Positions 1 to 64,000 of a stretch of DNA of 64,000 nt are shown piece after piece (the first letter of the stretch is position 1; every line of letters starts with the position of its first letter). This DNA is from Luteimonas marina (lineage in GTDB: Bacteria > Pseudomonadota > Gammaproteobacteria > Xanthomonadales > Xanthomonadaceae), in assembly GCF_007859325.1 (NCBI RefSeq), contig NZ_VOHK01000001.1, positions 310,001-374,000 on the forward strand. Reading direction: 5' to 3'. The position numbers were made by a program, and so were the translations under genes. Under the pieces are notes generated by a model. That model had not been told where the DNA came from. It did no database searches and saw nothing but the letters and a program-made list of their open reading frames with translations.

Positions 1-2
1 GC

Positions 3-185
3 GTCTACGTCGGCGACGACCGCCGCGACATCGACGCCGCACGTGCGGCCGGCATGCTCTCGGTGGTCGCGCTGTGGGGCTACCGGCTGGACGACGACGA
101 TCCCGCCGCGTGGCAGGGAGACGCGATGATCGCGCAGCCCGTCGATCTCCTCGATCCCTCGGCCTGGCCCCGTCCGCGACCGTAG
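3..185 (+). CDS. HAD-family phosphatase, C-terminal end (partial)
   Basis: The window opens inside this gene; only the last 60 residues are visible. The segment starts VYVGDDRRDIDAARAAGM, which matches motif IV of haloacid dehalogenase phosphatases (GDD then D in the C-terminal metal-binding loop, followed by AARAAGM). This C-terminal pattern is typical of the phosphoglycolate phosphatase / MupP (N-acetylmuramate 6-phosphate phosphatase) group, which in gammaproteobacteria often follows ubiG. Which of the two substrates applies cannot be decided from this end alone. It reads toward the next gene but is separated from it by a dispersed repeat. Confidence 0.8.
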   Translation, partial: VYVGDDRRDIDAARAAGMLSVVALWGYRLDDDDPAAWQGDAMIAQPVDLLDPSAWPRPRP

Positions 186-262
186 GCGCGCCTTCGGGCG
201 CGATCCCCGCTTTCTTCGGCCCTCGGCCCTTCGAAAAGCATCGCGCCTGAAGGCGCTCCTAC
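182..262. repeat. REP-like inverted repeat
   Basis: Two arms, 182-204 and 240-262, are imperfect reverse complements built on the core GCGCCTTCAGGCGCGA. A cleaner copy of the same unit lies at 4763-4822. It is a dispersed palindromic unit between genes and may act as a weak terminator after the HAD gene. Confidence 0.75.
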
Positions 263-288
263 AATGTCGGGATGAGGAGCATGGCGTG

Positions 289-957
289 ATGACGGGTTCT
301 GACTCGCTCGACAGTTTCGTCGACAAGTGGCGCGCGCGCTGGCCGGAATGGGTCGCGCTGCTGGTCTTCGTGCCGGCGGCGCAGCGCCCGGCGGCGGCAG
401 CCTGGTTCTCGCTGCTGCAGGAACTGCGCGACGCCGCCTGGAGCGGCAGCGATCCGGCCCCGGGGCTGGCGAAGCTGGCCTGGTGGCAGGAGGAACTGCG
501 CGGCTGGGCGAAGGGCGCGCGTCGCCACCCGCTGGGCGAGGCGCTGGCGCCGCTGCAGGCGCCCTGGGACGCGCTGGGAGGCGCGCTGTCGGTGCTGCCG
601 GCCACCCGTGCGCCGGGGTCGGGAGACGACGACACGGCAGCGCTGGAGGCCTTTGCCGGCAGCCTGCTGGCCTGCGAGGCGGCGCTGTTCGGCGGAACTG
701 ATCCGCAGCCCAGCCAGATCGCCGGCGCGACCGCCGGCCTGCGCGCCGAGCGCGCGCTGTCGCAGGGCGACCGCGAGGCGGCGGCCGGCCTGCGCCGGTT
801 GCTGGACGCGTCCACCGCTGCGCCGACCCGCCCCCGGCGCCTGCAGCAGGTCGTCGTCCGCGAGCGCCTGCGCCTGCTGGCGGCGGGCGCGGCGCCGTCC
901 CGTCGCACGCCGCTGCGGCTGCTGTTCGCCGCCTGGCGCGCCGCGCGCGGCGGCTGA
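289..957 (+). CDS. Squalene/phytoene synthase-like protein
   Basis: Predicted protein of 222 residues. The ATG at 289 is preferred because GAGGAG lies at 274-279; a GTG one codon upstream (286) is also possible. The segment LAWWQEELRGWAKGARRHPL (about residues 60-79) resembles helix motifs of the squalene/phytoene synthase family, where a WW-EL pattern precedes the active-site helices. At 222 residues it is shorter than true phytoene synthases (about 280 or more), and the two Asp-rich DxxxD diphosphate-binding motifs are not obvious, so enzymatic activity is doubtful. Related short proteins of unknown role occur next to folE2 in xanthomonads (recalled, not checked). Very high GC and many alanines. 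Confidence 0.5.
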   Translation: MTGSDSLDSFVDKWRARWPEWVALLVFVPAAQRPAAAAWFSLLQELRDAAWSGSDPAPGLAKLAWWQEELRGWAKGARRHPLGEALAPLQAPWDALGGALSVLPATRAPGSGDDDTAALEAFAGSLLACEAALFGGTDPQPSQIAGATAGLRAERALSQGDREAAAGLRRLLDASTAAPTRPRRLQQVVVRERLRLLAAGAAPSRRTPLRLLFAAWRAARGG

Positions 958-1032
958 GGGCAACGCTCCGTTGCATCGCCGTTGCGCGGGCTCCCGTTAA
1001 ACTGTCGGCGTTTTCCCACCGTTCGAAGCATC

Positions 1033-1956
1033 GTGACCACTTCCTCCCCCCGCGAACTGCCCGACGTCGCCGGCGATGCCGCCCGCGCGGCGCGCGCGCT
1101 CGACTGGGTCGGCATGGACCGCATCGCCCTGCCGGTGCGGGTCGCGGGCGCGGACGGCGACGCGCCGATCCTGGTGCCGGCTTCGGTCGACGTGGCCGTG
1201 GATCTGCGCGATCCCGACGCCCGCGGCATCCACATGTCGCGCCTGTACCTGCGGCTGCAGGACGCACTCGCCGCGGAGCCGCCCGGCCACGCCGCGCTGC
1301 GGCGCGTGCTGCAGGACTGCATCGACTCGCAGCAGGGCCTGTCGACCCGCGCGCGGATCGTGATCCGCTACGGACACATGCTGCGGCGCCCGGCCCTGGC
1401 CAGCGACAACGCCGGCTGGAAGACCTACCCGGTGGAACTGGTGGCGGAGCTGGCCGACGGCCACCTCGCGCTCGACCTGTCGTTCGCGGTCGAATACTCC
1501 AGCACCTGTCCGGCCTCGGCGGCGCTGTCGCGGCAGCTCAACGCGCAGCGCTTCGCCGCGGATTTCGCCGCCGCCAAGCCGCTGTCCACCGGCGTCGTGC
1601 GCGACTGGCTGGCCTCCGAGCGCGGCCTGGCCGCCACGCCGCACGCGCAGCGCAGCCGTGCCGACGTCATCGTGCGTCTGCGCCCGGCCTTCGACCAGTT
1701 GCCGCTGGCCGAACTGGTGGATGCGATCGAGGACGCACTCGGCACGCCGGTGCAGACCGCGGTCAAGCGCGAGGACGAGCAGGCCTTCGCCGCGCTCAAC
1801 GCCGCCAACCTGATGTTCTGCGAGGACGCCGCGCGCCGCGTGGCGGCGGCGCTGGCCGCGGACGCGCGCGTGGAGCGCTTCGACGCCACGGTCTCGCACT
1901 TCGAGAGCCTGCACGCGCACGACGCGGTCGCCCGGGTGAGTTCGGCTCCGCGCTGA
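1033..1956 (+). CDS. folE2: GTP cyclohydrolase I type IB (FolE2)
   Basis: FolE2 converts GTP to 7,8-dihydroneopterin triphosphate, the first step of folate synthesis, as a metal-flexible alternative to FolE. The 307-residue product shows the family hallmark GIHMSRLYLRL (about residues 60-70), a Cys in STCPASAALSRQ (about residue 157), and the C-terminal region with FCEDAARRV. I chose the GTG at 1033 (MTTSSPRELPDVAGD) because it gives the usual family length; the frame stays open back to a TTG at 982. No strong Shine-Dalgarno is seen. It stands alone between the phytoene-synthase-like gene and a diguanylate cyclase. Confidence 0.9.
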   Translation: MTTSSPRELPDVAGDAARAARALDWVGMDRIALPVRVAGADGDAPILVPASVDVAVDLRDPDARGIHMSRLYLRLQDALAAEPPGHAALRRVLQDCIDSQQGLSTRARIVIRYGHMLRRPALASDNAGWKTYPVELVAELADGHLALDLSFAVEYSSTCPASAALSRQLNAQRFAADFAAAKPLSTGVVRDWLASERGLAATPHAQRSRADVIVRLRPAFDQLPLAELVDAIEDALGTPVQTAVKREDEQAFAALNAANLMFCEDAARRVAAALAADARVERFDATVSHFESLHAHDAVARVSSAPR

Positions 1957-2009
1957 AACGTGACCGCGGCACGATCCGGCCGTGAAAGCGATCGGCTACG
2001 ATCGCGACC

Positions 2010-3695
2010 ATGGGGACAGGGGATCTGCGGCGCCTGATGCGTGGGTGCAGCCTATGGCTGTGCCTGCTCCTGCTGTGCGCGGCCAACGCCGGCGCGACCG
2101 GGCTGAGCGTGCGCGAACTGCGCGACGACCCGCCGGCCGGGGACGTGCTCGCGGGGCGGCATGACGCGCGCCTGGGCCCGCCGCTTGCGCAACCGGTCAT
2201 CCAGCAGGTCCATCGCGAAGCTCAGTGGTGGCGCATCGATGCCGCGGCGGCGGTCGACCCCGCCATGTCGCCGAAGCTGGTCCTGCGTTCCCCGTTCCTG
2301 TATCGCGTGGAAGCCTGGGTGCCCGGCGCGTCGGCGCCGACGCGACACGCACTGTATGGACCGGATGCGGACGACCGCTATTCGAGCCGTGCGCTGGTGA
2401 TCGACCTGCCGCGCGGCCTTGCCGCCGGGGAGGCCGTCTGGCTGCGGATCGAACACCGGTCGACGATGGTGATGGCGGTGTCGCTGGACACGATGGACGA
2501 CGTGCATCGCCAGGACCTCGCCTTCATCGCGTGGCGGAGCGTGGTGCTGTCCAGCCTGGCGGTGCTGGTCGTGCTCGCGCTGGCGTTCTGGGGCGGCACC
2601 GGGGAACGCAGCTACGGCTACTTCGGCGCGATGCTGCTGTGTGCGATCGGCTACCTCGCGGCCATCGGCGGCGACCTGCGCTGGGTTGCGGGCGCCGACG
2701 TGCTGTTCGGCAGCAGCGCGCAGGCCAATCGCGTCATCGGCTGCCTCGGCGTGGTCTTCAGCAACCTGTTCCAGCGCGCCTATCTCGACCTGCCGAGGAA
2801 GCTCCCGACCTTCAGCCGGCTGCTCGCCGTGGGCACGGTGGCGGCGGCCGCGACCGCCGCCTGCTCGCTGTTCCTGGACTGGCGGATCTTCCACGTGCTC
2901 GGCAACGGCAGCCTGCTGTTCTCGTCGGCGGTGCTGCTGGCCGCCAGTTCCGTCCTGTCGATCCGCGGCGACCGGGCCGGCCGCGTGGTCCTGCTGTCCT
3001 GGACCGCGCTCGTGCTGTTCACGATCGCGGCGGCGCTGCAGATGCTCGGCGTCTGGGTCGGGCCGGCCTGGCTCGGCCAGGGCCTCGCGGGAAGCTTCGT
3101 GCTCGCCAGCCTGCTGCTGGCCATCGGCCTGTCGGACAAGCTGCTGCAGCTGCGGCGCGACCGCGACCAGGCCAGCCGCCAGGCGCAGCTCGATTCGGTG
3201 ACTATGGCGCTGAACCGGCACGGCATCGAGGAGCGCCTGTTCCGCGAGATGGAGCAGGTACGCACGCGCGACACGCGCCTGTCCATCGCGTTCATCGACG
3301 TCGACCATTTCAAGCCGATCAACGATCAGCACGGCCACGGCATCGGCGACCAATGCCTGCGGATCGTGTCGTGGCGGCTGAAGAACCTGCTGCGCAACCG
3401 GGACGGGATCGGTCGCTACGGCGGCGACGAGTTCCTGGTCGTGCTGCCGGGCATGGGCATCGACGAGGCCTGCGCGGTCGCCGAGCGCATGCGCGTTTCG
3501 GTCAGCAGCCGTCCGCTGACCATGGCCGACGCCAGCATCGACGCCAGCCTGAGCATCGGCATCGCCGAACTCGCGCCGGGCGAATCGATGCTCAGCCTGA
3601 TCGAGCGCGCGGACGCCGCGCTGTACGCCAGCAAGTCGGCAGGACGCGACCGCGCGACCGCCGCGCCGGCGCCGGAAGGATTGTGGGTCGTCTGA
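2010..3695 (+). CDS. 7TM-DISM sensor diguanylate cyclase
   Basis: A 561-residue membrane enzyme predicted to make cyclic di-GMP. Order of parts: an N-terminal signal segment (LWLCLLLLCAANAGA), an extracellular 7TMR-DISMED2-like beta domain (about residues 30-165), roughly seven hydrophobic helices (about 170-385), a short linker and a GGDEF domain (about 395-550). The catalytic signature is intact, RYGGDEFLVVLPG, with the metal-binding DVDHF motif before it (FIDVDHFKPIND). No RxxD inhibitory site is obvious upstream of GGDEF. ATG 2010 is the longest start; ATG 2037 (MRGCSLWLC) would give a more standard signal peptide. The extracellular ligand is unknown. Confidence 0.9.
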   Translation: MGTGDLRRLMRGCSLWLCLLLLCAANAGATGLSVRELRDDPPAGDVLAGRHDARLGPPLAQPVIQQVHREAQWWRIDAAAAVDPAMSPKLVLRSPFLYRVEAWVPGASAPTRHALYGPDADDRYSSRALVIDLPRGLAAGEAVWLRIEHRSTMVMAVSLDTMDDVHRQDLAFIAWRSVVLSSLAVLVVLALAFWGGTGERSYGYFGAMLLCAIGYLAAIGGDLRWVAGADVLFGSSAQANRVIGCLGVVFSNLFQRAYLDLPRKLPTFSRLLAVGTVAAAATAACSLFLDWRIFHVLGNGSLLFSSAVLLAASSVLSIRGDRAGRVVLLSWTALVLFTIAAALQMLGVWVGPAWLGQGLAGSFVLASLLLAIGLSDKLLQLRRDRDQASRQAQLDSVTMALNRHGIEERLFREMEQVRTRDTRLSIAFIDVDHFKPINDQHGHGIGDQCLRIVSWRLKNLLRNRDGIGRYGGDEFLVVLPGMGIDEACAVAERMRVSVSSRPLTMADASIDASLSIGIAELAPGESMLSLIERADAALYASKSAGRDRATAAPAPEGLWVV

Positions 3696-3715
3696 AGGGA
3701 ACCGAGGGAGGAATC

Positions 3716-4660
3716 ATGGACAAGAATGCGAACACGACGCCGGCGCAGGCCTTGCCGATGGACGATCTGCGGACCGGCGACATCCTGCTGATGCTGGGCG
3801 AGGGGCCGCTGTCGGACCTGATCGCCTGGGCCAGCGACGGGCCCTACAGCCATGCCGCCGTCGTCGCCGACGGCGGCGACCTGATCGAGGCGGCCGCTTC
3901 CGGCGTGCGGCGCTATCCGCTGGCGCAGCGGATCGCCGACCAGGTGAACTATCACTTCATCGACGCCTACCGGATGCACGGCGCGAACGATGGGCCGCTC
4001 GACGCCGCCGACCTTGCCGACGTACTGGCCAAGGCCGAGAGCCTGCTCGGCATTCCCTATCCGATCGACCAGCTGGCGCTGCTCGGCGCGATCATGGCGG
4101 TGCGCGGCAAGTGGCCGGAGCATCCGTGGGCGCGGCTGCTGGTGCGGGTGGCGCTGGACCACGCGCTGCCCGATGCCACCGACGGCATGGTCTGCAGCGA
4201 AGTGGTGTACCGCGCCTACGCCGAGTGCGCGGCGACGCCGGCCGGTCGCCTGGCGCCGGAGATCGTGGTCGGCGAGCGCGGCACCGCGCCGTTTCCCGAG
4301 ATCGACTGGAAGGCGCTGTTCGATGAAATCTGGCCACTGCTCAAGCCCGGGGGCCGGCAGGCGCTGCAGTCGCCTCAGCGGCAGCTCAACGCGCTCAGGA
4401 GCAGCGACATCGCGGGGCTGGACATCGCCAGCGCCTCGGCGCCGGACGTGTCGGACGAGGAACTGGAGCGCGCGCGGCAGGCCGTGCTGGGCCGGCTCGG
4501 GGCAGGCGCGGCCGTGGCGGCAAGGGAAAGCGACGCGCTGCTGGCGGGCGAGGGCCCGGTGGACCCGAAGCCGAACCCGCGGCTGGTGTCGCCGCAAGAC
4601 CTGGCGGCATCGCCCAGCGTCGCCTTGCTGGGGCGGCTGATGCAGCGGCCCGGCGGATAA
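3716..4660 (+). CDS. YiiX-like permuted papain-fold cysteine hydrolase
   Basis: A 314-residue protein of the permuted NlpC/P60 (YiiX/YebB/YaeF) group. Motifs: TGDILLMLGEGPLSDLIAW near residues 20-40, then GPYSHAAVV with the catalytic His, and MVCSEVVYRAYAE around residues 155-170 with the likely nucleophile Cys in the CSE context. In permuted members the His precedes the Cys, as here. No signal peptide is visible, so it is probably cytosolic. The start ATG 3716 has GGGAGGA just upstream. It follows the diguanylate cyclase by 20 bp and may be co-transcribed. The C-terminal third is low in recognisable features. The substrate (peptidoglycan, lipid-linked or amide bond) is unknown. Confidence 0.75.
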   Translation: MDKNANTTPAQALPMDDLRTGDILLMLGEGPLSDLIAWASDGPYSHAAVVADGGDLIEAAASGVRRYPLAQRIADQVNYHFIDAYRMHGANDGPLDAADLADVLAKAESLLGIPYPIDQLALLGAIMAVRGKWPEHPWARLLVRVALDHALPDATDGMVCSEVVYRAYAECAATPAGRLAPEIVVGERGTAPFPEIDWKALFDEIWPLLKPGGRQALQSPQRQLNALRSSDIAGLDIASASAPDVSDEELERARQAVLGRLGAGAAVAARESDALLAGEGPVDPKPNPRLVSPQDLAASPSVALLGRLMQRPGG

Positions 4661-4666
4661 GATCCT

Positions 4667-4707
4667 TGTCATTTCGACCCCGGATCAAGTCCGGGGTCGA
4701 AATGACA
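4667..4707. repeat. Perfect inverted repeat (dispersed type)
   Basis: 18-bp arms (4667-4684 and 4690-4707) containing TCATTTCGACCCC and its complement form a near-perfect hairpin just after the YiiX-like gene. The outer TCATTTCGACC half also occurs in the repeat at 23618-23692, so it belongs to a genome-dispersed family. It may serve as a terminator. Confidence 0.75.
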
Positions 4708-4762
4708 GAGGGTTCTCCCCGGGTTGTTCCCTCATTCGGGAGAAGAACAGACAAGAGGCCGG

Positions 4763-4822
4763 GTCGCGCCTGAAGGCGCTCCCATAACGCTTGCCTCCTG
4801 TAGGAGCGCCTTCAGGCGCGAC
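4763..4822. repeat. REP-like inverted repeat, perfect copy
   Basis: Perfect 20-bp arms (4763-4782 and 4803-4822) with the core GCGCCTTCAGGCGCGA, the same unit as at 182-262. With the preceding palindrome it fills the gap between two convergent genes. Confidence 0.8.
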
Positions 4823-4887
4823 CAAATATTGACGACACGGATTGCCGCCACGCATACGACGGGTGACTTTCGTGGAAACCGCCTCGG

Positions 4888-5724
4888 CTACTCGCCCCGC
4901 TCAAGCACCAGTTGCGGATCGATGCGCACGTCGAACCAGCTCATCCCCCAATGCAGATGCGGCCCCGTCGACCGCCCGGTCGACCCGACCGCCGCCACCA
5001 CCTGCCCCTGTTCGACGCGATCGCCGACCTTCACGTCGATCCGCGACAGGTGCAGGAAGTTGCTGCTGATGCCGTGGCCGTGGTCGACCAGCACGGTGCC
5101 GCCGGTCAGGTAGAGGTCCGGGGCGGCGAAGGTCACGATGCCGGCGGCCGGCGCCTTCACCGGCGTGCCGCTGGCGGCGGCGATGTCCATGCCCGAATGC
5201 GGCGAGCCGGGCTTGCCGTTGTAGACGCGGGCGCGGCCGAAGCGGCCGCTGATGCGGCCGTCCACCGGGCGGATGAAGGCCTGCGCGAAATCCGCACGGG
5301 CGTCGTCGCGGGTGCGCGCTTCGGCCACGCGCGCCTGTTCGCGGCGGATGCGTTCGGCAATGGCGGGCGGCGGGTCCACGGTGGCCGGCGGGACGCCGTC
5401 GACGCGCTGCTCGGGCCAGTCGCGCGGCATGACCGCGATGCGGGCGGTGTCGCGGCTGCCGTCGGGGCGGATGACGGCCACCGACAGCGGTCCGGTGGCG
5501 TCCCGGCCCACGCCGAACACCACGGTGCCGTAGCCGGTGGTGCGCAGCGTGCGCCCGGCGTAGGTGACGGTGCTGCCCGGCGGCACCTTGCCGAGCACCA
5601 TCGCGCCTTGTTGCACGCTGGCGGGGAAGACGATGCGTTGGTCGGACGTGGTTTCCGCACTGCCGGCCCGGGCGGGCAGGGGCGAGGAAACCGTCGCGAT
5701 CGCGAAGAAAACGAGGGCCGTCAT
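4888..5724 (-). CDS. M23 family metallopeptidase (secreted)
   Basis: A 278-residue secreted endopeptidase of the LytM/M23 type, predicted to cut peptidoglycan peptides in the periplasm. It has an N-terminal signal peptide (MTALVFFAIATVSSPLPARA), a beta-rich N-terminal domain, and a C-terminal peptidase domain with both zinc motifs: HSGMDIAA (HxxxD) and GPHLHWGMSW (HxH). The start is uncertain: ATG 5724 is used here, and an in-frame ATG at 5739 lies inside a dispersed repeat. It is the last gene of a probable yidD-pyrC-M23 run, with the repeat at 5732-5834 separating it from pyrC. A much longer open frame runs upstream through pyrC but is only a shadow. Confidence 0.9.
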   Translation of the reverse strand: MTALVFFAIATVSSPLPARAGSAETTSDQRIVFPASVQQGAMVLGKVPPGSTVTYAGRTLRTTGYGTVVFGVGRDATGPLSVAVIRPDGSRDTARIAVMPRDWPEQRVDGVPPATVDPPPAIAERIRREQARVAEARTRDDARADFAQAFIRPVDGRISGRFGRARVYNGKPGSPHSGMDIAAASGTPVKAPAAGIVTFAAPDLYLTGGTVLVDHGHGISSNFLHLSRIDVKVGDRVEQGQVVAAVGSTGRSTGPHLHWGMSWFDVRIDPQLVLERGE

Positions 5725-5731
5725 TCCCAAT

Positions 5732-5834
5732 GCCGTCATTCCAGCGCAAGCTGGAATCCATTTTGCCTTTGCTTCCGATTCCGCAAGACAACGGCAAAAG
5801 CCAAATGGATTCCAGCTTGCGCTGGAATGACGGC
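5732..5834. repeat. Large dispersed inverted repeat between pyrC and the M23 gene
   Basis: Arms of about 35 bp (from 5732 and ending at 5834) are reverse complements; each arm also contains the smaller palindrome CCAGCGCAAGCTGG. The unit GTCATTCCAGCGCAAGCTGG is a dispersed repeat. It overlaps the upstream candidate start of the peptidase gene and so may supply its leader. Confidence 0.8.
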
Positions 5835-5867
5835 GGGCAGGATTGTCGTCACGACGACGGAACACCT

Positions 5868-7214
5868 TCAACGATTGAACTCCAGCCGCTGGCCCCGCGG
5901 CGGGCCGACGAGCTTCTCCCCGTCCCAGGCCAGCGAGCCGTTGACCCAGGTCGAGGCGATCCGCGAGCGGAACGTGGTGCCCTCGAACGGCGACCAGCCG
6001 CACTTGGACAGCACGTCCCCGCGCTGCACGGTGAACGGCGTGTCGTCCACCAGCACCAGGTCGGCGAAATGGCCTTCGCGCAGGTAGCCGCGCTCCTTCA
6101 CGTCGAACAGCTGCGCCGGCGCGTGCGCGAACTTCTGCACCAGTTGCGCGGTGGTGAAGTGGCCCTCGTGCACGCACTCCAGCGCCGCGGTGAGCGCGTA
6201 CTGCACCAGCGGCAGGCCGCTGGGCGCGCGCACGTAGGGGTTGTGCTTCTCCTCCCAGGTGTGCGGCGCGTGGTCGGTGGCGAGCACGTCGATCACGTCC
6301 TCGGCCAGCGCCTTGAGCAGCGCCGCGCGGTCGGACGCGTCCTTGATCGCGGGATTGCACTTGATCTGGTGGCCGAGCCGGGCGTAGTCGGAACGGTCGA
6401 AGCGCAGGAAGTGGATGCAGGTCTCGGCGGTGATGCGCTTGCGGCTGCCGTCGGCGCGGACCAGCGGGCCGCGCTCGAACAGCGCCAGTTCGTCGGCGGT
6501 GGAGATGTGCAGCACGTGCAGGCGGGTGTCGTGCCTGCGGGCGAGCTCCAGCGCCAGCCGCGTCGACTTGATGCAGGCTTCGCGCGAGCGGATGTCCGGG
6601 TGGCATTGCGCAGGGATGTCGTCGCCGTACTTTGCGCGGTACTCGGCGAGGATCGCGTCGATCATCGGCGTGTCCTCGCAGTGGGTGATGATCGGCACCG
6701 GCGTGTCGCGGAAGATGCCGTCGAGCGTGTCCGGGTTGTCGACCAGCATGTTGCCGGTGGACGCGCCCATGAACACCTTCAGGCCCGGCGTCGCCTTCGG
6801 ATCGATCCCGCGCACGTCCTCCAGGTTGTCGTTGCTGGCGCCGAAGTAGAAGCCGTGGTTGGCGCGCGCGCGACCGGCGGCGCGGGCGTACTTGTCCTCC
6901 AGCGCGTCGCGGTTGAGCGTCGGCGGGCTGGTGTTGGGCATGTCCATGAAGCTGGTCAGCCCGCCGGCCACCGCGGCCGCCGATTCGGTGGCGATGTCCG
7001 CCTTGTGCTCCATGCCCGGTTCGCGGAAGTGCACCTGGTCGTCGATCATGCCCGGCAGCAGGCGGCGGCCGGCGGCGTCGACCACGGTGTCGCCATCGCG
7101 CGCGGACAGGCCGCTGCCGATCGCGGCGATGCGGTCGCCGCGGATGCGCAGGTCGCCTTCGAACTCGCGGCCCTCGTTCACGAGGCGGGCGTTGATGATC
7201 AGGGTGTCGGACAT
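5868..7214 (-). CDS. pyrC: Dihydroorotase
   Basis: Dihydroorotase closes N-carbamoyl-aspartate to dihydroorotate in pyrimidine synthesis. The 448-residue protein is an amidohydrolase-fold enzyme of the type I length class. Motifs: GMIDDQVHFREPGMEHK (about residues 55-71), a candidate bridging Lys in GLKVFMGAS, THCED and HVLHIST (metal His residues), and the catalytic Asp in LATDHAPHTWEEKH. The first metal motif reads DDQVHF rather than the usual DxHxH, so the first His is Gln; the same DDQVHFREPG form is, from memory, found in Bacteroidetes enzymes. The gene starts directly at the yidD stop (TGA then ATG), implying translational coupling. Confidence 0.93.
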   Translation of the reverse strand: MSDTLIINARLVNEGREFEGDLRIRGDRIAAIGSGLSARDGDTVVDAAGRRLLPGMIDDQVHFREPGMEHKADIATESAAAVAGGLTSFMDMPNTSPPTLNRDALEDKYARAAGRARANHGFYFGASNDNLEDVRGIDPKATPGLKVFMGASTGNMLVDNPDTLDGIFRDTPVPIITHCEDTPMIDAILAEYRAKYGDDIPAQCHPDIRSREACIKSTRLALELARRHDTRLHVLHISTADELALFERGPLVRADGSRKRITAETCIHFLRFDRSDYARLGHQIKCNPAIKDASDRAALLKALAEDVIDVLATDHAPHTWEEKHNPYVRAPSGLPLVQYALTAALECVHEGHFTTAQLVQKFAHAPAQLFDVKERGYLREGHFADLVLVDDTPFTVQRGDVLSKCGWSPFEGTTFRSRIASTWVNGSLAWDGEKLVGPPRGQRLEFNR

Positions 7215-7448
7215 TCAGCGGGTTCCATCGGTTTCGGGGGGCACGGGGTCGAGGCCGCCCGGGTGGAGGGGATGGCAGCGGCCGACCCGGCGGATCGCCA
7301 GCCAGCCGCCGCGGATCGCCCCGAACCGGCCGATAGCCTCCATCGCGTACTCCGAGCAACTGGGGACGAACCGGCAGCGCGGGCCGAGCAGCGGGCTGAT
7401 GAAGCGCTTGTAGCCGCGCAGCAGGGCGATGAGGAGGCGGTCGATCAC
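7215..7448 (-). CDS. yidD: Membrane protein insertion efficiency factor YidD
   Basis: A 77-residue protein starting at GTG 7448. It carries the family signature [20 protein letters not shown] followed by CSEYAMEAI and [10 protein letters not shown], with the two conserved Cys. YidD is a small inner-membrane-associated protein that helps the YidC insertase. It is usually found with rnpA and yidC; here it is instead the first gene of a run with pyrC and an M23 peptidase. It is divergent from the DksA-like gene and shares about 97 bp of upstream DNA with it. Confidence 0.9.
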
Positions 7449-7545
7449 GGTTCGGAAAAGCGGCGGCGCGGTTGCCGCTGTCGCCGGGGCAGGGTATAAC
7501 AGCGCGCTTTTCCCGTCCAAGGGAACTCTAGAGGGATTGCAGCAA

Positions 7546-8523
7546 GTGGTCGTCAAGAAGTCCGCGAAAAAGTCAGCCAAGCCCGCGAAAGCGGCCAAGC
7601 CAGCCGCCAAGAAGATGGCCAAGCCGGTGAAGGCGGCAAAGAAGGCCCCCGCGAAGAAGGCGGCCGCCAAGCCTGCCGCCGCGAAAAAGGCGCCGGCCAG
7701 GAAGGCGCCCGTGAAGGCCGTGAAGAAGGCCCCCGCGAAGAAGGCGCCGGCAAAGACGGTCGCCAAGGCCGCGCCGGCGAAGAAGCCGGTCGCCAAGGCT
7801 GCCGCGCCGGCCAGGAAGGCCAAGCCGGTCGCGAAGAAGGCGGCCGCCCCGGCGGTGAAGACCGCTCCGGTGAAGACCGCGCCCGCGCCGAAGAAGAAGC
7901 CCGCGGTCGCTGCCGCGCCTGCCCCGCAGGCGGCGCCGGCCAAGGCCGCGAAGCCGGCGCCCGCGCCCAGGCCGCAGCCGGTCCCGGCGCCCCGTCCCGT
8001 CGCGCTGCCGAAGGGCAAGGTGGCCAAGGCCGTGGTGACGAGCAGGCCGGCCACCCCGGCGCCGAAGGCCAAGGTCAAGGTCGTGCCGTACGAGACCGAC
8101 CCGGAGAGCGGGCGCCCGGTCGTGCCGGCCGGCTACAAGCCCGGTGCCGACGAGGAATACATGGGCCCGCTGCAGCTGGAGTACTTCCGCCAGCGGCTGC
8201 TGCAGTGGCGCGCGGACCTGGTCGAGGAATCGAAGCAGACCATCGAGAACCTCAAGGACGAAGTGCGCGACGTCGGCGACGAGGCCGAGCGCGCCACCCG
8301 CGAAACCGAGAACTCGCTGGAGCTGCGCACCCGCGATCGCTATCGCAAGCTGATCGGCAAGATCGACAGCACGCTCAAGCGCGTGGATTCGGGCGAATAC
8401 GGCTACAGCGTCGATTCGGGCGAGGAAATCGGCCTCGACCGCCTCGAAGCGCGCCTGACCGCCGAACGCACGATCGACGAGCAGGAGCGCTGGGAGCACC
8501 TGCAGAAGCAGATCGGCGATTGA
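7546..8523 (+). CDS. dksA: DksA/TraR-family protein with long Lys/Ala/Pro tail and no zinc cysteines
   Basis: About 325 residues. The first ~180 are low-complexity KKAPAKKA-type repeats resembling histone H1 tails; the last ~140 are a DksA domain ([19 protein letters not shown], then the coiled coil and [18 protein letters not shown]). DksA binds the RNA polymerase secondary channel with ppGpp. Here all four positions of the C4 zinc finger are replaced: the segment reads [12 protein letters not shown] and ERTIDEQER, giving S, S, T and E. The coiled-coil tip DxxDxA reads DEAERA (second Asp is Glu). The start is uncertain: GTG 7546 is used, with GAGGG at 7531-7535; TTG 7537 is an alternative. 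A strong terminator follows the stop. Confidence 0.85.
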
Positions 8524-8526
8524 GGT

Positions 8527-8562
8527 CCATGAAAAACCCCGCGGAAGCGGGGTTTTTCATGG
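8527..8562. terminator. Rho-independent terminator after the DksA-like gene
   Basis: A 16-bp inverted repeat (AAAAACCCCGC pairing with GCGGGGTTTTT, loop GGAA) begins 3 bp after the stop codon. With A5 on one side and T5 on the other it can work in both directions, serving also the MFS gene reading from the right. Confidence 0.92.
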
Positions 8563-8563
8563 C

Positions 8564-8647
8564 GTGATTGGTGATTGGTGATTCGAAAGAGCCAAGGGCT
8601 CGCGCATTCGCGCTTTTCCCAATCACGAATCACCAATCACCAATCAC
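8564..8647. repeat. Perfect 22-bp inverted repeat of GATTGGT units
   Basis: The left arm (8564-8585) contains three tandem GTGATTGGT-like units; the right arm (8626-8647) is its exact reverse complement, with a 40-bp loop. It lies between the terminator and the convergent MFS stop codon. No function is known to me; it looks like another dispersed intergenic unit. Confidence 0.7.
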
Positions 8648-8651
8648 GGCT

Positions 8652-9902
8652 TCACTTCAGTTCGCTGAAACAAAGCCTCCGCAACCTCGGCGCCCGCCAC
8701 GCGGTGACCGCCGCCACGCCCATCGTCACGCAGCCGCCCAGCACCACCGCCGGCACCAGCCCGAGCAGGCGCGCCATCGAGCCGGCGTAGAACGCGCCGA
8801 TCTCGTTCGACGAGCCCACGAACAGGCCGTTGATCGACGAGACCCGCCCGCGCATGTCGTCGGGCGTGGCCAGCTGCATGATGGTCGAACGCACCACCAC
8901 CGAAACGCCGTCGCACACGCCCGACAGCAGCAGGAAGCACGCCGACAGCCAGAACACCCGCGACAGCCCGAAACCGATCATGCACAGGCCGAAGCCGACC
9001 ACCGAGGCCAGCAGGATGCGGCCGGCGTTGCGGTCGAGCGGATGCCGCGCCAGCCACACGCCGATCGCCACCGCGCCCAGCGCCGGCGCCCCGCGCAGGA
9101 TGCCCAGGCCTTCCGGCCCGTAGTGCAGGATTTCCTGGATGAAGGCCGGCGCCAGCGAGATCGCGCCGCCGAACATCACCGCGAACATGTCCAGCGCCAG
9201 CGCCCCCAGCAGCACCTGGTGGCCGAACACGAAGCGCGCGCCTTCGGCGATGCTGGCGAAGATCGGCGCGCGCTGCAGCTGCGGCGCGGGTTCGCTGACG
9301 TTCATGCGCAGCATCGCCGCCGCCGCGAACGTGGCGAACACCGCGGCCACCGCGTAGGCGACCGGTTTGCCGCCCCAGCCGACGAGGAAGCCGCCGATCG
9401 CCGGCCCGGTCACCAGCCCGGCCTGGAACACGATGCTGCCCAGGCTGGCGCCGCGCACGTACTGCTCGCGCGGCAGCACGCGCGCGAACAGGGCGTTGTA
9501 GACCGGCCCGAGGAAGGCGCGCACGCAGCCGGTGAGCGCGATCGCGGCATAGATCGCCCAGACCCCGGCCGAGGTCCAGCCGGCGGCGATCGCCACCAGC
9601 AGCAGTGGCGTGATCGCCAGGCAGCTGGCCGCGAACGCGCCCAGCCGGCGACGCGGCAGGTGGTCGACGAGGTAGCCGGCGAAGGGCGCGACGCAGAAGT
9701 AGGGCAGGACTTCCGCCAGCCCGACCAGGCCGAGCATCCACGGGTCGCGGGTCAGTTCGTAGACGTGCCAGCCGACCGTGACCGCGACGCCCTGGTAGGA
9801 GAGGATCGTGAAGATCCGGAAGCCCATCAGCAGGCGGAAGTCGCGGTTGCGCAGCGGCGCCGCGCGGCTCTCCTCGGGTCGTCCCGCGGCAGTCCCGGTC
9901 AC
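8652..9902 (-). CDS. MFS exporter, EntS-like
   Basis: A 416-residue inner-membrane transporter with about 12 hydrophobic helices and the major-facilitator pattern GYLVDHLPRRRLG after helix 2, a variant of the DRxGRR loop motif. The overall pattern (GPVYNALFARVLPREQYVRG, PDDMRGRVSSINGLFVGSSNE in the central and C-terminal loops) resembles the MFS_3 / enterobactin-exporter EntS group. Its substrate cannot be read from the sequence. The start is GTG 9902, overlapping the sufE stop by 4 bp (GTGA), so the two genes are probably co-transcribed. Confidence 0.8.
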   Translation of the reverse strand: MTGTAAGRPEESRAAPLRNRDFRLLMGFRIFTILSYQGVAVTVGWHVYELTRDPWMLGLVGLAEVLPYFCVAPFAGYLVDHLPRRRLGAFAASCLAITPLLLVAIAAGWTSAGVWAIYAAIALTGCVRAFLGPVYNALFARVLPREQYVRGASLGSIVFQAGLVTGPAIGGFLVGWGGKPVAYAVAAVFATFAAAAMLRMNVSEPAPQLQRAPIFASIAEGARFVFGHQVLLGALALDMFAVMFGGAISLAPAFIQEILHYGPEGLGILRGAPALGAVAIGVWLARHPLDRNAGRILLASVVGFGLCMIGFGLSRVFWLSACFLLLSGVCDGVSVVVRSTIMQLATPDDMRGRVSSINGLFVGSSNEIGAFYAGSMARLLGLVPAVVLGGCVTMGVAAVTAWRAPRLRRLCFSELK

Positions 9903-10339
9903 GCCAGCGCGTGCTGCGCGGTGTCGCGGATGAAGGCGAGCAGCGAGGCCAGGCCGTTGCTGCGGGTGGGCGAGAGGTGTTTCGCGAGGCCGATGTCGGC
10001 GATGTAGTCCGGTGCGGTGTCGAGGATCTCCTGCGCGCTGCGTCCGGAATACACGCGCAGCGCGAGGAAGATCAGGCCGGACACGATCGCCGAGTCGCTG
10101 ACCGCGGCGAAGTCCAGGCGCGAGGCATCCCCGGAGGGCACGATCCACACCAGCGACTGGCAGCCGAGCAGGCGGTGCTCCTCGATCTTCAATGCTTCGG
10201 GGAACGGCGGCAGCTTGCGGCCGAGGTCGATGAGGTACTGATAGCGCTCGGACCAGTCGCCGAAGAAGGCGAATTCTTCCTTGATCGCGGCCTGGGCTTC
10301 GGTGGCGGTGGGTTCGAGGGGGAAGGGGGAGTCGGTCAC
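9899..10339 (-). CDS. sufE: SufE-family cysteine desulfurase activator
   Basis: A 146-residue sulfur acceptor that takes persulfide from a SufS-type desulfurase and passes it to Fe-S scaffold proteins. The active Cys is in the conserved GCQSLVW (about residue 60), preceded by LPPFPEALKIEEHRLL, and the C-terminal LSPTRSNGLASLLAFI is typical of the family. Length is normal. No suf genes are adjacent; the partner downstream is an MFS exporter with a 4-bp overlap. Confidence 0.92.
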   Translation of the reverse strand: MTDSPFPLEPTATEAQAAIKEEFAFFGDWSERYQYLIDLGRKLPPFPEALKIEEHRLLGCQSLVWIVPSGDASRLDFAAVSDSAIVSGLIFLALRVYSGRSAQEILDTAPDYIADIGLAKHLSPTRSNGLASLLAFIRDTAQHALA

Positions 10340-10730
10340 GTCGTCTTGTGGCGGTGCTGGTGTTGCGGCGGGGCTGTCTGGGGCGGGGGGGTATTGTCGC
10401 AGATGGCGTCGCCGGGGATGGTGGGGCGAGGCTGCTTTTGAGAAGGCGGGCCGTCTTCTTCAGTGTTGTGCGCGATTACTTTCCCCACTCGTACCGTCAT
10501 TCCTGCGAAAGCAGGAGGCGCTTTTCAACAGCGCGAAGCGCTGGTCATCCATTTTGCTTTTCGCTCTTTGGCTTTTCGGCTTTTCGCTTTTCGGTTTTGT
10601 CTGTTGAAGAGTCAAAAGCTTCCGTCCGCCTGCGGCGGCCGGGTTCATTTCTTTTAACACTTATCAAAAGAAATGAACCCGCCAAAGGCGGAAGCTCTTG
10701 ATCTTCGGGAAGATCACCAACGGAAGCCAA
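10340..10730. other. 391-bp intergenic region with several repeats
   Basis: No credible gene. It holds the upstream region of sufE, a TCATTCCTGCGAAAGCAGGA-type unit near 10498-10518, a T-rich run of TTTTCGGCTTTTCG-like repeats near 10555-10605, and a long inverted repeat at 10606-10706 whose arms include GGGTTCATTTCTTTT and its complement (10641-10655 with 10666-10680). A small hairpin (GATCTTCGGGAAGATC) follows at about 10700-10715. The large hairpin lies just after cysS and may end its transcript. Confidence 0.7.
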
Positions 10731-12107
10731 TCACCCACGCTTCCACCGCACTCCCTGCGGCGTATCCTCCAGCAGAATCCCTTCCGCAGCCAACTGGTCC
10801 CGAATCGCATCCGCCCGCGTGAAATCCCGCGCCTTCTTCGCCGCGGCCCGCTCCTCGATCAGCGCTCGGATGCGCGCATCGTCGTCCCCGGACGCGCCGC
10901 GCGCGAACCAGGCCTGCGGCGACTGCTGCAGCAGGCCCAGCGCGAGCCCGGCGCCAAGCAGTTCCGCCTTGAGTTGCTGCCGATCCCCGGCGTCCTCCGC
11001 CTTGCGCGCCTCGCCCGCGATGCGCGCGACCTCGGCCAGCGCCGCCGGCGTGTTGAGGTCGTCGTCCAGCGCGTCCTCCACCGCCTGCGGGATGACCGGG
11101 GCCGTTTCGACGGCCGCCAGGTCGCGCAGCGTGCCGTACAGGCGGTCGAGCGTGCGCACGCTCTGCTCGATCAGCGCGTCCGACCAGTCCAGCGGCTGGC
11201 GGTAGTGCGCCGAGAGCAGGGCGTAACGCAGCGCCTCCGGCGGATGCTGCCGCACCAGGTCGTGGATCTTTTCGATGTTGCCCAGCGACTTCGACATCTT
11301 CGCGCCTGACAGGGTCAGCATGCCGTTGTGCAGCCAGACGCGGGCGAAGATGTGGCCGCCGTGGGCGCACTCGCTCTGCGCGACCTCGTTCTCGTGGTGC
11401 GGGAACTGCAGGTCGACGCCGCCGGCGTGGATGTCGATGGTCTCGCCCAGGTGCGCCTCGGCCATCGCCGAGCACTCGATGTGCCAGCCGGGGCGGCCGC
11501 GGCCCCAAGGGGAGTCCCAGCCGGGGAGATCGTCGGTCGAGGGCTTCCACAGCACGAAGTCGCCGGGATCGCGCTTGTACGGCGCCACCTCGACGCGGGC
11601 GCCGGCCAGCATCTCGTCCGGGTCGCGCCGCGACAGCCTGCCGTAGCCGGCGAAGGTGCCGACCGCGAACAGCACGTGGCCCTGCGCGGCGTAGGCGTGG
11701 CCGCTGTCGATCAGGCGCTGGATCATGGCCACCATCGCGCCGATGTGGGCGGTGGCCGCCGGTTCGATGTCGGGGGCGAATGCGCCGTCCACGCCCAGCG
11801 CCGCCATGTCCTCGCGGTAGGCGGCGGCGAAGCGGTCGGTGATCGTGGCGATCGGCACGCCGGCCTCGCGCGCCGCGGCGTTGATCTTGTCGTCGACGTC
11901 GGTGATGTTGCGGGCGTAGCGCAGCGCGCCGTAGCGGCGGCGGAGCAGGGCCGCGAGCACGCCGAACACCACCGGCCCGCGCGCATTGCCGATGTGGACG
12001 TAGTTGTAGACGGTCGGCCCGCACACGTACATCGTCGGGCAGGCCGGGTCGATCGGCGCGAAGGCCTCGGGCTGGCGGGTGAGGCTGTTGAACAGGCGCA
12101 GGGACAT
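10731..12107 (-). CDS. cysS: Cysteinyl-tRNA synthetase
   Basis: A class I aminoacyl-tRNA synthetase of 458 residues that charges tRNA-Cys. Signatures: [18 protein letters not shown] (zinc Cys and the HIGH-type motif HIGN), WHIECSAMA and [12 protein letters not shown] for the remaining zinc ligands, and [10 protein letters not shown] for the KMSKS loop. The C-terminal DALR-type domain is complete. ATG 12107 (MSLRLFNSL) gives the family length; the frame is open further upstream but without homology. It is divergent from a secreted hypothetical protein with 164 bp between them. Confidence 0.96.
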
Positions 12108-12271
12108 CGGCACGCGGCGGCGGAAAACCGTCGATTCTAGAGCGTGTCGCGCGCCTTGCAGCATTTTCCGCGTGCGCGGGGCTTCTTCGGGGTCGCGACG
12201 GCCGGCACCGGGGCGCGACGGCACCGGGATTCAGCCGGGGGCCGGCCAGCGCCCCCTACACTGCGCCGGCA

Positions 12272-12784
12272 ATGACCCGAGTTCCGACTTTCCCCGTCCT
12301 CCGATCGTGCAGGCTGCTGTTCGCCGGCTGGGCCCTGTGCCTCGCGCTGCCCGCGATGGCGCAGGCGGAACCCGATCCCGAACCCGCGCCGGCGCGCCAG
12401 CCGGAGAACGTCCGGGTCGAGTACGCCCAGGTGCTGCGCGCCGAACCCGTCTACCAGACCCTGCGCGCGACCACCATGGTCGAGCGCTGCGAGGCGTCGA
12501 CGCCGGTCGAGGAGGCGCAGGAGAACAAGACCGGGATCGCCCGGGTCCTGGGTGCGGTCAAGGGCGCACTGACGCCCGATCCGAAGGTCGAGGAGGTCGC
12601 GCCGTCGGCGGGTGGACAGTGTCGCCTGGTGCCGCTGGAGCGCGAGTTCCGCCGACCGATCGCCTACGACGTCGACTACGTCCACCGCGGCGTGAAGTAC
12701 CGCTCGCGGCTTCCCGCCGATCCGGGCAACCGCGTGCGCGTGCGCGTCTCGGTGACCCCGGTGGTTTCATCCGAAACCCCCTGA
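12272..12784 (+). CDS. Secreted hypothetical protein
   Basis: A 170-residue protein with a signal peptide (about residues 1-33, hydrophobic core LLFAGWALCLALPAMAQA). The mature part has two Cys (in VERCEAS and GGQCRLV) that could form a disulfide and a C-terminal segment IAYDVDYVHRGVKYRSRLP followed by RVRVRVSVTP. That ending recalls the C-terminal half of SlyB / 17-kDa surface-antigen-like envelope proteins, but no Gly-zipper is present. Probably periplasmic; function unknown. It is transcribed toward the arginine cluster, and the hairpin at 12962-12987 could be its terminator. Confidence 0.7.
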   Translation: MTRVPTFPVLRSCRLLFAGWALCLALPAMAQAEPDPEPAPARQPENVRVEYAQVLRAEPVYQTLRATTMVERCEASTPVEEAQENKTGIARVLGAVKGALTPDPKVEEVAPSAGGQCRLVPLEREFRRPIAYDVDYVHRGVKYRSRLPADPGNRVRVRVSVTPVVSSETP

Positions 12785-12822
12785 GCGCGCGATTGTTGCA
12801 GTGCGTGCGCCGCCATGCGACG

Positions 12823-12927
12823 ATGCGCGCCGTGAAAAACACCCTTGCCCGTGCCGACATCCTGACCTCCGCCCGCATGGCGGCGGGCATGACCTCGCGC
12901 GCGCGTCGACCGGACCCCTTTGCCTGA
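12823..12927 (+). CDS. Putative arginine leader peptide ahead of argF
   Basis: A 34-codon frame (ATG 12823) ending MTSRARRPDPFA then TGA at 12925-12927. In-frame ATGs at 12877 and 12889 would give 16- or 12-residue peptides with the same ending. Three of four consecutive codons near the end are arginine: CGC 12898, GCG, CGT 12904, CGA 12907. The stop codon sits directly before the first arm of an antiterminator. No strong ribosome-binding site is visible, so which start is used is open. Read as the sensor peptide of an attenuator; this is inference from layout. Confidence 0.5.
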   Translation: MRAVKNTLARADILTSARMAAGMTSRARRPDPFA

Positions 12928-12987
12928 GCTGGGTCGACCGGACGTTTTCCTCGTCATGCCGAAACCCAGCCCGAGGCTGGGTTTTTT
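12905..12987 (+). promoter_or_regulatory. Putative ribosome-mediated attenuator of the arginine operon
   Basis: Four segments can be read. Segment 1 (12905-12911, GTCGACC, covering the Arg codons) pairs with segment 2 (12932-12938, GGTCGAC). Segment 2 (12928-12934, GCTGGGT) also pairs with segment 3 (12964-12970, ACCCAGC), and segment 3 pairs with segment 4 (12975-12984) to form the terminator. A ribosome stalled on Arg codons would cover segment 1 and allow 2:3 (read-through); a ribosome at the stop codon would cover segment 2 and allow 3:4 (termination). The pairings are seen in the sequence; the mechanism is inferred. Confidence 0.6.
12962..12987 (+). terminator. Strong intrinsic terminator 50 bp before argF
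   Basis: A 10-bp stem (AAACCCAGCC with GGCTGGGTTT, loop CGA) ends in a run of six T. It lies between the secreted hypothetical gene and argF, in the sense direction, so it is either the terminator half of an attenuator or the end of the upstream gene. Confidence 0.88.
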
Positions 12988-13036
12988 CGTTTCTGTACTC
13001 CCGAATTCCGCAACATTTCCGAGCCAGGATGTCGTC

Positions 13037-14041
13037 ATGAAGCACTTCTTGAACACGCAGGACTGGAGCCGCGCCGACCTCGACGCCCTGCTGACGCAGG
13101 CCGCCCTGTACAAGCAGCACAGGATCGGCGACGCGCTCAAGGGGCGCTCGATCGCGCTGGTGTTCTTCAATCCGTCGATGCGCACCCGCACCAGCTTCGA
13201 GCTGGGCGCGTTCCAGCTCGGCGGCCACGCGGTGGTGCTGCAGCCCGGCAAGGACGCGTGGCCGATCGAGTTCGACCTGGGCACGGTGATGGACGGCGAC
13301 ACCGAGGAGCACATCGCCGAGGTGGCGAAGGTGCTGGGACGCTACGTCGACCTGATCGGCGTGCGCGCGTTCCCGAAGTTCGTGGACTGGGCCTACGACC
13401 GCGAGGACATCGTGCTGAAGTCGTTCGCGAAGTACTCGCCGGTGCCGGTGATCAACATGGAGACGATCACCCATCCCTGCCAGGAGCTGGCGCACGCGCT
13501 GGCGCTGCAGGAGCATTTCGGCACCAGTGACCTGCGCGGGAAGAAGTACGTGCTGACCTGGACCTACCACCCCAGGCCGCTCAACACCGCGGTCGCGAAC
13601 TCCGCGCTGACCATCGCCACGCGCCTGGGCATGGATGTGACCCTGCTGTGCCCGACGGAGGAATACATCCTCGACGAGCGCTACATGGGCTGGGCGCAGG
13701 ACAACGTCGCCGAAAGCGGCGGCTCGTTCCAGGTCAGCCACGACATCGACAGCGCCTACGCCGGCGCCGACGTGGTCTACGCCAAGAGCTGGGGTGCGCT
13801 GCCGTACTTCGGCAACTGGGCGCCGGAGAAGCCGATCCGCGACCAGTACCAGCACTTCATCGTCGACGAGGCCAAGATGGCGCTGACCAACAACGGCGTC
13901 TTCAGCCACTGCCTGCCGCTGCGGCGCAACGTCAAGGCGACCGATGCGGTGATGGACTCGCCCAACTGCATCGCGATCGACGAGGCCGAGAACCGCCTGC
14001 ACGTGCAGAAGGCGATCATGGCCGCGCTGATGCAGCGGTAG
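13037..14041 (+). CDS. argF': N-acetyl-L-ornithine carbamoyltransferase
   Basis: A 334-residue transcarbamylase that makes N-acetylcitrulline from N-acetylornithine and carbamoyl phosphate, the Xanthomonas-type replacement for ornithine carbamoyltransferase. Carbamoyl-phosphate site SMRTRTS is at residues 47-53 and HPCQELAHAL is near the middle; the ornithine loop is replaced by FSHCLPLRRNVKATD near the C-terminus, as in the acetylornithine enzymes. DAWPIEF (Trp 75) and TEEHI (Glu 90) correspond to the positions that favour acetyl over succinyl substrates in the Xanthomonas enzyme. First structural gene of the arg run, with CCAGGA before the ATG and the attenuator-like element upstream. Confidence 0.95.
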   Translation: MKHFLNTQDWSRADLDALLTQAALYKQHRIGDALKGRSIALVFFNPSMRTRTSFELGAFQLGGHAVVLQPGKDAWPIEFDLGTVMDGDTEEHIAEVAKVLGRYVDLIGVRAFPKFVDWAYDREDIVLKSFAKYSPVPVINMETITHPCQELAHALALQEHFGTSDLRGKKYVLTWTYHPRPLNTAVANSALTIATRLGMDVTLLCPTEEYILDERYMGWAQDNVAESGGSFQVSHDIDSAYAGADVVYAKSWGALPYFGNWAPEKPIRDQYQHFIVDEAKMALTNNGVFSHCLPLRRNVKATDAVMDSPNCIAIDEAENRLHVQKAIMAALMQR

Positions 14042-14058
14042 CGCTTCCTGCTTTGCTC

Positions 14059-14164
14059 CTTCCCCTGCGTGCGGGGGAAGGCCGGGATGGGGGAAAACGG
14101 CCTCCGGAACGTTTCACCCCGTCCCTTGCCCCCACCCCAACCCTCCCCCGCAAGCGGGGGAGGG
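14059..14164. repeat. GC-rich inverted repeats between argF' and argG
   Basis: Two hairpins of the same family: one near 14059-14081 (CCTTCCCC with GGGGAAGG) and one at 14141-14164 (CCCTCCCCCGC with GCGGGGGAGGG). Dispersed intergenic repeats; they interrupt the arg run and could act as processing or weak termination sites. Confidence 0.65.
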
Positions 14165-14185
14165 GGCTCAAACCGAGACTTCGAC

Positions 14186-15388
14186 ATGACTGCGTCCGAT
14201 TCCAAAGACATCGTTCTCGCCTTCTCCGGCGGACTCGACACCAGTTTCTGCGTGCCCTACCTGAAGGAGCGCGGCTGGAACGTGCACACGGTGTTCGCCG
14301 ACACCGGCGGCGTCGACGCCGATGAGCGCGCGTTCATCGAGCAGCGCGCCGCCGAGCTGGGCGTGGCCAGCCACCTCACCGTCGACGGCGGTTCGGCCAT
14401 CTGGTCGGGCTTCGTCAAGCCGTTCGTGTGGGCGGGCGAGGGTTACCAGGGGCAGTATCCGCTGCTGGTGTCGGACCGCTACCTGATCGTCGATGCCGCG
14501 CTCAAGCGCGCCGCGGAGCTGGGCACCAACGCCATCGCCCATGGCTGCACGGGCATGGGCAACGACCAGGTGCGCTTCGACCTCGCGGCCAAGGCCAGCG
14601 GCGACTACCGCATCGTGGCGCCGATCCGCGAGATCCAGAAGGAACACACCCAGACCCGCGCCTACGAGCAGGCCTATCTGGAAGAGCGCGGCTTCGGCGT
14701 GCGCGCCAAACAGAAGGCCTACACCATCAACGAGAACCTGCTGGGCGTGACCATGTCCGGCGGCGAAATCGACCAGTGGGAGGCGCCGGGCGAGGGCGCG
14801 CGCGGCTGGTGCGCGCCGCGCAGCGCGTGGCCGGTCGAGCCGCTGAGCGTGCGCCTGAAGTTCGTCGAAGGCGAGGCGGTCGAGCTCGACGGCAAGTCGC
14901 TGCCGGGCGAGCAGATCCTCGCCGCGCTCAACCGCCTGTTCGCGCCCTACGGCGTCGGCCGCGGGCTGTACACCGGCGACACGGTGATCGGCCTGAAGGG
15001 CCGCATCGTCTACGAGGCGCCGGGCCTGGTGGCACTGCTCACCGCGCACCGTGCGCTGGAAGAGGCGGTGCTGAGCAAGCAGCAGAACCGCTTCAAGCCG
15101 GAAGTGGCGCGCAAGTGGGTGGAGCTGGTCTACGAGGGTTTCTTCCACGATCCGCTGAAGACCGACCTCGAGGCCTTCCTGGCCTCGTCGCAGGCCAAGG
15201 TCAACGGCGAGGTCGTGCTGGAGACCCGCGGCGGGCGCGTGGATGCGGTCGCGGTGAGTTCGCCTCACCTGCTGCATTCCAAGGGCGCCACCTATGCGCA
15301 GTCGGCCGACTGGGGCGTGGAGGAGGCCGAGGGCTTCATCAAGCTGTTCGGGATGAGCAGCACGCTGTGGGCGGAGGTCAATCGCTGA
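14186..15388 (+). CDS. argG: Argininosuccinate synthase
   Basis: A 400-residue ATP-dependent ligase joining citrulline and aspartate. The PP-motif of the ATP pyrophosphatase fold is intact at the N-terminus ([16 protein letters not shown]), followed by [22 protein letters not shown] and the C-terminal multimerisation part. The ATG at 14186 gives the usual length; the frame is open upstream through a repeat. In this pathway citrulline comes from deacetylation of acetylcitrulline by the next gene. Confidence 0.96.
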
Positions 15389-15400
15389 GGCCACCCGATA

Positions 15401-15469
15401 TGTCATCCCGAACGCAGTGAGGGATCTTTCCCTCCGGAGAGAAGATGTCTCGCTGCGCTCGACATGACA
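15401..15469. repeat. Dispersed inverted repeat between argG and argE
   Basis: Ends TGTCAT and ATGACA, with internal AAGATCC-like and CGCAGTGAG / CTCGCTGCG partial complements. It is the TGTCATCCCGAACGCAGTGAG family of intergenic repeat, related at its tips to the units at 4667 and 23618. Confidence 0.55.
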
Positions 15470-15483
15470 GGAATAGAAACCAC

Positions 15484-16572
15484 ATGTTGCAGACCATCCT
15501 CCAACACCTCGAAGCCCTGGTGTCCTTCGACACCCGCAACCCGCCGCGCGCGATTACCACCGGCGGGATCTTCGACTACATCCGCGCGCAGCTGCCGGAC
15601 TTCCGCGTCGAGGTCACCGACCACGGCGCCGGCGCGGTGTCGCTGTTCGCCGTGCGCGGCGGGCCGACGCGGCTGTTCAACGTGCACCTGGACACCGTGC
15701 CCTCGTCGCCGCACTGGAGCGCCGATCCGCTCAGGCTGCGGGTGACGGACGAGCGCGCCATCGGCCTCGGCGCCTGCGACATCAAGGGCGCGGCCGCGGG
15801 CCTGATCGCCGCGGCGCAGGCCACGCAAGGCGACGCCGCCTTCCTGTTCAGCAGCGACGAGGAGGCCAACGACCCGCGCTGCATCGACGCCTTCCTCGCC
15901 CGCGACCACGGTTTCCGCGACGTGGTCGTCGCCGAGCCCACGCAGTGCGAGGCGGTGCTGGCCCATCGTGGCATCAGCGCGGTGCGCATGGATTTCCGCG
16001 GCAAGGCCGGCCACGCCTCCGGCGCGAGTGCGGTCGACGCCAGCGCGCTGCACCACGCCGTGCGCTGGGGCAATCGTGCGCTGGAGTTCATTGCCATGGA
16101 GTCGCACCGCCGCTTCGGCGGACTGACCGGGCTGCGCTTCAACATCGGCCGCATCGAGGGCGGGATCAAGGCGAACGTGATCGCGCCGGCGGCGGAACTG
16201 CGCTTCGGCTTCCGGCCGCTGCCCTCGCACGACATCGACCAGTTGCACGCGGCGTTCCGCGGTTTCGCCGCGCCGGATGCGCTCGGCGAGTACGAGGAAA
16301 CCTTCCGCGGGCCGCCGCTGCCCGCCGGCGACGTCGCCGGCGCCGAGGACCGGCGGCTGGCCGCGCGCGACCTCGCCGACGACCTCGGCCTGCCGATCGG
16401 CAACGCCGTCGACTTCTGGACCGAGGCCTCGCTGTTCTCGCGCGCGGGCCTGACCGCGCTGGTCTTCGGCCCCGGCGACATCGCCCAGGCGCACACCGCC
16501 GACGAGTGGGTGTCGCTGGACCAATTGCAACGCTACGGCGGCATCGTCCGCAACATCCTCGGACCAGCATGA
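15484..16572 (+). CDS. argE: N-acetyl-L-citrulline deacetylase (M20 family)
   Basis: A 362-residue M20 zinc amidohydrolase. In Xanthomonas this enzyme removes acetate from N-acetylcitrulline, completing the acetylated pathway; related ArgE proteins act on acetylornithine. Metal motifs: VHLDTVPSS (His and Asp), [10 protein letters not shown] with the bridging Asp, [11 protein letters not shown] with the catalytic Glu, and a C-terminal AHTADEWV His. The ATG at 15484 follows the dispersed repeat. Its stop overlaps the next start by 4 bp (ATGA), so translation is coupled to the synthase-kinase. Confidence 0.92.
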
Positions 16573-17891
16573 ACATCGAAGCCAACAGGCAGACCCGGCA
16601 GACCATCGTGCGCCTGCTTTCGAGCATGGCCAGCGCGAAGGAGATCAGCCAGTACCTCAAGCGCTTCTCGCAGCTCGACGCCAAGCGCTTCGCCGTGGTC
16701 AAGGTCGGCGGCGCGGTGCTGCGCGACGACCTGGAGGCGCTGACCTCGTCGCTGTCGTTCCTGCAGGAAGTGGGGCTGACGCCGATCGTGCTGCACGGTG
16801 CGGGGCCGCAGCTCGACGCCGAGCTGTCCGCCGCCGGCATCACCAAGCAGACCGTCGACGGCCTGCGCGTGACCTCGCCCGAGGCACTGGCGATCGTGCG
16901 CAAGGTGTTCCAATCGTCCAACCTCGCCCTGGTCGAGGCACTGCAGCAGAACGGCGTGCGCGCGACCTCGATCACCGGCGGCGTGTTCGAGGCCGACTAT
17001 CTCGATCGCGACACCTACGGCCTGGTCGGCGAGGTGCGCAGCGTGAACCTTGCGCCGATCGAGGCCAGCCTGCAGGCGAGCTCGATCCCGGTCATCGCCA
17101 GCCTCGGCGAGACCGCGTGCGGGCAGATCCTCAACATCAACGCCGATTTCGCCGCCAACGAACTGGTGCGCGTGCTGCAGCCCTACAAGATCATCTTCCT
17201 GACCGGCACCGGCGGCCTGCTCGACGCCGACGGCAGGCTCATCGATTCGATCAACCTCTCCAGCGAGTACGAGCACCTGATGCAACAGCCGTGGCTCAAC
17301 GGCGGCATGAAGGTCAAGATCGAGCAGATCAAGGACCTGCTCGACCACCTGCCGCTGGAGTCCTCGGTCTCGATCACGCGGCCGGCGGACCTGGCCAAGG
17401 AACTTTTCACCCACAAGGGCTCGGGCACGCTGGTGCGCCGCGGCGAGAAGGTGGTGCGCGCGACGGACTGGGGCGCGTTCGACCTCGACCGCCTGCGCGA
17501 ACTGATCGAATCCAGCTTCGGCAGGCGGCTGGCGCCGGACTACTTCGAGAAGACGTCGCTGCTGCGCGCCTACGTCAGCGAGAACTACCGCGCCGCGGTG
17601 ATCCTCGTCGACGGCGACGGCATGACCTACCTCGACAAGTTCGCGGTGCTCGACGACGCGCAGGGCGAAGGCCTCGGTCGCGCGGTCTGGAACGTCATGC
17701 GCGAGGAGACGCCGCAGCTGTTCTGGCGCTCGCGCCACAACAACCAGGTCAACATCTTCTACTACGCAGAGTCCGACGGCTGCTACAAGCAGGACAGGTG
17801 GAAGGTGTTCTGGTACGGGCTGGACGGCTTCGACGGCATCCAGAAGGCGGTGGCCCACTGCGCCACGCGCGCGCCGACGCTGCTGGACTGA
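16569..17891 (+). CDS. argB: Bifunctional N-acetylglutamate synthase-kinase
   Basis: A 440-residue fusion of an amino-acid kinase domain (about residues 1-285; [37 protein letters not shown]) and a GNAT acetyltransferase domain (about 290-440; [29 protein letters not shown]). It catalyses both acetylation of glutamate and phosphorylation of N-acetylglutamate, as shown for the Xanthomonas and Maricaulis enzymes, which resemble vertebrate NAGS. Arginine inhibition is expected from the family. It replaces separate argA and argB genes. Overlaps argE by 4 bp; a GNAT gene starts 2 bp after its stop. Confidence 0.94.
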
Positions 17892-17893
17892 CG

Positions 17894-18505
17894 ATGGCCG
17901 CGATCGCACTCCCGTCGGCATGGCGCAGCGTACCGAGGCTCGTCGGCCGCCATGCCGTGCTCGAACCGCTGCAGGCCGCGCATGCCGACGGCCTGCGCGC
18001 CGCGGTGGAGGGCAGCGGGCTCGACCGGCTCTGGTACACCAACGTGCCTGCGCCGGCGCGCGTGGCGGCCTACGTGGACGGCGCGCTGGAAGCGCAGGCG
18101 GCCGGCCGCGTGCTGGCCTTCGCGGTACGCGAGCCCGGCGGCGATGTCGTCGGCACGACCCGCTTCTACGGGCTGGAGCCGGAGGTGCCGAGGTTGCTGC
18201 TCGGCTACACCTGGTACGCCCCGCGCGTGCAGCGCACCGGCGTCAATACCGAATGCAAGCGGATGCTGCTGGAACACGCCTTCGACACGCTGGACTGCGC
18301 CAGCGTCGGCTTCGAGACCAGCTGGTTCAACCACGCCTCGCGTGCGGCCATCGCCCGGCTCGGCGCGAAACAGGATGGCGTGCTGCGCAACCACAAGCGC
18401 CACGCCGACGGTTCGCTGCGCGATACCGTGGTGTTTTCCATCCTCGACACGGAATGGCCGGCGGTGCGCCGGCACCTGCAGTCCCGACTGGACGATCATC
18501 CATGA
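17894..18505 (+). CDS. GNAT-family N-acetyltransferase
   Basis: A 203-residue RimJ/RimL-like acetyltransferase. It shows the pattern [17 protein letters not shown] at the N-terminus, then [23 protein letters not shown] and the region [29 protein letters not shown] typical of this subfamily (the latter part includes the acetyl-CoA loop and the W-FN/S-R end). Substrate unknown. It is embedded between the synthase-kinase and argC with 2-bp spacing and a 4-bp overlap, an order shared by xanthomonad arg clusters as I recall it. Confidence 0.88.
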
Positions 18506-19485
18506 GCAAGGCCCCCGTTTCCCTCGGCATCGTCGGCGCCCGCGGCCATACCGGCAGCGAGCTGATCCGGCTGGTCGCCGCGCACCCGCGGTTCGAACTG
18601 GCGTTCGTGTCCTCGCGCGAGCTGGACGGCCAGCGCGTGGCCGGACACAGCGACGCCTACACCGGCGATCTGTGCTTCGAGAACCTCGATGCCGACGCGG
18701 TGGCCGCGAAAGGCGCCGACGCCGTGGTCCTGGCCCTGCCCAACGGCAAGGCCGCACCCTATGTCGCGGCGCTGGATGCGGCGAAGCCGGACACGGTGAT
18801 CGTCGACCTGTCGGCCGACCATCGCTTCGACGAGCACTGGTACTACGGCCTGCCGGAACTGACCCGGGCGCGCTACGAAGGTTCGAAGCGCATCAGCAAT
18901 CCCGGCTGCTACGCGACCGCGATGGAACTGGCGATCGCGCCGGTGCTCGACCGGCTGGCCGGGCCGCCGCAGTGCTTCGGCGTGTCGGGCTATTCCGGCG
19001 CCGGCACGACGCCCTCGGACAAGAACAACGTCGAACTGCTGCGCGACAACCTGATGCCGTACGCGCTGGCCGAGCACATGCATGAGCGCGAGGTGTCGCG
19101 CCACCTCGGCGTGCCGGTCGAGTTCATGCCGCACGTGGCGCCGCACTTCCGCGGCATCACCATGACCGTGAACCTGTGGCTGCAGCAGCCGGTGAAAGTG
19201 GAGGACGTGCGGGCGCTGTACCGCGACCGCTACGCAGGCGAGCCGCTGCTGCGGGTGGGTGACGACGCGCCCTGGGTCAGCCGGATCGCCGGCAGGCATG
19301 GCGTCGAGATCGGCGGCTTCACCGTGGCGCCCGGCGGCAAGCGCCTGGTGGTCGTGTCCACGCTCGACAACCTGCTCAAGGGCGCGGCGACGCAGGCGAT
19401 GCAGAATCTCAACCTCGCATTCGGGTTCGACGAACTGGCCGGGATTCCGGCGGACGCATTCCTTTCGCAGGAGGACGGCCGATGA
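18502..19485 (+). CDS. argC: N-acetyl-gamma-glutamyl-phosphate reductase
   Basis: A 327-residue NADPH-dependent reductase giving N-acetylglutamate semialdehyde. N-terminal Rossmann motif [16 protein letters not shown], the active-site Cys in [14 protein letters not shown] (about residue 135), and the catalytic His in [11 protein letters not shown]. The start overlaps the GNAT stop (ATGA) and its own stop overlaps argH, so the genes are tightly coupled. Confidence 0.96.
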
Positions 19486-20774
19486 GCGACCTGCTGTGGC
19501 AGAAGCCCGGCGTGACCGTGGACGCCGGGATCCAGCGCTTCCTCGCCGGCGACGACGTGCTGCTCGACCGCGAGTTCTTCCTGCACGACATCCAGGCCAG
19601 CGCCGCGCACGCGGAAGGCCTGCAGCGCATCGGCATCCTCTCGGGGGATGAGCTCGACAGCCTCAAGCGCGAGCTCGCGCAGCTGGCCGACGACTTCCGC
19701 GCCGGCGGTTTCGTGCTCGACGAGCGCTACGAGGACGGCCATTCCGCGATCGAGGCGCGCCTGACCGAACGCCTCGGCGACGCCGGTCGCAAGATCCACA
19801 CCGGCCGCAGCCGCAACGACCAGGTGCTGGTGGCGACGCGCCTGTGGCTGAAGGAAAAGCTGGCGCGCGTGGCGCGGCTGGGGCGCGAGATCGCGCGGGT
19901 GGCGCTCGACCGCGCGCGGGCCGAGCGCGACCTTCCGTTGCCCGGCTATACCCACATCCAGCGCGCCGTGGTGTCCTCGGCGGGCATGTGGTGGGCCGGC
20001 TGGGCCGAGGCCTTCATCGACGATGCGGTCCGCGCCGCCGACACGCTGAAGCTGGTGGACTGCAATCCGCTGGGCACTGCCGCCGGCTACGGCGTCAACC
20101 TCGGGCTCGATCGCGAACACACGACGCAGGCGCTCGGTTTCGCGCGCATGCAGGTCAGTCCGATCTACGCCCAGCTGTCCCGCGGCAAGTTCGAACTGGC
20201 CGCGCTGGAGGCGCTCGGCAGCGCCACGCTCGACCTGCGCCGTATCGCCTGGGACCTGTCGCTGTTCACCAGCGCCGAGTTCGGCTTCGTCGCGCTGCCG
20301 TCGCAATACACGACCGGCAGCTCGATCATGCCCAACAAGCGCAATCCCGACGTGATCGAACTGATGCGCGCCACGCACGCCAGTGTCGCCGCGGCGCGCA
20401 CCGAGATCGAGCAGCTGCTGTCGCTGCCCTCTGGCTACCACCGCGACCTGCAGGCCAGCAAGGGCGCGATCTTCCACGGCTTCGGCCGCGGCCTGGCGGC
20501 GCTGGAGCTGCTGCCGGCGCTGCTGGCCAACCTCGAATGGCGCGAGGCGCAACTGCGCGCGGCGATCGATTCTGGCATGTACGCCACCGACGTGGCGGTG
20601 GAAGCCGCCGTCGCCGGCGTGCCGTTCCGCGAGGCCTACAAGGCCGCCGCGGCGTCCGCCGACAGCGCCGGGCAGGGACGCACGCCGGAAGGCAGCCTCG
20701 CCGCGCGCGTCTCGCCCGGTGCCGCGGCGGACCTGCGCCTCGACGAACTGCAGGCCCGCTGGGAGGCGCTGTGA
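19482..20774 (+). CDS. argH: Argininosuccinate lyase
   Basis: A 430-residue member of the fumarase/aspartase superfamily that releases arginine and fumarate. Signature [17 protein letters not shown] (about residues 280-296) is intact, with [10 protein letters not shown] near residue 105 and the catalytic His in [10 protein letters not shown]. Slightly shorter than the E. coli enzyme (457). Overlaps argC by 4 bp and the following YciI-like gene by 4 bp (GTGA). Confidence 0.96.
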
Positions 20775-21040
20775 ACGCGCCGGCGACGCGCTACCTGGTG
20801 CTGCTGATGCGGCGGCCCGGTTTCGACGAGGCCCTGGTCGCGCCGCACCTGGCCTTCCTCGACGGGCTGCGCGCCGATGGCCTGCTGGAGCTGACAGGCG
20901 GCTTCGGCGACCGCAGCGGCGGCGCCTACCTGCTGCGCGGGGTGGCGGATCTCGATGCGGCGAAGGCCATCGTCGAACGCGACCCGCTGGCGATCCACGG
21001 CGCGTCGGACATCGTCGTCCACGAGTGGAACACGCGCTGA
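20771..21040 (+). CDS. YciI-family protein
   Basis: An 89-residue YCII-domain protein starting at GTG 20771, which overlaps the argH stop. It has the ferredoxin-like pattern [26 protein letters not shown] with the conserved His, and the ending FxxRDPLxxHG ([12 protein letters not shown]) typical of the family. YciI-like proteins bind small ligands and may have hydrolase or dehalogenase-like chemistry; the role here is unknown. It lies 4 bp before proB. Confidence 0.88.
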
Positions 21041-21044
21041 GCCG

Positions 21045-22184
21045 ATGAACACGCACGCCTTCTCCGAACAGCGCCTGCCGCCCTGGCGGCGCGCCGTGCT
21101 GAAGGTCGGCAGCAGCCTGCTGGCCGCGAACGGCGGCGGACTGTCGACCGAGTACGCGCAGGCCATCGCCGGTTTCGTCGTCGCCTCGCACAAGGCCGGG
21201 CGCGAGGTGGTGGTGGTGTCCTCGGGTGCGGTCGCGGCCGGCCGCGCGATCATGCGCGAGCAGCCGCACGACGGCGCCGAGATGGCCGAGCGCCAGGCGC
21301 TGGCCGCGCTGGGGCAGGCGCGGCTGATCGGCTTCTGGCAGGGCCTGCTCGACCGCCAGGTGGCGCAGGTGCTGCTGACCCACGACGACCTGCGCAACCG
21401 CCGCCGCTACCTCAACGCCCGCGCCACGCTGTCGGCGCTGCTGCGCCATCGCGCGGTGCCGGTGGTGAACGAGAACGACACGGTCTCGGTCGACGAGCTC
21501 AAGCTGGGCGACAACGACAATCTCGCCGCGATCGTCGCTGCGCTGGTCGATGCCGACGTGCTGTTCATCGCCACCGACATCGACGGCCTGTACGACGCCG
21601 ATCCGCGCCGCCATCCGGACGCGCGCCCGGTGGAGGTGGTGCCGCAGCTCACGCCCGCGCTGCTCTCGGCCGCAGGCGGTACCGGCAGCGCGATCGGCAC
21701 CGGCGGCATGCGCACCAAGCTCGAAGCGGCGCAGCGCGCCTCCGCCGCGGGCGTGGCGACGGTGCTGTTCAACGGCACCCGCGCCGACGTGCTGGAAGCG
21801 CTGGCGCAGGACCGCCTGCGCGGCACGCGCATCCATGCGCTGCGCAGCCGCGTGGCCGTGCGCAAGCACTGGCTGCAGAACGCGCCGGCGGAGCCGGGCG
21901 GCGTCGTCGTCGACGCCGGCGCGGCCAATGCGCTGGTGGAGAAGGGCGCCTCGCTGCTGCCGGGGGGCGTGGTCACGGCCGAGGGCGATTTCCGTCGCGG
22001 CGACATGGTCGAGGTGCTGCTGCGCGACGAGCGCGGCACCCGTCGCGTCGCGCGCGGCGTCAGCCAGTATTCCGCTGCCGACATCCGTCGCGTCGCGCGC
22101 CGCCATTCGCGCGACATCGAATCCATCCTCGGCTACAGCTATGGCGATACGATCGTGCATCGCGACGATTTGATGCTGTTGTAG
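21045..22184 (+). CDS. proB: Glutamate 5-kinase
   Basis: A 379-residue enzyme phosphorylating glutamate in proline synthesis. N-terminal amino-acid kinase domain (VLKVGSSLLA, VVVVSSGAVAAGRAIM, VPVVNENDTVSVDELKLGDN, FIATDIDGLYDADPR) and a C-terminal PUA domain (about residues 285-370). The start ATG 21045 follows the YciI-like stop by 4 bp. The proline pair is attached to the arg run, both pathways drawing on glutamate. Confidence 0.96.
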   Translation: MNTHAFSEQRLPPWRRAVLKVGSSLLAANGGGLSTEYAQAIAGFVVASHKAGREVVVVSSGAVAAGRAIMREQPHDGAEMAERQALAALGQARLIGFWQGLLDRQVAQVLLTHDDLRNRRRYLNARATLSALLRHRAVPVVNENDTVSVDELKLGDNDNLAAIVAALVDADVLFIATDIDGLYDADPRRHPDARPVEVVPQLTPALLSAAGGTGSAIGTGGMRTKLEAAQRASAAGVATVLFNGTRADVLEALAQDRLRGTRIHALRSRVAVRKHWLQNAPAEPGGVVVDAGAANALVEKGASLLPGGVVTAEGDFRRGDMVEVLLRDERGTRRVARGVSQYSAADIRRVARRHSRDIESILGYSYGDTIVHRDDLMLL

Positions 22185-22309
22185 TGAAAGTTGGCGGTTG
22201 ATGGTTGCTGGCTGTTGCCGTTGCCCGTCGCTTTCGGTGGTATGGAGATCGAACCGTCCACCCTGTTTCCATCAACTGCCAGTTACCAATTACCAATTAT
22301 TAGCCGCAA

Positions 22310-23566
22310 ATGACCGACATCCGCCAACTCGCCCTCCAATGCCGAGACGCCGCGCAGGCGGTCGCCGCGCTGTCGACCGATGCCAGGAACGCCATGCTGC
22401 TGGCCATGGCGGACGCGCTGGAAGCCGATGCCCCGGCCATCCTCGCCGCCAACGCCGGGGACCTGCAGGCGGCGAGGGAAAAGGGCGTGGCGGCGGCGAT
22501 GCTCGACCGGCTGCGCCTCGACGACTCGCGTCTGTCGGGCATCGCCTCGGCGCTGCGTGAGGTGGCGGCGCTGCCCGATCCCGTCGGCCAGATCACGCGC
22601 CGCGAGACCCGCCCCAACGGCATCGAGGTCGAGCGCGTGCGCACGCCGCTGGGCGTGGTGGCGATGATCTACGAGGCACGCCCGAACGTGACCGCCGACG
22701 CCGCGGCGCTGTGCCTGAAGGCCGGCAACGGCGTGATCCTGCGCGGCGGCAGCGAGGCGATCCGCTCCAACCTGGCGATCACGGCCGCGCTGCAGCGTGC
22801 GCTCGAAGCCGCGGGCGTACCGGCCGCCGCGCTGACCCTGGTCGAGGACCTGCGCCGCGAAACCATGCTGGAGCTGCTGCAGCTGACCGACATCGTCGAC
22901 CTCGCGATCCCGCGCGGCGGGGAGGGCCTGATCCGCTTCGTCGCCGAACACGCGCGCGTGCCGGTGATCAAGCACTACAAGGGCGTCTGCCACCTGTTCG
23001 TCGACGCCGACGCCGACCAGGACCTCGCCCTGCGCCTGCTGGTCGACGGCAAGGTCTCGCGCCCCAGCGCCTGCAATGCGCTGGAGACGCTGCTGGTGCA
23101 CGCCGACATCGCCGACGCCTTCCTGCCGCGCGCCGCGGATGCGATGCGCGCGCACGGCGTGGAGCTGCGCGGCGATGCCGCGACGCAGGCGATCGTGCCG
23201 GATGTGGTGCCGGCGACGGAGGAGGACTACGACGCCGAGTACCTCGACCTGGTCATCGCCGTGCGCGTGGTCGATTCCCTCGATGCCGCGATCGCCCACA
23301 TCCGCCGCCACGGCTCCGACCATACCGAGGTGATCGCCACGCGCGACGAGGCCAGCGCGGCGAAGTTCGTCCAGGCGCTGCGTTCGGCGGTGGTGATGGT
23401 CAACGCCTCCTCGCGCTTCAGTGACGGCGGCGAACTCGGCCTGGGCGCCGAGATCGGCATCTCCACCACGCGCCTGCATTCCTATGGCCCGATGGGCCTG
23501 GAGGCGCTGACGGTCGAGCGCTTCGTCGTGCGTGGCGCCGGCCAGACTCGCAATCTCCACGGCTGA
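22310..23566 (+). CDS. proA: Glutamate-5-semialdehyde dehydrogenase (gamma-glutamyl phosphate reductase)
   Basis: A 418-residue ALDH-fold enzyme reducing gamma-glutamyl phosphate to glutamate semialdehyde. Motifs: [36 protein letters not shown], and the catalytic Cys in [15 protein letters not shown]. It lies 125 bp after proB; the gap holds TTACCAATTACCAATTATTAG shortly before the start and no gene. Last core gene before the conjugative element. Confidence 0.96.
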
Positions 23567-23617
23567 GTCGGCGAGTCCCGGCGCCCGAGTTGGATGGGAG
23601 AAACCGGAAAGAAGGCC

Positions 23618-23692
23618 TGTCATTTCGACCGCAGGGAGAAATCTCCTATCCAGCGCGCCGGAAGAGTATTTCTCCCTGCGGTCGAAATGACA
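23618..23692. repeat. 25-bp inverted repeat downstream of proA
   Basis: Arms 23618-23642 and 23668-23692 are exact complements (TGTCATTTCGACCGCAGGGA at the outer end). It shares its tip with the repeat at 4667-4707 and can form a long hairpin that may terminate the proBA transcript. Confidence 0.8.
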
Positions 23693-24057
23693 TGGACATG
23701 GACAAGGACACGGACACGAGGTACGGACGAGGGCAAGGACGACAGGAGTGCGCTGAACGCAGGAGCCGCCGGGATCGCCGGCCGCAGGGCGTCCGCCACC
23801 CGAACCGGCGAAGAATCCAAAAAAGTTCTGGTGTCAAGTCCTTTGTGCAAATCACGCAGGACTTGAAACCGTATATGGGACAGTAGGTTAGCTCTTTTCT
23901 CGGCCACTTTGGCGCGGTGTGGCTTCGTGGGCTAGGAGCCACATAGGAGCGTTGGGAGAGAAAGCCACATCGCACTGTGTCGTGCTGGATTGCCGAGGGA
24001 CGGCGGGCTTGTCTTGTCATCATAGCCCAGGCGGCTCTTGGCGGCATCCAGAATGAA

Positions 24058-24084
24058 GAACGCGCAGCCTTGGGCTGCGCGTTC
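24058..24084 (-). terminator. Terminator-like hairpin ending the trb operon
   Basis: A 12-bp stem (GAACGCGCAGCC with GGCTGCGCGTTC, 3-nt loop) lies 33 bp downstream of the DUF2274 stop. On the minus strand it is followed by TTCATT, a weak U tract. Confidence 0.65.
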
Positions 24085-24116
24085 GATGGATGTTGCTGGG
24101 CAGGCTTCGAGGGCCA

Positions 24117-24359
24117 TCACGTCGGCTTGGACGGCACGCTCCGCGTCGTGGTGCCCTTCCTGAATCCCCGATCCCCCGCCATGAACGCCTCCAGCATGTG
24201 CGGGATCAACTTCTCGGCATCGACGGCCTCGCCATACGCCTGCGCGTGCAGCGCGGCGTAGCGGTCGAGGTCGGCTTTCAAGCTGGCCGGGCAGGCAAAG
24301 GTCAGCTTGACGCTCTCGGTCTTGGGCAGCGGCCCTAGCCGCAGTTTCTTCGTGTTCAT
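24117..24359 (-). CDS. DUF2274 domain-containing protein
   Basis: An 80-residue protein: KLRLGPLPKTESVKLTFACP then an alpha-helical part (LKADLDRYAALHAQAYGE) that resembles a ribbon-helix-helix fold. DUF2274 genes normally follow trbI in Tn4371-type elements, and this one overlaps the trbI stop by 4 bp. Function unknown, possibly a DNA-binding regulator. It is the last gene of the element on this side. Confidence 0.85.
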   Translation of the reverse strand: MNTKKLRLGPLPKTESVKLTFACPASLKADLDRYAALHAQAYGEAVDAEKLIPHMLEAFMAGDRGFRKGTTTRSVPSKPT

Positions 24360-25630
24360 TGGGAAGCTCCCCGGTTGAAGAACAGCGGCTGGCACGGCCG
24401 CAGCACCAGATCCCGGTTCACGATGACGCGAACCGGCAGGCCCGGCCTAATGGTCAGCGTCGGCTGGATGTCCATGTTGCGCCGGGTGATCTCCTGACCC
24501 ACCTGATTGATGCTGTCCTGGGCGCTGTCGCGCCCCGCGATGACGATGCGGTTGCCGTCCTGGCGGTTCTCTGGCGCGGCCAACTCGGCGCCTACGCCCA
24601 GCAGCGTCGTCAGCACGGCGCCCGCGACGATGCGATTCCAATGCCAGTCCACGTCGTCTTCCAGGCCGGCGTAGCCGGCTGGATCGGTGCCGACAAGGTT
24701 GTCGAGCGTCAGCGAGGACGTATCGGGCAGGATGACCCGGTTCCACACCACCTGCACGCGGCTCTGCCCGTAGCTGACCTGGCTGTTGTATTTACCCAGG
24801 ATGCGCGACCCCTGCGGGATCAACAGGAACTTGCCCGTGGCCGAGTCATAGACCGGCTCCGTCACCGTGGCGATCACGTCGCCTGGCAAGTCCGACTTGA
24901 TGCCCGTCACCAGCGCGCCCGCAATCACCGTTCCGGCCATGACCTGATACGGCGAGGCCGGCATTTTCAGGTTTCCGGAATTGCGGGTTTCCATAGAGCC
25001 GCCTTTCAGGAACGCCTCTTTCTGGTCTTGCCGGTTTTGCACAGCTGTCGGATCGGCAGGCTGGGGCGCCGCCGAGGCCGGCCCAGCCGCGAGCGGGTCG
25101 AAGGCCGCGAGCGTGTTGGCAGCACCAGGCACACCCGGCGGCGCCACCGTGGCCGTGGCGGCGGCCTGGCCCTGGCCGCCCGAGCGGAAAAACACCGACG
25201 AAGCCGCTGCGGCTTCCGCCTCCTTGCGCAAGGCGTCGTTGGGATCGTGGCCGGGGGCCGCGTAAGCGGCCACGGCGGACTGCTGCGAGTTCACGATGGC
25301 CGGGCCAAGATCGCCCGGCAGTGGCGGCCCCAGCTCGGGCACCTTCGGCGGCAGCTTCGAGTAGTCGGACGGCAGGCCGTCCAGCCCTTCGGACTTCGAG
25401 ACGCGATCGACGTTGTAAAGCTCGGTCTGCTCGCCCGCGCCGCGCCGGTGCGGTTGCAATGACCAGATCGTGGCCCCGAGCACGGCGACCGACAGGCCGC
25501 CGACGAGGACGGCCAGCGTGCGCCGGTTCAACCGGGTCACGGCACGCGGCTGGGCGCGAAGCGCCACCGCCTCGGGCGCGACCTTGCCTGCCTGCCGCGT
25601 GGCGAGGTCGGGGGTATCGTCCTGGCTCAT
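24356..25630 (-). CDS. trbI: Conjugal transfer protein TrbI (VirB10 family)
   Basis: A 424-residue VirB10-like protein that spans inner and outer membranes in the type IV secretion core. One N-terminal membrane helix (LAVLVGGLSVAVLGATIW, about residues 39-56), a Pro/Ala-rich periplasmic linker (about 60-230), then the beta-barrel domain with VIAGALVTGIKSDLPGDVIA and the conserved end LTIRPGLPVRVIVNRDLVL. It starts 2 bp after the trbG stop. Confidence 0.95.
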   Translation of the reverse strand: MSQDDTPDLATRQAGKVAPEAVALRAQPRAVTRLNRRTLAVLVGGLSVAVLGATIWSLQPHRRGAGEQTELYNVDRVSKSEGLDGLPSDYSKLPPKVPELGPPLPGDLGPAIVNSQQSAVAAYAAPGHDPNDALRKEAEAAAASSVFFRSGGQGQAAATATVAPPGVPGAANTLAAFDPLAAGPASAAPQPADPTAVQNRQDQKEAFLKGGSMETRNSGNLKMPASPYQVMAGTVIAGALVTGIKSDLPGDVIATVTEPVYDSATGKFLLIPQGSRILGKYNSQVSYGQSRVQVVWNRVILPDTSSLTLDNLVGTDPAGYAGLEDDVDWHWNRIVAGAVLTTLLGVGAELAAPENRQDGNRIVIAGRDSAQDSINQVGQEITRRNMDIQPTLTIRPGLPVRVIVNRDLVLRPCQPLFFNRGASQ

Positions 25631-25632
25631 GG

Positions 25633-26631
25633 TCAGTTCCTCCGTGCCACGCCATCCGTGCGCTCGATCCGCACCACGTCGCCCTTGTCACCGCCCAGGC
25701 GCAACTCTGCCGCGCCAAACAGGCGATCCACGATGTAGTACGGCGAACGGAAGCGGTAGTTCACCAGTTGCCCGTCGCCTTCCGGCCCGATCACGAACAG
25801 CGGCGGCAGTTCGCCTTGCGCGATGCCGGCGGGGAACTGGATATAGACCTTCTGCCCGTCGTCGAAAGCGCGCAGCGGCTTCCACGACGGATTGCTGCCG
25901 CCGATCGCGTAGCGAAAGCGCAGGTTCTCCAGCGACAGGCCGCTATCCACCGGCGCGGCGGCGCTGGCCGCTTGCGCCTGGCGCTGCAAGGCCAGCATCC
26001 GGTCGCGCGGGTACTCCCAGGACACCGACGCCATCCACGTCTTTTCCGTGGAAGTCAGTTCCAGCAGGTACGTCCTCCGGCTGGTGATGATGACCAGATT
26101 GGTCTTGAGGCCCGAGCGGATCGGCTTGACCAGCACGTTGACGCGCAAGTCGGCACCGCTGCCGCTGGACGTGTCGCCCACGATCCAGCGCACGGTATCG
26201 CCGGCGGCCACCGTCACCAGCTCCTCGCCCGGCTGCAAGGCAACCATCGTCACCCGGCCCACGGCCGCATAGACCTGATACAGCGCGCCATCGGTGAAGG
26301 GCCACACCTGAATCGCGTTGACGTAGCCCTCGCGCGTGGGCGCGACACGCGCCTCGGCATTGGCGCGTGAAACGCGCACCTTCTCGTCGGCCGGCTCGGG
26401 CGTGGGCTTGGCGTCCTCGGCCTCGGGTGCCGGCATCAACTGCGCCGGCATCGGCAGCACCTCGGGCACGGCCACAACCTCCACGGGCGCGGGCGGCTCC
26501 GGCATCGGCTGGGCCTGCACCGGCACCGGCTCATCGAGCGAGATGGTCGGCGGCGGCTTGCCTTGCGTGGCGCAGCCCGCCAGGGCAACAAGCATCAACG
26601 GCAAAGCGTAAAAGCGGAAAGACAGGTTCAT
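25633..26631 (-). CDS. trbG: Conjugal transfer protein TrbG (VirB9 family)
   Basis: A 332-residue outer-membrane-complex component. Lipoprotein-type signal (LPLMLVALAGCATQ, lipobox LAGC), a Pro/Glu-rich segment (about residues 25-95), then the VirB9/CagX domain with YQVYAAVGRVTMVALQPGE and WIVGDTSSG, ending FRSPYYIVDRLFGAAELRLG. ATG 26631 overlaps the trbF stop by 4 bp. The frame is open far upstream through trbF but that part is a shadow. Confidence 0.95.
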   Translation of the reverse strand: MNLSFRFYALPLMLVALAGCATQGKPPPTISLDEPVPVQAQPMPEPPAPVEVVAVPEVLPMPAQLMPAPEAEDAKPTPEPADEKVRVSRANAEARVAPTREGYVNAIQVWPFTDGALYQVYAAVGRVTMVALQPGEELVTVAAGDTVRWIVGDTSSGSGADLRVNVLVKPIRSGLKTNLVIITSRRTYLLELTSTEKTWMASVSWEYPRDRMLALQRQAQAASAAAPVDSGLSLENLRFRYAIGGSNPSWKPLRAFDDGQKVYIQFPAGIAQGELPPLFVIGPEGDGQLVNYRFRSPYYIVDRLFGAAELRLGGDKGDVVRIERTDGVARRN

Positions 26632-27332
26632 GGTTTTGCTCCTTCGGAAGAATCCAGCTCGCGGCTCCAGGAAAGGCCGTTGACGTAGATGCCCAGCGGG
26701 TTCTTGCGCAGGCGTTCTTCGGTGCGCGGCGGCTGGAGCACGATGGACACCACGGCCGTCCACCGTTCCAGGCCCGCCGCAGCGCCGTTGACGTAGCGGC
26801 GTTCCGTCCAGCGCACGTTGAAAGACGTGTCGCTGGCACGCACGACGCTGGTGATCTGCACCGTCACCGACTCCTTTCCGATGCGCGCGAACGGGTCGTT
26901 GACCCGCGCGTAGTCGTTGAGCACGGCCGCGCCTTTGTCGGTCGTGTAGTCGTAGGCGTCCAGCCAGTTCTGGCGGACGACGATGGGGTCGATGGACAGC
27001 GAGCGCACCAGCGTCACGAAGCGCGCGATGTGGTGCGCCGTCTGCGCATCGTTGGGCCGGTACGGCGTGGCGGCTTCGCCCACGGCGCGCACCTGGCCCG
27101 CGTTGTCCACCTCCACGACGTAGGGCGTGACGATGGATTGCGCCGAGCGCCACACCAGTCCGCCGGCCATCAGCAGCGCGAGCGTGAGGCAGCCGAAGGC
27201 CATGAATCGCCAGTTCTTGGCCTGGACGCGGGCCGAGCCGATACGGTCGTCCCACACCTGGCCGGCGGTTTGGTACGGCGTGGCAGGCTGCGGCGTGTCG
27301 GCGTAGCGCACCTGCGGTTTCTTGAATCGCAT
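26628..27332 (-). CDS. trbF: Conjugal transfer protein TrbF (VirB8 family)
   Basis: A 234-residue bitopic inner-membrane protein. A cytosolic N-terminus (RFKKPQVRYADTPQPATPYQ), one membrane helix (AFGCLTLALLMAGGLVW, about residues 45-61), then a periplasmic NTF2-like VirB8 domain (VTPYVVEVDNAGQVRAV, FNVRWTERRYVNG). Bridges the TrbI/TrbG core to inner-membrane parts. Confidence 0.95.
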   Translation of the reverse strand: MRFKKPQVRYADTPQPATPYQTAGQVWDDRIGSARVQAKNWRFMAFGCLTLALLMAGGLVWRSAQSIVTPYVVEVDNAGQVRAVGEAATPYRPNDAQTAHHIARFVTLVRSLSIDPIVVRQNWLDAYDYTTDKGAAVLNDYARVNDPFARIGKESVTVQITSVVRASDTSFNVRWTERRYVNGAAAGLERWTAVVSIVLQPPRTEERLRKNPLGIYVNGLSWSRELDSSEGAKP

Positions 27333-27356
27333 GGTCAGTTCTCCTTGTGAATCGCG

Positions 27357-28727
27357 TCAGTCGTCGGAGCCGCGCAGGCTCGGGCCTTGCCCGGAGCCGC
27401 CGCCGTCGCCACCGCGCAGCGCGTGGGCAGCGGTGGTCGCGGCGTGGGTGAGCTGCTGGCGGCGATGCAGCCGCTTGGCCCAAGCGGGCTGCTCGGGCGC
27501 CTGTGCAGCGGCAGCGCCTGCCGGCGCTTCGCTGGTGGCGGCCTGGCCGGCTGACGCGCCAGCGTCGCCGTTCCAGCCCGCGCGGAACGGTGCGGCCATG
27601 CGCTGCCCGGCAGCGGAAGCGCGGGATGCGGCAGCGCGTCCGGCAGACTGCGCGCCGGTCTTGGCGACGTTGCCCAAGCCCGCCATCGCGCCTTTGGCAC
27701 CGCCGCCGGCGGCAGCGGAACCCGCCTGGAACGCCGACTTCGCGCTGCCAGCCGCCGACGTGGCGGCACGCGCGCCGCTGCCGGCCAGCTTGGCGGCAGC
27801 CGGGGCCATGCGCGCGCCAGCGGCCACCGCGCCGCCCACGCCCGTCGCGGCAGCACCGACAGCCACTGCCGTTCCGGCCGCGCCGACGGCGGCACCGGCC
27901 ATCGCGCCCGCGCCGAGCTGGGGCGCGCCGGACACAAGGCCCGTGGCGATGCCGGGGCCGAAGATCCCGAGCGCGAGCAAGGTGAGCGAGGCCAGCATGA
28001 TGACCAGCGCGTGGTCGATGTTCGGCTCGGCGGGGTGGACTTGGAACTGCGCGAACAGGCCCGAGCCGATGCCGACGATCACAGCCAGCACCAGCACTTT
28101 GATGCCAGCGGCCACGACGTTGCCCAGCACCTTCTCGGCGAGAAAGCTGGTCTTGTTCCACAGCGCGAACGGCACCAGCACGAACCCGGCGAGCGTGGTC
28201 AGCTTGAACTCGATCAGCGTGATGAAAAGCTGGATCGCCAGCACGAAGAAGCACAGCACCACGACCAGCCACGCGAGGAACATCACCACGATGGGATCGA
28301 GATTGGCGAACACCTCGGGGAAGCCCGCCATCTCGCCGATCTGCTCCAGAATCGGCGCCCCGGCGTCGATGCCGGTCTTGGCGAGCCGGCCCGGCTGCAA
28401 GAAGTTCTCCATCGTGATGGCCGAGCCGGTGGCGGTGATGCCCAGCCCCGCGAACGAGCGGAACACGATGCTGGCCAGCCAGTTGAAGTTGTTGAGGATG
28501 TAGGCGAAGGCACCGACGTAGAGCACCTTGCGCAGCAGCTTGGCGATCACGTCATCGCCTTGGCCGGTGGCGTGGCTCATGGCCCAATACAGCCCGGCGA
28601 TCGTCATGTCGATGACGATCAGCGTGGCCGTGAGGAACGCCACTTCGCCGCGCAGCAGCCCGAAACCCGAGTCGATGTAGGTGGCGAAGGTGTTGAGGAA
28701 CTGGTCGATGATGGTCACGTCATTCAT
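27357..28727 (-). CDS. trbL: Conjugal transfer protein TrbL (VirB6 family)
   Basis: A 456-residue polytopic inner-membrane protein of the mating channel. Starts MNDVTIIDQFLNTFATYIDS; about six hydrophobic segments in residues 30-270 (for example LTATLIVIDMTIAGLYWAM, FLAWLVVVLCFFVLAIQLF), then a Gly/Ala-rich soluble tail of about 180 residues. Its start overlaps the stop of the small lipoprotein gene by 4 bp. Confidence 0.94.
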   Translation of the reverse strand: MNDVTIIDQFLNTFATYIDSGFGLLRGEVAFLTATLIVIDMTIAGLYWAMSHATGQGDDVIAKLLRKVLYVGAFAYILNNFNWLASIVFRSFAGLGITATGSAITMENFLQPGRLAKTGIDAGAPILEQIGEMAGFPEVFANLDPIVVMFLAWLVVVLCFFVLAIQLFITLIEFKLTTLAGFVLVPFALWNKTSFLAEKVLGNVVAAGIKVLVLAVIVGIGSGLFAQFQVHPAEPNIDHALVIMLASLTLLALGIFGPGIATGLVSGAPQLGAGAMAGAAVGAAGTAVAVGAAATGVGGAVAAGARMAPAAAKLAGSGARAATSAAGSAKSAFQAGSAAAGGGAKGAMAGLGNVAKTGAQSAGRAAASRASAAGQRMAAPFRAGWNGDAGASAGQAATSEAPAGAAAAQAPEQPAWAKRLHRRQQLTHAATTAAHALRGGDGGGSGQGPSLRGSDD

Positions 28728-29008
28728 GGCGTGCCCTCCGGTTCCTCGAAGCTGGGCGGGATCGGCGGCAGGTCGGCCAGCGTCTGGTATTCATCCGGCC
28801 CGGCCTCGCCGGAAAAGAAGCGCCGCCGGAAGGCTTCGGCGGCGGCGCGGCAAGCGTCCTCGCCCGTGGCCTGCCGGTCGGCCGCGCATTGCGCGCGCAA
28901 TGCCTTGAGCCGCACGCGATCGGCGGCCAGGGCATCGGCGAGGTTGTCGGCCGGCTGCTCGCCGCAAGCGGCCAGCAGCACGGCACCAAGGACGAGGACG
29001 CATCGCAT
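28724..29008 (-). CDS. trbK: TrbK-like entry-exclusion lipoprotein
   Basis: A 94-residue lipoprotein: signal MRCVLVLGAVLLAACGEQ with lipobox LAAC (Cys 15). The mature part has a Cys-containing helix (LRAQCAADRQATGEDACRAA) and ends in SFEEPEGTP. Position between trbJ and trbL matches TrbK of Tn4371/IncP systems, where it blocks entry of a like element. The protein is similar in plan to the EexN-like lipoprotein at 36607-36885, suggesting the two are related. Confidence 0.8.
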   Translation of the reverse strand: MRCVLVLGAVLLAACGEQPADNLADALAADRVRLKALRAQCAADRQATGEDACRAAAEAFRRRFFSGEAGPDEYQTLADLPPIPPSFEEPEGTP

Positions 29009-29020
29009 GGCGGCCTCCTG

Positions 29021-29746
29021 TCAGTCGCGGTAGAAGTTGACGGACTGCGGCGTGTACGGCGTGCCTTCCCCGAGGAAGCGCCGCCGCACTTCGCGGGCGC
29101 GCTCGGTGGCCGCCGCCTGCCGCGCCAGTTCCAGCGAGGCGGCCCGGTCTTGCGTGATCTGGAGCCGCTGCGACTGGATCGACTGCTTGGCCTGCAAGGC
29201 GAGCAACTGGTTCATGGCCTGCATCGCCTGCAACGCGCCTTGCGCCGACTGGCTCTTGCCGACCAGATCGGCCAGCACGCTTTCGTCTTCGCCCAGGTTC
29301 TGCGACACCTGCGCCTGCATCTGCATGGTGGTCTGCAAGCCGCCCAGCGTGTTCTTCCACCGCTCCTGGGCGTCGCGGTACATCTGGTCGCCGCTGACGG
29401 TGGCGGCGTACTGCTCCGGGTACAGGCGGGCAAACTCCCGATCCAGATTCGTCACGTCGTAGGCCAAGCCTCGGGCCTGGGCGATCAGCCGCTCGGTCGT
29501 CGCCAGGTTGGCGCGCAACTGGCCGACCACGCTGGATGGAAGGCTGGCGAGGTTGCGCGCCTGGTTCATCAGCATTTGCGCTTCGTTCTGGAGCTGGCGA
29601 ATCTGGTTGTTGATCTGCTCCAGCGTGCGGATCGCGGTCATCGTGTTCTGCACGAGGTTGGTGGGGTCGATCACGACCCATTGCGCATGGGCAGTGGCGG
29701 TGCAAAGCATGGCCGCGATGGCAGCGGCGACAAGGCGCTTCTTCAT
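29021..29746 (-). CDS. trbJ: Conjugal transfer protein TrbJ (VirB5 family)
   Basis: A 241-residue secreted protein with a cleavable signal peptide (MKKRLVAAAIAAMLCTATAHA). The mature part is helical, with TLEQINNQIRQLQNEAQMLMNQ and a Gln-rich middle (QTTMQMQAQVSQNLG), consistent with the VirB5-like pilus-tip component TrbJ. ATG 29746 overlaps the trbE stop by 4 bp. Confidence 0.93.
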   Translation of the reverse strand: MKKRLVAAAIAAMLCTATAHAQWVVIDPTNLVQNTMTAIRTLEQINNQIRQLQNEAQMLMNQARNLASLPSSVVGQLRANLATTERLIAQARGLAYDVTNLDREFARLYPEQYAATVSGDQMYRDAQERWKNTLGGLQTTMQMQAQVSQNLGEDESVLADLVGKSQSAQGALQAMQAMNQLLALQAKQSIQSQRLQITQDRAASLELARQAAATERAREVRRRFLGEGTPYTPQSVNFYRD

Positions 29747-32196
29747 GGCAGGATCTCCTGTGGTTGGTCAGCGAGGGAATCCGGCGCGAGGCCGGGGAAC
29801 GAGGGCAGCAGGTCAGCCGCCCAATCGAGGCCGCGATGGCGCAGCCAGGCACCCGCGAAGCCGGGCGTGCCGGCGTCCAGCAGCACGCGGTCTATGTCGC
29901 GCTGGTCTTGCGGCGTGGAAGCGCCCGCGAAGGCCAGCGTCGCCGCCCCCAGGTCGAGGTCGAACAGGCGGTTGCCGAGGCGGGATTGGTAGTAGTAGTC
30001 GCGCTTGGGTTGCGCGGTGGCGACGATCTCGATCTGGCGCGAGTTCAACCCGAAGCCCTCGTAGATCGTGCGAATCTGCGGCTCGGTCGCCTGCGGGTTC
30101 GGCAGGAAGATGCGGCTTGCGCAGCTCTCGATGATTGCGGGCGCGATGCTCGAATCCTTAATGTCCGCGAGCGACTGCGTGGCGAAGATCACCGACACGT
30201 TTTTCTTGCGCAGCGTCTTGAGCCACTGGCGGATGCGCGCGGCAAACACCGGGTCATCCAGGAACAGCCACGCTTCATCGAGGATCAGCATCGTGGGCGC
30301 ACCGTCAAAGCGTTCGTCAAAGCGCGCAAAGAGGTAATGCAGCACGGCCATGACGGCGGCCTTGCTGTGCATCAGCTCCTCCATCTCGAAACCCTGCACG
30401 TCCGCCATGCCCAGCCGGTCGTGGTCGGCATCCAGCAGCTTGCCGTGCGCGCCGCCCAGCACATAGGGCGCGAGCGCCTGGCGCAGCGCGTTCGATTGCA
30501 GCAGCACCGACAGGCCGGTCATCGTGCGCTGCTCGACGGGCGCACCGGCCAAGCTGCCCAGCGCCGACCAGATGGCGGCTTTCTCGTCCGGGCCGACTGC
30601 TACGCCTTCATGCAGCAAACGGCCTTCGATCCATTCGGCGGCCCAGGTGCGGTAGCCTTCGCGGTCAATGCGGGCGAGCGGCTGGAAGGCGATTTCGCCG
30701 TCCGTGCCCAAGTCGTAGTGCTCGCCGCCAAGCCCGAGGATCGTGGCGCGCATCGAACGCCCCATATCGAACGCGAAGATGCGCGAGCCGAGGTAGCGGC
30801 GGAACTGCATCGCCAGCGTGGCGAGCAGCACTGACTTGCCCATGCCCGTCGGGCCGGCCACCAGCATGTGGCCCACGTCGCCATCGTGCGTGACCAAGCG
30901 AAACGGTGTGGCGCCATCGGTGCGCGTCACGATGAGAGGCGGGCCGTCCAGATGCGCGTTGCGCTCGGGGCCGGCCCACACGGCCGACACCGGCATCATG
31001 TGCGCCAGGTTCAGCGTCGAGACGATCGGCTGGCGCACGTTGGCATAGGCGTTGCCGGGGAGCGAGGACAGCCACGCATCCACGGCATTGAGCGTTTCGG
31101 AGATGGTCACGAAGCCCCGGCCCTGGATGACGCGCTCCACCATGCGCAGCTTCTCGTCGGCTGCGGCCGGGTCGGCATCGAGCACCGTCACCGTGGCGGT
31201 GAGGTAGCCGAAGGCGACTTGATCACTGCCCAGCTCCTGCAACGCGGCATCGGCATCGGTCGCCTTGTTCGAGGCATCCGTGTCCACCAGCGGCGACTCC
31301 TGTTGGAAGATCGTTTCGCGCAGCAGCGCGATGACGTTCTTGCGCTTGGCGAACCACTGGCGGCGCAGGCGGGCGAGGTCTTTTTCCGCCTCGGATTTGT
31401 CCATGCAGAGGAAGCGCGTACTCCAGCGATACGCAAATCCGAGGCGGTTGAGGTCGTCCAGAATCCCCGGCCAGGTCGAGGTCGGAAAGCCCCGCACCGA
31501 CACCACGCGCAGGTGCCGGTCGCCCAGCATGGGGGCCAGGCCGCCAACCAGCGGCGAGTCGGCCAGCAGCGCGTCGATGTGGAAAGGCACCTCGGGCACA
31601 CCGACGCGATAGCGTCGCGTCGAGATGGTCGCGTGCAGGTAGGTCAGGGTCTGCGCGTCATCGAGCCAGGCAATTTCCGGCATGACGCCATCGAGCTGGT
31701 CAAAGACCCGATCCGTTTCCGCGACGAAGGCTTGCAGCCGCTCGCGCCAGTCCACGCCATTCGTCGGCGTGTTCTCGTAGAGCATCTTGGCGGCACGAGC
31801 GCGCGATTCTTCAGGCGGCAGGTACACCAGCGTCAAGTGATAGCCGCTCTCGAAGTGATGGCCGGTGTCCTCGAAGGCCGAGCGGCGTTCTTCGTCCACC
31901 AGCCACGACAGCGCCTCCGGAAACTCTGAGTGCGGGTAGTCCGCGGCGGCGCTGCGTTCGGCCTCGATGAACAGCGCCCAGCCCGATCCCAGCCGGCGCA
32001 GCGCATTGTTCAAGCGGGCCGACGTGGCGATCAGCTCGCCTTGCGTGGCACTGTCGAGGTCAGGCCCGCGAAACCGGGCCGTGCGCTGGAAACTGCCGTC
32101 CTTGTTCAAGACGACACCCGGCGCGACGAGCCCGGCCCACGGCAGCCAATCGGCGAGCAAGGCCGGGCGCTGGCGGTATTCGGCGAGGTTCAGCAT
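29743..32196 (-). CDS. trbE: Conjugal transfer ATPase TrbE (VirB4 family)
   Basis: An 817-residue ATPase powering pilus assembly. An N-terminal CagE/TrbE/VirB domain (about residues 170-390) is followed by the P-loop (GPTGMGKSVLLATL, about residue 447) and Walker B (TMLILDEAWLFLDD, about residue 640), then FATQSLADI. Length is normal. It starts 12 bp after the trbD stop and overlaps trbJ. Confidence 0.96.
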   Translation of the reverse strand: MLNLAEYRQRPALLADWLPWAGLVAPGVVLNKDGSFQRTARFRGPDLDSATQGELIATSARLNNALRRLGSGWALFIEAERSAAADYPHSEFPEALSWLVDEERRSAFEDTGHHFESGYHLTLVYLPPEESRARAAKMLYENTPTNGVDWRERLQAFVAETDRVFDQLDGVMPEIAWLDDAQTLTYLHATISTRRYRVGVPEVPFHIDALLADSPLVGGLAPMLGDRHLRVVSVRGFPTSTWPGILDDLNRLGFAYRWSTRFLCMDKSEAEKDLARLRRQWFAKRKNVIALLRETIFQQESPLVDTDASNKATDADAALQELGSDQVAFGYLTATVTVLDADPAAADEKLRMVERVIQGRGFVTISETLNAVDAWLSSLPGNAYANVRQPIVSTLNLAHMMPVSAVWAGPERNAHLDGPPLIVTRTDGATPFRLVTHDGDVGHMLVAGPTGMGKSVLLATLAMQFRRYLGSRIFAFDMGRSMRATILGLGGEHYDLGTDGEIAFQPLARIDREGYRTWAAEWIEGRLLHEGVAVGPDEKAAIWSALGSLAGAPVEQRTMTGLSVLLQSNALRQALAPYVLGGAHGKLLDADHDRLGMADVQGFEMEELMHSKAAVMAVLHYLFARFDERFDGAPTMLILDEAWLFLDDPVFAARIRQWLKTLRKKNVSVIFATQSLADIKDSSIAPAIIESCASRIFLPNPQATEPQIRTIYEGFGLNSRQIEIVATAQPKRDYYYQSRLGNRLFDLDLGAATLAFAGASTPQDQRDIDRVLLDAGTPGFAGAWLRHRGLDWAADLLPSFPGLAPDSLADQPQEILP

Positions 32197-32208
32197 GGCG
32201 GCGTCCCC

Positions 32209-32481
32209 TCACACGTCCAGCAGCGGGCGGTGCTTGATGTGCCGGGCGAACACGGCCATGAACTGCGGATCGACGCGCGCACCCCATACCGCCAGCGAAT
32301 GGCCGACGATCCAGAGCACCACGCCAGGAATCCACAGTTGCAGGCCCAGCCCGACGGCGGCGGCCAGCGTGCCGTTGGCAATCGCCACGGTGCGCGGTGC
32401 GCCGCCCAGCAAGATCGGCTCGGTGAGCGAGCGATGCAAAGGCACCTCGAACCCGGCCGCGAAGCTATCCGGGCCGCTCAT
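32209..32481 (-). CDS. trbD: Conjugal transfer protein TrbD (VirB3 family)
   Basis: A 90-residue inner-membrane protein with a VirB3-like pattern: FEVPLHRSLTEPILLGGAPR at the N-terminus, then two hydrophobic segments (VAIANGTLAAAVGLGLQLW and IPGVVLWIVGHSLAVWGA). ATG 32481 overlaps trbC by 4 bp; the longer open frame upstream is a shadow of trbC. Confidence 0.92.
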   Translation of the reverse strand: MSGPDSFAAGFEVPLHRSLTEPILLGGAPRTVAIANGTLAAAVGLGLQLWIPGVVLWIVGHSLAVWGARVDPQFMAVFARHIKHRPLLDV

Positions 32482-32861
32482 ACGACAGCCCCGCCCGAGA
32501 ACGAAAAGAACGACAGGAAGAAGCTCGAAGCCGCGAACGCGATGGACAGGCCGAACACGATCTGGATCAGCTTGCGAAAGCCGCCCGACGTGTCGCCGAA
32601 GGCGAGCGCGAGGCCCGTGGCAATGATGATGATGACCGCGACGATGCGCGCCACCGGCCCCTGAATCGACTCCAAGATCGACTGCAACGGGCCTTCCCAG
32701 GGCATCGAGGAACCAGCGGCCTGCGCGGTGCCGGCCAGGAACAGCAACAGCGCGGCCAGCAGCAGCCCTCGCCCCGCAGGGCGGGCCAGGCAGCGCAGCC
32801 GTGCAAGGCGCAAAGCCGGATTTACGGAAACACGGAAAGCAGGAATGGTCATCTGCGTCAT
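32478..32861 (-). CDS. trbC: Conjugal transfer pilin TrbC (VirB2 family)
   Basis: A 127-residue prepilin. A long N-terminal signal (hydrophobic LLLAALLLFLAGTAQAAG around residues 33-50) precedes a mature part with two hydrophobic helices (IVAVIIIIATGLALAFG and LIQIVFGLSIAFAASSFFL). In IncP-like systems the pilin is processed and cyclised by TraF; a traF homologue is present at 58947-59546. Confidence 0.92.
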   Translation of the reverse strand: MTQMTIPAFRVSVNPALRLARLRCLARPAGRGLLLAALLLFLAGTAQAAGSSMPWEGPLQSILESIQGPVARIVAVIIIIATGLALAFGDTSGGFRKLIQIVFGLSIAFAASSFFLSFFSFSGGAVV

Positions 32862-33910
32862 AGCAGTTCTCCAGGTTGGTCAGGGGACGAGGAAGTCGCC
32901 GCAGCGGGTGCGGCATCAGGGATCGGCGGCAGCTCGGGAAACGGCGTTTCCAGCGCGTCCACCAGTTGGTAGCCCACGCCGTCGAAGCCGACGATGCGGG
33001 CGATGTTCTCGATGCGGCGCTTGCGTCCGCGCCCGGCGATCTGGATCACCACGTTGACCGCCTCGGCGATCAGCGCACGCGGCGGATTCACCGCCACTTC
33101 GAGAATCAGTTGCTCCAGGCGCAGCAACGCGCCCAGCGCGGAGCCGGCGTGGATCGTGGCGACGCCGCCGGGGTGGCCGGTGCCCCACACCTTGATGAGA
33201 TCCAGCGCCTCGGCACCGCGTACCTCGCCGACGACGACGCGATCAGGTCGCAGGCGCATGGACGAGCGCACCAGCTCGGTCATGGACACCACGCCGGAGC
33301 GCGTGCGCAGCGGAACGTGGTCGCGGGCCGCGCATTGCAGCTCCACCGTGTCTTCGAGCACCAGCACGCGGTCGCCCGTGGCAGCTATCTCGGCCAGCAG
33401 CGCGTTCGCCAAGGTCGTCTTGCCGCTGCTGGTGGCCCCCGCGATCAGGACGTTCTGGCGCTCGCGCACGGCGCGCACCAAAAAGCCCGCCTGGGCGGCG
33501 GTCATCATTCCGTCCACGACGTACCGCTCCAGCGGGATCACGCCGATGGTGCGCTTGCGCAGCGCGAAGGCCGGCCCCGGCGCGGCTGGCGGCAGGATGC
33601 CCTCGAAGCGTTCACCGGTTTCGGGCAGTTCGGCGGACAGCAGCGGCTGGCCGCGATGCACCTCCGCGCCGACGTGGGCCGCGACCAGGCGGATGATTCG
33701 CTCGCCATCGGCTTCGGGCAGCTCCACGCCCATAGGCGCGCGGCCCGACGACAGGCGATCCACCCAAAGGGTGCGGTCAGGGTTGAGCATGATTTCCACC
33801 ACGTCGGGGTCTTCGAGCGCGGTGGCGATCAGCGGCCCCATTGCCGTGCGCAGCATCTGGATGCGCCGGTCGAGCGACGTGGCACTCATGGATTGGGAAA
33901 CGGCGCTCAT
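32858..33910 (-). CDS. trbB: Conjugal transfer ATPase TrbB (VirB11 family)
   Basis: A 350-residue hexameric secretion ATPase. Walker A GATSSGKTTLANALL (about residues 157-171), Asp box LVLEDTVELQ, Walker B region RPDRVVVGEVRGAEAL and His box GHPGGVATIHAG. The start overlaps the preceding CopG-type gene; the stop overlaps trbC. Confidence 0.96.
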   Translation of the reverse strand: MSAVSQSMSATSLDRRIQMLRTAMGPLIATALEDPDVVEIMLNPDRTLWVDRLSSGRAPMGVELPEADGERIIRLVAAHVGAEVHRGQPLLSAELPETGERFEGILPPAAPGPAFALRKRTIGVIPLERYVVDGMMTAAQAGFLVRAVRERQNVLIAGATSSGKTTLANALLAEIAATGDRVLVLEDTVELQCAARDHVPLRTRSGVVSMTELVRSSMRLRPDRVVVGEVRGAEALDLIKVWGTGHPGGVATIHAGSALGALLRLEQLILEVAVNPPRALIAEAVNVVIQIAGRGRKRRIENIARIVGFDGVGYQLVDALETPFPELPPIPDAAPAAATSSSPDQPGELL

Positions 33911-34371
33911 GACGCACGCTCCTGCGCATCGGCGGCTGCCGCCGCGTCCTCCATCCGCACCGAATCGGGATGCAATTCCTCCACCACGTCGCGCACCAGG
34001 CTGCGCCCACGCATCAGGTGGCGGCCAAGCTGCTCGGTGAACTGCTCGAAACGCGCCTTGCCCAAGGCGCGGGCCGCCTCTTGGTGCGCCTCGGGAACCG
34101 GCGTGCTGACGGTCAGGTAGTAGCGGATGAACAGCGCCAGCGTCTCGATGGCGATGCTCTGGTCGCGCTCCATTCGCTCGGCCTGGCGCGAGAGGCGATC
34201 AAGGCGCTTGGCGATGGCCGCCTCGCGCTGGTCGGCCGCGTCCGGCGACAGCCAGGACGCCAAGGCAGCGGCGACGATGCTGGACTTGGACACGCCTTTC
34301 TTGGCGGCCAGTTCATCGAGCCGCTGGGCGTGCTCGGGCTGGATAAAGAGGTTCAGGCGATAGTGGCTCAT
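33907..34371 (-). CDS. CopG/ribbon-helix-helix family protein
   Basis: A 154-residue protein whose first 50 residues fit a ribbon-helix-helix DNA-binding domain (YRLNLFIQPEHAQRLDELAA then KGVSKSSIVAAALASWLSP). The rest is helical with many charged residues. It sits between traG and trbB, overlapping both by 4 bp, as in other Tn4371-type elements, and probably regulates transfer genes. Confidence 0.85.
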   Translation of the reverse strand: MSHYRLNLFIQPEHAQRLDELAAKKGVSKSSIVAAALASWLSPDAADQREAAIAKRLDRLSRQAERMERDQSIAIETLALFIRYYLTVSTPVPEAHQEAARALGKARFEQFTEQLGRHLMRGRSLVRDVVEELHPDSVRMEDAAAAADAQERAS

Positions 34372-36371
34372 AGCTCGATTCCGTCGTTGGGGTCGAGGGA
34401 CGCCAGCCGGGCCGTGCGCTGCATGGCCGGATCAAGCTGGCGAGGAAGGGGAAGCGGCAGGTCGTCGTCGTCATCGAGCAGGCCGAGGTCGGCCGCGGGC
34501 GCGGCCAGCTCGGGGTCGTAGGCGACGGCCTCAGTTAGCTCGGGCTGACGGCGCGGGCCGCCGTCGTCGGCCGACGCCCGGAAGCCTTCGGCGGCATCGG
34601 CCGCAGGCGCGGCAGGCACGGCAGGAATCGCCAGGCCACTCCAGTCGTCGGGGCGCAGTGGCGGCGCGTCGGCGTACCGGCCGTCCGCCAGCTCGGGCGG
34701 CGGCAGCACGCGCTGCTTGAAATTGGCGTCGGCGTAGTAGCGCAGCTTCCGGGCCTTGATCGGCGCCATGCTGGACACCATCACTACGGCATCGTCCGGC
34801 GGAAGCTGCATCACCTCGCCCGGCGTCAGCAGCGGGCGGGCCGTCTCCTGGCGCGACACCATGAGGTGGCCCAGCCACGGCGCGAGCCGGTGGCCCGCGT
34901 AGTTGCGTTGCGCGCGCAGCTCGGTCGCAGTGCCCAGCGTCTCGGAAATGCGCTTGGCGGTGCGTTCGTCGTTGGTGGCGAACGTCACCCTGACGTGGCA
35001 GTTGTCGAGAATGGAATGGTTCTGTCCATACGCCTTGTCGATCTGGTTGAGTGACTGCGCGATGAGGAAGCTGCGGATGCCGTAGCCCGCCATGAAGGCC
35101 AAGGCTGTCTCGAAGAAGTCGAGCCGACCCAGGGCCGGGAACTCGTCGAGCATCAGCAGCAGCTTGTGGCGGCGTTCGATGCCGTCGCTGCCGTCCAGCG
35201 ATTCGGTGAGGCGTCGCCCGATCTGGTTGAGGATCAGGCGGATGAGCGGTTTGGTGCGCGATATGTCCGAAGGCGGCACCACCAGGTACAGCGACACCGG
35301 ATGCTCGGCCGCGATCAGGTCGGCGATGCGCCAGTCACAGCGCGAGGTGACTTCGGCCACCGTGGGATCGCGGTACAGGCCGAGGAACGACATGGCGGTG
35401 CTTAACACGCCGGAACGCTCGTTGTCCGACTTGTTGAGCACTTCACGCGCCGCCGACGCGACTACCGGATGCGGCCCCTCGCCCAAGTGGGGCGTGGTCA
35501 TCATTCGATGCAAGGTCAGCTCGAACGGGCTGGCCGGGTCGCTGAGGAAGTTGGCGACGCCGCGCAGCGTCTTGTCTTCGCCCGCGTAGAGCACATGCAG
35601 GATCGCGCCGACCAGCAGCGCGTGGCTGGTCTTTTCCCAATGGTTGCGCTTCTCCAGCGCGCCTTCGGGATCGACCAGAATGTCCGCGATGTTCTGCACG
35701 TCGCGCACTTCATGCGCGCCGCGCCGCACCTCCAGCAGCGGGTTGTAGGCCGCCGACTTCGCATCCGTGGGGTTGAACAGCAGGCAATGCGAGAAGCGCG
35801 AGCGCCAGCCTGCGGTGATCTGCCAGTTCTCGCCCTTGATGTCGTGGATGACGGCGGACGCGGGCCAAGAAAGCAGCGTCGGCACCACCAGGCCGACGCC
35901 CTTGCCCGAGCGCGTGGGTGCGAACGTCAGGACATGCTCTGGCCCCTCATGGCGCAGGTACTGGCGGTCGTGCTGGCCGAGGAACACGCCCTCTGGCTGC
36001 GTGAGGCCCGCCTTGCGAATGTCATGCGCGTTCGCCCAGCGGGCCGATCCGTAGGTCGTGACAAGGCGTGCCTGCCGCGAGCGCCAGACCGACATGGCAA
36101 TGGCGACGGCCACGGCGACCATGCCACTGCTGCCAGCGATGGCTCCGCCGGTGTCGAAGATTTCCGGGGTATAGGCGCCGTAAGAAAACCACCACTCAAA
36201 CAGCTTCCACGGGTGATAGATCGGCGTGCCAAGAAGATCGAACCAGGGCGAGCCAAGGCGTACTTGATAGCCAAGGGCTGCTGCTGTCCATTGTGTGGCA
36301 CCCCACACTCCGGCGATCACGATGCCGAATACCACGGCGATCTGACCGAACAGCACGTTCGTCCCTTGCAT
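34368..36371 (-). CDS. traG: Type IV coupling protein TraG (VirD4 family)
   Basis: A 667-residue coupling ATPase that brings the relaxase-DNA complex to the channel. Two N-terminal membrane helices (FGQIAVVFGIVIAGVW and SGMVAVAVAIAMSVW), Walker A LTFAPTRSGKGVGLVVPTLL (about residue 155), and Walker B KLLLMLDEFPALG (about residue 409). The C-terminal 100 residues are acidic and Pro/Ala-rich (LLDDDDDLPLPLP). First gene of the traG-trb run. Confidence 0.96.
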   Translation of the reverse strand: MQGTNVLFGQIAVVFGIVIAGVWGATQWTAAALGYQVRLGSPWFDLLGTPIYHPWKLFEWWFSYGAYTPEIFDTGGAIAGSSGMVAVAVAIAMSVWRSRQARLVTTYGSARWANAHDIRKAGLTQPEGVFLGQHDRQYLRHEGPEHVLTFAPTRSGKGVGLVVPTLLSWPASAVIHDIKGENWQITAGWRSRFSHCLLFNPTDAKSAAYNPLLEVRRGAHEVRDVQNIADILVDPEGALEKRNHWEKTSHALLVGAILHVLYAGEDKTLRGVANFLSDPASPFELTLHRMMTTPHLGEGPHPVVASAAREVLNKSDNERSGVLSTAMSFLGLYRDPTVAEVTSRCDWRIADLIAAEHPVSLYLVVPPSDISRTKPLIRLILNQIGRRLTESLDGSDGIERRHKLLLMLDEFPALGRLDFFETALAFMAGYGIRSFLIAQSLNQIDKAYGQNHSILDNCHVRVTFATNDERTAKRISETLGTATELRAQRNYAGHRLAPWLGHLMVSRQETARPLLTPGEVMQLPPDDAVVMVSSMAPIKARKLRYYADANFKQRVLPPPELADGRYADAPPLRPDDWSGLAIPAVPAAPAADAAEGFRASADDGGPRRQPELTEAVAYDPELAAPAADLGLLDDDDDLPLPLPRQLDPAMQRTARLASLDPNDGIEL

Positions 36372-36606
36372 GACCTGGCCTCCGATTTCTCCTGCGCCGA
36401 TTCCTCATGGAAAAAGCGGCACAAGGACGTGCCGGAGGCGTCAGGATCGGTGCCGCGTCAGTGCCGGTCAAAGACCGTTTTAAGCAGAAAGATCGAGCAA
36501 AAAGAAAGAATTAGCGCGGTGGCGAGCCAACGAAAAACGTCGCAAGCGCAGGCGCGTTGCGGCGTGTCGGTCAGGAAATCCAATATTCGTGGCGAAGCGG
36601 CCACGA

Positions 36607-36885
36607 TCAAAACTTAGGCGGCTCCTTCGGCGGTGTGTAGGGCGTTTCCCCGTCGCCATAGAACCGCTTGCGCGTGGCCTCGGCCACCCGGTTGCACAAC
36701 ACGTCGCCCAGCTTGGGGCGGTCGGTCTTGCACTGCTGGCGCAGTTCCTTGAGCCGTTCGGGGTTGGCCGCCAGCTCTTCCACTGTCGGGATGTTGGCTG
36801 CGGAACCGGCGGACTTCTGTGGCCCATCGGACTGGCCGCAGGCAGTCAACACGGCAACCAGCAAGAATGGGATGATCTTCTTCAT
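36607..36885 (-). CDS. EexN-like lipoprotein
   Basis: A 92-residue lipoprotein with signal MKKIIPFLLVAVLTACGQS (lipobox LTAC). The mature part shares its plan with the TrbK-like protein at 28724 (LKELRQQCKTDRPKLGDVLC, then a helix ending RKRFYGDG). EexN-type lipoproteins take part in entry exclusion. The start overlaps the LysR stop by 4 bp. A 235-bp gap with A-rich sequence and no gene separates it from traG. Confidence 0.8.
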   Translation of the reverse strand: MKKIIPFLLVAVLTACGQSDGPQKSAGSAANIPTVEELAANPERLKELRQQCKTDRPKLGDVLCNRVAEATRKRFYGDGETPYTPPKEPPKF

Positions 36886-37826
36886 GGCGTCAGTTCCTCC
36901 GGGTGATCGGGATTACGGCCTCGTATGGGCCTGGGGGTTTCCGGCTGTTCGATGGCCTGTGCGCGCTCAATAAACCGCGCCAACTCGTCGGACGGATCTC
37001 CGTCCAGCCGCAACAGATAGGTCGTGAGGGGCGACACGCGCGAAGCTAGCGGCCGGGCCACTACACCCGGCTCACGGCTGGCGGCAATGTGTGCACTGCC
37101 TGCTAGGCCGAGCGCAAAACCGGCCGAGACTAGGGCCATCATCAGGTCGGTGGACGAAACCCTCTCTGCAATCAGTGGCTCCACATCCGCACGGCGCAAC
37201 ACCCGTTCAACTTGCTTGGCATGGCCCTCACATGCCTGTGGATCGCACAGAACCAGTGGATAGCGAAGCAACTCATCCAAGGGGATGCGCTTGTGGGCCA
37301 GAAGCGGATGCCGAGCTGGCACGGCCACCATCAGCGCATCGCTCCATGCGGGCGTGGCGACGATACCGTCGCCCACTTCGTCGGATTGAGCAAACCCTAC
37401 GTCATACAGATCGCTATGCAGCCCCTTGATCTGTTGCGATAGGGGCACCTCGAAGAACCGGATTTCGACCTCGGGTTCTTCCTGGCGGCAAAGTACGAGC
37501 AACGCAGAAAGGCGCGACGGCGTGATGCCGTCGGACAATGCCACGCGCAACTGGCCATGAAAACCGTTTGCTGCCGCTTTCACGCTATCGCGTGCCTGCT
37601 CCAAGGCGGAGAGCACGCGGCGCACGTGCTCCAGAAACAGCTCGCCCGCACGGGTCAGCCGAGTGCTGCGCGTGGTGCGGGCAAACAGCATCACGCCCAG
37701 TTCTTCTTCCAGTTCCTTGATGGCCCGTGACAGTGGAGACTGCTCGATGTGCAGCCGCTCGGCAGCGCGGGCGAAATGGAGTTCCTCAGCAACCGCAATG
37801 AAGCAGCGCAAGTGACGAAGTTCCAT
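36882..37826 (-). CDS. LysR-family transcriptional regulator
   Basis: A 314-residue LysR protein: winged helix at residues 1-60 (MELRHLRCFIAVAEELHFAR, then IEQSPLSRAIKELEEELG) and a substrate-binding domain (about 90-300). ATG 37826 has AAGGAC at -10. LysR genes sit beside eexN and traG in other Tn4371-like elements, so it belongs to the backbone and may control transfer. The upstream 100 bp is AT-rich and contains a CzrA-like half-site (37921-37942), marking the start of the cargo region. Confidence 0.9.
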   Translation of the reverse strand: MELRHLRCFIAVAEELHFARAAERLHIEQSPLSRAIKELEEELGVMLFARTTRSTRLTRAGELFLEHVRRVLSALEQARDSVKAAANGFHGQLRVALSDGITPSRLSALLVLCRQEEPEVEIRFFEVPLSQQIKGLHSDLYDVGFAQSDEVGDGIVATPAWSDALMVAVPARHPLLAHKRIPLDELLRYPLVLCDPQACEGHAKQVERVLRRADVEPLIAERVSSTDLMMALVSAGFALGLAGSAHIAASREPGVVARPLASRVSPLTTYLLRLDGDPSDELARFIERAQAIEQPETPRPIRGRNPDHPEELTP

Positions 37827-37920
37827 AGTCTTGTCCTTCCATGATCCATGTTGATTCGGGGGACGAGATGCACGCCTGCTGTAGCACCAGTCGAGCTGAG
37901 GCCAAATATTGAATAAACAA

Positions 37921-37942
37921 TTATACATGTGTTCATATATTA
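37921..37942. promoter_or_regulatory. Degenerate SmtB/CzrA-like operator upstream of lysR
   Basis: On the minus strand the site reads ATATGAACACATGTATA, close to the CzrA-type ATATGAACA-NN-TGTTCATAT palindrome but with one imperfect half. It lies about 100 bp upstream of lysR in an AT-rich patch. Weak evidence. Confidence 0.3.
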
Positions 37943-38050
37943 GTCAAAGAAGCCTGCACCGTGCCGTGGTGATGTTCGATTGTGAGGAGATGAATGGTGC
38001 AAGCTGCACGAGGGCCAATGGGCATCGTGGAGGCCGCTTGCCAAAATAGT

Positions 38051-38071
38051 GCGAGCCCCACCGGGGCTCGC
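38051..38071 (-). terminator. Terminator hairpin of the broken hpd gene
   Basis: A perfect 9-10 bp stem (GCGAGCCCC with GGGGCTCGC) lies about 42 bp after the hpd fragment stop on the minus strand, followed by ACTATTTTGG. It was presumably carried along with the hpd 3' end. Confidence 0.65.
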
Positions 38072-38112
38072 GAGATGCGGAAGGTGCTATGCCTTCAGGG
38101 GGAAAGCCCGAA

Positions 38113-38272
38113 TCAGGCTGGGTTGATTTCCAGCGCGCCGCGGTTGATCTGGTCGCGCTCCATCGACTCGAACAAGGCACCGAAGTTACCTTCGCCGAAG
38201 CCCTCGCGGTAGTTGCCCTTGCGCTCGATGAACTCGAAGAACACCGGGCCGAGCAGCGGCTCGGAGAAGATC
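38113..38272 (-). pseudogene. hpd: 4-hydroxyphenylpyruvate dioxygenase, C-terminal fragment
   Basis: On the minus strand the frame reads [20 protein letters not shown], then [20 protein letters not shown], and ends [11 protein letters not shown] stop. This is the C-terminal end of HppD, including the iron-binding Glu region (FFEFIERKG) and the GFGEGNF gate helix. About 300 N-terminal residues are missing. The fragment is joined tail-to-tail-like to a truncated Lrp-family gene at about 38272, so a deletion removed both 5' ends and the divergent promoter between them. Not functional. Confidence 0.85.
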
Positions 38273-38602
38273 GGCCTCACGCTCACGGCCTACCTGAACG
38301 TGCGTCTCGAAAAGCACTCCGACTCGCACAAGCGCAATCCCATGGACGTGTTCCGCGCGTCGGTCCAGAAATGGCCGGAGGTCGTGGAATGCCATGCGCT
38401 GACCGGCGACATGGACTATCTGCTGCGGGTGGTCGTCAGGAACATGGCTCACTACTCTCGCTTCGTGCTCGACACGCTGCTCAAGCACCCCAGCGTGCAG
38501 GACTGCAAGACAAGCTTCGTGCTGGATCGGGTAAAGAGCACCACGGCCTTGCCCTATGAGCATTCGGCCGATTGGTGTAGCGGGGATGCAAATAGCGCTT
38601 GA
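38273..38602 (+). pseudogene. Lrp/AsnC-family regulator, C-terminal fragment
   Basis: The plus-strand frame reads [20 protein letters not shown], then MDVFRASVQKWPEVVECHAL, TGDMDYLLRVVV and SFVLDRVKSTTALPYE, which is the ligand-binding (RAM/AsnC) domain of an Lrp-family regulator. The helix-turn-helix half is absent. It abuts the hpd fragment in the opposite direction, as expected from a deletion between divergent hpd and its regulator. The stop codon lies inside the -35 box of the CueR-type promoter for the next gene. Confidence 0.82.
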
Positions 38603-38629
38603 CCTTCCAACCGTGGCAAGGACCAGACT
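38599..38629 (+). promoter_or_regulatory. CueR-type promoter of the copZ-like gene
   Basis: TTGACC (38599-38604), a 19-bp spacer and CAGACT (38624-38629). The spacer holds the dyad CCTTCC...GCAAGG typical of CueR/MerR operators. The 19-bp spacing is the hallmark of MerR-activated promoters. The same TTGACCTTCC core recurs at 43285-43315 and 55460-55490. Confidence 0.75.
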
Positions 38630-38659
38630 TCAAACACCCCAACCCGAAAGGAGTTTTCC

Positions 38660-38854
38660 ATGCAATTCCATCTCGAAGACATGACCTGCGGCGGCTGCGC
38701 CCGCACCGTTACGAAAACGATCCAAACGATCGACCCCAACGCCAAGATCGTCACGGACCCGCCGACCCGCCGTGTCGAGGTCCAGACCTCGGCCTCGCAA
38801 GAGCAGATCGCCGCGGCCCTGAGCGAAGCTGGCTTCCCGCCGCGCGCGCAGTAA
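38660..38854 (+). CDS. CopZ-like heavy-metal-associated domain protein
   Basis: A 64-residue single HMA domain: MQFHLEDMTCGGCARTVTKT with the metal-binding CGGC at residues 10-13 and the ending EALSEAGF-like (ALSEAGFPPRAQ). Such proteins bind Cu(I) and hand it to CopA. A strong AAAGGAG ribosome site lies 5-6 bp before the ATG, and a CueR-type promoter lies 30-60 bp upstream. Confidence 0.9.
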   Translation: MQFHLEDMTCGGCARTVTKTIQTIDPNAKIVTDPPTRRVEVQTSASQEQIAAALSEAGFPPRAQ

Positions 38855-38928
38855 CACCGCGTCGTGGCCGGCCTGCACACAGGACGGCCGATGCGAGCAC
38901 GTGCGCTGCGCCGTACCTGGCGCGGCGC

Positions 38929-39687
38929 TCAGTGCATCCCAAGGTAGGCGACCTTGGCCCACATCCACAGGGCCATCGCCACCATCATCAGGTTCTCGGT
39001 CAGGGACACGAAGCCCAGCGGCACGTTGCTGTCCCCGCCCACACAGGCGCACTTGAGTTCCCGGCGATCGACATAGACCGCCTTGAAAACCGACACGGCC
39101 CCGACGGTCCCGATGAACAGCGCCAACGGAATCGACACCCACATCCCCACGCCCGCGACCATCAGGACGCCTGCGATGGCCTCCGCGAACGGGTAGAAAT
39201 AGGCATACCGAACCCAGCGCTTGGCCAGCAGGTCGTAGTTGAGGAACATCGTCGCGAAGCCGTCCACGTCCTTGAGCTTCTGCAGCGCCAGGAGACACAT
39301 GGCAAAGGCCACGAACCACTCTGCCGCCTGAATGCTCCAGAGCTGGCCGAAGGCCGCCCAGCTCGCCGCCAGCGCCATCGCGGCCGCCATGGCGAACAGC
39401 GCGATCACAGGGGTGTAGGTCACGGCGTTCTTGTCCTTCACGGACATGCCGAAGAATTTGCGCAGGTCGTCGTAGCCGCCCACGCGCCGCCCGTTTATGA
39501 AGACCTGGGGCGTGGTCTCGACGCCATGCTCCTTCTTGAACGCATCCGTCTGCTCGCGGCTCGCCAAGTGTTTGTCCTCGACCTCGTAGCCCTTGCGGTT
39601 GAGCAGATCGAGCGACTTCAGCCCGTAGGGGCAGGTATGGCCGGGCATGACCATCCGGTAGAGCGTGGCTTGTTTGGGCGCAGACAT
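38929..39687 (-). CDS. Glutaredoxin-like domain fused to MauE/DoxX-like membrane domain
   Basis: A 252-residue fusion. Residues 1-80 are a glutaredoxin-like domain (LYRMVMPGHTCPYGLKSL with CPYG in place of CPYC, and VETTPQVFINGRRVGG with the cis-Pro). Residues 90-250 hold about four membrane helices (for example VIALFAMAAAMALAASWAAF, WVSIPLALFIGTVGAVSVF) and match a MauE/DoxX-like redox partner; CACVGGDSNVPLGF carries another Cys pair. Likely delivers reducing power across the membrane, here in a copper cluster. It is the last gene of the copA-cueR-fdx direction, 217 bp after fdx, with CAGGAGAAG before its ATG. Confidence 0.8.
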   Translation of the reverse strand: MSAPKQATLYRMVMPGHTCPYGLKSLDLLNRKGYEVEDKHLASREQTDAFKKEHGVETTPQVFINGRRVGGYDDLRKFFGMSVKDKNAVTYTPVIALFAMAAAMALAASWAAFGQLWSIQAAEWFVAFAMCLLALQKLKDVDGFATMFLNYDLLAKRWVRYAYFYPFAEAIAGVLMVAGVGMWVSIPLALFIGTVGAVSVFKAVYVDRRELKCACVGGDSNVPLGFVSLTENLMMVAMALWMWAKVAYLGMH

Positions 39688-39904
39688 GCTGGACTTCTCC
39701 TGTGGGACTTTTCATGGGCCGGCCGCAGCGCCGACTATCACGGATTGAAGGACTTTGACGACATTTCCAGCCTAACCGGCGGTGGTGCAAGGGGGTGTAG
39801 GCATCTGGCTCCCGGGGCGGTCGTCAGGCTGCAACGCCGTCAGTCCTCCGTCTGCCAGAGCAACCCCGCCGCAGGCCGGCGCGCCCGCGGCGGCACGCTG
39901 GGTC

Positions 39905-40243
39905 CTAGTGGTTCTCCTTGGCATGGTTGATCGTGTACTTCGGGATCTCGACGGTCAGGTCCTCGTTCGCCACGATGGCCTGGCAGCTCAGGCGCGATTG
40001 CGCCTCTAGCCCCCAGGCCCGGTCAAGCAGGTCGTCCTCGCACTCCTCGACCTCGTTGAGGGAATCGAATCCCTTGCGCACGATGCAGTGGCAGGTCGTG
40101 CAGGCACAGCTCATGTCGCAGGCATGTTCGATCTCGATGCCGTTGTCTAGCAGCGCCTCGCAGATCGAGGTGCCGACCGGCACGTTCAGCTCGGCGCCCT
40201 CGGGCGCCAGTTCAGGATGGGGCAAGACGGTGATCTTGGGCAT
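39905..40243 (-). CDS. fdx: ISC-type 2Fe-2S ferredoxin
   Basis: A 112-residue adrenodoxin-type ferredoxin very like the E. coli isc ferredoxin. Cluster ligands: HACDMSCACTTCHCIV and RLSCQAIV; the family end VEIPKYTINHAKE is intact. In the isc system it donates electrons for Fe-S cluster assembly. Here it follows cueR by 16 bp in a copper-efflux run, an unusual place. The ATG at 40243 is used, with GGGAGAG upstream; an in-frame start at 40303 overlaps cueR and is less likely. Confidence 0.92.
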   Translation of the reverse strand: MPKITVLPHPELAPEGAELNVPVGTSICEALLDNGIEIEHACDMSCACTTCHCIVRKGFDSLNEVEECEDDLLDRAWGLEAQSRLSCQAIVANEDLTVEIPKYTINHAKENH

Positions 40244-40259
40244 GGTCTCTCCCGGCTGC

Positions 40260-40739
40260 TCAGTGCGCACGCGGCTTCTTTGCCGCTGCGTTGCCACTTG
40301 CACGCCGTGGCACGGCGCCGGTGCGCGCTTCGGGCTCGTCGTCGCTGGTATCGAGTTGCTCCAGCGTGTGCAGGATCGGGCAGTCGGGCCGTTCGTCGCC
40401 GGCGCAGCACCGGATCAGCGCCTTGAGCGTCTCGGCCATCTCCAACATGCTCGCGATGCGCCGGTCCAGCTCGGAGATGTGCTGCTGCGCCAGGCGCTTG
40501 ACGTCGGCACTCCGGCGCGACTTGTCGTTCCACAGTCCCAGCAGGTCCGTGATCTCGGCCACCGAGAAGCCGAGGTCGCGCGCACGCCGGATGAAGTGCA
40601 GCCGGTGTACGTCGTCCTGGCTATAGGCGCGGTAGCCCGAATCGTTCCGGTCGGCCGGGGGAATCAAGCCGATCTGCTCGTAGTAGCGGATCATCTTGGC
40701 CGAGACCTTCGAGGCCTTGGATGCTTCACCGATGTTCAT
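40260..40739 (-). CDS. cueR: Cu(I)-responsive MerR-family regulator CueR
   Basis: A 159-residue MerR protein: N-terminal helix-turn-helix (MNIGEASKASKVSAKMIRYY), wing and dimer helix, and a metal loop RCCAGDERPDCPIL. The Cys pair spaced as in CueR (C-x7-C, followed by PIL) supports Cu(I)/Ag(I) sensing. The C-terminus is extended by about 25 residues rich in Ala, Arg and Lys. It starts 15 bp after copA, so it is under the promoter it controls. Confidence 0.93.
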   Translation of the reverse strand: MNIGEASKASKVSAKMIRYYEQIGLIPPADRNDSGYRAYSQDDVHRLHFIRRARDLGFSVAEITDLLGLWNDKSRRSADVKRLAQQHISELDRRIASMLEMAETLKALIRCCAGDERPDCPILHTLEQLDTSDDEPEARTGAVPRRASGNAAAKKPRAH

Positions 40740-40754
40740 GGTGTTCCTCCTTTC

Positions 40755-43250
<2,496 letters not shown>

Positions 43251-43284
43251 GGTTGTTTCCCATAGTTGATATTCGACATGGGGG

Positions 43285-43315
43285 AGCTTAGGGTTTACCA
43301 TCGTGGGAAGGTCAA
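43285..43315 (-). promoter_or_regulatory. CueR-type promoter of copA
   Basis: On the minus strand: TTGACC (43315-43310), 19-bp spacer, TAAGCT (43290-43285). The dyad CCTTCCCACGATGG fills the spacer. It sits 35 bp before the copA start. Confidence 0.85.
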
Positions 43316-43488
43316 GCGCTTTTTTCGGGTACTGTCAGGTTTCAGAAATGGCCCGGCGCACGGGGGAAACGAGGGGCCTTGGTCGCCAGGCTCGCCCTGG
43401 TCCCGGGCTGTGCGCGCGCTCAAGCGGTCGCAGCCTCGTTGATCCTGAAGGGCACGAACAGCCGTTCGAGGGTAGGAATTTTTGAGAG

Positions 43489-43845
43489 ATGACTCCACGC
43501 AAACCAGCCAGTGCCCCACCGAAGGGCCCAAGCACCGATCTGGCCTCCCTGTCACAGAATGACGTGACCATCCTGGCCGAGACTTTCCGGCTCCTGGGCG
43601 ATCCGTCGCGGCTCAAGGTCATGCTGTGCTGCATGAAGGGGTCCACGTCGGTAAGCGACATCGCGGAAGCCGTCGAACTCTCGCAGTCGTTGGTCAGCCA
43701 TCACCTTCGACTGTTGCGTGGAGCCCGTCTGGTCAAGGGCGCGCGCCAGTCCAAGCAGATCTTCTATGAGGTAGCGGACAAGCACGTGAGCCAGGTGCTG
43801 CTGGACATGGCCATCCACATCGTTGAGGACAACAGCGACGACTAG
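43489..43845 (+). CDS. ArsR/SmtB-family metal repressor, copy 1
   Basis: A 118-residue winged-helix repressor: ILAETFRLLGDPSRLKVMLC and SQSLVSHHLRLLRGARLVKG cover the DNA-binding part. The last helix DKHVSQVLLDMAIHIVED carries Asp, His, His and Glu spaced like the alpha-5 metal site of CzrA/SmtB, which senses Zn/Co/Ni. No alpha-3 Cys motif is seen. It is divergent from copA (238 bp gap) and convergent with the MFS gene. It is about 65% identical by eye to the protein at 46827-47204. Confidence 0.9.
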   Translation: MTPRKPASAPPKGPSTDLASLSQNDVTILAETFRLLGDPSRLKVMLCCMKGSTSVSDIAEAVELSQSLVSHHLRLLRGARLVKGARQSKQIFYEVADKHVSQVLLDMAIHIVEDNSDD

Positions 43846-43883
43846 CCTTGGTGCGAAACAGCCCTTACCGCGTCCCGTGAGGC

Positions 43884-45194
43884 CTATCCTTTCGGCCAGA
43901 TCCGGTGCAAGTCATCCACGACCAGCACGTGATGGTGCCCGCCTTGGTTCGCGTGCTGACGCAAGTGGGGGTGATCCGCCGACAGGTTCGGATGGTCATG
44001 GGCCAAGTCCGACGGGTCGCTGGCCGGCCACAGCCGAAGCGCCAGCGCCACGCCAGCTAGGCCGATCAAGGACATGACGACGAACGTCGATTGCAGCCCC
44101 ATGGCCGCGCCGAAGCGTCCGGCCAGCGGGTAGCAGATGAGCCAGCAGGCGTGCGACAGCGCGAAGTGGGCCGCGAAGATCGCTGGACGGTCCTCGGCGT
44201 GGGCCGAGCGGCGCAGAAGACGGCCGGATGGCGTCTGCGCCACGCTGTAGCCAAAGCCGATCACCAGCCACAGCGGCAGCAACAGCGCATAGCTCGGCAG
44301 CAGTGCGCCGATCGCCGTGCCCACGACGAGGACAGCGGCGCCGGTGAGCATCGCGGGTCGGTCGGCTACTTTCTCCAGTAGGGACGGCAAGACGAAGGCG
44401 GCCACCATCGAGCCGCCTCCGAACGCCGCCAGTGCCCACGCCACCTCGACTTCGCCCAGGCCGAAACGCGCCTTCACGAGCACCACCGTGTTCACGATCA
44501 CCATCGCGCCGGCCGCCGAGACGGCCAGGCTGATCGCCAGCAGGCCCCGCAGGCGAGGCGTGGCGAGGTAGATGCGCGTGCCGCGCGTCGTTCGCTCCCA
44601 GATGCCGCGGCGCGGGCCGGGGACGGACGTGGGCAACCGCACGCTGACCACGAGAGCGGCTGAAACGAGGAAACCGAGCACCGTTCCCGCGAACAGGTTG
44701 TGAAAGCTGATGACGGTCAGCAGCGCGGCGGCCAGCATCGGGGAAATCAGGCTTTCCAGGTCGTAGGCCAGCCGGGACAGCGACAGCGCCTTCGTGTAGT
44801 CCTCTTCGTCGGGAAGGATGTCCGGGATGGTGGCCTGGAAGGTCGGCGTGAAGCCGGCGGATGCCGCCTGCAGAACGAAGATCAGCAGGTAGATCTGCCA
44901 GACCTCGGTGACGAAGGGCAGGCACAGCGCGACGGCCGCTCGCACGAGGTCCAGCGCCACGAGCAGCGAGCGCCGCGGGAGCCGGTCGGCGAAGGCCTGC
45001 GCGACCGGCGCGACCCCCGCGTAGGCCAGCATCTTGATGGCCAGCGCCGTCCCGAGCACCGCGCCTGCATCCGCGCCGGCCAGCTCGTAGGCCAGCAGGC
45101 CGAGCGCCACCGTCATCAGGCCGGTGCCGACGAGCGCGATCACCTGGGCGGTGAACAGGTGGCGGTAGGTGCGGTTATTCAGGACGGAGAGCAT
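43884..45194 (-). CDS. MFS metal(?) exporter with His-rich C-terminus
   Basis: A 436-residue MFS protein with 12 hydrophobic helices, AFADRLPRRSLLV as the loop-2 motif and PDEEDYTKALSLSRLAYDLE in the central loop. The last 45 residues are His- and Asp-rich (SDLAHDHPNLSADHPHLRQH, then GGHHHVLVVDDLHRIW). NreB-like nickel exporters of the MFS have a similar His tail, and the gene is preceded by an RcnR/CsoR-type repressor, so nickel or cobalt efflux is the best guess. Ends convergent with the first arsR gene. Confidence 0.75.
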   Translation of the reverse strand: MLSVLNNRTYRHLFTAQVIALVGTGLMTVALGLLAYELAGADAGAVLGTALAIKMLAYAGVAPVAQAFADRLPRRSLLVALDLVRAAVALCLPFVTEVWQIYLLIFVLQAASAGFTPTFQATIPDILPDEEDYTKALSLSRLAYDLESLISPMLAAALLTVISFHNLFAGTVLGFLVSAALVVSVRLPTSVPGPRRGIWERTTRGTRIYLATPRLRGLLAISLAVSAAGAMVIVNTVVLVKARFGLGEVEVAWALAAFGGGSMVAAFVLPSLLEKVADRPAMLTGAAVLVVGTAIGALLPSYALLLPLWLVIGFGYSVAQTPSGRLLRRSAHAEDRPAIFAAHFALSHACWLICYPLAGRFGAAMGLQSTFVVMSLIGLAGVALALRLWPASDPSDLAHDHPNLSADHPHLRQHANQGGHHHVLVVDDLHRIWPKG

Positions 45195-45203
45195 CGGACG
45201 GCC

Positions 45204-45461
45204 TCAGAGCAGTTTGGTCAGCGCCTTCATTTCGGTCAGAACGGAGTCCTCGTCATGGGACAGGCAGTGGTCGATGTGGTCGTGGATCAGGACGCGCTTG
45301 GCCGCCGTCACCGCGCTTTCCACCGCCGCGAGCTGGCGGGCGATGTCGAGGCAGGTTTCTCCCCCTTCGATCATCCCGATGACGTGCCGCAGATGCCCCT
45401 CGGCGCGCTTGAGCCGCTTCACCAGGTCGGGATGGGTGGTGTGCTTATGCATGTCTTCCAT
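45204..45461 (-). CDS. RcnR/CsoR-family metal-sensing repressor
   Basis: An 85-residue all-helical repressor. MEDMHKHTTHPDLVKRLKRA carries N-terminal His residues as in RcnR, GHLRHVIGMIEGGETCLDIA holds the conserved Cys, and HDHIDHCLSH a further His/Cys set. His-rich ligands with a single Cys in helix 2 favour an RcnR-like nickel/cobalt sensor over a copper CsoR. ATG 45461 is preferred; the longer frame to 45497 would begin inside the operator. Nine bases before the MFS gene, so both are one unit. Confidence 0.85.
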   Translation of the reverse strand: MEDMHKHTTHPDLVKRLKRAEGHLRHVIGMIEGGETCLDIARQLAAVESAVTAAKRVLIHDHIDHCLSHDEDSVLTEMKALTKLL

Positions 45462-45472
45462 GCTGAAATCAT

Positions 45473-45489
45473 ATCCCCCCAGGGGGGAT
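45473..45489. promoter_or_regulatory. C/G-tract operator of the RcnR/CsoR-like repressor
   Basis: A perfect palindrome ATCCCCCC-A-GGGGGGAT, 12 bp upstream of the repressor start. G-tract palindromes flanked by AT are the known recognition sites of the RcnR/CsoR family. Confidence 0.8.
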
Positions 45490-45620
45490 ACTGCCACTGG
45501 ATGTTAGATCAACGGCTGCTTGCCAGGCGGGGGGAATGGTCGCCGAGCCAGGCTAAGGCAATTGCCCGGAGCGGCATCCCGGCCGTGGTGAGACGCGAAC
45601 ACAAATGTGTACAACAATTC

Positions 45621-45640
45621 ACATGAAAACATGTTCATGT
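45621..45640. promoter_or_regulatory. SmtB/CzrA-type operator upstream of the CDF gene
   Basis: ACATGAA-AACATG-TTCATGT is a perfect 7-bp inverted repeat with the TGAA-N6-TTCA core of zinc-type ArsR repressors. It lies 45 bp before the CDF start in an AT-rich stretch (GTTATATTTTG follows, a likely -10). Confidence 0.8.
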
Positions 45641-45685
45641 GTTATATTTTGAGCCACAGTCAAAGACCCAGTTTCCCGAGGCCCC

Positions 45686-46783
45686 ATGTCCCAATCCCAC
45701 GCACATGACCATGGTCACGATCACGACCATGATCATGACCACACCCCGACCGTGACCAGCGCCAACGAGCGCAAGGTCCTGCTGTCCTTTTTCCTGATCT
45801 TCGGCTTCATGGTCGTGGAGGCCGTCGGAGGCGTGCTGTCGGGCTCGCTGGCCTTGCTGGCCGACGCGGGCCACATGCTGACCGACGCCGCGGCGCTCGC
45901 ACTGGCCTACGCAGCATTCCGGTTCGGCCGCCGCGCGGCCGACAGCAAGCGCACCTTCGGCTACCTGCGCTTCGAGGTCATCGCCGGTTTCCTGAACGCC
46001 GTGACCCTGTTCGCGATCGTCGCTTGGATCGCCTACGAGGCGTGGGAGCGGCTGCAGGCGCCGCCCGTGATCCTGGCCGGCCCGATGATGATCGTCGCCG
46101 TGCTCGGCCTGCTGGTGAACGTGCTCGTGCTGTGGATCATGACCCGCGGAGAGACCGATCACGTCAACGTGAAGGGGGCCATCCTGCACGTGATGGGCGA
46201 CCTGCTCGGCTCGGTCGGCGCCATCGTCGCTGCGATCGTCATCTACCTCACGGGCTGGACGCCGATCGATCCCATCCTGTCGGTCCTGGTCGCGGCGCTG
46301 ATCCTGCGCAGCGCATGGAAGCTGCTCGCCAAGTCGATCCACATCCTGCTGGAAGGCGCGCCGGAGGATGCTTCGCCGGAGAAGGTGGAGCAAGGCCTGA
46401 TGGGCGCCGTGCCGGGCCTGGCGGCCGTCAGCCACGTTCACGTGTGGCAGCTCACCTCCGGGCGCACGATGGCCACGCTGCACGTTCGCCCCAACGTGGA
46501 CGAGGAAGCACGCGCCGTGGTCAAGCGCGTCGAAGCGGTGCTTCGAGAGCAATTCAGCATCGAACACGCCACGGTCGGGATCGACTGGAACTCGGGCACC
46601 GACGAGAACGTCTGCAGCTTGCAGCCCACGTCGGAGCGTCAGGACCACAGCGGCCACGATCACAGCGGTCATGACCACAGCGGGCACGACCACAGCGGCC
46701 ATGATCATGGCAATCACAAGCATGGCGGCGGGCACAGCCACGGCCATGACCACGACCATTCCGCTCCTGGTCACAGGCATTGA
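45686..46783 (+). CDS. CDF-family (CzcD-like) divalent metal exporter
   Basis: A 365-residue cation diffusion facilitator that exports Zn/Co/Cd/Ni by proton exchange in the inner membrane. N-terminal HAHDHGHDHDHDHDH tract, six membrane helices with the metal-site motifs DAGHMLTDA (helix 2) and HVMGDLLGS (helix 5), a cytosolic domain (SHVHVWQLTSGRTMATLHV), and a second His tail containing four tandem HSGHD units and GHSHGHDHDHS. Controlled by the SmtB/CzrA-type site upstream and followed by its arsR gene. Confidence 0.94.
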   Translation: MSQSHAHDHGHDHDHDHDHTPTVTSANERKVLLSFFLIFGFMVVEAVGGVLSGSLALLADAGHMLTDAAALALAYAAFRFGRRAADSKRTFGYLRFEVIAGFLNAVTLFAIVAWIAYEAWERLQAPPVILAGPMMIVAVLGLLVNVLVLWIMTRGETDHVNVKGAILHVMGDLLGSVGAIVAAIVIYLTGWTPIDPILSVLVAALILRSAWKLLAKSIHILLEGAPEDASPEKVEQGLMGAVPGLAAVSHVHVWQLTSGRTMATLHVRPNVDEEARAVVKRVEAVLREQFSIEHATVGIDWNSGTDENVCSLQPTSERQDHSGHDHSGHDHSGHDHSGHDHGNHKHGGGHSHGHDHDHSAPGHRH

Positions 46784-46826
46784 GGCCGCGCGAGCCGGCT
46801 CGCACTCCACTTGAGGATTTGCATCC

Positions 46827-47204
46827 ATGACGTCCCGCAAAACCACCAGCGCCGACACCGCGCAATGCTCGACCACCAGCCACGACGCGGCGACCGATGC
46901 CCTCGCAATGTCGCAAAGTGACGTCGCTGTTCTGGCCGAGACCTTCCGCCTGCTGGGCGACCAATCGCGATTGAAGATCCTGCTGCAGTGCATGCATGGC
47001 TCGGTCGCCGTGGGGGACATCGCCGAAGCGCTCGACCTGTCGCAGTCTCTGGTCAGCCATCACCTGCGGCTGCTGCGCGGTGCGCGCCTCGTGCGCGGCG
47101 AACGCCAAGCCAAGCACATCTTCTACAGCATCGCGGACCAGCACGTCAGCCAGGTGCTGCAGGACATGGCGGTCCACATTTCCGAGGACAAAGCCGACGA
47201 CTGA
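46827..47204 (+). CDS. ArsR/SmtB-family metal repressor, copy 2
   Basis: A 125-residue paralogue of the 43489 protein, with the same core (VLAETFRLLGDQSRLKILLQ, SQSLVSHHLRLLRGARLVRG) and metal-site helix ADQHVSQVLQDMAVHISED. The N-terminal ~28 residues differ. ATG 46827 follows GAGGA. It directly follows the CDF gene (43 bp) and is the obvious regulator of it through the site at 45621-45640. Confidence 0.92.
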   Translation: MTSRKTTSADTAQCSTTSHDAATDALAMSQSDVAVLAETFRLLGDQSRLKILLQCMHGSVAVGDIAEALDLSQSLVSHHLRLLRGARLVRGERQAKHIFYSIADQHVSQVLQDMAVHISEDKADD

Positions 47205-47227
47205 CCAGGCCCAAGCACCCAGGCGAA

Positions 47228-47535
47228 TGGCAGGTTGCGAGGCGCCGGTACCCACGCCGCCGGTTAGCCTCAAGGACGTCCTCGATGCGGCCTGGGCGCA
47301 ACACCCTGAATCGCGGGCCCTGCCTGGGCGCCGGGATGCCGCGCAGGCACAGCAATGGGCGGCGGCAGCTTGGACGCCTGAGCCTCCCGCGCTCGCAATC
47401 ACCCACAAGACCGACCGGTTCAACCGCACAACGGCACTCGTGAGCTGGATGTCGGAGTGGCCACAGCGACGACGCGGGGTTTTCCCACCACCTTGTCCAT
47501 GCAGCCTGCCCGCTAGGGCAACCCAAAGGGCTTGA
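47228..47535 (+). pseudogene. Truncated CzcC/TolC-like outer membrane factor, N-terminal remnant
   Basis: The frame reads VSLKDVLDAAWAQHPESRAL, then AWTPEPPALAITHKTDRFNR, which matches the N-terminal part of CzcC-type outer membrane factors (LSLxxVLxxA-x-HP, PPA-S-x-x-TDR). After about residue 75 (near 47455) the similarity stops and the remaining 25 residues are unrelated. About 350 residues are missing. It begins 24 bp after the second arsR gene, so the cluster once continued into an efflux operon that was replaced by the present RND genes. Confidence 0.65.
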
Positions 47536-47562
47536 CCTTGCCTTCGTTGTAACGCCTAGCCT
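47532..47562 (+). promoter_or_regulatory. Possible MerR-type promoter of the RND operon
   Basis: TTGACC (47532-47537), exactly 19 bp, then TAGCCT (47557-47562). The spacing fits a MerR-family promoter, but a clear dyad in the spacer is lacking. A MerR gene follows at the end of the operon. Confidence 0.4.
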
Positions 47563-47628
47563 CCACACAAATTTCTGCAGAGCGCTTCGGAAGGGCCGGA
47601 GTCCTGCATCCAAGAAAGGGGCACTTCC

Positions 47629-48867
47629 ATGCGTAAAAAAATCAGAATCGTTGTGGTGGCAGGCGTCATCGCAGCCGTCGGGGGCATAGCGATTGCCGCC
47701 CGCGACGCCAAGGACGAGGGCAAGGCCGCGGCGCCCCCGGCGGGCGCGCCGATGGCGCCGCAGGTGCCCGTGGCCGAGGTCATCACCCGCACGGTCGCGC
47801 CATCGGCCGAGTACACCGGCTTCCTGGCCGCGCCCAAGACCGTCGAGCTGCGCTCGCGGGTCGGCGGCGCCGTCGATGCTGTGAGCGTCCCCGAGGGCAG
47901 CCTGGTGCGCAAGGGACAACTGCTGTTCCAGATCGACCCCCGACCGTTCCAGGTCACGCTCGACACGGCTGCGGCGCAACTGCAACAGGCCGAGGTGCTG
48001 GCCAGTCAGGCCCAGGCCGACTTCGACCGCGCCGAGCGCCTGGTGGCGACCGGCGCTGTCGCGCGCAAGACCTACGACGATGCCGTCTCCGCGCGCAGTG
48101 CGCGCCAGGCCCAGGTGCAAGCGGCCAAGGCCGCCGTCGCTGCGGCGCGGCTGGATCTGTCCTACGCCCGCGTCACGGCGCCCATCGCCGGGCGCGTTGA
48201 CCGCGTGCTCGTGACCGAGGGCAACCTGGTCAGCGGCGGTGTCGCCGGCGCGGCCACGCTGCTGACCACGATCGTGTCCATCGACCCGCTGCACGTGTAC
48301 TTCGACATCGACGAAGCCACGTACCTCAACGTCGTGAGCCGCTCGCGGCCCGCTGCGGGCGCCGGCGGCAAGGCCTCGCTGCCCGTGCAGGTCGGGCTGA
48401 CCACGGACAAGGGTTTCCCGCACAGGGGCGCGCTCGACTTCGTGGGCAACACCATTGACCGAAGCACCGGCACGATCCGCGCGCGCGCCGTTGTGCCCAA
48501 CCCGGATGGGCGCATGGCACCCGGCATGTTCGCCCGGGTCAAGCTGTCCACCGGCGCGGCGCGCGAGGCCGTCCTGATCGACGATCAGGCCGTGGGCACC
48601 GACCAAGGGCGCAACTACGTGCTGGTCGTGGGCGAGAACAACCAGGCCCAGTACCGGCCCATCGAACTGGGGCCGGTGGTGGACGGGCTGCGCGTCATCA
48701 ACGGCAGCCTGCAGGCCGGTGAGAAGATCATCATCAAGGGCCTCGTGCGCCCCGGCATGGCGGTCACGCCGCGCATGGTGCCCATGCAGCCGCCCGCGGC
48801 ACCGGCCGCCGGCGCGGACCCCGCCAAGGCTGACGGCGCGGCCGGCTCGGCGGAGGCCCGCAAATGA
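47629..48867 (+). CDS. RND efflux periplasmic adaptor (MexE-like)
   Basis: A 412-residue membrane fusion protein. N-terminal signal/anchor (IRIVVVAGVIAAVGGIAIA), lipoyl half-motifs (VELRSRVGGAVDAVSVPEGS and LSYARVTAPIAGRVDRVLVT) around an alpha-hairpin (about residues 105-165), then beta-barrel and membrane-proximal domains. The C-terminus is a Pro/Ala-rich tail. Closest by eye to MexE/BpeE-type drug adaptors, not to CzcB. Overlaps the permease by 4 bp (ATGA). Confidence 0.9.
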   Translation: MRKKIRIVVVAGVIAAVGGIAIAARDAKDEGKAAAPPAGAPMAPQVPVAEVITRTVAPSAEYTGFLAAPKTVELRSRVGGAVDAVSVPEGSLVRKGQLLFQIDPRPFQVTLDTAAAQLQQAEVLASQAQADFDRAERLVATGAVARKTYDDAVSARSARQAQVQAAKAAVAAARLDLSYARVTAPIAGRVDRVLVTEGNLVSGGVAGAATLLTTIVSIDPLHVYFDIDEATYLNVVSRSRPAAGAGGKASLPVQVGLTTDKGFPHRGALDFVGNTIDRSTGTIRARAVVPNPDGRMAPGMFARVKLSTGAAREAVLIDDQAVGTDQGRNYVLVVGENNQAQYRPIELGPVVDGLRVINGSLQAGEKIIIKGLVRPGMAVTPRMVPMQPPAAPAAGADPAKADGAAGSAEARK

Positions 48868-51800
48868 ATTTCCCCCGCTTCTTCATCAACCGGCCCATCT
48901 TCGCCATCGTCCTGTCGGTGCTGATGCTGATCGCGGGCGCGATCAGCTACTTCCAGCTGCCGCTGAGCGAATACCCGCAGGTCACGCCTCCCACGGTGCA
49001 GGTCACCGCTAGCTATCCCGGTGCCAACCCGCAAGTGATCGCCGATACCGTGGCATCACCGCTGGAGCAGGCGATCAACGGCGTAGAAGGCATGATGTAC
49101 ATGCAGTCTCAGATGTCCACCGACGGGAAAATGGTGCTCACCGTCTCCTTCGAGCAGCATATCAACGCCGACATTGCGCAGATCCAGGTGCAAAACCGGG
49201 TCTCGCGGGCGTTGCCGCGCCTACCGCCTGAAGTTCAGCGCATCGGTGTTGTCACCGAGAAAACGTCGCCGGACGTTCTCATGGTGGTGCATTTGCTTTC
49301 GCCTGGAGGTCGATATGATCCGCTGTACGTCTCCAACTACGCCACACTTCATGTGAAGGATGAGCTGGCTCGTACGCCAGGCGTCGGCGATGTCCTAGTC
49401 TGGGGCGCCGGGGAGTATTCGATGCGGGTCTGGCTCGAACCCGCCAAGGTCGCTGCTCGTGGGCTGATCGCGAGCGACGTGGTTGCCGCCATCCGCGAGC
49501 AGAACATACAGGTTGCCGCTGGTTCGGTTGGTCAGCAGCCGGATGCCTCGGCGGCGTTCCAGGTCACGGTCAACACTCTGGGCCGACTGTCGAGCGAGGA
49601 GCAATTCGGCGAGATCGTCGTGAAGACGGGCGCCGACGGCCAGGTAACTCGCCTGCGGGATGTCGCCCGCATCTCGATGGGGGCCGATTCCTACTCTTTG
49701 CGCAGCCTGCTCAATGGCGAGCCGGCGGTGGGGATACAGATCATCCAGAGCCCGGGCGCGAACGCGCTGGATGTGTCTAGCGCGGTGCGCGCGGCAATGG
49801 ACCGACTTCAAGCTAAGTTCCCCGACGGCATTGAGTATAGGATCGCCTACGACCCCACGGTCTTCGTGCGCGCCTCGCTCCAGTCCGTCGCCGTCACGCT
49901 GCTGGAGGCCATCTTCCTGGTGGTGATCGTGGTGGTGCTGTTCCTGCAATCCTGGCGCGCGTCGATCATCCCGCTGATCGCCGTGCCGGTCTCGCTGGTC
50001 GGCACGTTCGCGGTGATGCACATGTTCGGTTTCTCGCTGAACACACTGTCGCTGTTCGGACTGGTGCTGTCCATCGGCATCGTGGTGGATGACGCCATCG
50101 TGGTGGTGGAGAACGTGGAGCGCCACATAGCGCTGGGCGAATCACCCAAGGACGCGGCGCGCAAGGCGATGGATGAAGTGACTGGCCCGATCCTGGCCAT
50201 CACCTCGGTGCTGGCAGCGGTCTTCATCCCCTCGGCGTTCCTGTCGGGGCTGCAGGGCGAGTTCTATCGCCAGTTCGCGCTAACCATCGCGTTCTCGACC
50301 ATCCTGTCGGCGATCAACTCGCTTACGCTGTCGCCAGCGCTGGCCGCCATCCTGCTCAAGCCGCACCACGGCGCGGCCAAGCCCGATCGCGTCACGCGCA
50401 TCATCGACGGCGTGTTCGGCGGCTTCTTCCGCCGCTTCAACCGCTTCTTCGACCGCGCCTCGAATTCCTACGTCGGGGGCGTGCGCCGCGCGGTGCGCGG
50501 CAGCGCCATCGTGCTGCTGCTCTACGTCGGCTTCCTGGGCCTGACCTGGCTGGGCTTCCACAAGGTGCCTGCGGGCTTCGTGCCCGCCCAGGACAAGTAC
50601 TACCTCGTGGGCATCGCCCAGCTTCCGACCGGCGCCTCGCTGGATCGCACCGAGGCGGTCGTCAAGGAGATGACCAAGATCGCACTGGCTGAGCCGGGCG
50701 TCGAGAGCGTGGTGGCCTTCCCGGGCCTGTCGGTCAATGGACCGGTGAACCAGCCGAACACCGCGCTGATGTTCGCCATGCTCAAGCCCTTCGATGAGCG
50801 CAAGGACCCGTCGCTGTCGGCCTTCGCCATCCAGGGCAAGCTCATGGGCAAGTTCAGCCAGATCCCGGACGGCTTCGTCGGCATCTTCCCGCCGCCGCCG
50901 GTGCCGGGCCTGGGTTCTATGGGCGGCTTTAAGCTGCAGATCGAGGACCGGGCGGGCCTGGGTCCCGAGGCGCTTGCACAAGCACAGGGCCAGATCATGG
51001 GCAAGGCCATGCAGGCGCCCGAGCTGGCGAACATGCTCGCCAGCTTCCAGACCAATGCGCCGCAGTTGCAGGTGGACATCGACCGGGTGAAGGCCAAGTC
51101 GCAGGGCGTGTCGCTGACCGAGGTGTTCGACACCCTGCAGGTCAACCTTGGCTCGCTCTACGTCAACGACTTCAACCGCTTCGGTCGCACCTACCGGGTA
51201 ATGGCCCAAGCCGATGCGCAGTTCCGCATGCAGGCTGAGGACATAGGCATGCTCAAGGTGCGCAATGCAGCGGGCGACATGATCCCGCTGAGCGCGTTCG
51301 CGACCATCGAGCGCAGTTCCGGCCCCGACCGGGTGATGCATTACAACGGCTTCCCCTCGGCGGACATCAGCGGCGGGCCAGCGCCGGGCTACTCATCCGG
51401 CCAGGCCACCGCCGCGATTGAGAAGATCGTGAGCGAATCGCTGCCTGACGGTATGACCTACGAATGGACGGACCTGACTTTCCAGGAAAAGCGAGTTGGC
51501 AATACTGCTATCTATATCTTCGCGCTGGCGGTGCTGCTCGCCTTCCTGTTCCTGGCGGCCCAGTACAACAGTTGGTCGCTGCCGTTCGCTGTGCTGCTGA
51601 TTGCACCCATGGCGCTGCTCTCGGCGATCGCCGGCGTCTGGCTCTCTGGGGGGGACAACAACATCTTCACGCAGATCGGTTTCGTGGTGCTGATCGGCCT
51701 GGCCGCCAAGAACGCGATCCTGATCGTGGAGTTCGCCCGCGCGAAGGAAAGCGAAGGGGCCGATCCGCTGGCAGCCGTGCTCGAAGCCGCGCGCTTGCGG

Positions 51801-52040
51801 CTGCGCCCGATCCTGATGACGTCGTTCGCCTTCATCGCTGGCGTGGTGCCGCTGGTGCTGGCCAGCGGTGCGGGCGCCGAGATGCGCCACGCCATGGGCA
51901 TCGCGGTGTTCGCCGGCATGCTGGGCGTGACGGTATTCGGCCTGGTGCTGACGCCGGTGTTCTACGTCGTGGTGCGCAAGCTGGCGCTGCGCCGCGAAGC
52001 GCGCCATGCCCGTGTCGGCATGACCGACCAGCACGCATGA
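48864..52040 (+). CDS. RND efflux permease (MexF-like, HAE-1 family)
   Basis: A 1058-residue inner-membrane pump subunit with two halves of six helices and two large periplasmic loops. Starts MNFPRFFINRPIFAIVLSVL; GVVVDDAIVVVENVERH-type TM4 motif (GIVVDDAIVVVENVERHIAL) carries the proton-relay Asp pair, and SEYPQVTPPTVQVTASYPGA is the usual N-terminal porter start. This is the HAE-1 (drug) type; it lacks the CzcA DE-D motif. Bases about 48990-49860 use noticeably more A/T-ending codons than the rest, suggesting a mosaic gene. Confidence 0.93.
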   Translation: MNFPRFFINRPIFAIVLSVLMLIAGAISYFQLPLSEYPQVTPPTVQVTASYPGANPQVIADTVASPLEQAINGVEGMMYMQSQMSTDGKMVLTVSFEQHINADIAQIQVQNRVSRALPRLPPEVQRIGVVTEKTSPDVLMVVHLLSPGGRYDPLYVSNYATLHVKDELARTPGVGDVLVWGAGEYSMRVWLEPAKVAARGLIASDVVAAIREQNIQVAAGSVGQQPDASAAFQVTVNTLGRLSSEEQFGEIVVKTGADGQVTRLRDVARISMGADSYSLRSLLNGEPAVGIQIIQSPGANALDVSSAVRAAMDRLQAKFPDGIEYRIAYDPTVFVRASLQSVAVTLLEAIFLVVIVVVLFLQSWRASIIPLIAVPVSLVGTFAVMHMFGFSLNTLSLFGLVLSIGIVVDDAIVVVENVERHIALGESPKDAARKAMDEVTGPILAITSVLAAVFIPSAFLSGLQGEFYRQFALTIAFSTILSAINSLTLSPALAAILLKPHHGAAKPDRVTRIIDGVFGGFFRRFNRFFDRASNSYVGGVRRAVRGSAIVLLLYVGFLGLTWLGFHKVPAGFVPAQDKYYLVGIAQLPTGASLDRTEAVVKEMTKIALAEPGVESVVAFPGLSVNGPVNQPNTALMFAMLKPFDERKDPSLSAFAIQGKLMGKFSQIPDGFVGIFPPPPVPGLGSMGGFKLQIEDRAGLGPEALAQAQGQIMGKAMQAPELANMLASFQTNAPQLQVDIDRVKAKSQGVSLTEVFDTLQVNLGSLYVNDFNRFGRTYRVMAQADAQFRMQAEDIGMLKVRNAAGDMIPLSAFATIERSSGPDRVMHYNGFPSADISGGPAPGYSSGQATAAIEKIVSESLPDGMTYEWTDLTFQEKRVGNTAIYIFALAVLLAFLFLAAQYNSWSLPFAVLLIAPMALLSAIAGVWLSGGDNNIFTQIGFVVLIGLAAKNAILIVEFARAKESEGADPLAAVLEAARLRLRPILMTSFAFIAGVVPLVLASGAGAEMRHAMGIAVFAGMLGVTVFGLVLTPVFYVVVRKLALRREARHARVGMTDQHA

Positions 52041-52060
52041 CGGCCAGGAGGACATACGAC

Positions 52061-53566
52061 ATGAAAACATCTTTCGCATTCACACGACCCGCCAGGACGC
52101 TGGCGCCGCTCGCCCTCGCGGCGGCGTTGACTGGCTGCTCCATGGCACCGAAGTATGACCGGCCCGCAGCGCCGATCGACACGGCTTATCCCTTGGGCGC
52201 GGCCTATGTGGAACCGGCGGCCGCGACGCCCGACGACGCGATCACGGCCGAGATCGGCTGGCGGGACTTCTTCCGCGACCCGCTGCTGCAGCAGTTGATC
52301 GGCATTTCACTGGAGAACAACCGCGACATGCGCAAGGCCGCGCTCAACGTGGAGGCGGCTCAGGCGCTGTACCGTATCCAGCGTGCCGAGATGCTGCCGA
52401 ACCTGGGCGTTTCCGCCCGCGGCGCGTCAGAGCGCGTACCGGCCGACCTCAGCACCACGGGGCAAAGCGACGTGCTCCGGCGCTACGACGTGGCCGGGGT
52501 GACGGCCGCCTGGGAACTGGACCTGTGGGGCCGCATCCGCAGCCTCAGCGACCGGGCGCTGGCGTCCTACCTGGCCCTCGACGAGACCCGCATCGCCACG
52601 CAGATGAGCCTGGTGTCCGAGGTGGCCAGCGCCTACCTCACGCTGCGTGCCGACCAGGAACTGCTGCGCCTGACGAGCGACACCCTCGCCACGCAGAAGC
52701 GCTCCTACGGGCTGACCACCCAACTGGTGGAAGCGGGCAACTCCACGCAGCTCGACCTGCGCCGCGCAGAGATCGCGTTGCGCACCGCCGAGGCCAACCA
52801 TGCCGCCTACACACGGCAGGCGGCCAAGGACCGCAACGCGCTGGTGCTGCTGTTGGGCCAGCCGCTGACGCCGGAGCTGTCCCGGCAGCTTGACGAGGCC
52901 ATGGCGCTGCCGGACGACATCGTGCCGACCGGCCTGCCGAGCGGCCTGCCGTCCGAACTGCTCGCGCGCCGGCCGGACATCCGCGCCGCCGAGCAGATGC
53001 TGATCGGCGCCAACGCCAACATCGGCGCGGCGCGGGCCGCGTTCTTCCCGACGATCAGCCTTACGGGCTCGGCGGGCACGGCCAGCGCTTCGCTGGACGG
53101 CCTGTTCGATTCGGGCTCGCGGGCCTGGAGCTTCCTGCCGCAGATCACGCTGCCCATCTTCCGCGGCGGCGCGCTGCGCGCCAACCTGGACGTGGCGCAC
53201 GTACAGAAGCGCATCGAGATCGCCAACTACGAGAAGTCCATCCAGGCGGCCTTCGCCGAGGTGGCCGACGGCCTGGCGGGCAAGCGCACGCTCGATGAGC
53301 AGATCCGCGCGGAGCAGCTCCTGGTGGCGGCCAGCCAGAAGGCCTACGAGCTGGCCGAGCAGCGCTTCCAGGAGGGCGTGGACGACAACCTCACTGTACT
53401 CGACGCGCAGCGCACGCATTACGGCACGCAGCAGACCCTGGTGCGCACGCGCCTGACGCGGCTGAACAACCTCATCCATCTGTACAAGGCGCTGGGCGGC
53501 GGCTGGACTGAGCACACGGTGCAATCGGGCGCCACGGCGCAGCAGTCCGCCCGGTCGCCGGGATGA
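52061..53566 (+). CDS. RND outer membrane factor lipoprotein (OprN/NodT-like)
   Basis: A 501-residue TolC-family channel. Lipoprotein signal (ALAAALTGCSMAPKY, lipobox LTGC), two OEP repeats, WELDLWGRIRSLSDRALASY and GLPSELLARRPDIRAAEQML as family signatures, and the C-terminal FQEGVDDNLTVLDAQRTHY. Completes the tripartite pump. Start ATG 52061 has CAGGAGGAC upstream. Confidence 0.93.
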   Translation: MKTSFAFTRPARTLAPLALAAALTGCSMAPKYDRPAAPIDTAYPLGAAYVEPAAATPDDAITAEIGWRDFFRDPLLQQLIGISLENNRDMRKAALNVEAAQALYRIQRAEMLPNLGVSARGASERVPADLSTTGQSDVLRRYDVAGVTAAWELDLWGRIRSLSDRALASYLALDETRIATQMSLVSEVASAYLTLRADQELLRLTSDTLATQKRSYGLTTQLVEAGNSTQLDLRRAEIALRTAEANHAAYTRQAAKDRNALVLLLGQPLTPELSRQLDEAMALPDDIVPTGLPSGLPSELLARRPDIRAAEQMLIGANANIGAARAAFFPTISLTGSAGTASASLDGLFDSGSRAWSFLPQITLPIFRGGALRANLDVAHVQKRIEIANYEKSIQAAFAEVADGLAGKRTLDEQIRAEQLLVAASQKAYELAEQRFQEGVDDNLTVLDAQRTHYGTQQTLVRTRLTRLNNLIHLYKALGGGWTEHTVQSGATAQQSARSPG

Positions 53567-53616
53567 GGGCCGGCGCGCAGCGGTGGCGTCCCCCATCGCT
53601 GCGCGCGGAGAGCTGG

Positions 53617-54009
53617 ATGAGGATTGGTGAACTCGCGCGCTTGACCGGCACGCCCCCTGAGAACATCAGGTTCTACGAACGGGAGGGCCTGCTGCCCGCT
53701 CCCGAGCGGTCCCGCAACAACTACCGGCGCTATGGCCCGGCCCATGTCGAGCGGCTTTACCTGATTCGCAACTACCGCGCGTCGGGCATCGGCCTGGATG
53801 ACATGCGCAACTTGCTGGGCTGGACGCATCGCGAGTCCCCGGAACCCGAGCTGCTGACGCAGGCTGTCCGGGACCATCTCGCCTATGTCGAGGAACGCAT
53901 GGCGCAACTGACCCGGGTGAAAGAGCACCTGCTCGCATTGGAACGGCAGGCTGTTCCTTCTGCCGCTCGGGAGATTTGCGAGGAGCGACCAGGTTGCGGC
54001 GGTTCATGA
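53617..54009 (+). CDS. MerR-family regulator (CadR/PbrR-like)
   Basis: A 130-residue MerR protein: MRIGELARLTGTPPENIRFY, LLPAPERSRNNYRRYGPAHV, a dimer helix, and a C-terminal EICEERPGCGGS Cys pair that could bind metal. The domain matches the Cd/Pb regulators CadR/PbrR, but the Cys normally found at the end of the dimer helix is Ala here. ATG 53617 has GGAG upstream; the frame is open to 53563 inside the outer membrane factor stop. Probably regulates the RND operon or the following MFS gene. Confidence 0.85.
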   Translation: MRIGELARLTGTPPENIRFYEREGLLPAPERSRNNYRRYGPAHVERLYLIRNYRASGIGLDDMRNLLGWTHRESPEPELLTQAVRDHLAYVEERMAQLTRVKEHLLALERQAVPSAAREICEERPGCGGS

Positions 54010-54040
54010 GCATCGCATGGCCGAATCATGGTCGGATAAC

Positions 54041-54054
54041 TGAACATATATTCA
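54041..54054. promoter_or_regulatory. SmtB/CzrA-type operator upstream of the MFS gene
   Basis: TGAACATATATTCA has the TGAA-N6-TTCA core, the same geometry as the site at 45621-45640; GCGTGTAATATTT follows and may hold the -10. It lies 46 bp before the MFS start. Confidence 0.65.
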
Positions 54055-54100
54055 TGCGTGTAATATTTCCGGCCAGACAAACGAACAAGAAAGACCGCCC

Positions 54101-55297
54101 ATGACCGACCAGAGCATCACGCGCCGAAACATCGGCGTTCTCACCGCCGCGCAGGCGCTCGGTGGCGCCAGCGCGCCCATCGTGATGTCGCTGGGCGGGC
54201 TGGTCGGCCAGCAGCTTGCCAAGGACTCGGCCTGGATCACCTTGCCCGTGAGCCTGTTCGGCCTGGGTCTTGCCATCGGCACCTTGCCTGCGGCGTTCAT
54301 CATGCGGCGCCATGGCCGCCGCAACGGATACGTGGTCGGGGTCGGCTTCGGCGTGGCCTCGGGCCTGATCGCCGCGCTGGGCATCATGCTGGCCTCGTTC
54401 TGGATCTTCTGCGCCGGCACCTTCCTGGCGGGCTTCTACGGCGCGTATGTGCAGAGCTACCGCTTCGCAGCCGCCGACACCGCCGAGGACGCGCTCAAGG
54501 CCAAGGCGATTTCCTGGGTAATGGTGGGGGGTCTCGCGGGTGCCATCATCGGGCCGCAGTTGGTGATCTTCACGCGCGACGCGGTAGCGGGCACGCCCTA
54601 CGTCGGCAGCTTCCTCAGCCAGGCGCTGCTGCCGCTGATCGCCCTGCCGATCTTGCTGATGCTGCGCACGCCGCGCCAGACCCCGGCCGAAGCCGCCGCC
54701 GACAGCGGCCGCACGGTGCTGCAGCTCCTGGCGATGCCGCGCTACGCGCTGGCCGTGGCCGCGGGCGTGGTGTCCTATGGGGTGATGGCGTTCGTGATGA
54801 CCGCCGCGCCGGTGGCGATGGTCAACCACGGGCATTCGGTGGACAACGCCGCCCTGGGCATCCAGTGGCACCTGCTGGCGATGTTCGGGCCGAGCTTCTT
54901 CACTGGGCGGCTGATGGTGCGCTACGGCAAGGAGCGCGTGACCGCCGTGGGCATGGTGCTGCTCGCCGCCTCCGGGGTGGTGGCCCTGGGCGGGCTCGGC
55001 CTGTCCCACTTCTGGGGCTCGCTGGCGCTGCTGGGCATCGGCTGGAACTTCAGCTTCATCGGCGCGACGGCGGTGGTCACCGATTGCCACACCCCGGCCG
55101 AGCGCAGCAAGGCGCAGGGCATGAACGATTTCTTCGTCTTCGCCGCCACGGCGGCCGTGTCGTTCCTCGCGGGATCGATCCTGCACAGCTCGGGCTGGCA
55201 GGCGGTCAACTGGATGATCTTCCCGGCCCTGGCGCTGATCTTGGTGCCGCTGCTGTGGCAGACCGCGCGAAAGCCGGTGCGGCTAGGTCCGGGCTGA
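54101..55297 (+). CDS. MFS transporter
   Basis: A 398-residue protein with 12 hydrophobic helices. N-terminus SITRRNIGVLTAAQALGGAS; loop 2 motif AAFIMRRHGRRNGYVVGV; C-terminal FIGATAVVTDCHTPAERSKA. The pattern is that of a group of MFS proteins often next to metal genes; substrate unknown. An SmtB/CzrA-type operator in its promoter suggests metal control. Confidence 0.8.
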   Translation: MTDQSITRRNIGVLTAAQALGGASAPIVMSLGGLVGQQLAKDSAWITLPVSLFGLGLAIGTLPAAFIMRRHGRRNGYVVGVGFGVASGLIAALGIMLASFWIFCAGTFLAGFYGAYVQSYRFAAADTAEDALKAKAISWVMVGGLAGAIIGPQLVIFTRDAVAGTPYVGSFLSQALLPLIALPILLMLRTPRQTPAEAAADSGRTVLQLLAMPRYALAVAAGVVSYGVMAFVMTAAPVAMVNHGHSVDNAALGIQWHLLAMFGPSFFTGRLMVRYGKERVTAVGMVLLAASGVVALGGLGLSHFWGSLALLGIGWNFSFIGATAVVTDCHTPAERSKAQGMNDFFVFAATAAVSFLAGSILHSSGWQAVNWMIFPALALILVPLLWQTARKPVRLGPG

Positions 55298-55342
55298 TCG
55301 GGCCGATGCGGGAGGTGTTCCATCTAGCGGTCGCCTCAGGCG

Positions 55343-55441
55343 CTACATCACCTGCTTCCACCGCTGCAGCTTCGACAGCGCGTTGTCGTAGGCGGCGGAA
55401 GTGAAGGACTGGATCTTGCGCCGAGGGTCTTCATCGGCATC
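55343..55441 (-). pseudogene. Short 3' gene fragment, unassigned
   Basis: The minus strand reads [20 protein letters not shown] then ALSKLQRWKQVM stop. It looks like the C-terminal tail of a real protein (normal codon use, amphipathic helix), with no start or upstream continuation. I do not recognise the family. It lies between an MFS gene and the CueR-type promoter and is probably cargo debris. Confidence 0.35.
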
Positions 55442-55459
55442 AACGGCGAAATGAGGGGC

Positions 55460-55490
55460 TTGACCTTCCAACAATGGGAAGCCCTACAGT
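55460..55490 (+). promoter_or_regulatory. CueR-type promoter of the DUF305 gene
   Basis: TTGACC (55460-55465), 19 bp, TACAGT (55485-55490), with the dyad CCTTCC...GGGAAG. Third copy of this promoter type in the island, placing the DUF305-glutaredoxin pair under copper control. Confidence 0.8.
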
Positions 55491-55521
55491 GACTCCATCA
55501 ATCTCATTCAAGGAGTTTTTC

Positions 55522-56220
55522 ATGAGAGTCAACAAGTTCAGCCTGTTGTTCATTGCGGGCGCCGTCGTGGTCGCCATCGGCCTGATGGCCGTTCAGAAGA
55601 AGGTGGTCCCGTCGGGTGAAGTGATGCAGGCCAATGCGAGCGGAGATCACCAAGGGCACGCGATGCCCTCCAGCGCCTCGGCCAATGACAGCCCTTCCAC
55701 GACCGCGTATCGCGCCGTGAACGACCAGATGCACGCGGGGATGGGAGCGCAGTTCACTGGCAACGCCGACGTCGATTTCATGCGCGGCATGATCCCGCAC
55801 CACCAGGGCGCGATCGACATGGCCAAGGTGGCGTTGCAGTACGGCAAGGACCCGGAGGTCCGCAAGTTGGCTGAGGAGGTTATCTCTGCGCAGGAAGGCG
55901 AGATCGCCATGATGAATAAGTGGCTTGGAGAACGCGGCCAACAGGCGGCGACCGGCAGCTCGGGCGACGCCTCGACGACCGCCTACCGTGCCGGCAATGA
56001 CCGCATGCACGCCGACATGATGATTGACTTCAGCGGCGATGCCGATGTGGACTTTATGCGCGGCATGATCCCGCATCACCAGGGCGAGATCGACATGGCC
56101 AAGGTGGCGTTGCAGTACGGCAAGGACCCGGAGGTCCGCGAGTTGGCTCAGGAGGTTATCTCTGCGCAGGAAGGAGAGATCGCCATGATGAAGAGCTGGC
56201 TTGCCGCTCGGGGAAAGTGA
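55522..56220 (+). CDS. Tandem-duplicated DUF305 protein
   Basis: A 232-residue exported protein: an N-terminal membrane/signal segment ([19 protein letters not shown]), a His/Met-containing linker, then two DUF305 domains. Each domain has the ferritin-like pattern [13 protein letters not shown] followed by [14 protein letters not shown] and [12 protein letters not shown]. The two DNA copies (about 55771-55918 and 56047-56194) differ at only a few bases, so the duplication is recent. DUF305 proteins are linked to copper handling and sit in the periplasm. ATG 55522 has AAGGAG upstream. Confidence 0.92.
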
Positions 56221-56230
56221 AGGCACGACC

Positions 56231-56497
56231 ATGAACCAAGCCAGCACCCCGCGCATCATCATCTATAGCACTCCAGCCTGCCCGGACTGTCGGGTGCTGA
56301 AGGAGTGGCTGTCCCAGCAGAGCATCGTGTTTGAAGAACGCGACCTGACCGACCCGAAGATTTCTGCGGAAGCCAAGTCACGAACCGGCGTGCGCGTGGC
56401 TCCGATCACGCTCATCGGTAATGAGGTCTTCTATGGCACCTTTGCGAGCCAGAAGCCGGGGCTGATGAAGGCGCTCGGCCGTTCGACAAGTAGATGA
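56231..56497 (+). CDS. Glutaredoxin (CPDC type)
   Basis: An 88-residue thioredoxin-fold protein: IIIYSTPACPDCRVLKEWLS with a CPDC active site, then TGVRVAPITLIGNEVFYG with the cis-Pro loop. It starts 10 bp after the DUF305 gene and shares its CueR-type promoter. It may reduce protein disulfides or bind Cu during copper stress. Convergent with the relaxase, 6 bp apart, marking the right edge of the cargo. Confidence 0.9.
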   Translation: MNQASTPRIIIYSTPACPDCRVLKEWLSQQSIVFEERDLTDPKISAEAKSRTGVRVAPITLIGNEVFYGTFASQKPGLMKALGRSTSR

Positions 56498-56503
56498 AGG
56501 GTC

Positions 56504-58498
56504 TCAAGAAATACTTGGCCCGCGCTGCCGTCCAAGCTCCCAAGATACGCCGCCACCGCGCACCACGGCGGCGATATGCTGCCCCAGCCGCTGCTCGATC
56601 ACCGGCCGCCACGGCACCAAGCTGAATCCCATGCCGTCGTCCAGCATCGCGTAGCGCCCGCTGGCGAGCATGACGCTGCGCCGGTAGATGCCAGCCACGC
56701 GCTGCCCGTCGGCCACCGGGCGATGCTCCAGGCCGGTTTCAGCGGCAATGCCCTTCGCGGCCTGTGCCAGTTCCCGGTTGCGCAGTGTGCCCAGCAGGTT
56801 GCGCGCCAGGATCACGCGCTGCCCGCGCCGCTCGGCCAGCCCCTGTTCGGCCAGGAAGTCGGCGCGCTGTTGCATGGCCTGTTTGGCCTCGCCACCAAAG
56901 CCCAGGTCGCCCAGGCCCGAGCCGCCGCCGATCAACTGCTGGTCGAGCCACGTGGCCCCGATCACGCGGGCCTGCCGCTCGATGGGCAAGTGCGATTTCA
57001 GCTCCACGGCCACGCCGCCCAGGCGCTGCGCGTCGTACTGGCGGCCACGCTCGGCCAGGTCGTCCGGCACCTTCCATAGCCCTTCGGCAACGCGCTCCAC
57101 AATGCCGGCCCGACGCAGGGCCTCCAGCCGGCGGATGTGGGCGGCGACGACTTCTTGCGGGTCGCGTCCGGCCTTGGCCCGGCCCTGCCCGATCGCCAGG
57201 TGATGGTCAGTGCGGTACAGGCCATCGCTCGCCAGCGCGGCGATGTTCTTGTCGGCTGCGCGCACGTCGGCCGAGCCTTTCACCTCCACCACGGCGCCGC
57301 TCGGGTAGTTCGCCAGCTCGTCGCGGGCGTTGAGCGCGACGTAATGGGCCTTGCCGTCCACCCCGTCGATGACCAGATAGCCCCGGTCGCGCAGCTCGTC
57401 GGCCAGCCCCTTCGCGGCCACACGGCCGAGGATGGTTCGGCCATCGTCCCCCGGCTCGAACACGGCCAGCTCGCGCGGCTCGCCGCGCATGGCCCGCTGC
57501 ACGGTGCGGATGATGTCGCCGCGCTCGCCCAGCGCGCGCAATGTCTTTTCCGCATCGGCATGGATGGCCCAGGTGCCGGGCTGCGTCTCGTCGGCCAGGC
57601 CCAGGCGCTGCAAGTGTTGCAGGCGGCCGATTAGCATCAGGCGTTGGCGCTGCAAGCGGGGGGCGTTGAACCTTTCGACGCGCACCAGGCCATCGCCGCC
57701 GGCCTCGCCTATCTCACGCTTGAGGGTGCGATCCAGGCTCGTCCACCGCTCTTGCTCCACCTCACGCTGCAAGGTCTGCTGGATCTCCAGTTCGGTGCGC
57801 GGCCCCAGCCATTCGGTCGCCAGCTCGGCGGCGCGATAGCGGAAGCCATCGGCGATGTAGTCGCCCGCGATGATGAGGTCTTTGCCGGTGTCGTCGCGCC
57901 CGCGCACGACGATGTGCGTGTGCGGGTTGTCGGTGTTCCAGTGGTTCACGGCCACCCAATCGAGGCCCGTACCCAGGTCGGCCTCCATGCGGCCCATGAG
58001 GTGCCGCGTGTAGGTGCGCAGGTCTTCCAGCTCCGCGCCATCCTCGGGCGAGAGGATGAAGCGGAAATGGTGCCGGTCGTCGGCGCAGCGTTCCTTGAAG
58101 GCGTCGAGATCGGCCACGTCTGTCTGCGGCCCGTAGGCTTGGCCCGGCTCGCCGTCGCGGCCCACGCCGTCGCGCTCGATGTAGCGCAGGTGCTTGGCGA
58201 GCGACTGCGGGCTGGCCCGCTGGTGGTTCACCAGCAGCGTCTTGATGGTCGCGCGCCGCGACATAGGCGTCAGCTTCGCCCCGGCGAAGCGTGCTGCCGT
58301 GTGGCCGCGCCCCAGGCGCGAGCCGGGCCGCTGGCCGGTGCCACTCGCCGATGCCGGACGGCGCACCGTGGACTTGCCGCTGCTGGCTTTGCCCGCCTGT
58401 TTGAGCACCTTGGAAACGAAGCTCTGCCCCTGGCCCTTGCCCCGGTTCTTCGGGGCGCTGGGGCGCACGCGGAAATCGTCGTCGCGGCGGTCGGTCAT
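56504..58498 (-). CDS. rlxS: Relaxase (VirD2-like, DUF3363)
   Basis: A 664-residue DNA relaxase/transfer initiator of the Tn4371 RlxS type. The N-terminal ~100 residues are basic and Ser/Gly-rich; the catalytic part has RHHFRFILSPEDGAELEDLR and WVAVNHWNTDNPHTHIVVRG (the metal-binding His cluster HxDxxxxHxH type). A long DUF3363 C-terminus follows (about residues 290-640). It nicks oriT and is carried to the recipient by TraG. ATG 58498 gives the family length. Confidence 0.93.
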   Translation of the reverse strand: MTDRRDDDFRVRPSAPKNRGKGQGQSFVSKVLKQAGKASSGKSTVRRPASASGTGQRPGSRLGRGHTAARFAGAKLTPMSRRATIKTLLVNHQRASPQSLAKHLRYIERDGVGRDGEPGQAYGPQTDVADLDAFKERCADDRHHFRFILSPEDGAELEDLRTYTRHLMGRMEADLGTGLDWVAVNHWNTDNPHTHIVVRGRDDTGKDLIIAGDYIADGFRYRAAELATEWLGPRTELEIQQTLQREVEQERWTSLDRTLKREIGEAGGDGLVRVERFNAPRLQRQRLMLIGRLQHLQRLGLADETQPGTWAIHADAEKTLRALGERGDIIRTVQRAMRGEPRELAVFEPGDDGRTILGRVAAKGLADELRDRGYLVIDGVDGKAHYVALNARDELANYPSGAVVEVKGSADVRAADKNIAALASDGLYRTDHHLAIGQGRAKAGRDPQEVVAAHIRRLEALRRAGIVERVAEGLWKVPDDLAERGRQYDAQRLGGVAVELKSHLPIERQARVIGATWLDQQLIGGGSGLGDLGFGGEAKQAMQQRADFLAEQGLAERRGQRVILARNLLGTLRNRELAQAAKGIAAETGLEHRPVADGQRVAGIYRRSVMLASGRYAMLDDGMGFSLVPWRPVIEQRLGQHIAAVVRGGGVSWELGRQRGPSIS

Positions 58499-58950
58499 GG
58501 CTGCGCTCCCTGCAAGCTCTGGCGTGTCCTGTCGTGCGAAGCACGCGGACATGCCTGCATTGGCGCGACCTTCGCGCCGAACGCGGCACGGCGGCAAAGC
58601 CGCTCCGTGCCGCGCCACCCCCATGTGCAGACTGGCTTTCGACGCGGCCCGGTGCCGCGTCCTTTTGTCTTGCCTTCCGCCTTTACCCCTCGCTGTCGCT
58701 CCGGGCATCGGCGGCCCGGCGGCGCTGAGCTGCTTGCAGCCAGCGCACCGGCGAACGCGCCAATGGCCGCAGGCCGGGCGCGTTCGAGGAAAGACGCCTG
58801 CACGCTGGATGGCTGCGCCGGATGTTGCGCGAAGCGCGGCGCGAATGCGCCCGCGCTGCACGCGCGACGACACGGCAGCAGCCACTGGAACGACATGCTC
58901 GATGGCACGATGAGAGGCACGGCGACGTGCAGCGAATCGGCGGCCATCAT
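58495..58950 (-). CDS. Doubtful hypothetical protein between traF and relaxase
   Basis: A 151-residue frame (MMAADSLHVAVPLIVPSSMS...) whose start overlaps the traF stop (ATGA) and whose stop overlaps the relaxase start. The overlaps are what co-transcribed genes would show, but the composition is erratic (many Arg, Pro, Cys) and the DNA is full of hairpins, more like non-coding DNA. It could be a real small gene, or chance. See the possible oriT in the same interval. Confidence 0.25.
   Translation of the reverse strand: MMAADSLHVAVPLIVPSSMSFQWLLPCRRACSAGAFAPRFAQHPAQPSSVQASFLERARPAAIGAFAGALAASSSAPPGRRCPERQRGVKAEGKTKGRGTGPRRKPVCTWGWRGTERLCRRAAFGAKVAPMQACPRASHDRTRQSLQGAQP
58575..58720. other. 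Possible oriT region, hairpin-rich
   Basis: Just upstream of the relaxase gene. It holds a long hairpin at about 58580-58612 (GCGGCACGG with CCGTGCCGC, inner CGGC/GCCG), a second hairpin GGCGCGACCTTCGCGCC near 58568-58585, a third ACGCGGCCCGGTGCCGCGT near 58637-58656, followed by TCCTTTTGTCTTGCCTTCCG. Origins of transfer often lie next to the relaxase gene and contain inverted repeats before the nick site. No nick consensus can be assigned. Confidence 0.3.
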
Positions 58951-59546
58951 GGGCGTGTCTCCAGCCAGACCGGGTGCGCGATGCCGATCACGGCGGATGC
59001 GCTGACCGGGCCGAAATAGCGGCTGTCAAACGACGCCGGATTGGTCACGCTTAACAGGAACAGCTCGCCCGGTTCAAGGCGGCGGCAGAGCTGCAAGGAT
59101 GGCAGCGGCCGGCCCAGCCGGTCGGCAGGCAGCACGGCGGCCGCAGGCACGCCGTCGATGCGTACCTGCCCGGCGACGATGCAAACGTGTTGCGGCGCGA
59201 CCGCGCCCACACGTTTGAGCAGCGGCACGCGCGTCGGCAGGTAGCCGCGCTGCGCAGCCAGCATGGCGGCCCTGTCGGGCAACGGCACCAGCACGATGCT
59301 GTCCACGGACAGCGGACGTGGCAGCGAGGCGGTGCGCGGGTCGAACGGTTCAATGCGATACCAACCGACCGCCACGCTGTCGGACGGGTTGTAGGTCAGA
59401 CGCGGCAGCGGCGACACGAAAGCTGCCCAGGCCAGCGCAGCGAAGCCGACAGCGGAGAAGCCCGCCAGCACGATGCGAACGCGCAGGCGCGAGCGAGGAT
59501 GCGGCGCGGGTTCGTGCGTGCATGTGGTGTTGGAGCGGGCCGTCAT
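58947..59546 (-). CDS. traF: TraF-like S26 signal peptidase
   Basis: A 199-residue membrane peptidase of the S26C type that processes and cyclises the TrbC pilin. One N-terminal helix (IVLAGFSAVGFAALAWAAF), NPSDSVAVGWYRIEP with the catalytic Ser in SxxxGWY context, GYLPTRVPLLKRVGAVAPQH with the catalytic Lys, and SFDSRYFGPVSASAVIG near the end. ATG 59546 overlaps the DUF2840 gene by 4 bp. Confidence 0.92.
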   Translation of the reverse strand: MTARSNTTCTHEPAPHPRSRLRVRIVLAGFSAVGFAALAWAAFVSPLPRLTYNPSDSVAVGWYRIEPFDPRTASLPRPLSVDSIVLVPLPDRAAMLAAQRGYLPTRVPLLKRVGAVAPQHVCIVAGQVRIDGVPAAAVLPADRLGRPLPSLQLCRRLEPGELFLLSVTNPASFDSRYFGPVSASAVIGIAHPVWLETRP

Positions 59547-60088
59547 GGCAGCGCCCTCCCGGCCAGCCAGGCGGCGTGCCGCTCGGCGGTGTATTCGGGC
59601 AGCGCCAGGCGGGCCGCCAGACGGTTGCCCAGCGTGCGCCAGTACGCGGGCGACACGTCGATGGCGGCGATACCCTGCGCGTCGATGTTGTCGATGCGTT
59701 CCAGCACGACACGCACCGCGTTTTCGCCTTCGGCGTGCAGCAGCAGGCGTGCGCCCGGCTGCACACCGGGGATGCGCTGCATGTCGTCCAGTGGCGTGGC
59801 GGCTTGCATCACCTTGAGCTGCCAACGGATCGTGCCGTAGTCGTTTGCTTCCCAGCGCACGCGGCAGAACATTGCACGCGGCAGGAACACCGCGCAGCGC
59901 CGCCAGCGGTCGAGCCGCAGCATGCGCGCCGGTTCGCCGAAGCGCAGGTAGAGCTTGAAGCGATGTTCGATGTAGGCCAGCGCCACGCGCGTCAGCGGCA
60001 CGTTGCCGGCCTGGCCGGCGAGTGTCGAAAGCGCGGGCGGCGGCGCAGCCGTGGGCGCGGTCGCAGCAGGCAAAGCGGATGCGTTCAT
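59543..60088 (-). CDS. DUF2840 domain-containing protein
   Basis: A 181-residue protein of the DUF2840 family, a constant member of Tn4371-type elements between the parA module and traF. It shows LTRVALAYIEHRFKLYLRFG, RRCAVFLPRAMFCRVRWEAN and IDVSPAYWRTLGNRLAARLA. Function unknown. ATG 60088 overlaps the preceding small gene by 4 bp. Confidence 0.88.
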   Translation of the reverse strand: MNASALPAATAPTAAPPPALSTLAGQAGNVPLTRVALAYIEHRFKLYLRFGEPARMLRLDRWRRCAVFLPRAMFCRVRWEANDYGTIRWQLKVMQAATPLDDMQRIPGVQPGARLLLHAEGENAVRVVLERIDNIDAQGIAAIDVSPAYWRTLGNRLAARLALPEYTAERHAAWLAGRALP

Positions 60089-60348
60089 GGCGTGTTCTCC
60101 CTGCGGTGCTCTGGAAACTCCCGCTCCAGCAGGCCGCGCAGCAGTTCGGCCACGGTCACGCCCCGGCCGAAGGCCGCGATCTTGATGCGCGCGCGCAGCG
60201 CGGGCGTCACGTCGAGCGTCAGGCGGGCCGTGTAAAGGTCGCCTTTGTTGAGCGCATCGGCATCGCCCTGGCGAATCCATGCCTCGGCGTGCGGATTCGC
60301 GGGTGGACGTACGCCGATGCCGACGCGCTTGCTGCGCGGGCCGCTCAT
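60085..60348 (-). CDS. Ribbon-helix-helix partner of ParA
   Basis: An 87-residue protein: a basic N-terminus (SGPRSKRVGIGVRPPANPHA) and a C-terminal ribbon-helix-helix (TARLTLDVTPALRARIKIAA then VAELLRGLLEREFPEH). Directly after parA with an ATGA overlap, it probably acts as the centromere-binding/ParB-like partner. A GTG at 60357 is an alternative start. Confidence 0.75.
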   Translation of the reverse strand: MSGPRSKRVGIGVRPPANPHAEAWIRQGDADALNKGDLYTARLTLDVTPALRARIKIAAFGRGVTVAELLRGLLEREFPEHRRENTP

Positions 60349-60983
60349 GTCGGCCACCGCAGCAGTTCATCGGTGAGCACGGCGATCTCGCGTGCGGCGG
60401 CGCTGTCGGGCGCCGTCTCGCGGGCGAGCCGACCAGCGGCCACGCTGTCGGCGAAGACGATGCGCTGGCGCACCTCGGCGCGCAGTGCCGGCAGCGGCTG
60501 TTCGGCCAGCGATTGCCGCGCTTCGCGGCCGATGATGGTGGTGCTGACGCGCCGGTTGATGACGAAGGCCGCGCGCAGCGCAGGCCGGAATACGTGCGCT
60601 TCGCGGATCAGCGCGACCATCTCGGCGCTGGCCCACAGGTCATACGGGCTGGGCTGCACAGGAATCAGCACGCGCTCGGCCGCCAGCAGCGCGGAGCGCG
60701 CCAGGGCGGCGATGCGCGGCGGGCCGTCGATGATGACGTGATCGGCGCGGCGGGCCAGCTCCGGCGCTTCCTGGTGCAGTGTCTCGCGCGCGAGGCCCAC
60801 GGCGCTGAACAACCGTGGCAAACCTTGCTGGCTTCTGCGCTGCGTCCAGTCCAGCGATGAACCCTGCGGGTCGGCGTCCAGCAGGACGACGTGCAGACCA
60901 CGCAGCGCCAGCTCGCCGGCGATGTGGGTGGCGAGCGTGGTCTTGCCGACGCCGCCTTTCTGGTTGAGAAACGCGAAGATCAT
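60345..60983 (-). CDS. parA: ParA-family partition ATPase
   Basis: A 212-residue ATPase with deviant Walker A NQKGGVGKTTLATHIA (residues 7-22), DADPQGSSLDW, and VIIDGPPRI as Walker B. Short ParA type (no N-terminal HTH), as in type Ib systems that pair with a ribbon-helix-helix protein. It stabilises the excised or replicating form of the element. ATG 60983 (MIFAFLNQKGG) is chosen; the frame runs on upstream without similarity. Confidence 0.94.
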   Translation of the reverse strand: MIFAFLNQKGGVGKTTLATHIAGELALRGLHVVLLDADPQGSSLDWTQRRSQQGLPRLFSAVGLARETLHQEAPELARRADHVIIDGPPRIAALARSALLAAERVLIPVQPSPYDLWASAEMVALIREAHVFRPALRAAFVINRRVSTTIIGREARQSLAEQPLPALRAEVRQRIVFADSVAAGRLARETAPDSAAAREIAVLTDELLRWPT

Positions 60984-61075
60984 GGCCTGGCCCTCCATGC
61001 TGGAGAGCCGGGCTGTTGCTGCCGCGTTTGTGGCCGCGTGGTGGTTGTCCACCGCAGTGGCGTTTCCCTACTAAA

Positions 61076-61106
61076 AGTTAGAGAAATGAAGTTAGGGAAG
61101 TTAGAG
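61076..61106. repeat. AGTTAG repeats upstream of parA
   Basis: Three direct copies of AGTTAG(A/G)G at 61076, 61090 and 61099, in the promoter region of parA. Such repeats can be centromere/operator sites for a ribbon-helix-helix partition protein. Confidence 0.45.
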
Positions 61107-61148
61107 GGCGAGGAGACCCAGTGCTGGCGCGGGTTTGCGGCCGATCGG

Positions 61149-61213
61149 CACGCCTGATAGCACGATAGTCCCACGCCTGATAGCACGATACCCCGCACGC
61201 CTGATAGCACGAC
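61149..61213. repeat. Three iterons of a replication origin
   Basis: Three direct repeats of CACGCCTGATAGCACGA at 61149, 61172 and 61196 (periods 23 and 24 bp, about two helical turns). They are followed by two imperfect DnaA-box-like 9-mers, CCATCCACA (61215-61223) and TTATCCCCG (61237-61245), and then repA. This is the layout of an iteron-controlled origin. Confidence 0.85.
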
Positions 61214-61236
61214 TCCATCCACAGGCTTTCCCGGAG

Positions 61237-62070
61237 TTATCCCCGTGCCGTCTGCGGCACGGGCCGGAAGGTCAGCAGTTCCATACCGTTGTCCGGCATC
61301 CGCTCGATGCCCAGGACGTAGCCGGGCAGCGACTGCCGCGCGACAAGCGTGCGCAGGTCGCAGGCAAAGTCGTAGGGCTTGGCGGTGCTGCCGGACTTCT
61401 GGTGCAGGTAGCGGAAGTCGAACTGCCAGCCGTATTCCTGCTTGCCGCCATGCTTGCGCACCAGGCGGTACAGCCACCGCTCGATGCCGCCGGTCAGCCG
61501 GAAATACGCCGGGTCGATGGTCAGCACCAGGGCAGCGTCGAGCACGCCCGCATAGAACCAGTCCGGCAGGATCAACTCGATGCCCAGCGGCGTGCCGCTG
61601 GCATCGGCCAGTTCCTTCCACTCGTTGATCCACGAGAAGCGGTGCAAACGCCTTCCCGTGGTTTCGCGGATGGACGTGGCCACCGTGGTCGATTGCAGCC
61701 GGTCGAGCGCCGCTTTCAGGCGCTGGTAGTCGCGCAGCGACGTACCGCGCCCGATGAAGCGCAGGATCTCGTAGGGGGTGGCGCGCATCAGCCGCGACGG
61801 CCGCAGGCCCGCGTCCTTCGCCTCCACGATCTGCGAAGCCGCCCAGATCAGCACGTCCGCATCCCAAATTGTGGCGATGCCGTGCTCCTGCGTGCCCTCC
61901 ACGCGAATCGTCACGTTGCCCGCGCGGAAGTCGATGGGCTTGACCCGCTTGGACTTCCCGAGCGAGAAGAACGGATACGCCATCAAGTCCTGGCTGTCGC
62001 GCGGCGCCATGTCGCCGGGCAAGGCGCGGAACAGGTCGAGCTGTTCGCGCTCTTGCCGTGGGCTGGACAT
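61237..62070 (-). CDS. repA: Replication initiator protein RepA
   Basis: A 277-residue plasmid-type initiator (RPA family) found in Tn4371-like elements. Visible segments: RDSQDLMAYPFFSLGKSKRV, TATIWDADVLIWAASQIVEA-like (IATIWDADVLIWAASQIVEA), TPYEILRFIGRGTSLRDYQR and RLYRLVRKHGGKQEYGWQF, a winged-helix pattern. It should bind the adjacent iterons. ATG 62070 is used; a GTG at 62082 is possible. Confidence 0.9.
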   Translation of the reverse strand: MSSPRQEREQLDLFRALPGDMAPRDSQDLMAYPFFSLGKSKRVKPIDFRAGNVTIRVEGTQEHGIATIWDADVLIWAASQIVEAKDAGLRPSRLMRATPYEILRFIGRGTSLRDYQRLKAALDRLQSTTVATSIRETTGRRLHRFSWINEWKELADASGTPLGIELILPDWFYAGVLDAALVLTIDPAYFRLTGGIERWLYRLVRKHGGKQEYGWQFDFRYLHQKSGSTAKPYDFACDLRTLVARQSLPGYVLGIERMPDNGMELLTFRPVPQTARG

Positions 62071-62096
62071 GACGACGGCCACCGGCGAGCCTGCGA

Positions 62097-62381
62097 TCAG
62101 CGGCCATCACGGTAGTCGCCCGCGTGGCGTTCGGCATATTCCGGGTCGGACGTGGCCTCATAGCTGCGCTGGTCGGCCCAGGCATCGAGGTCGGCCACCG
62201 AGTACATGACGCGGCGGCCGAACTTGCGGAACTTCGGGCCGCCGCCGATCACGCGCTGTTTCTCCAGCGTGCGCGGCGACAGCCGCAGGTATTCGGCGGC
62301 TTCGTCGTTGGTCAGGTAGCGTTGGGGCTGCACGGGCGCAGCGACAGCAGCGGCGGCAGGCCGCAAGGGAGCGGGTCGCAT
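62097..62381 (-). CDS. AlpA/excisionase-like helix-turn-helix protein
   Basis: A 94-residue protein with a MerR-like HTH_17 fold: QRYLTNDEAAEYLRLSPRTL then GGGPKFRKFGRRVMYSVADL, as in excisionases and AlpA regulators. GGAGGTAC lies before ATG 62381. In Tn4371-type elements a gene of this kind precedes repA; it may control repA or excision. Confidence 0.88.
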   Translation of the reverse strand: MRPAPLRPAAAAVAAPVQPQRYLTNDEAAEYLRLSPRTLEKQRVIGGGPKFRKFGRRVMYSVADLDAWADQRSYEATSDPEYAERHAGDYRDGR

Positions 62382-62496
62382 GGGATGTACCTCCATCAAG
62401 CCCGGCCACACCACGCGGCCGGATAGAGGCACTTTCGAGAAAGCAAGGATTCCTGCTAAGGGACGATTTGCAGGAGACGCGAAACGTCCCCCCCCT

Positions 62497-63264
62497 TTAG
62501 TACAGCGGTGGCGGAAGCTGTGCCAAGCGGCGGTAGCCGCCACGCATCAGCGCATAGCCCCGGCGCACCAACCGCCGCACGCGGGCACGCAAGGCGCTGT
62601 CGGCGTGCCAGTTGGCCACGACGGCATCGGCGCCGAACAGCCCTTCGGCCACCTCGCGCAAGGACGCGCCCGCGAGGGTCGCGTCGAGCGCCTGCAAGGT
62701 GTGGAGTTCCAGTACCGCGGCAGGCGTGGGCCGTGAGCGGGCCGCCGCTGCAGGCGTGGCCTCGGTCGCGGCGGACAGCGCATCCAGCCCAGCGGCCAGC
62801 GCACGATAGCGTGCGCACGGCGCAGCGCAGGCGCGGATGGCGTAGAGGTAGGCCATGCCATCCTCCAGGCCCGGTGCGAGGACGAGTCGCAGGCAGCAGC
62901 CGGGCCAGTGCGACACCAGCACCAAGCGCTTGCCATCGTGGATCAGTTGCTTGCGGCCAGGCACGCGCCAGAATTCGAAGACAGCGGCTTCGGGCGGTGG
63001 ATCGGCATCGGGAAGAAGCTGCACCACGGCATCGTGATCGGGGAACCAGGCCGGATGCGCGTCCCGCGCATCCAGGGCGGGATCTTCCAGCAGGCGCAGG
63101 CCCCAAGCCTGCGCCGCGTCCGGCCGGCGACGACGGCGCAGCCAGTCGCGGCGGTAATCGGGATTCCGTCGCAGGTACTCCCAGGCCAGTGCCGGGCCGT
63201 CGAGGTGCAGTGTGTAGAGATAGGCGGCGGTGGGATACCAATGCTCGGCGCTCGCTTCGGCCAT
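62497..63264 (-). CDS. DUF2285 domain-containing protein
   Basis: A 255-residue protein with the DUF2285 pattern: YPTAAYLYTLHLDGPALAWE, YLRRNPDYRRDW, then a C-terminal winged-helix-like domain (SLREVAEGLFGADAVVANWH, ALRARVRRLVRRGYALMRGG). Common near the repA end of Tn4371-like elements; probably a DNA-binding regulator. Confidence 0.88.
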   Translation of the reverse strand: MAEASAEHWYPTAAYLYTLHLDGPALAWEYLRRNPDYRRDWLRRRRRPDAAQAWGLRLLEDPALDARDAHPAWFPDHDAVVQLLPDADPPPEAAVFEFWRVPGRKQLIHDGKRLVLVSHWPGCCLRLVLAPGLEDGMAYLYAIRACAAPCARYRALAAGLDALSAATEATPAAAARSRPTPAAVLELHTLQALDATLAGASLREVAEGLFGADAVVANWHADSALRARVRRLVRRGYALMRGGYRRLAQLPPPLY

Positions 63265-63613
63265 GACGCAACCTCCCGTGTAGCAGGAACGTCGCCACGG
63301 ATTTCGCCGTACGGAGCTATCGAATCGCCATCAAGCTGTCATCGGGTCGGGGTGAACTGATGTGGCAGGTGTCAAGACCGATTGGCTCCGAAGCATTGCG
63401 AAAATCGTCTCGATGCGACGGCTGAAACGCCAGAAAATCTGGCGTCAGCATCAGGCACCGTGCCGAAACCCGCGCCAAAGATCATGTCTGTTTCGGTCAG
63501 GCACGCACCGATTTCGTGCAATAAAGCCGAGCAAGATCTATTCGGTCTTGACCAAGACCGAAATAGTCACAATGTGCTCGCCTTGGCTCGGCTTTCTCTG
63601 TCTTCGTGGCCGC
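63265..63613. other. 349-bp intergenic region with repeated operator-like motif
   Basis: No credible gene. The motif TCAAGACCGA occurs at about 63369-63378, and a near-perfect palindrome CTATTCGGTCTTGAC-CAAGACCGAAATAG lies at about 63538-63567; TTTCGGTCAGG near 63492 is a further partial copy. Lower GC than the flanking genes. Probably the shared upstream region of the DUF2285 gene. Confidence 0.6.
63538..63567. promoter_or_regulatory. Palindromic operator-like site
   Basis: An inverted repeat with arms CTATTCGGTCTTG and CAAGACCGAAATAG, one base out of register. Half-sites recur elsewhere in the same gap, which suggests a dimeric repressor binding several sites. Confidence 0.5.
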
Positions 63614-63964
63614 TCAATCCGTGATCGAGCCGTTCTCCTGCGCCCGTCGGGCGTACTCCGACAGCGGGCGCTCTGCCAGAAAGTAGAGATCACGCATCAC
63701 CGGCTGCTGGCGCGGCCCGACGATGGATGCCAGATCGGACAGCTTTACCGTCCCCAACGTCGGCAGGCCGATACCCAGGTCGATCAGTCCCCAGGCCGTA
63801 TCGCCGTCGTCCGGGTCAAGCGCGGCCAGCAGCCAGATGGCGTGCGCGTCGGGAGTGAACAGGCGCACCGCCGGCAACGGGTCGATGCGCCGGCCGGCAG
63901 TGCGTACCTCGCCTACGGCGAGTAGCTGCACGCGCTGTTCGGCGGTAATGAGCGGCGGGTTCAT
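63614..63964 (-). CDS. DUF2958 domain-containing protein
   Basis: A 116-residue protein of the DUF2958 family: PPLITAEQRVQLLAVGEVRT, then PAVRLFTPDAHAIWLLAALD, TAWGLIDLGIGLPTLGTVKL and a charged C-terminus. It is a regular member of Tn4371-type and related mobile elements; function unknown. Start ATG 63964. Confidence 0.88.
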   Translation of the reverse strand: MNPPLITAEQRVQLLAVGEVRTAGRRIDPLPAVRLFTPDAHAIWLLAALDPDDGDTAWGLIDLGIGLPTLGTVKLSDLASIVGPRQQPVMRDLYFLAERPLSEYARRAQENGSITD

Positions 63965-64000
63965 GGCCGGGATTCCCACGAAAGCGGGGATGCACGAAGC

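Follow-up and report, generated by a model that had tools for sequence, protein, structure and literature searches.

The region at positions 12796-12987 of the window (the whole stretch of 64,000 nucleotides analysed here) is most probably a ribosome-mediated attenuator of transcription through which charged tRNA-Arg is sensed and the argF'GEBCH cluster of Luteimonas marina is controlled; the probability of this reading, which draws on sequence comparison and folding calculations, is put at about 0.9. Transcription is proposed to begin on the start codon of a short leader peptide or 1-2 nt ahead of it, so that the end on which the ribosome loads would be nearly leaderless. As long as arginyl-tRNA is abundant, the ribosome would pass the R-A-R-R codons, reach the stop codon and cover segment 2, whereupon segments 3 and 4 would form a terminator and arg transcription would end. 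When arginyl-tRNA is scarce, the ribosome would stall at the arginine codons, the last of which is the rare CGA, and segment 2 would stay free to pair with segment 3 once the latter has been made, allowing the polymerase to read into argF'. Without translation, segment 1 could hold segment 2, which would favour termination. The signal is inferred to be a shortage of arginine, and termination in vivo to be efficient. The parts of the system are listed below.

12796-12801, forward strand: -35 element TTGCAG (TTGCnn is conserved; position read from the sequence).
12819-12824, forward strand: -10 element GACGAT, with TGC directly upstream (extended -10; nAnnAT is conserved).
12832-12927, forward strand: leader-peptide ORF of 31 residues with a GTG start, MKNTLARADILTSARMAAGMTSRARRPDPFA followed by the stop (placed by the Xoo5 alignment, synonymous changes in the core and promoter spacing).
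12898-12909, forward strand: sensor codons CGC-GCG-CGT-CGA (Arg-Ala-Arg-Arg), ending in the rare CGA; Arg is conserved in relatives.
12905-12911, forward strand: segment 1, GTCGACC, pairing with GGTCGAC at 12932-12938 (from sequence and folding).
12928-12934, forward strand: segment 2, GCTGGGT, the 5' arm of the antiterminator, which abuts the stop codon and pairs with ACCCAGC at 12964-12970.
12962-12971, forward strand: segment 3, the arm common to antiterminator and terminator (pairing conserved in relatives).
12975-12987, forward strand: segment 4 and the T-run of the intrinsic terminator (3:4 pairing conserved).
13037-14041, forward strand: argF' (N-acetylornithine carbamoyltransferase; Pfam OTCace_N/OTCace), predicted to be the first gene controlled.
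14186-22184, forward strand: argG, argE, argB (NAGS-kinase), a GNAT gene, argC, argH, a YCII-domain gene and proB (from Pfam; gene starts approximate).

The product of argF' shares 83-93% identity with N-acetylornithine carbamoyltransferases from the same family and carries both carbamoyltransferase domains (Pfam), and the gene begins 50 nt after the end of the terminator. The order of genes downstream of the leader, argF'-argG-argE-argB-GNAT gene-argC-argH-YCII gene-proB, forms an arg-pro cluster that agrees with the clustered arg operon described in X. campestris (PMC1865377). In X. oryzae, loss of sRNA-Xoo1 was reported to lower the argG and argF' products (PMC3039613, Table 4). The gap between argF' and argG (14042-14185) contains many hairpins, gives spurious microRNA matches in Rfam and is perhaps a repeat element. 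Xanthomonas and Stenotrophomonas loci (e.g. L048 and L016) carry a conserved motif, GTTTCAnnnGCAAGA, between the terminator and the start of argF', which was not seen in the window.

The promoter is conserved in relatives as TTGCnn, a spacer of 17 (95 of 101 distinct relatives) and then TGC-nAnnAT. The start codon of the leader follows nAnnAT by 7-10 nt in 97 of these 101, and is ATG in 89, GTG in seven and CTG in five. The earlier note had begun the frame at ATG 12823, which was rejected as the leader start since it sits inside the -10 box (GACGAT, 12819-12824); the promoter conserved in relatives and the 5' end mapped for the homologous RNA of Xanthomonas move the start to GTG 12832. The end of the frame is as that note described it, with CGC-GCG-CGT-CGA shortly before a stop codon (TGA) at 12925-12927. 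The transcription start is expected at approximately 12831-12832, which would make the leader nearly leaderless. The refuting case named earlier, a transcription start for argF' downstream of 12987, is countered by the promoter and by 5' RACE of the homologous Xoo5 RNA (PMC3039613), both of which place the start upstream of the leader.

The overlapping segments 1:2 and 2:3 and the terminator 3:4 likewise lie where they had first been placed, the terminator (within 12962-12987) being composed of ACCCAGCC and GGCTGGGT with the loop CGA and a T-run. Segments 2/3/4 read GCTGGGT/ACCCAGC/GCTGGGT in most of the window's family and GCCGGGT/ACCCGGC/GCCGGGT in family f12, and the same switch of all three is found within the window's family (L017, L024, L036, L062 and L075). 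Across 58 aligned leaders, the central triplet of the segments is T/A/T in 39 and C/G/C in 15, and 97% of cells are paired in register, as opposed to 16-41% when the segments are slid against each other. In the 3:4 terminator helix, pairing is 100% and two-sided changes number 19, a result matched by none of 500 shuffles, and in 38 aligned leaders the 2:3 antiterminator is 97.7% paired, with six U-A to C-G changes. By the argF' tree, the C/G/C switch within the window's family represents only about 3-4 independent changes, too few for a sign test to reach significance, to which the switch between families adds one or two; therefore, the strength of the covariation lies in the agreement of three segments and not in the number of events. 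In 101 of 119 distinct leaders, CGA is followed 21 nt later by segment 2, and the stop codon overlaps or abuts this segment in nearly all of the 119. The sequence checks proposed earlier all favour the attenuator: its reading frame, its arginine codons and both alternative pairings (2:3 and 3:4) recur in Luteimonas, Lysobacter, Xanthomonas, Stenotrophomonas, Pseudoxanthomonas and further relatives, where segments 2, 3 and 4 change in concert. At the level of sequence comparison, the anatomy of the element, its conservation, the triple switching of segments and the spacing are established, and the conserved frame, Arg codons, pairings and spacing support the earlier proposal that the geometry is that of classical ribosome-mediated attenuation, in this case for arginine.

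The alternative folds were calculated for each ribosome position, with a modelled ribosome footprint that reaches 16 nt past the first P-site base. For the RNA of the window up to the end of segment 3, a stall at or before the Arg codons is predicted to give the antiterminator with P(2:3)=0.99, and with the ribosome at the stop codon the predicted 2:3 pairing is zero and 3:4 forms with P=1.0. The same behaviour is calculated for the 119 distinct leaders: with the A site at CGA, P(2:3) exceeds 0.5 in 100% of them, and with the ribosome at the stop codon it does so in 1%, the terminator being formed in 100%. The first hairpin is predicted to form early, with P(1:2)=0.94 once transcription of the window is at 12940. 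In 98% of the 119 relatives, segment 2 is paired upstream (P>0.5) before segment 3 is made, and this pairing is the 1:2 hairpin, typically CCGG-CCCA with UGGG-CCGG. For the full-length RNA stalled at Arg, the calculated 2:3 and 3:4 folds are near in energy; thus, the model depends on 2:3 forming first.

A covariance model built from 38 leaders found a single match in the Luteimonas marina genome, at this site, and matched 243 of 299 genomes of the order, with strong matches in families f1 and f12 (and f2 and f3). Each of the 69 matches compared precedes argF' by 23-154 nt and shares its strand. Weak matches (E ~1e-4) in families f4-f10, and those in genomes that have no argF', were left out of the evidence, and f4-f10 were judged by their Arg runs and segments. 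Among 274 genomes of the class, the element was detected at E<=1e-7 only in three, which belong to the window's own family. The question of whether argR is missing, raised with the original observation, could be answered: no match to PF01316 or PF02863 was obtained in the Luteimonas marina genome (100% complete; control profiles were found), and PF01316 is absent from 192 of 200 genomes of the order. All eight genomes that do have ArgR come from family f11; there, argR lies near the arg operon on the opposite strand, the first gene of that operon is argD-like, and no leader was detected. Since the leader is conserved across an order that is almost entirely without ArgR, ribosome stalling probably senses arginine in place of this repressor. 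A regulon search of the Luteimonas marina genome yielded no convincing Arg-run leader for carA or argD. Upstream of carA (L199, G000:C1), a strong terminator-like hairpin with a T-run, unaccompanied by an Arg-run ORF, lies approximately 40 nt before the gene and is possibly a separate (pyrimidine) attenuator. A genome pattern search with CGNGCNCGNCGNCCG was set aside because it gave too many chance matches.

The core of the leader peptide, MTSRARR, is invariant in 97 of 97 distinct leaders of the window's family and in 26 of 26 from three other families (123 distinct), with Arg at all three core Arg positions in each set. Among 80 genome loci and another 30, the core is intact in all but one, the exception being L052, in which the core ATG reads ATT. 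Third codon positions vary (ACC, ACG or ACT for Thr, CGT or CGC for Arg, and GCG, GCC or GCT for Ala), and because the residues are invariant while these positions change, the MTSRARR codons bear a coding signature. For the last Arg codon (12907-12909 in the window), all 97 distinct leaders of the window's family and 24 of the 26 from other families use CGA, yet CGA accounts for 2 of 204 Arg codons in the arg genes of the window and, among 80 relatives, for 9 of 1307 in argF'. A cause at the RNA level might also underlie the conservation of CGA, which borders segment 1. In more distant families, Arg runs occur at the same place in unrelated peptides, for example RRRRR (f4), RRRR (f6), RRLRRP and RRPRR (f7), RRRRP (f8), RRRSRRP (f9) and RRRPRPR (f10), and reach p<=0.05 against dinucleotide shuffles in 16 of 26 loci of f4 and f6-f10. 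The persistence of Arg runs in unrelated peptides argues for the codons, and not the peptide, as the sensor. At one locus (L163, G007:C7:33601-34401), argF' is preceded by a tandem pair of Arg leader ORFs that are nearly identical and both end in GRRARRTRRPLLAG, and the attenuator region seems to be duplicated.

The Met, Thr, Ser and Ala residues of MTSRARR are conserved beyond the needs of a pure codon counter. One tentative and rather doubtful extension of the attenuator model is that the order, having lost ArgR, placed the pathway under a leader peptide on an essentially leaderless mRNA, in which the conserved MTSRARR and the invariant CGA would add a peptide- or codon-specific stall that sharpens arginyl-tRNA sensing beyond the classical mechanism. 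The invariance of the four residues amid synonymous changes in the 123 distinct leaders would also suit nascent-peptide arrest, in which MTSRARRP, like SpeFL or TnaC, would stall the ribosome on free arginine or a related metabolite and this, instead of uncharged tRNA-Arg, would drive the switch. Such arrest is improbable, since in the more remote families the switch and the Arg runs persist while the peptide does not, and since the retained rare CGA suits a sensor of decoding rate. Moreover, arrest by arginine would free segment 2 and turn the pathway on at high arginine, which is the wrong direction for biosynthesis.

The attenuator reading also bears on a published RNA. In X. oryzae, sRNA-Xoo5 was identified by cDNA cloning, Northern blot and 5' RACE between PXO_00354 and PXO_00353 (PMC3039613), the latter encoding an N-acetylornithine carbamoyltransferase according to the same paper (PMC3039613). 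The corresponding Rfam model, RF02242, aligns end to end with window positions 12833-12956 at 28.6 bits, which is under its curated cut-off of 50. At other Xanthomonas loci, where it occupies the corresponding position before argF' and its first bases read CUAUG, the model reaches 143-147 bits; the 5' RACE end of Xoo5 (PMC3039613) is 2 nt before the leader ATG. These alignments and scores, together with the location of PXO_00353, identify the published sRNA as the argF' leader RNA, although RF02242 is typed as an sRNA and not as a leader or attenuator, and the model ends before the terminator. A cmscan search of 12000-14000 against Rfam detected no T-box, riboswitch or other family except Xoo5. 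The earlier remark that no leader-peptide attenuator of arginine synthesis was known in these bacteria holds within a literature search that covered few subscription papers and no preprints: it turned up neither an arginine attenuator for this order nor a paper treating Xoo5 as one. The RNA itself was already present in Rfam as a presumed sRNA.

Xoo5 measured 124 nt by RACE and cloning and approximately 130 and 100 nt on Northern blots, with size changes during growth phases (PMC3039613). The terminated RNA expected in Xanthomonas, of approximately 165 nt, is longer than these species, and because the cloned 3' end precedes the hairpin, processing or truncation must be assumed. The Northern signals and growth-phase changes (PMC3039613), and the fact that released leader RNAs can act in trans, are what speaks for a trans-acting sRNA, as Xoo5 was published, whose resemblance to an attenuator would be incidental. 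This is very unlikely, given that an sRNA would require neither the fixed place 23-154 nt before argF' seen in 69 of 69 compared cases nor coding-type synonymous variation, a stop codon at segment 2 or a maintained antiterminator.

When only the window is considered, the case is modest, and it is conservation that settles it. The fold z-score of the whole region is -0.52, a 7-nt complement to segment 3 occurred in 120 of 5000 shuffles, and an Arg run of such strength is no better than chance, turning up in approximately 0.2-0.3 of the shuffles made of comparable leaders; among the three strong terminators of the 64-kb window, this one alone has an upstream copy of its 3' arm. The weak single-genome Arg run and z-score would fit an ordinary terminator that insulates or dampens argF' behind a chance Arg-containing frame, but this is the least probable explanation of all, since the frame, Arg codons, spacing and segment 2 are conserved across four families, with Arg runs in six more, and a plain terminator has no need of segment 2.

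Within the searched literature, arginine had been without a described ribosome-mediated transcription attenuator in its biosynthetic operon. The leader covers most of the order and coincides with the loss of the widespread ArgR, and the single family with argR is without the leader, which gives a clear instance of an RNA attenuator and a protein repressor trading places. The findings also re-explain a published 'sRNA' of a rice pathogen and offer a natural system for translation-transcription coupling on leaderless mRNAs.

Classical ribosome-mediated attenuators control the his, trp, leu, thr, ilv and pheA operons of proteobacteria. Like them, the argF' leader combines codons for the amino acid of the pathway in a leader peptide, overlapping 1:2, 2:3 and 3:4 pairings, an intrinsic terminator before the first structural gene and a stop codon beside segment 2. 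Unlike them, it concerns arginine, has, in place of a ribosome-binding site, a start codon that coincides with the transcription start or follows it by 1-2 nt, uses a very short segment 2 (7 nt) and stands in for an absent repressor. Among short leader ORFs with Arg codons, the nearest known is ORF34 (SpeFL) of the Salmonella speF leader, in which ribosome pausing on consecutive Arg codons at low arginine changes RNA folding (PMC6386406). However, SpeFL controls ornithine decarboxylase via Rho, access to the ribosome-binding site and RNase G, and not an intrinsic terminator of the arginine pathway (PMC6386406); the HIRRT core of SpeFL/DUF2618 is absent from the Luteimonas marina leader peptide, and the two peptides are unrelated. 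A further likeness is the carA leader, where a leader peptide and suspected attenuation also precede a gene, in that case one common to arginine and pyrimidine synthesis. PMC4997734 cites for P. aeruginosa a leader peptide, pyrimidine control possibly by attenuation and separate transcriptional control by arginine, and states that no such carA leader peptide was found in P. syringae DC3000. Against this background, the proposed mechanism of the argF' leader is classical; within the searched literature, its novelty lies in serving arginine, in taking the place of ArgR and in starting at a leaderless end.
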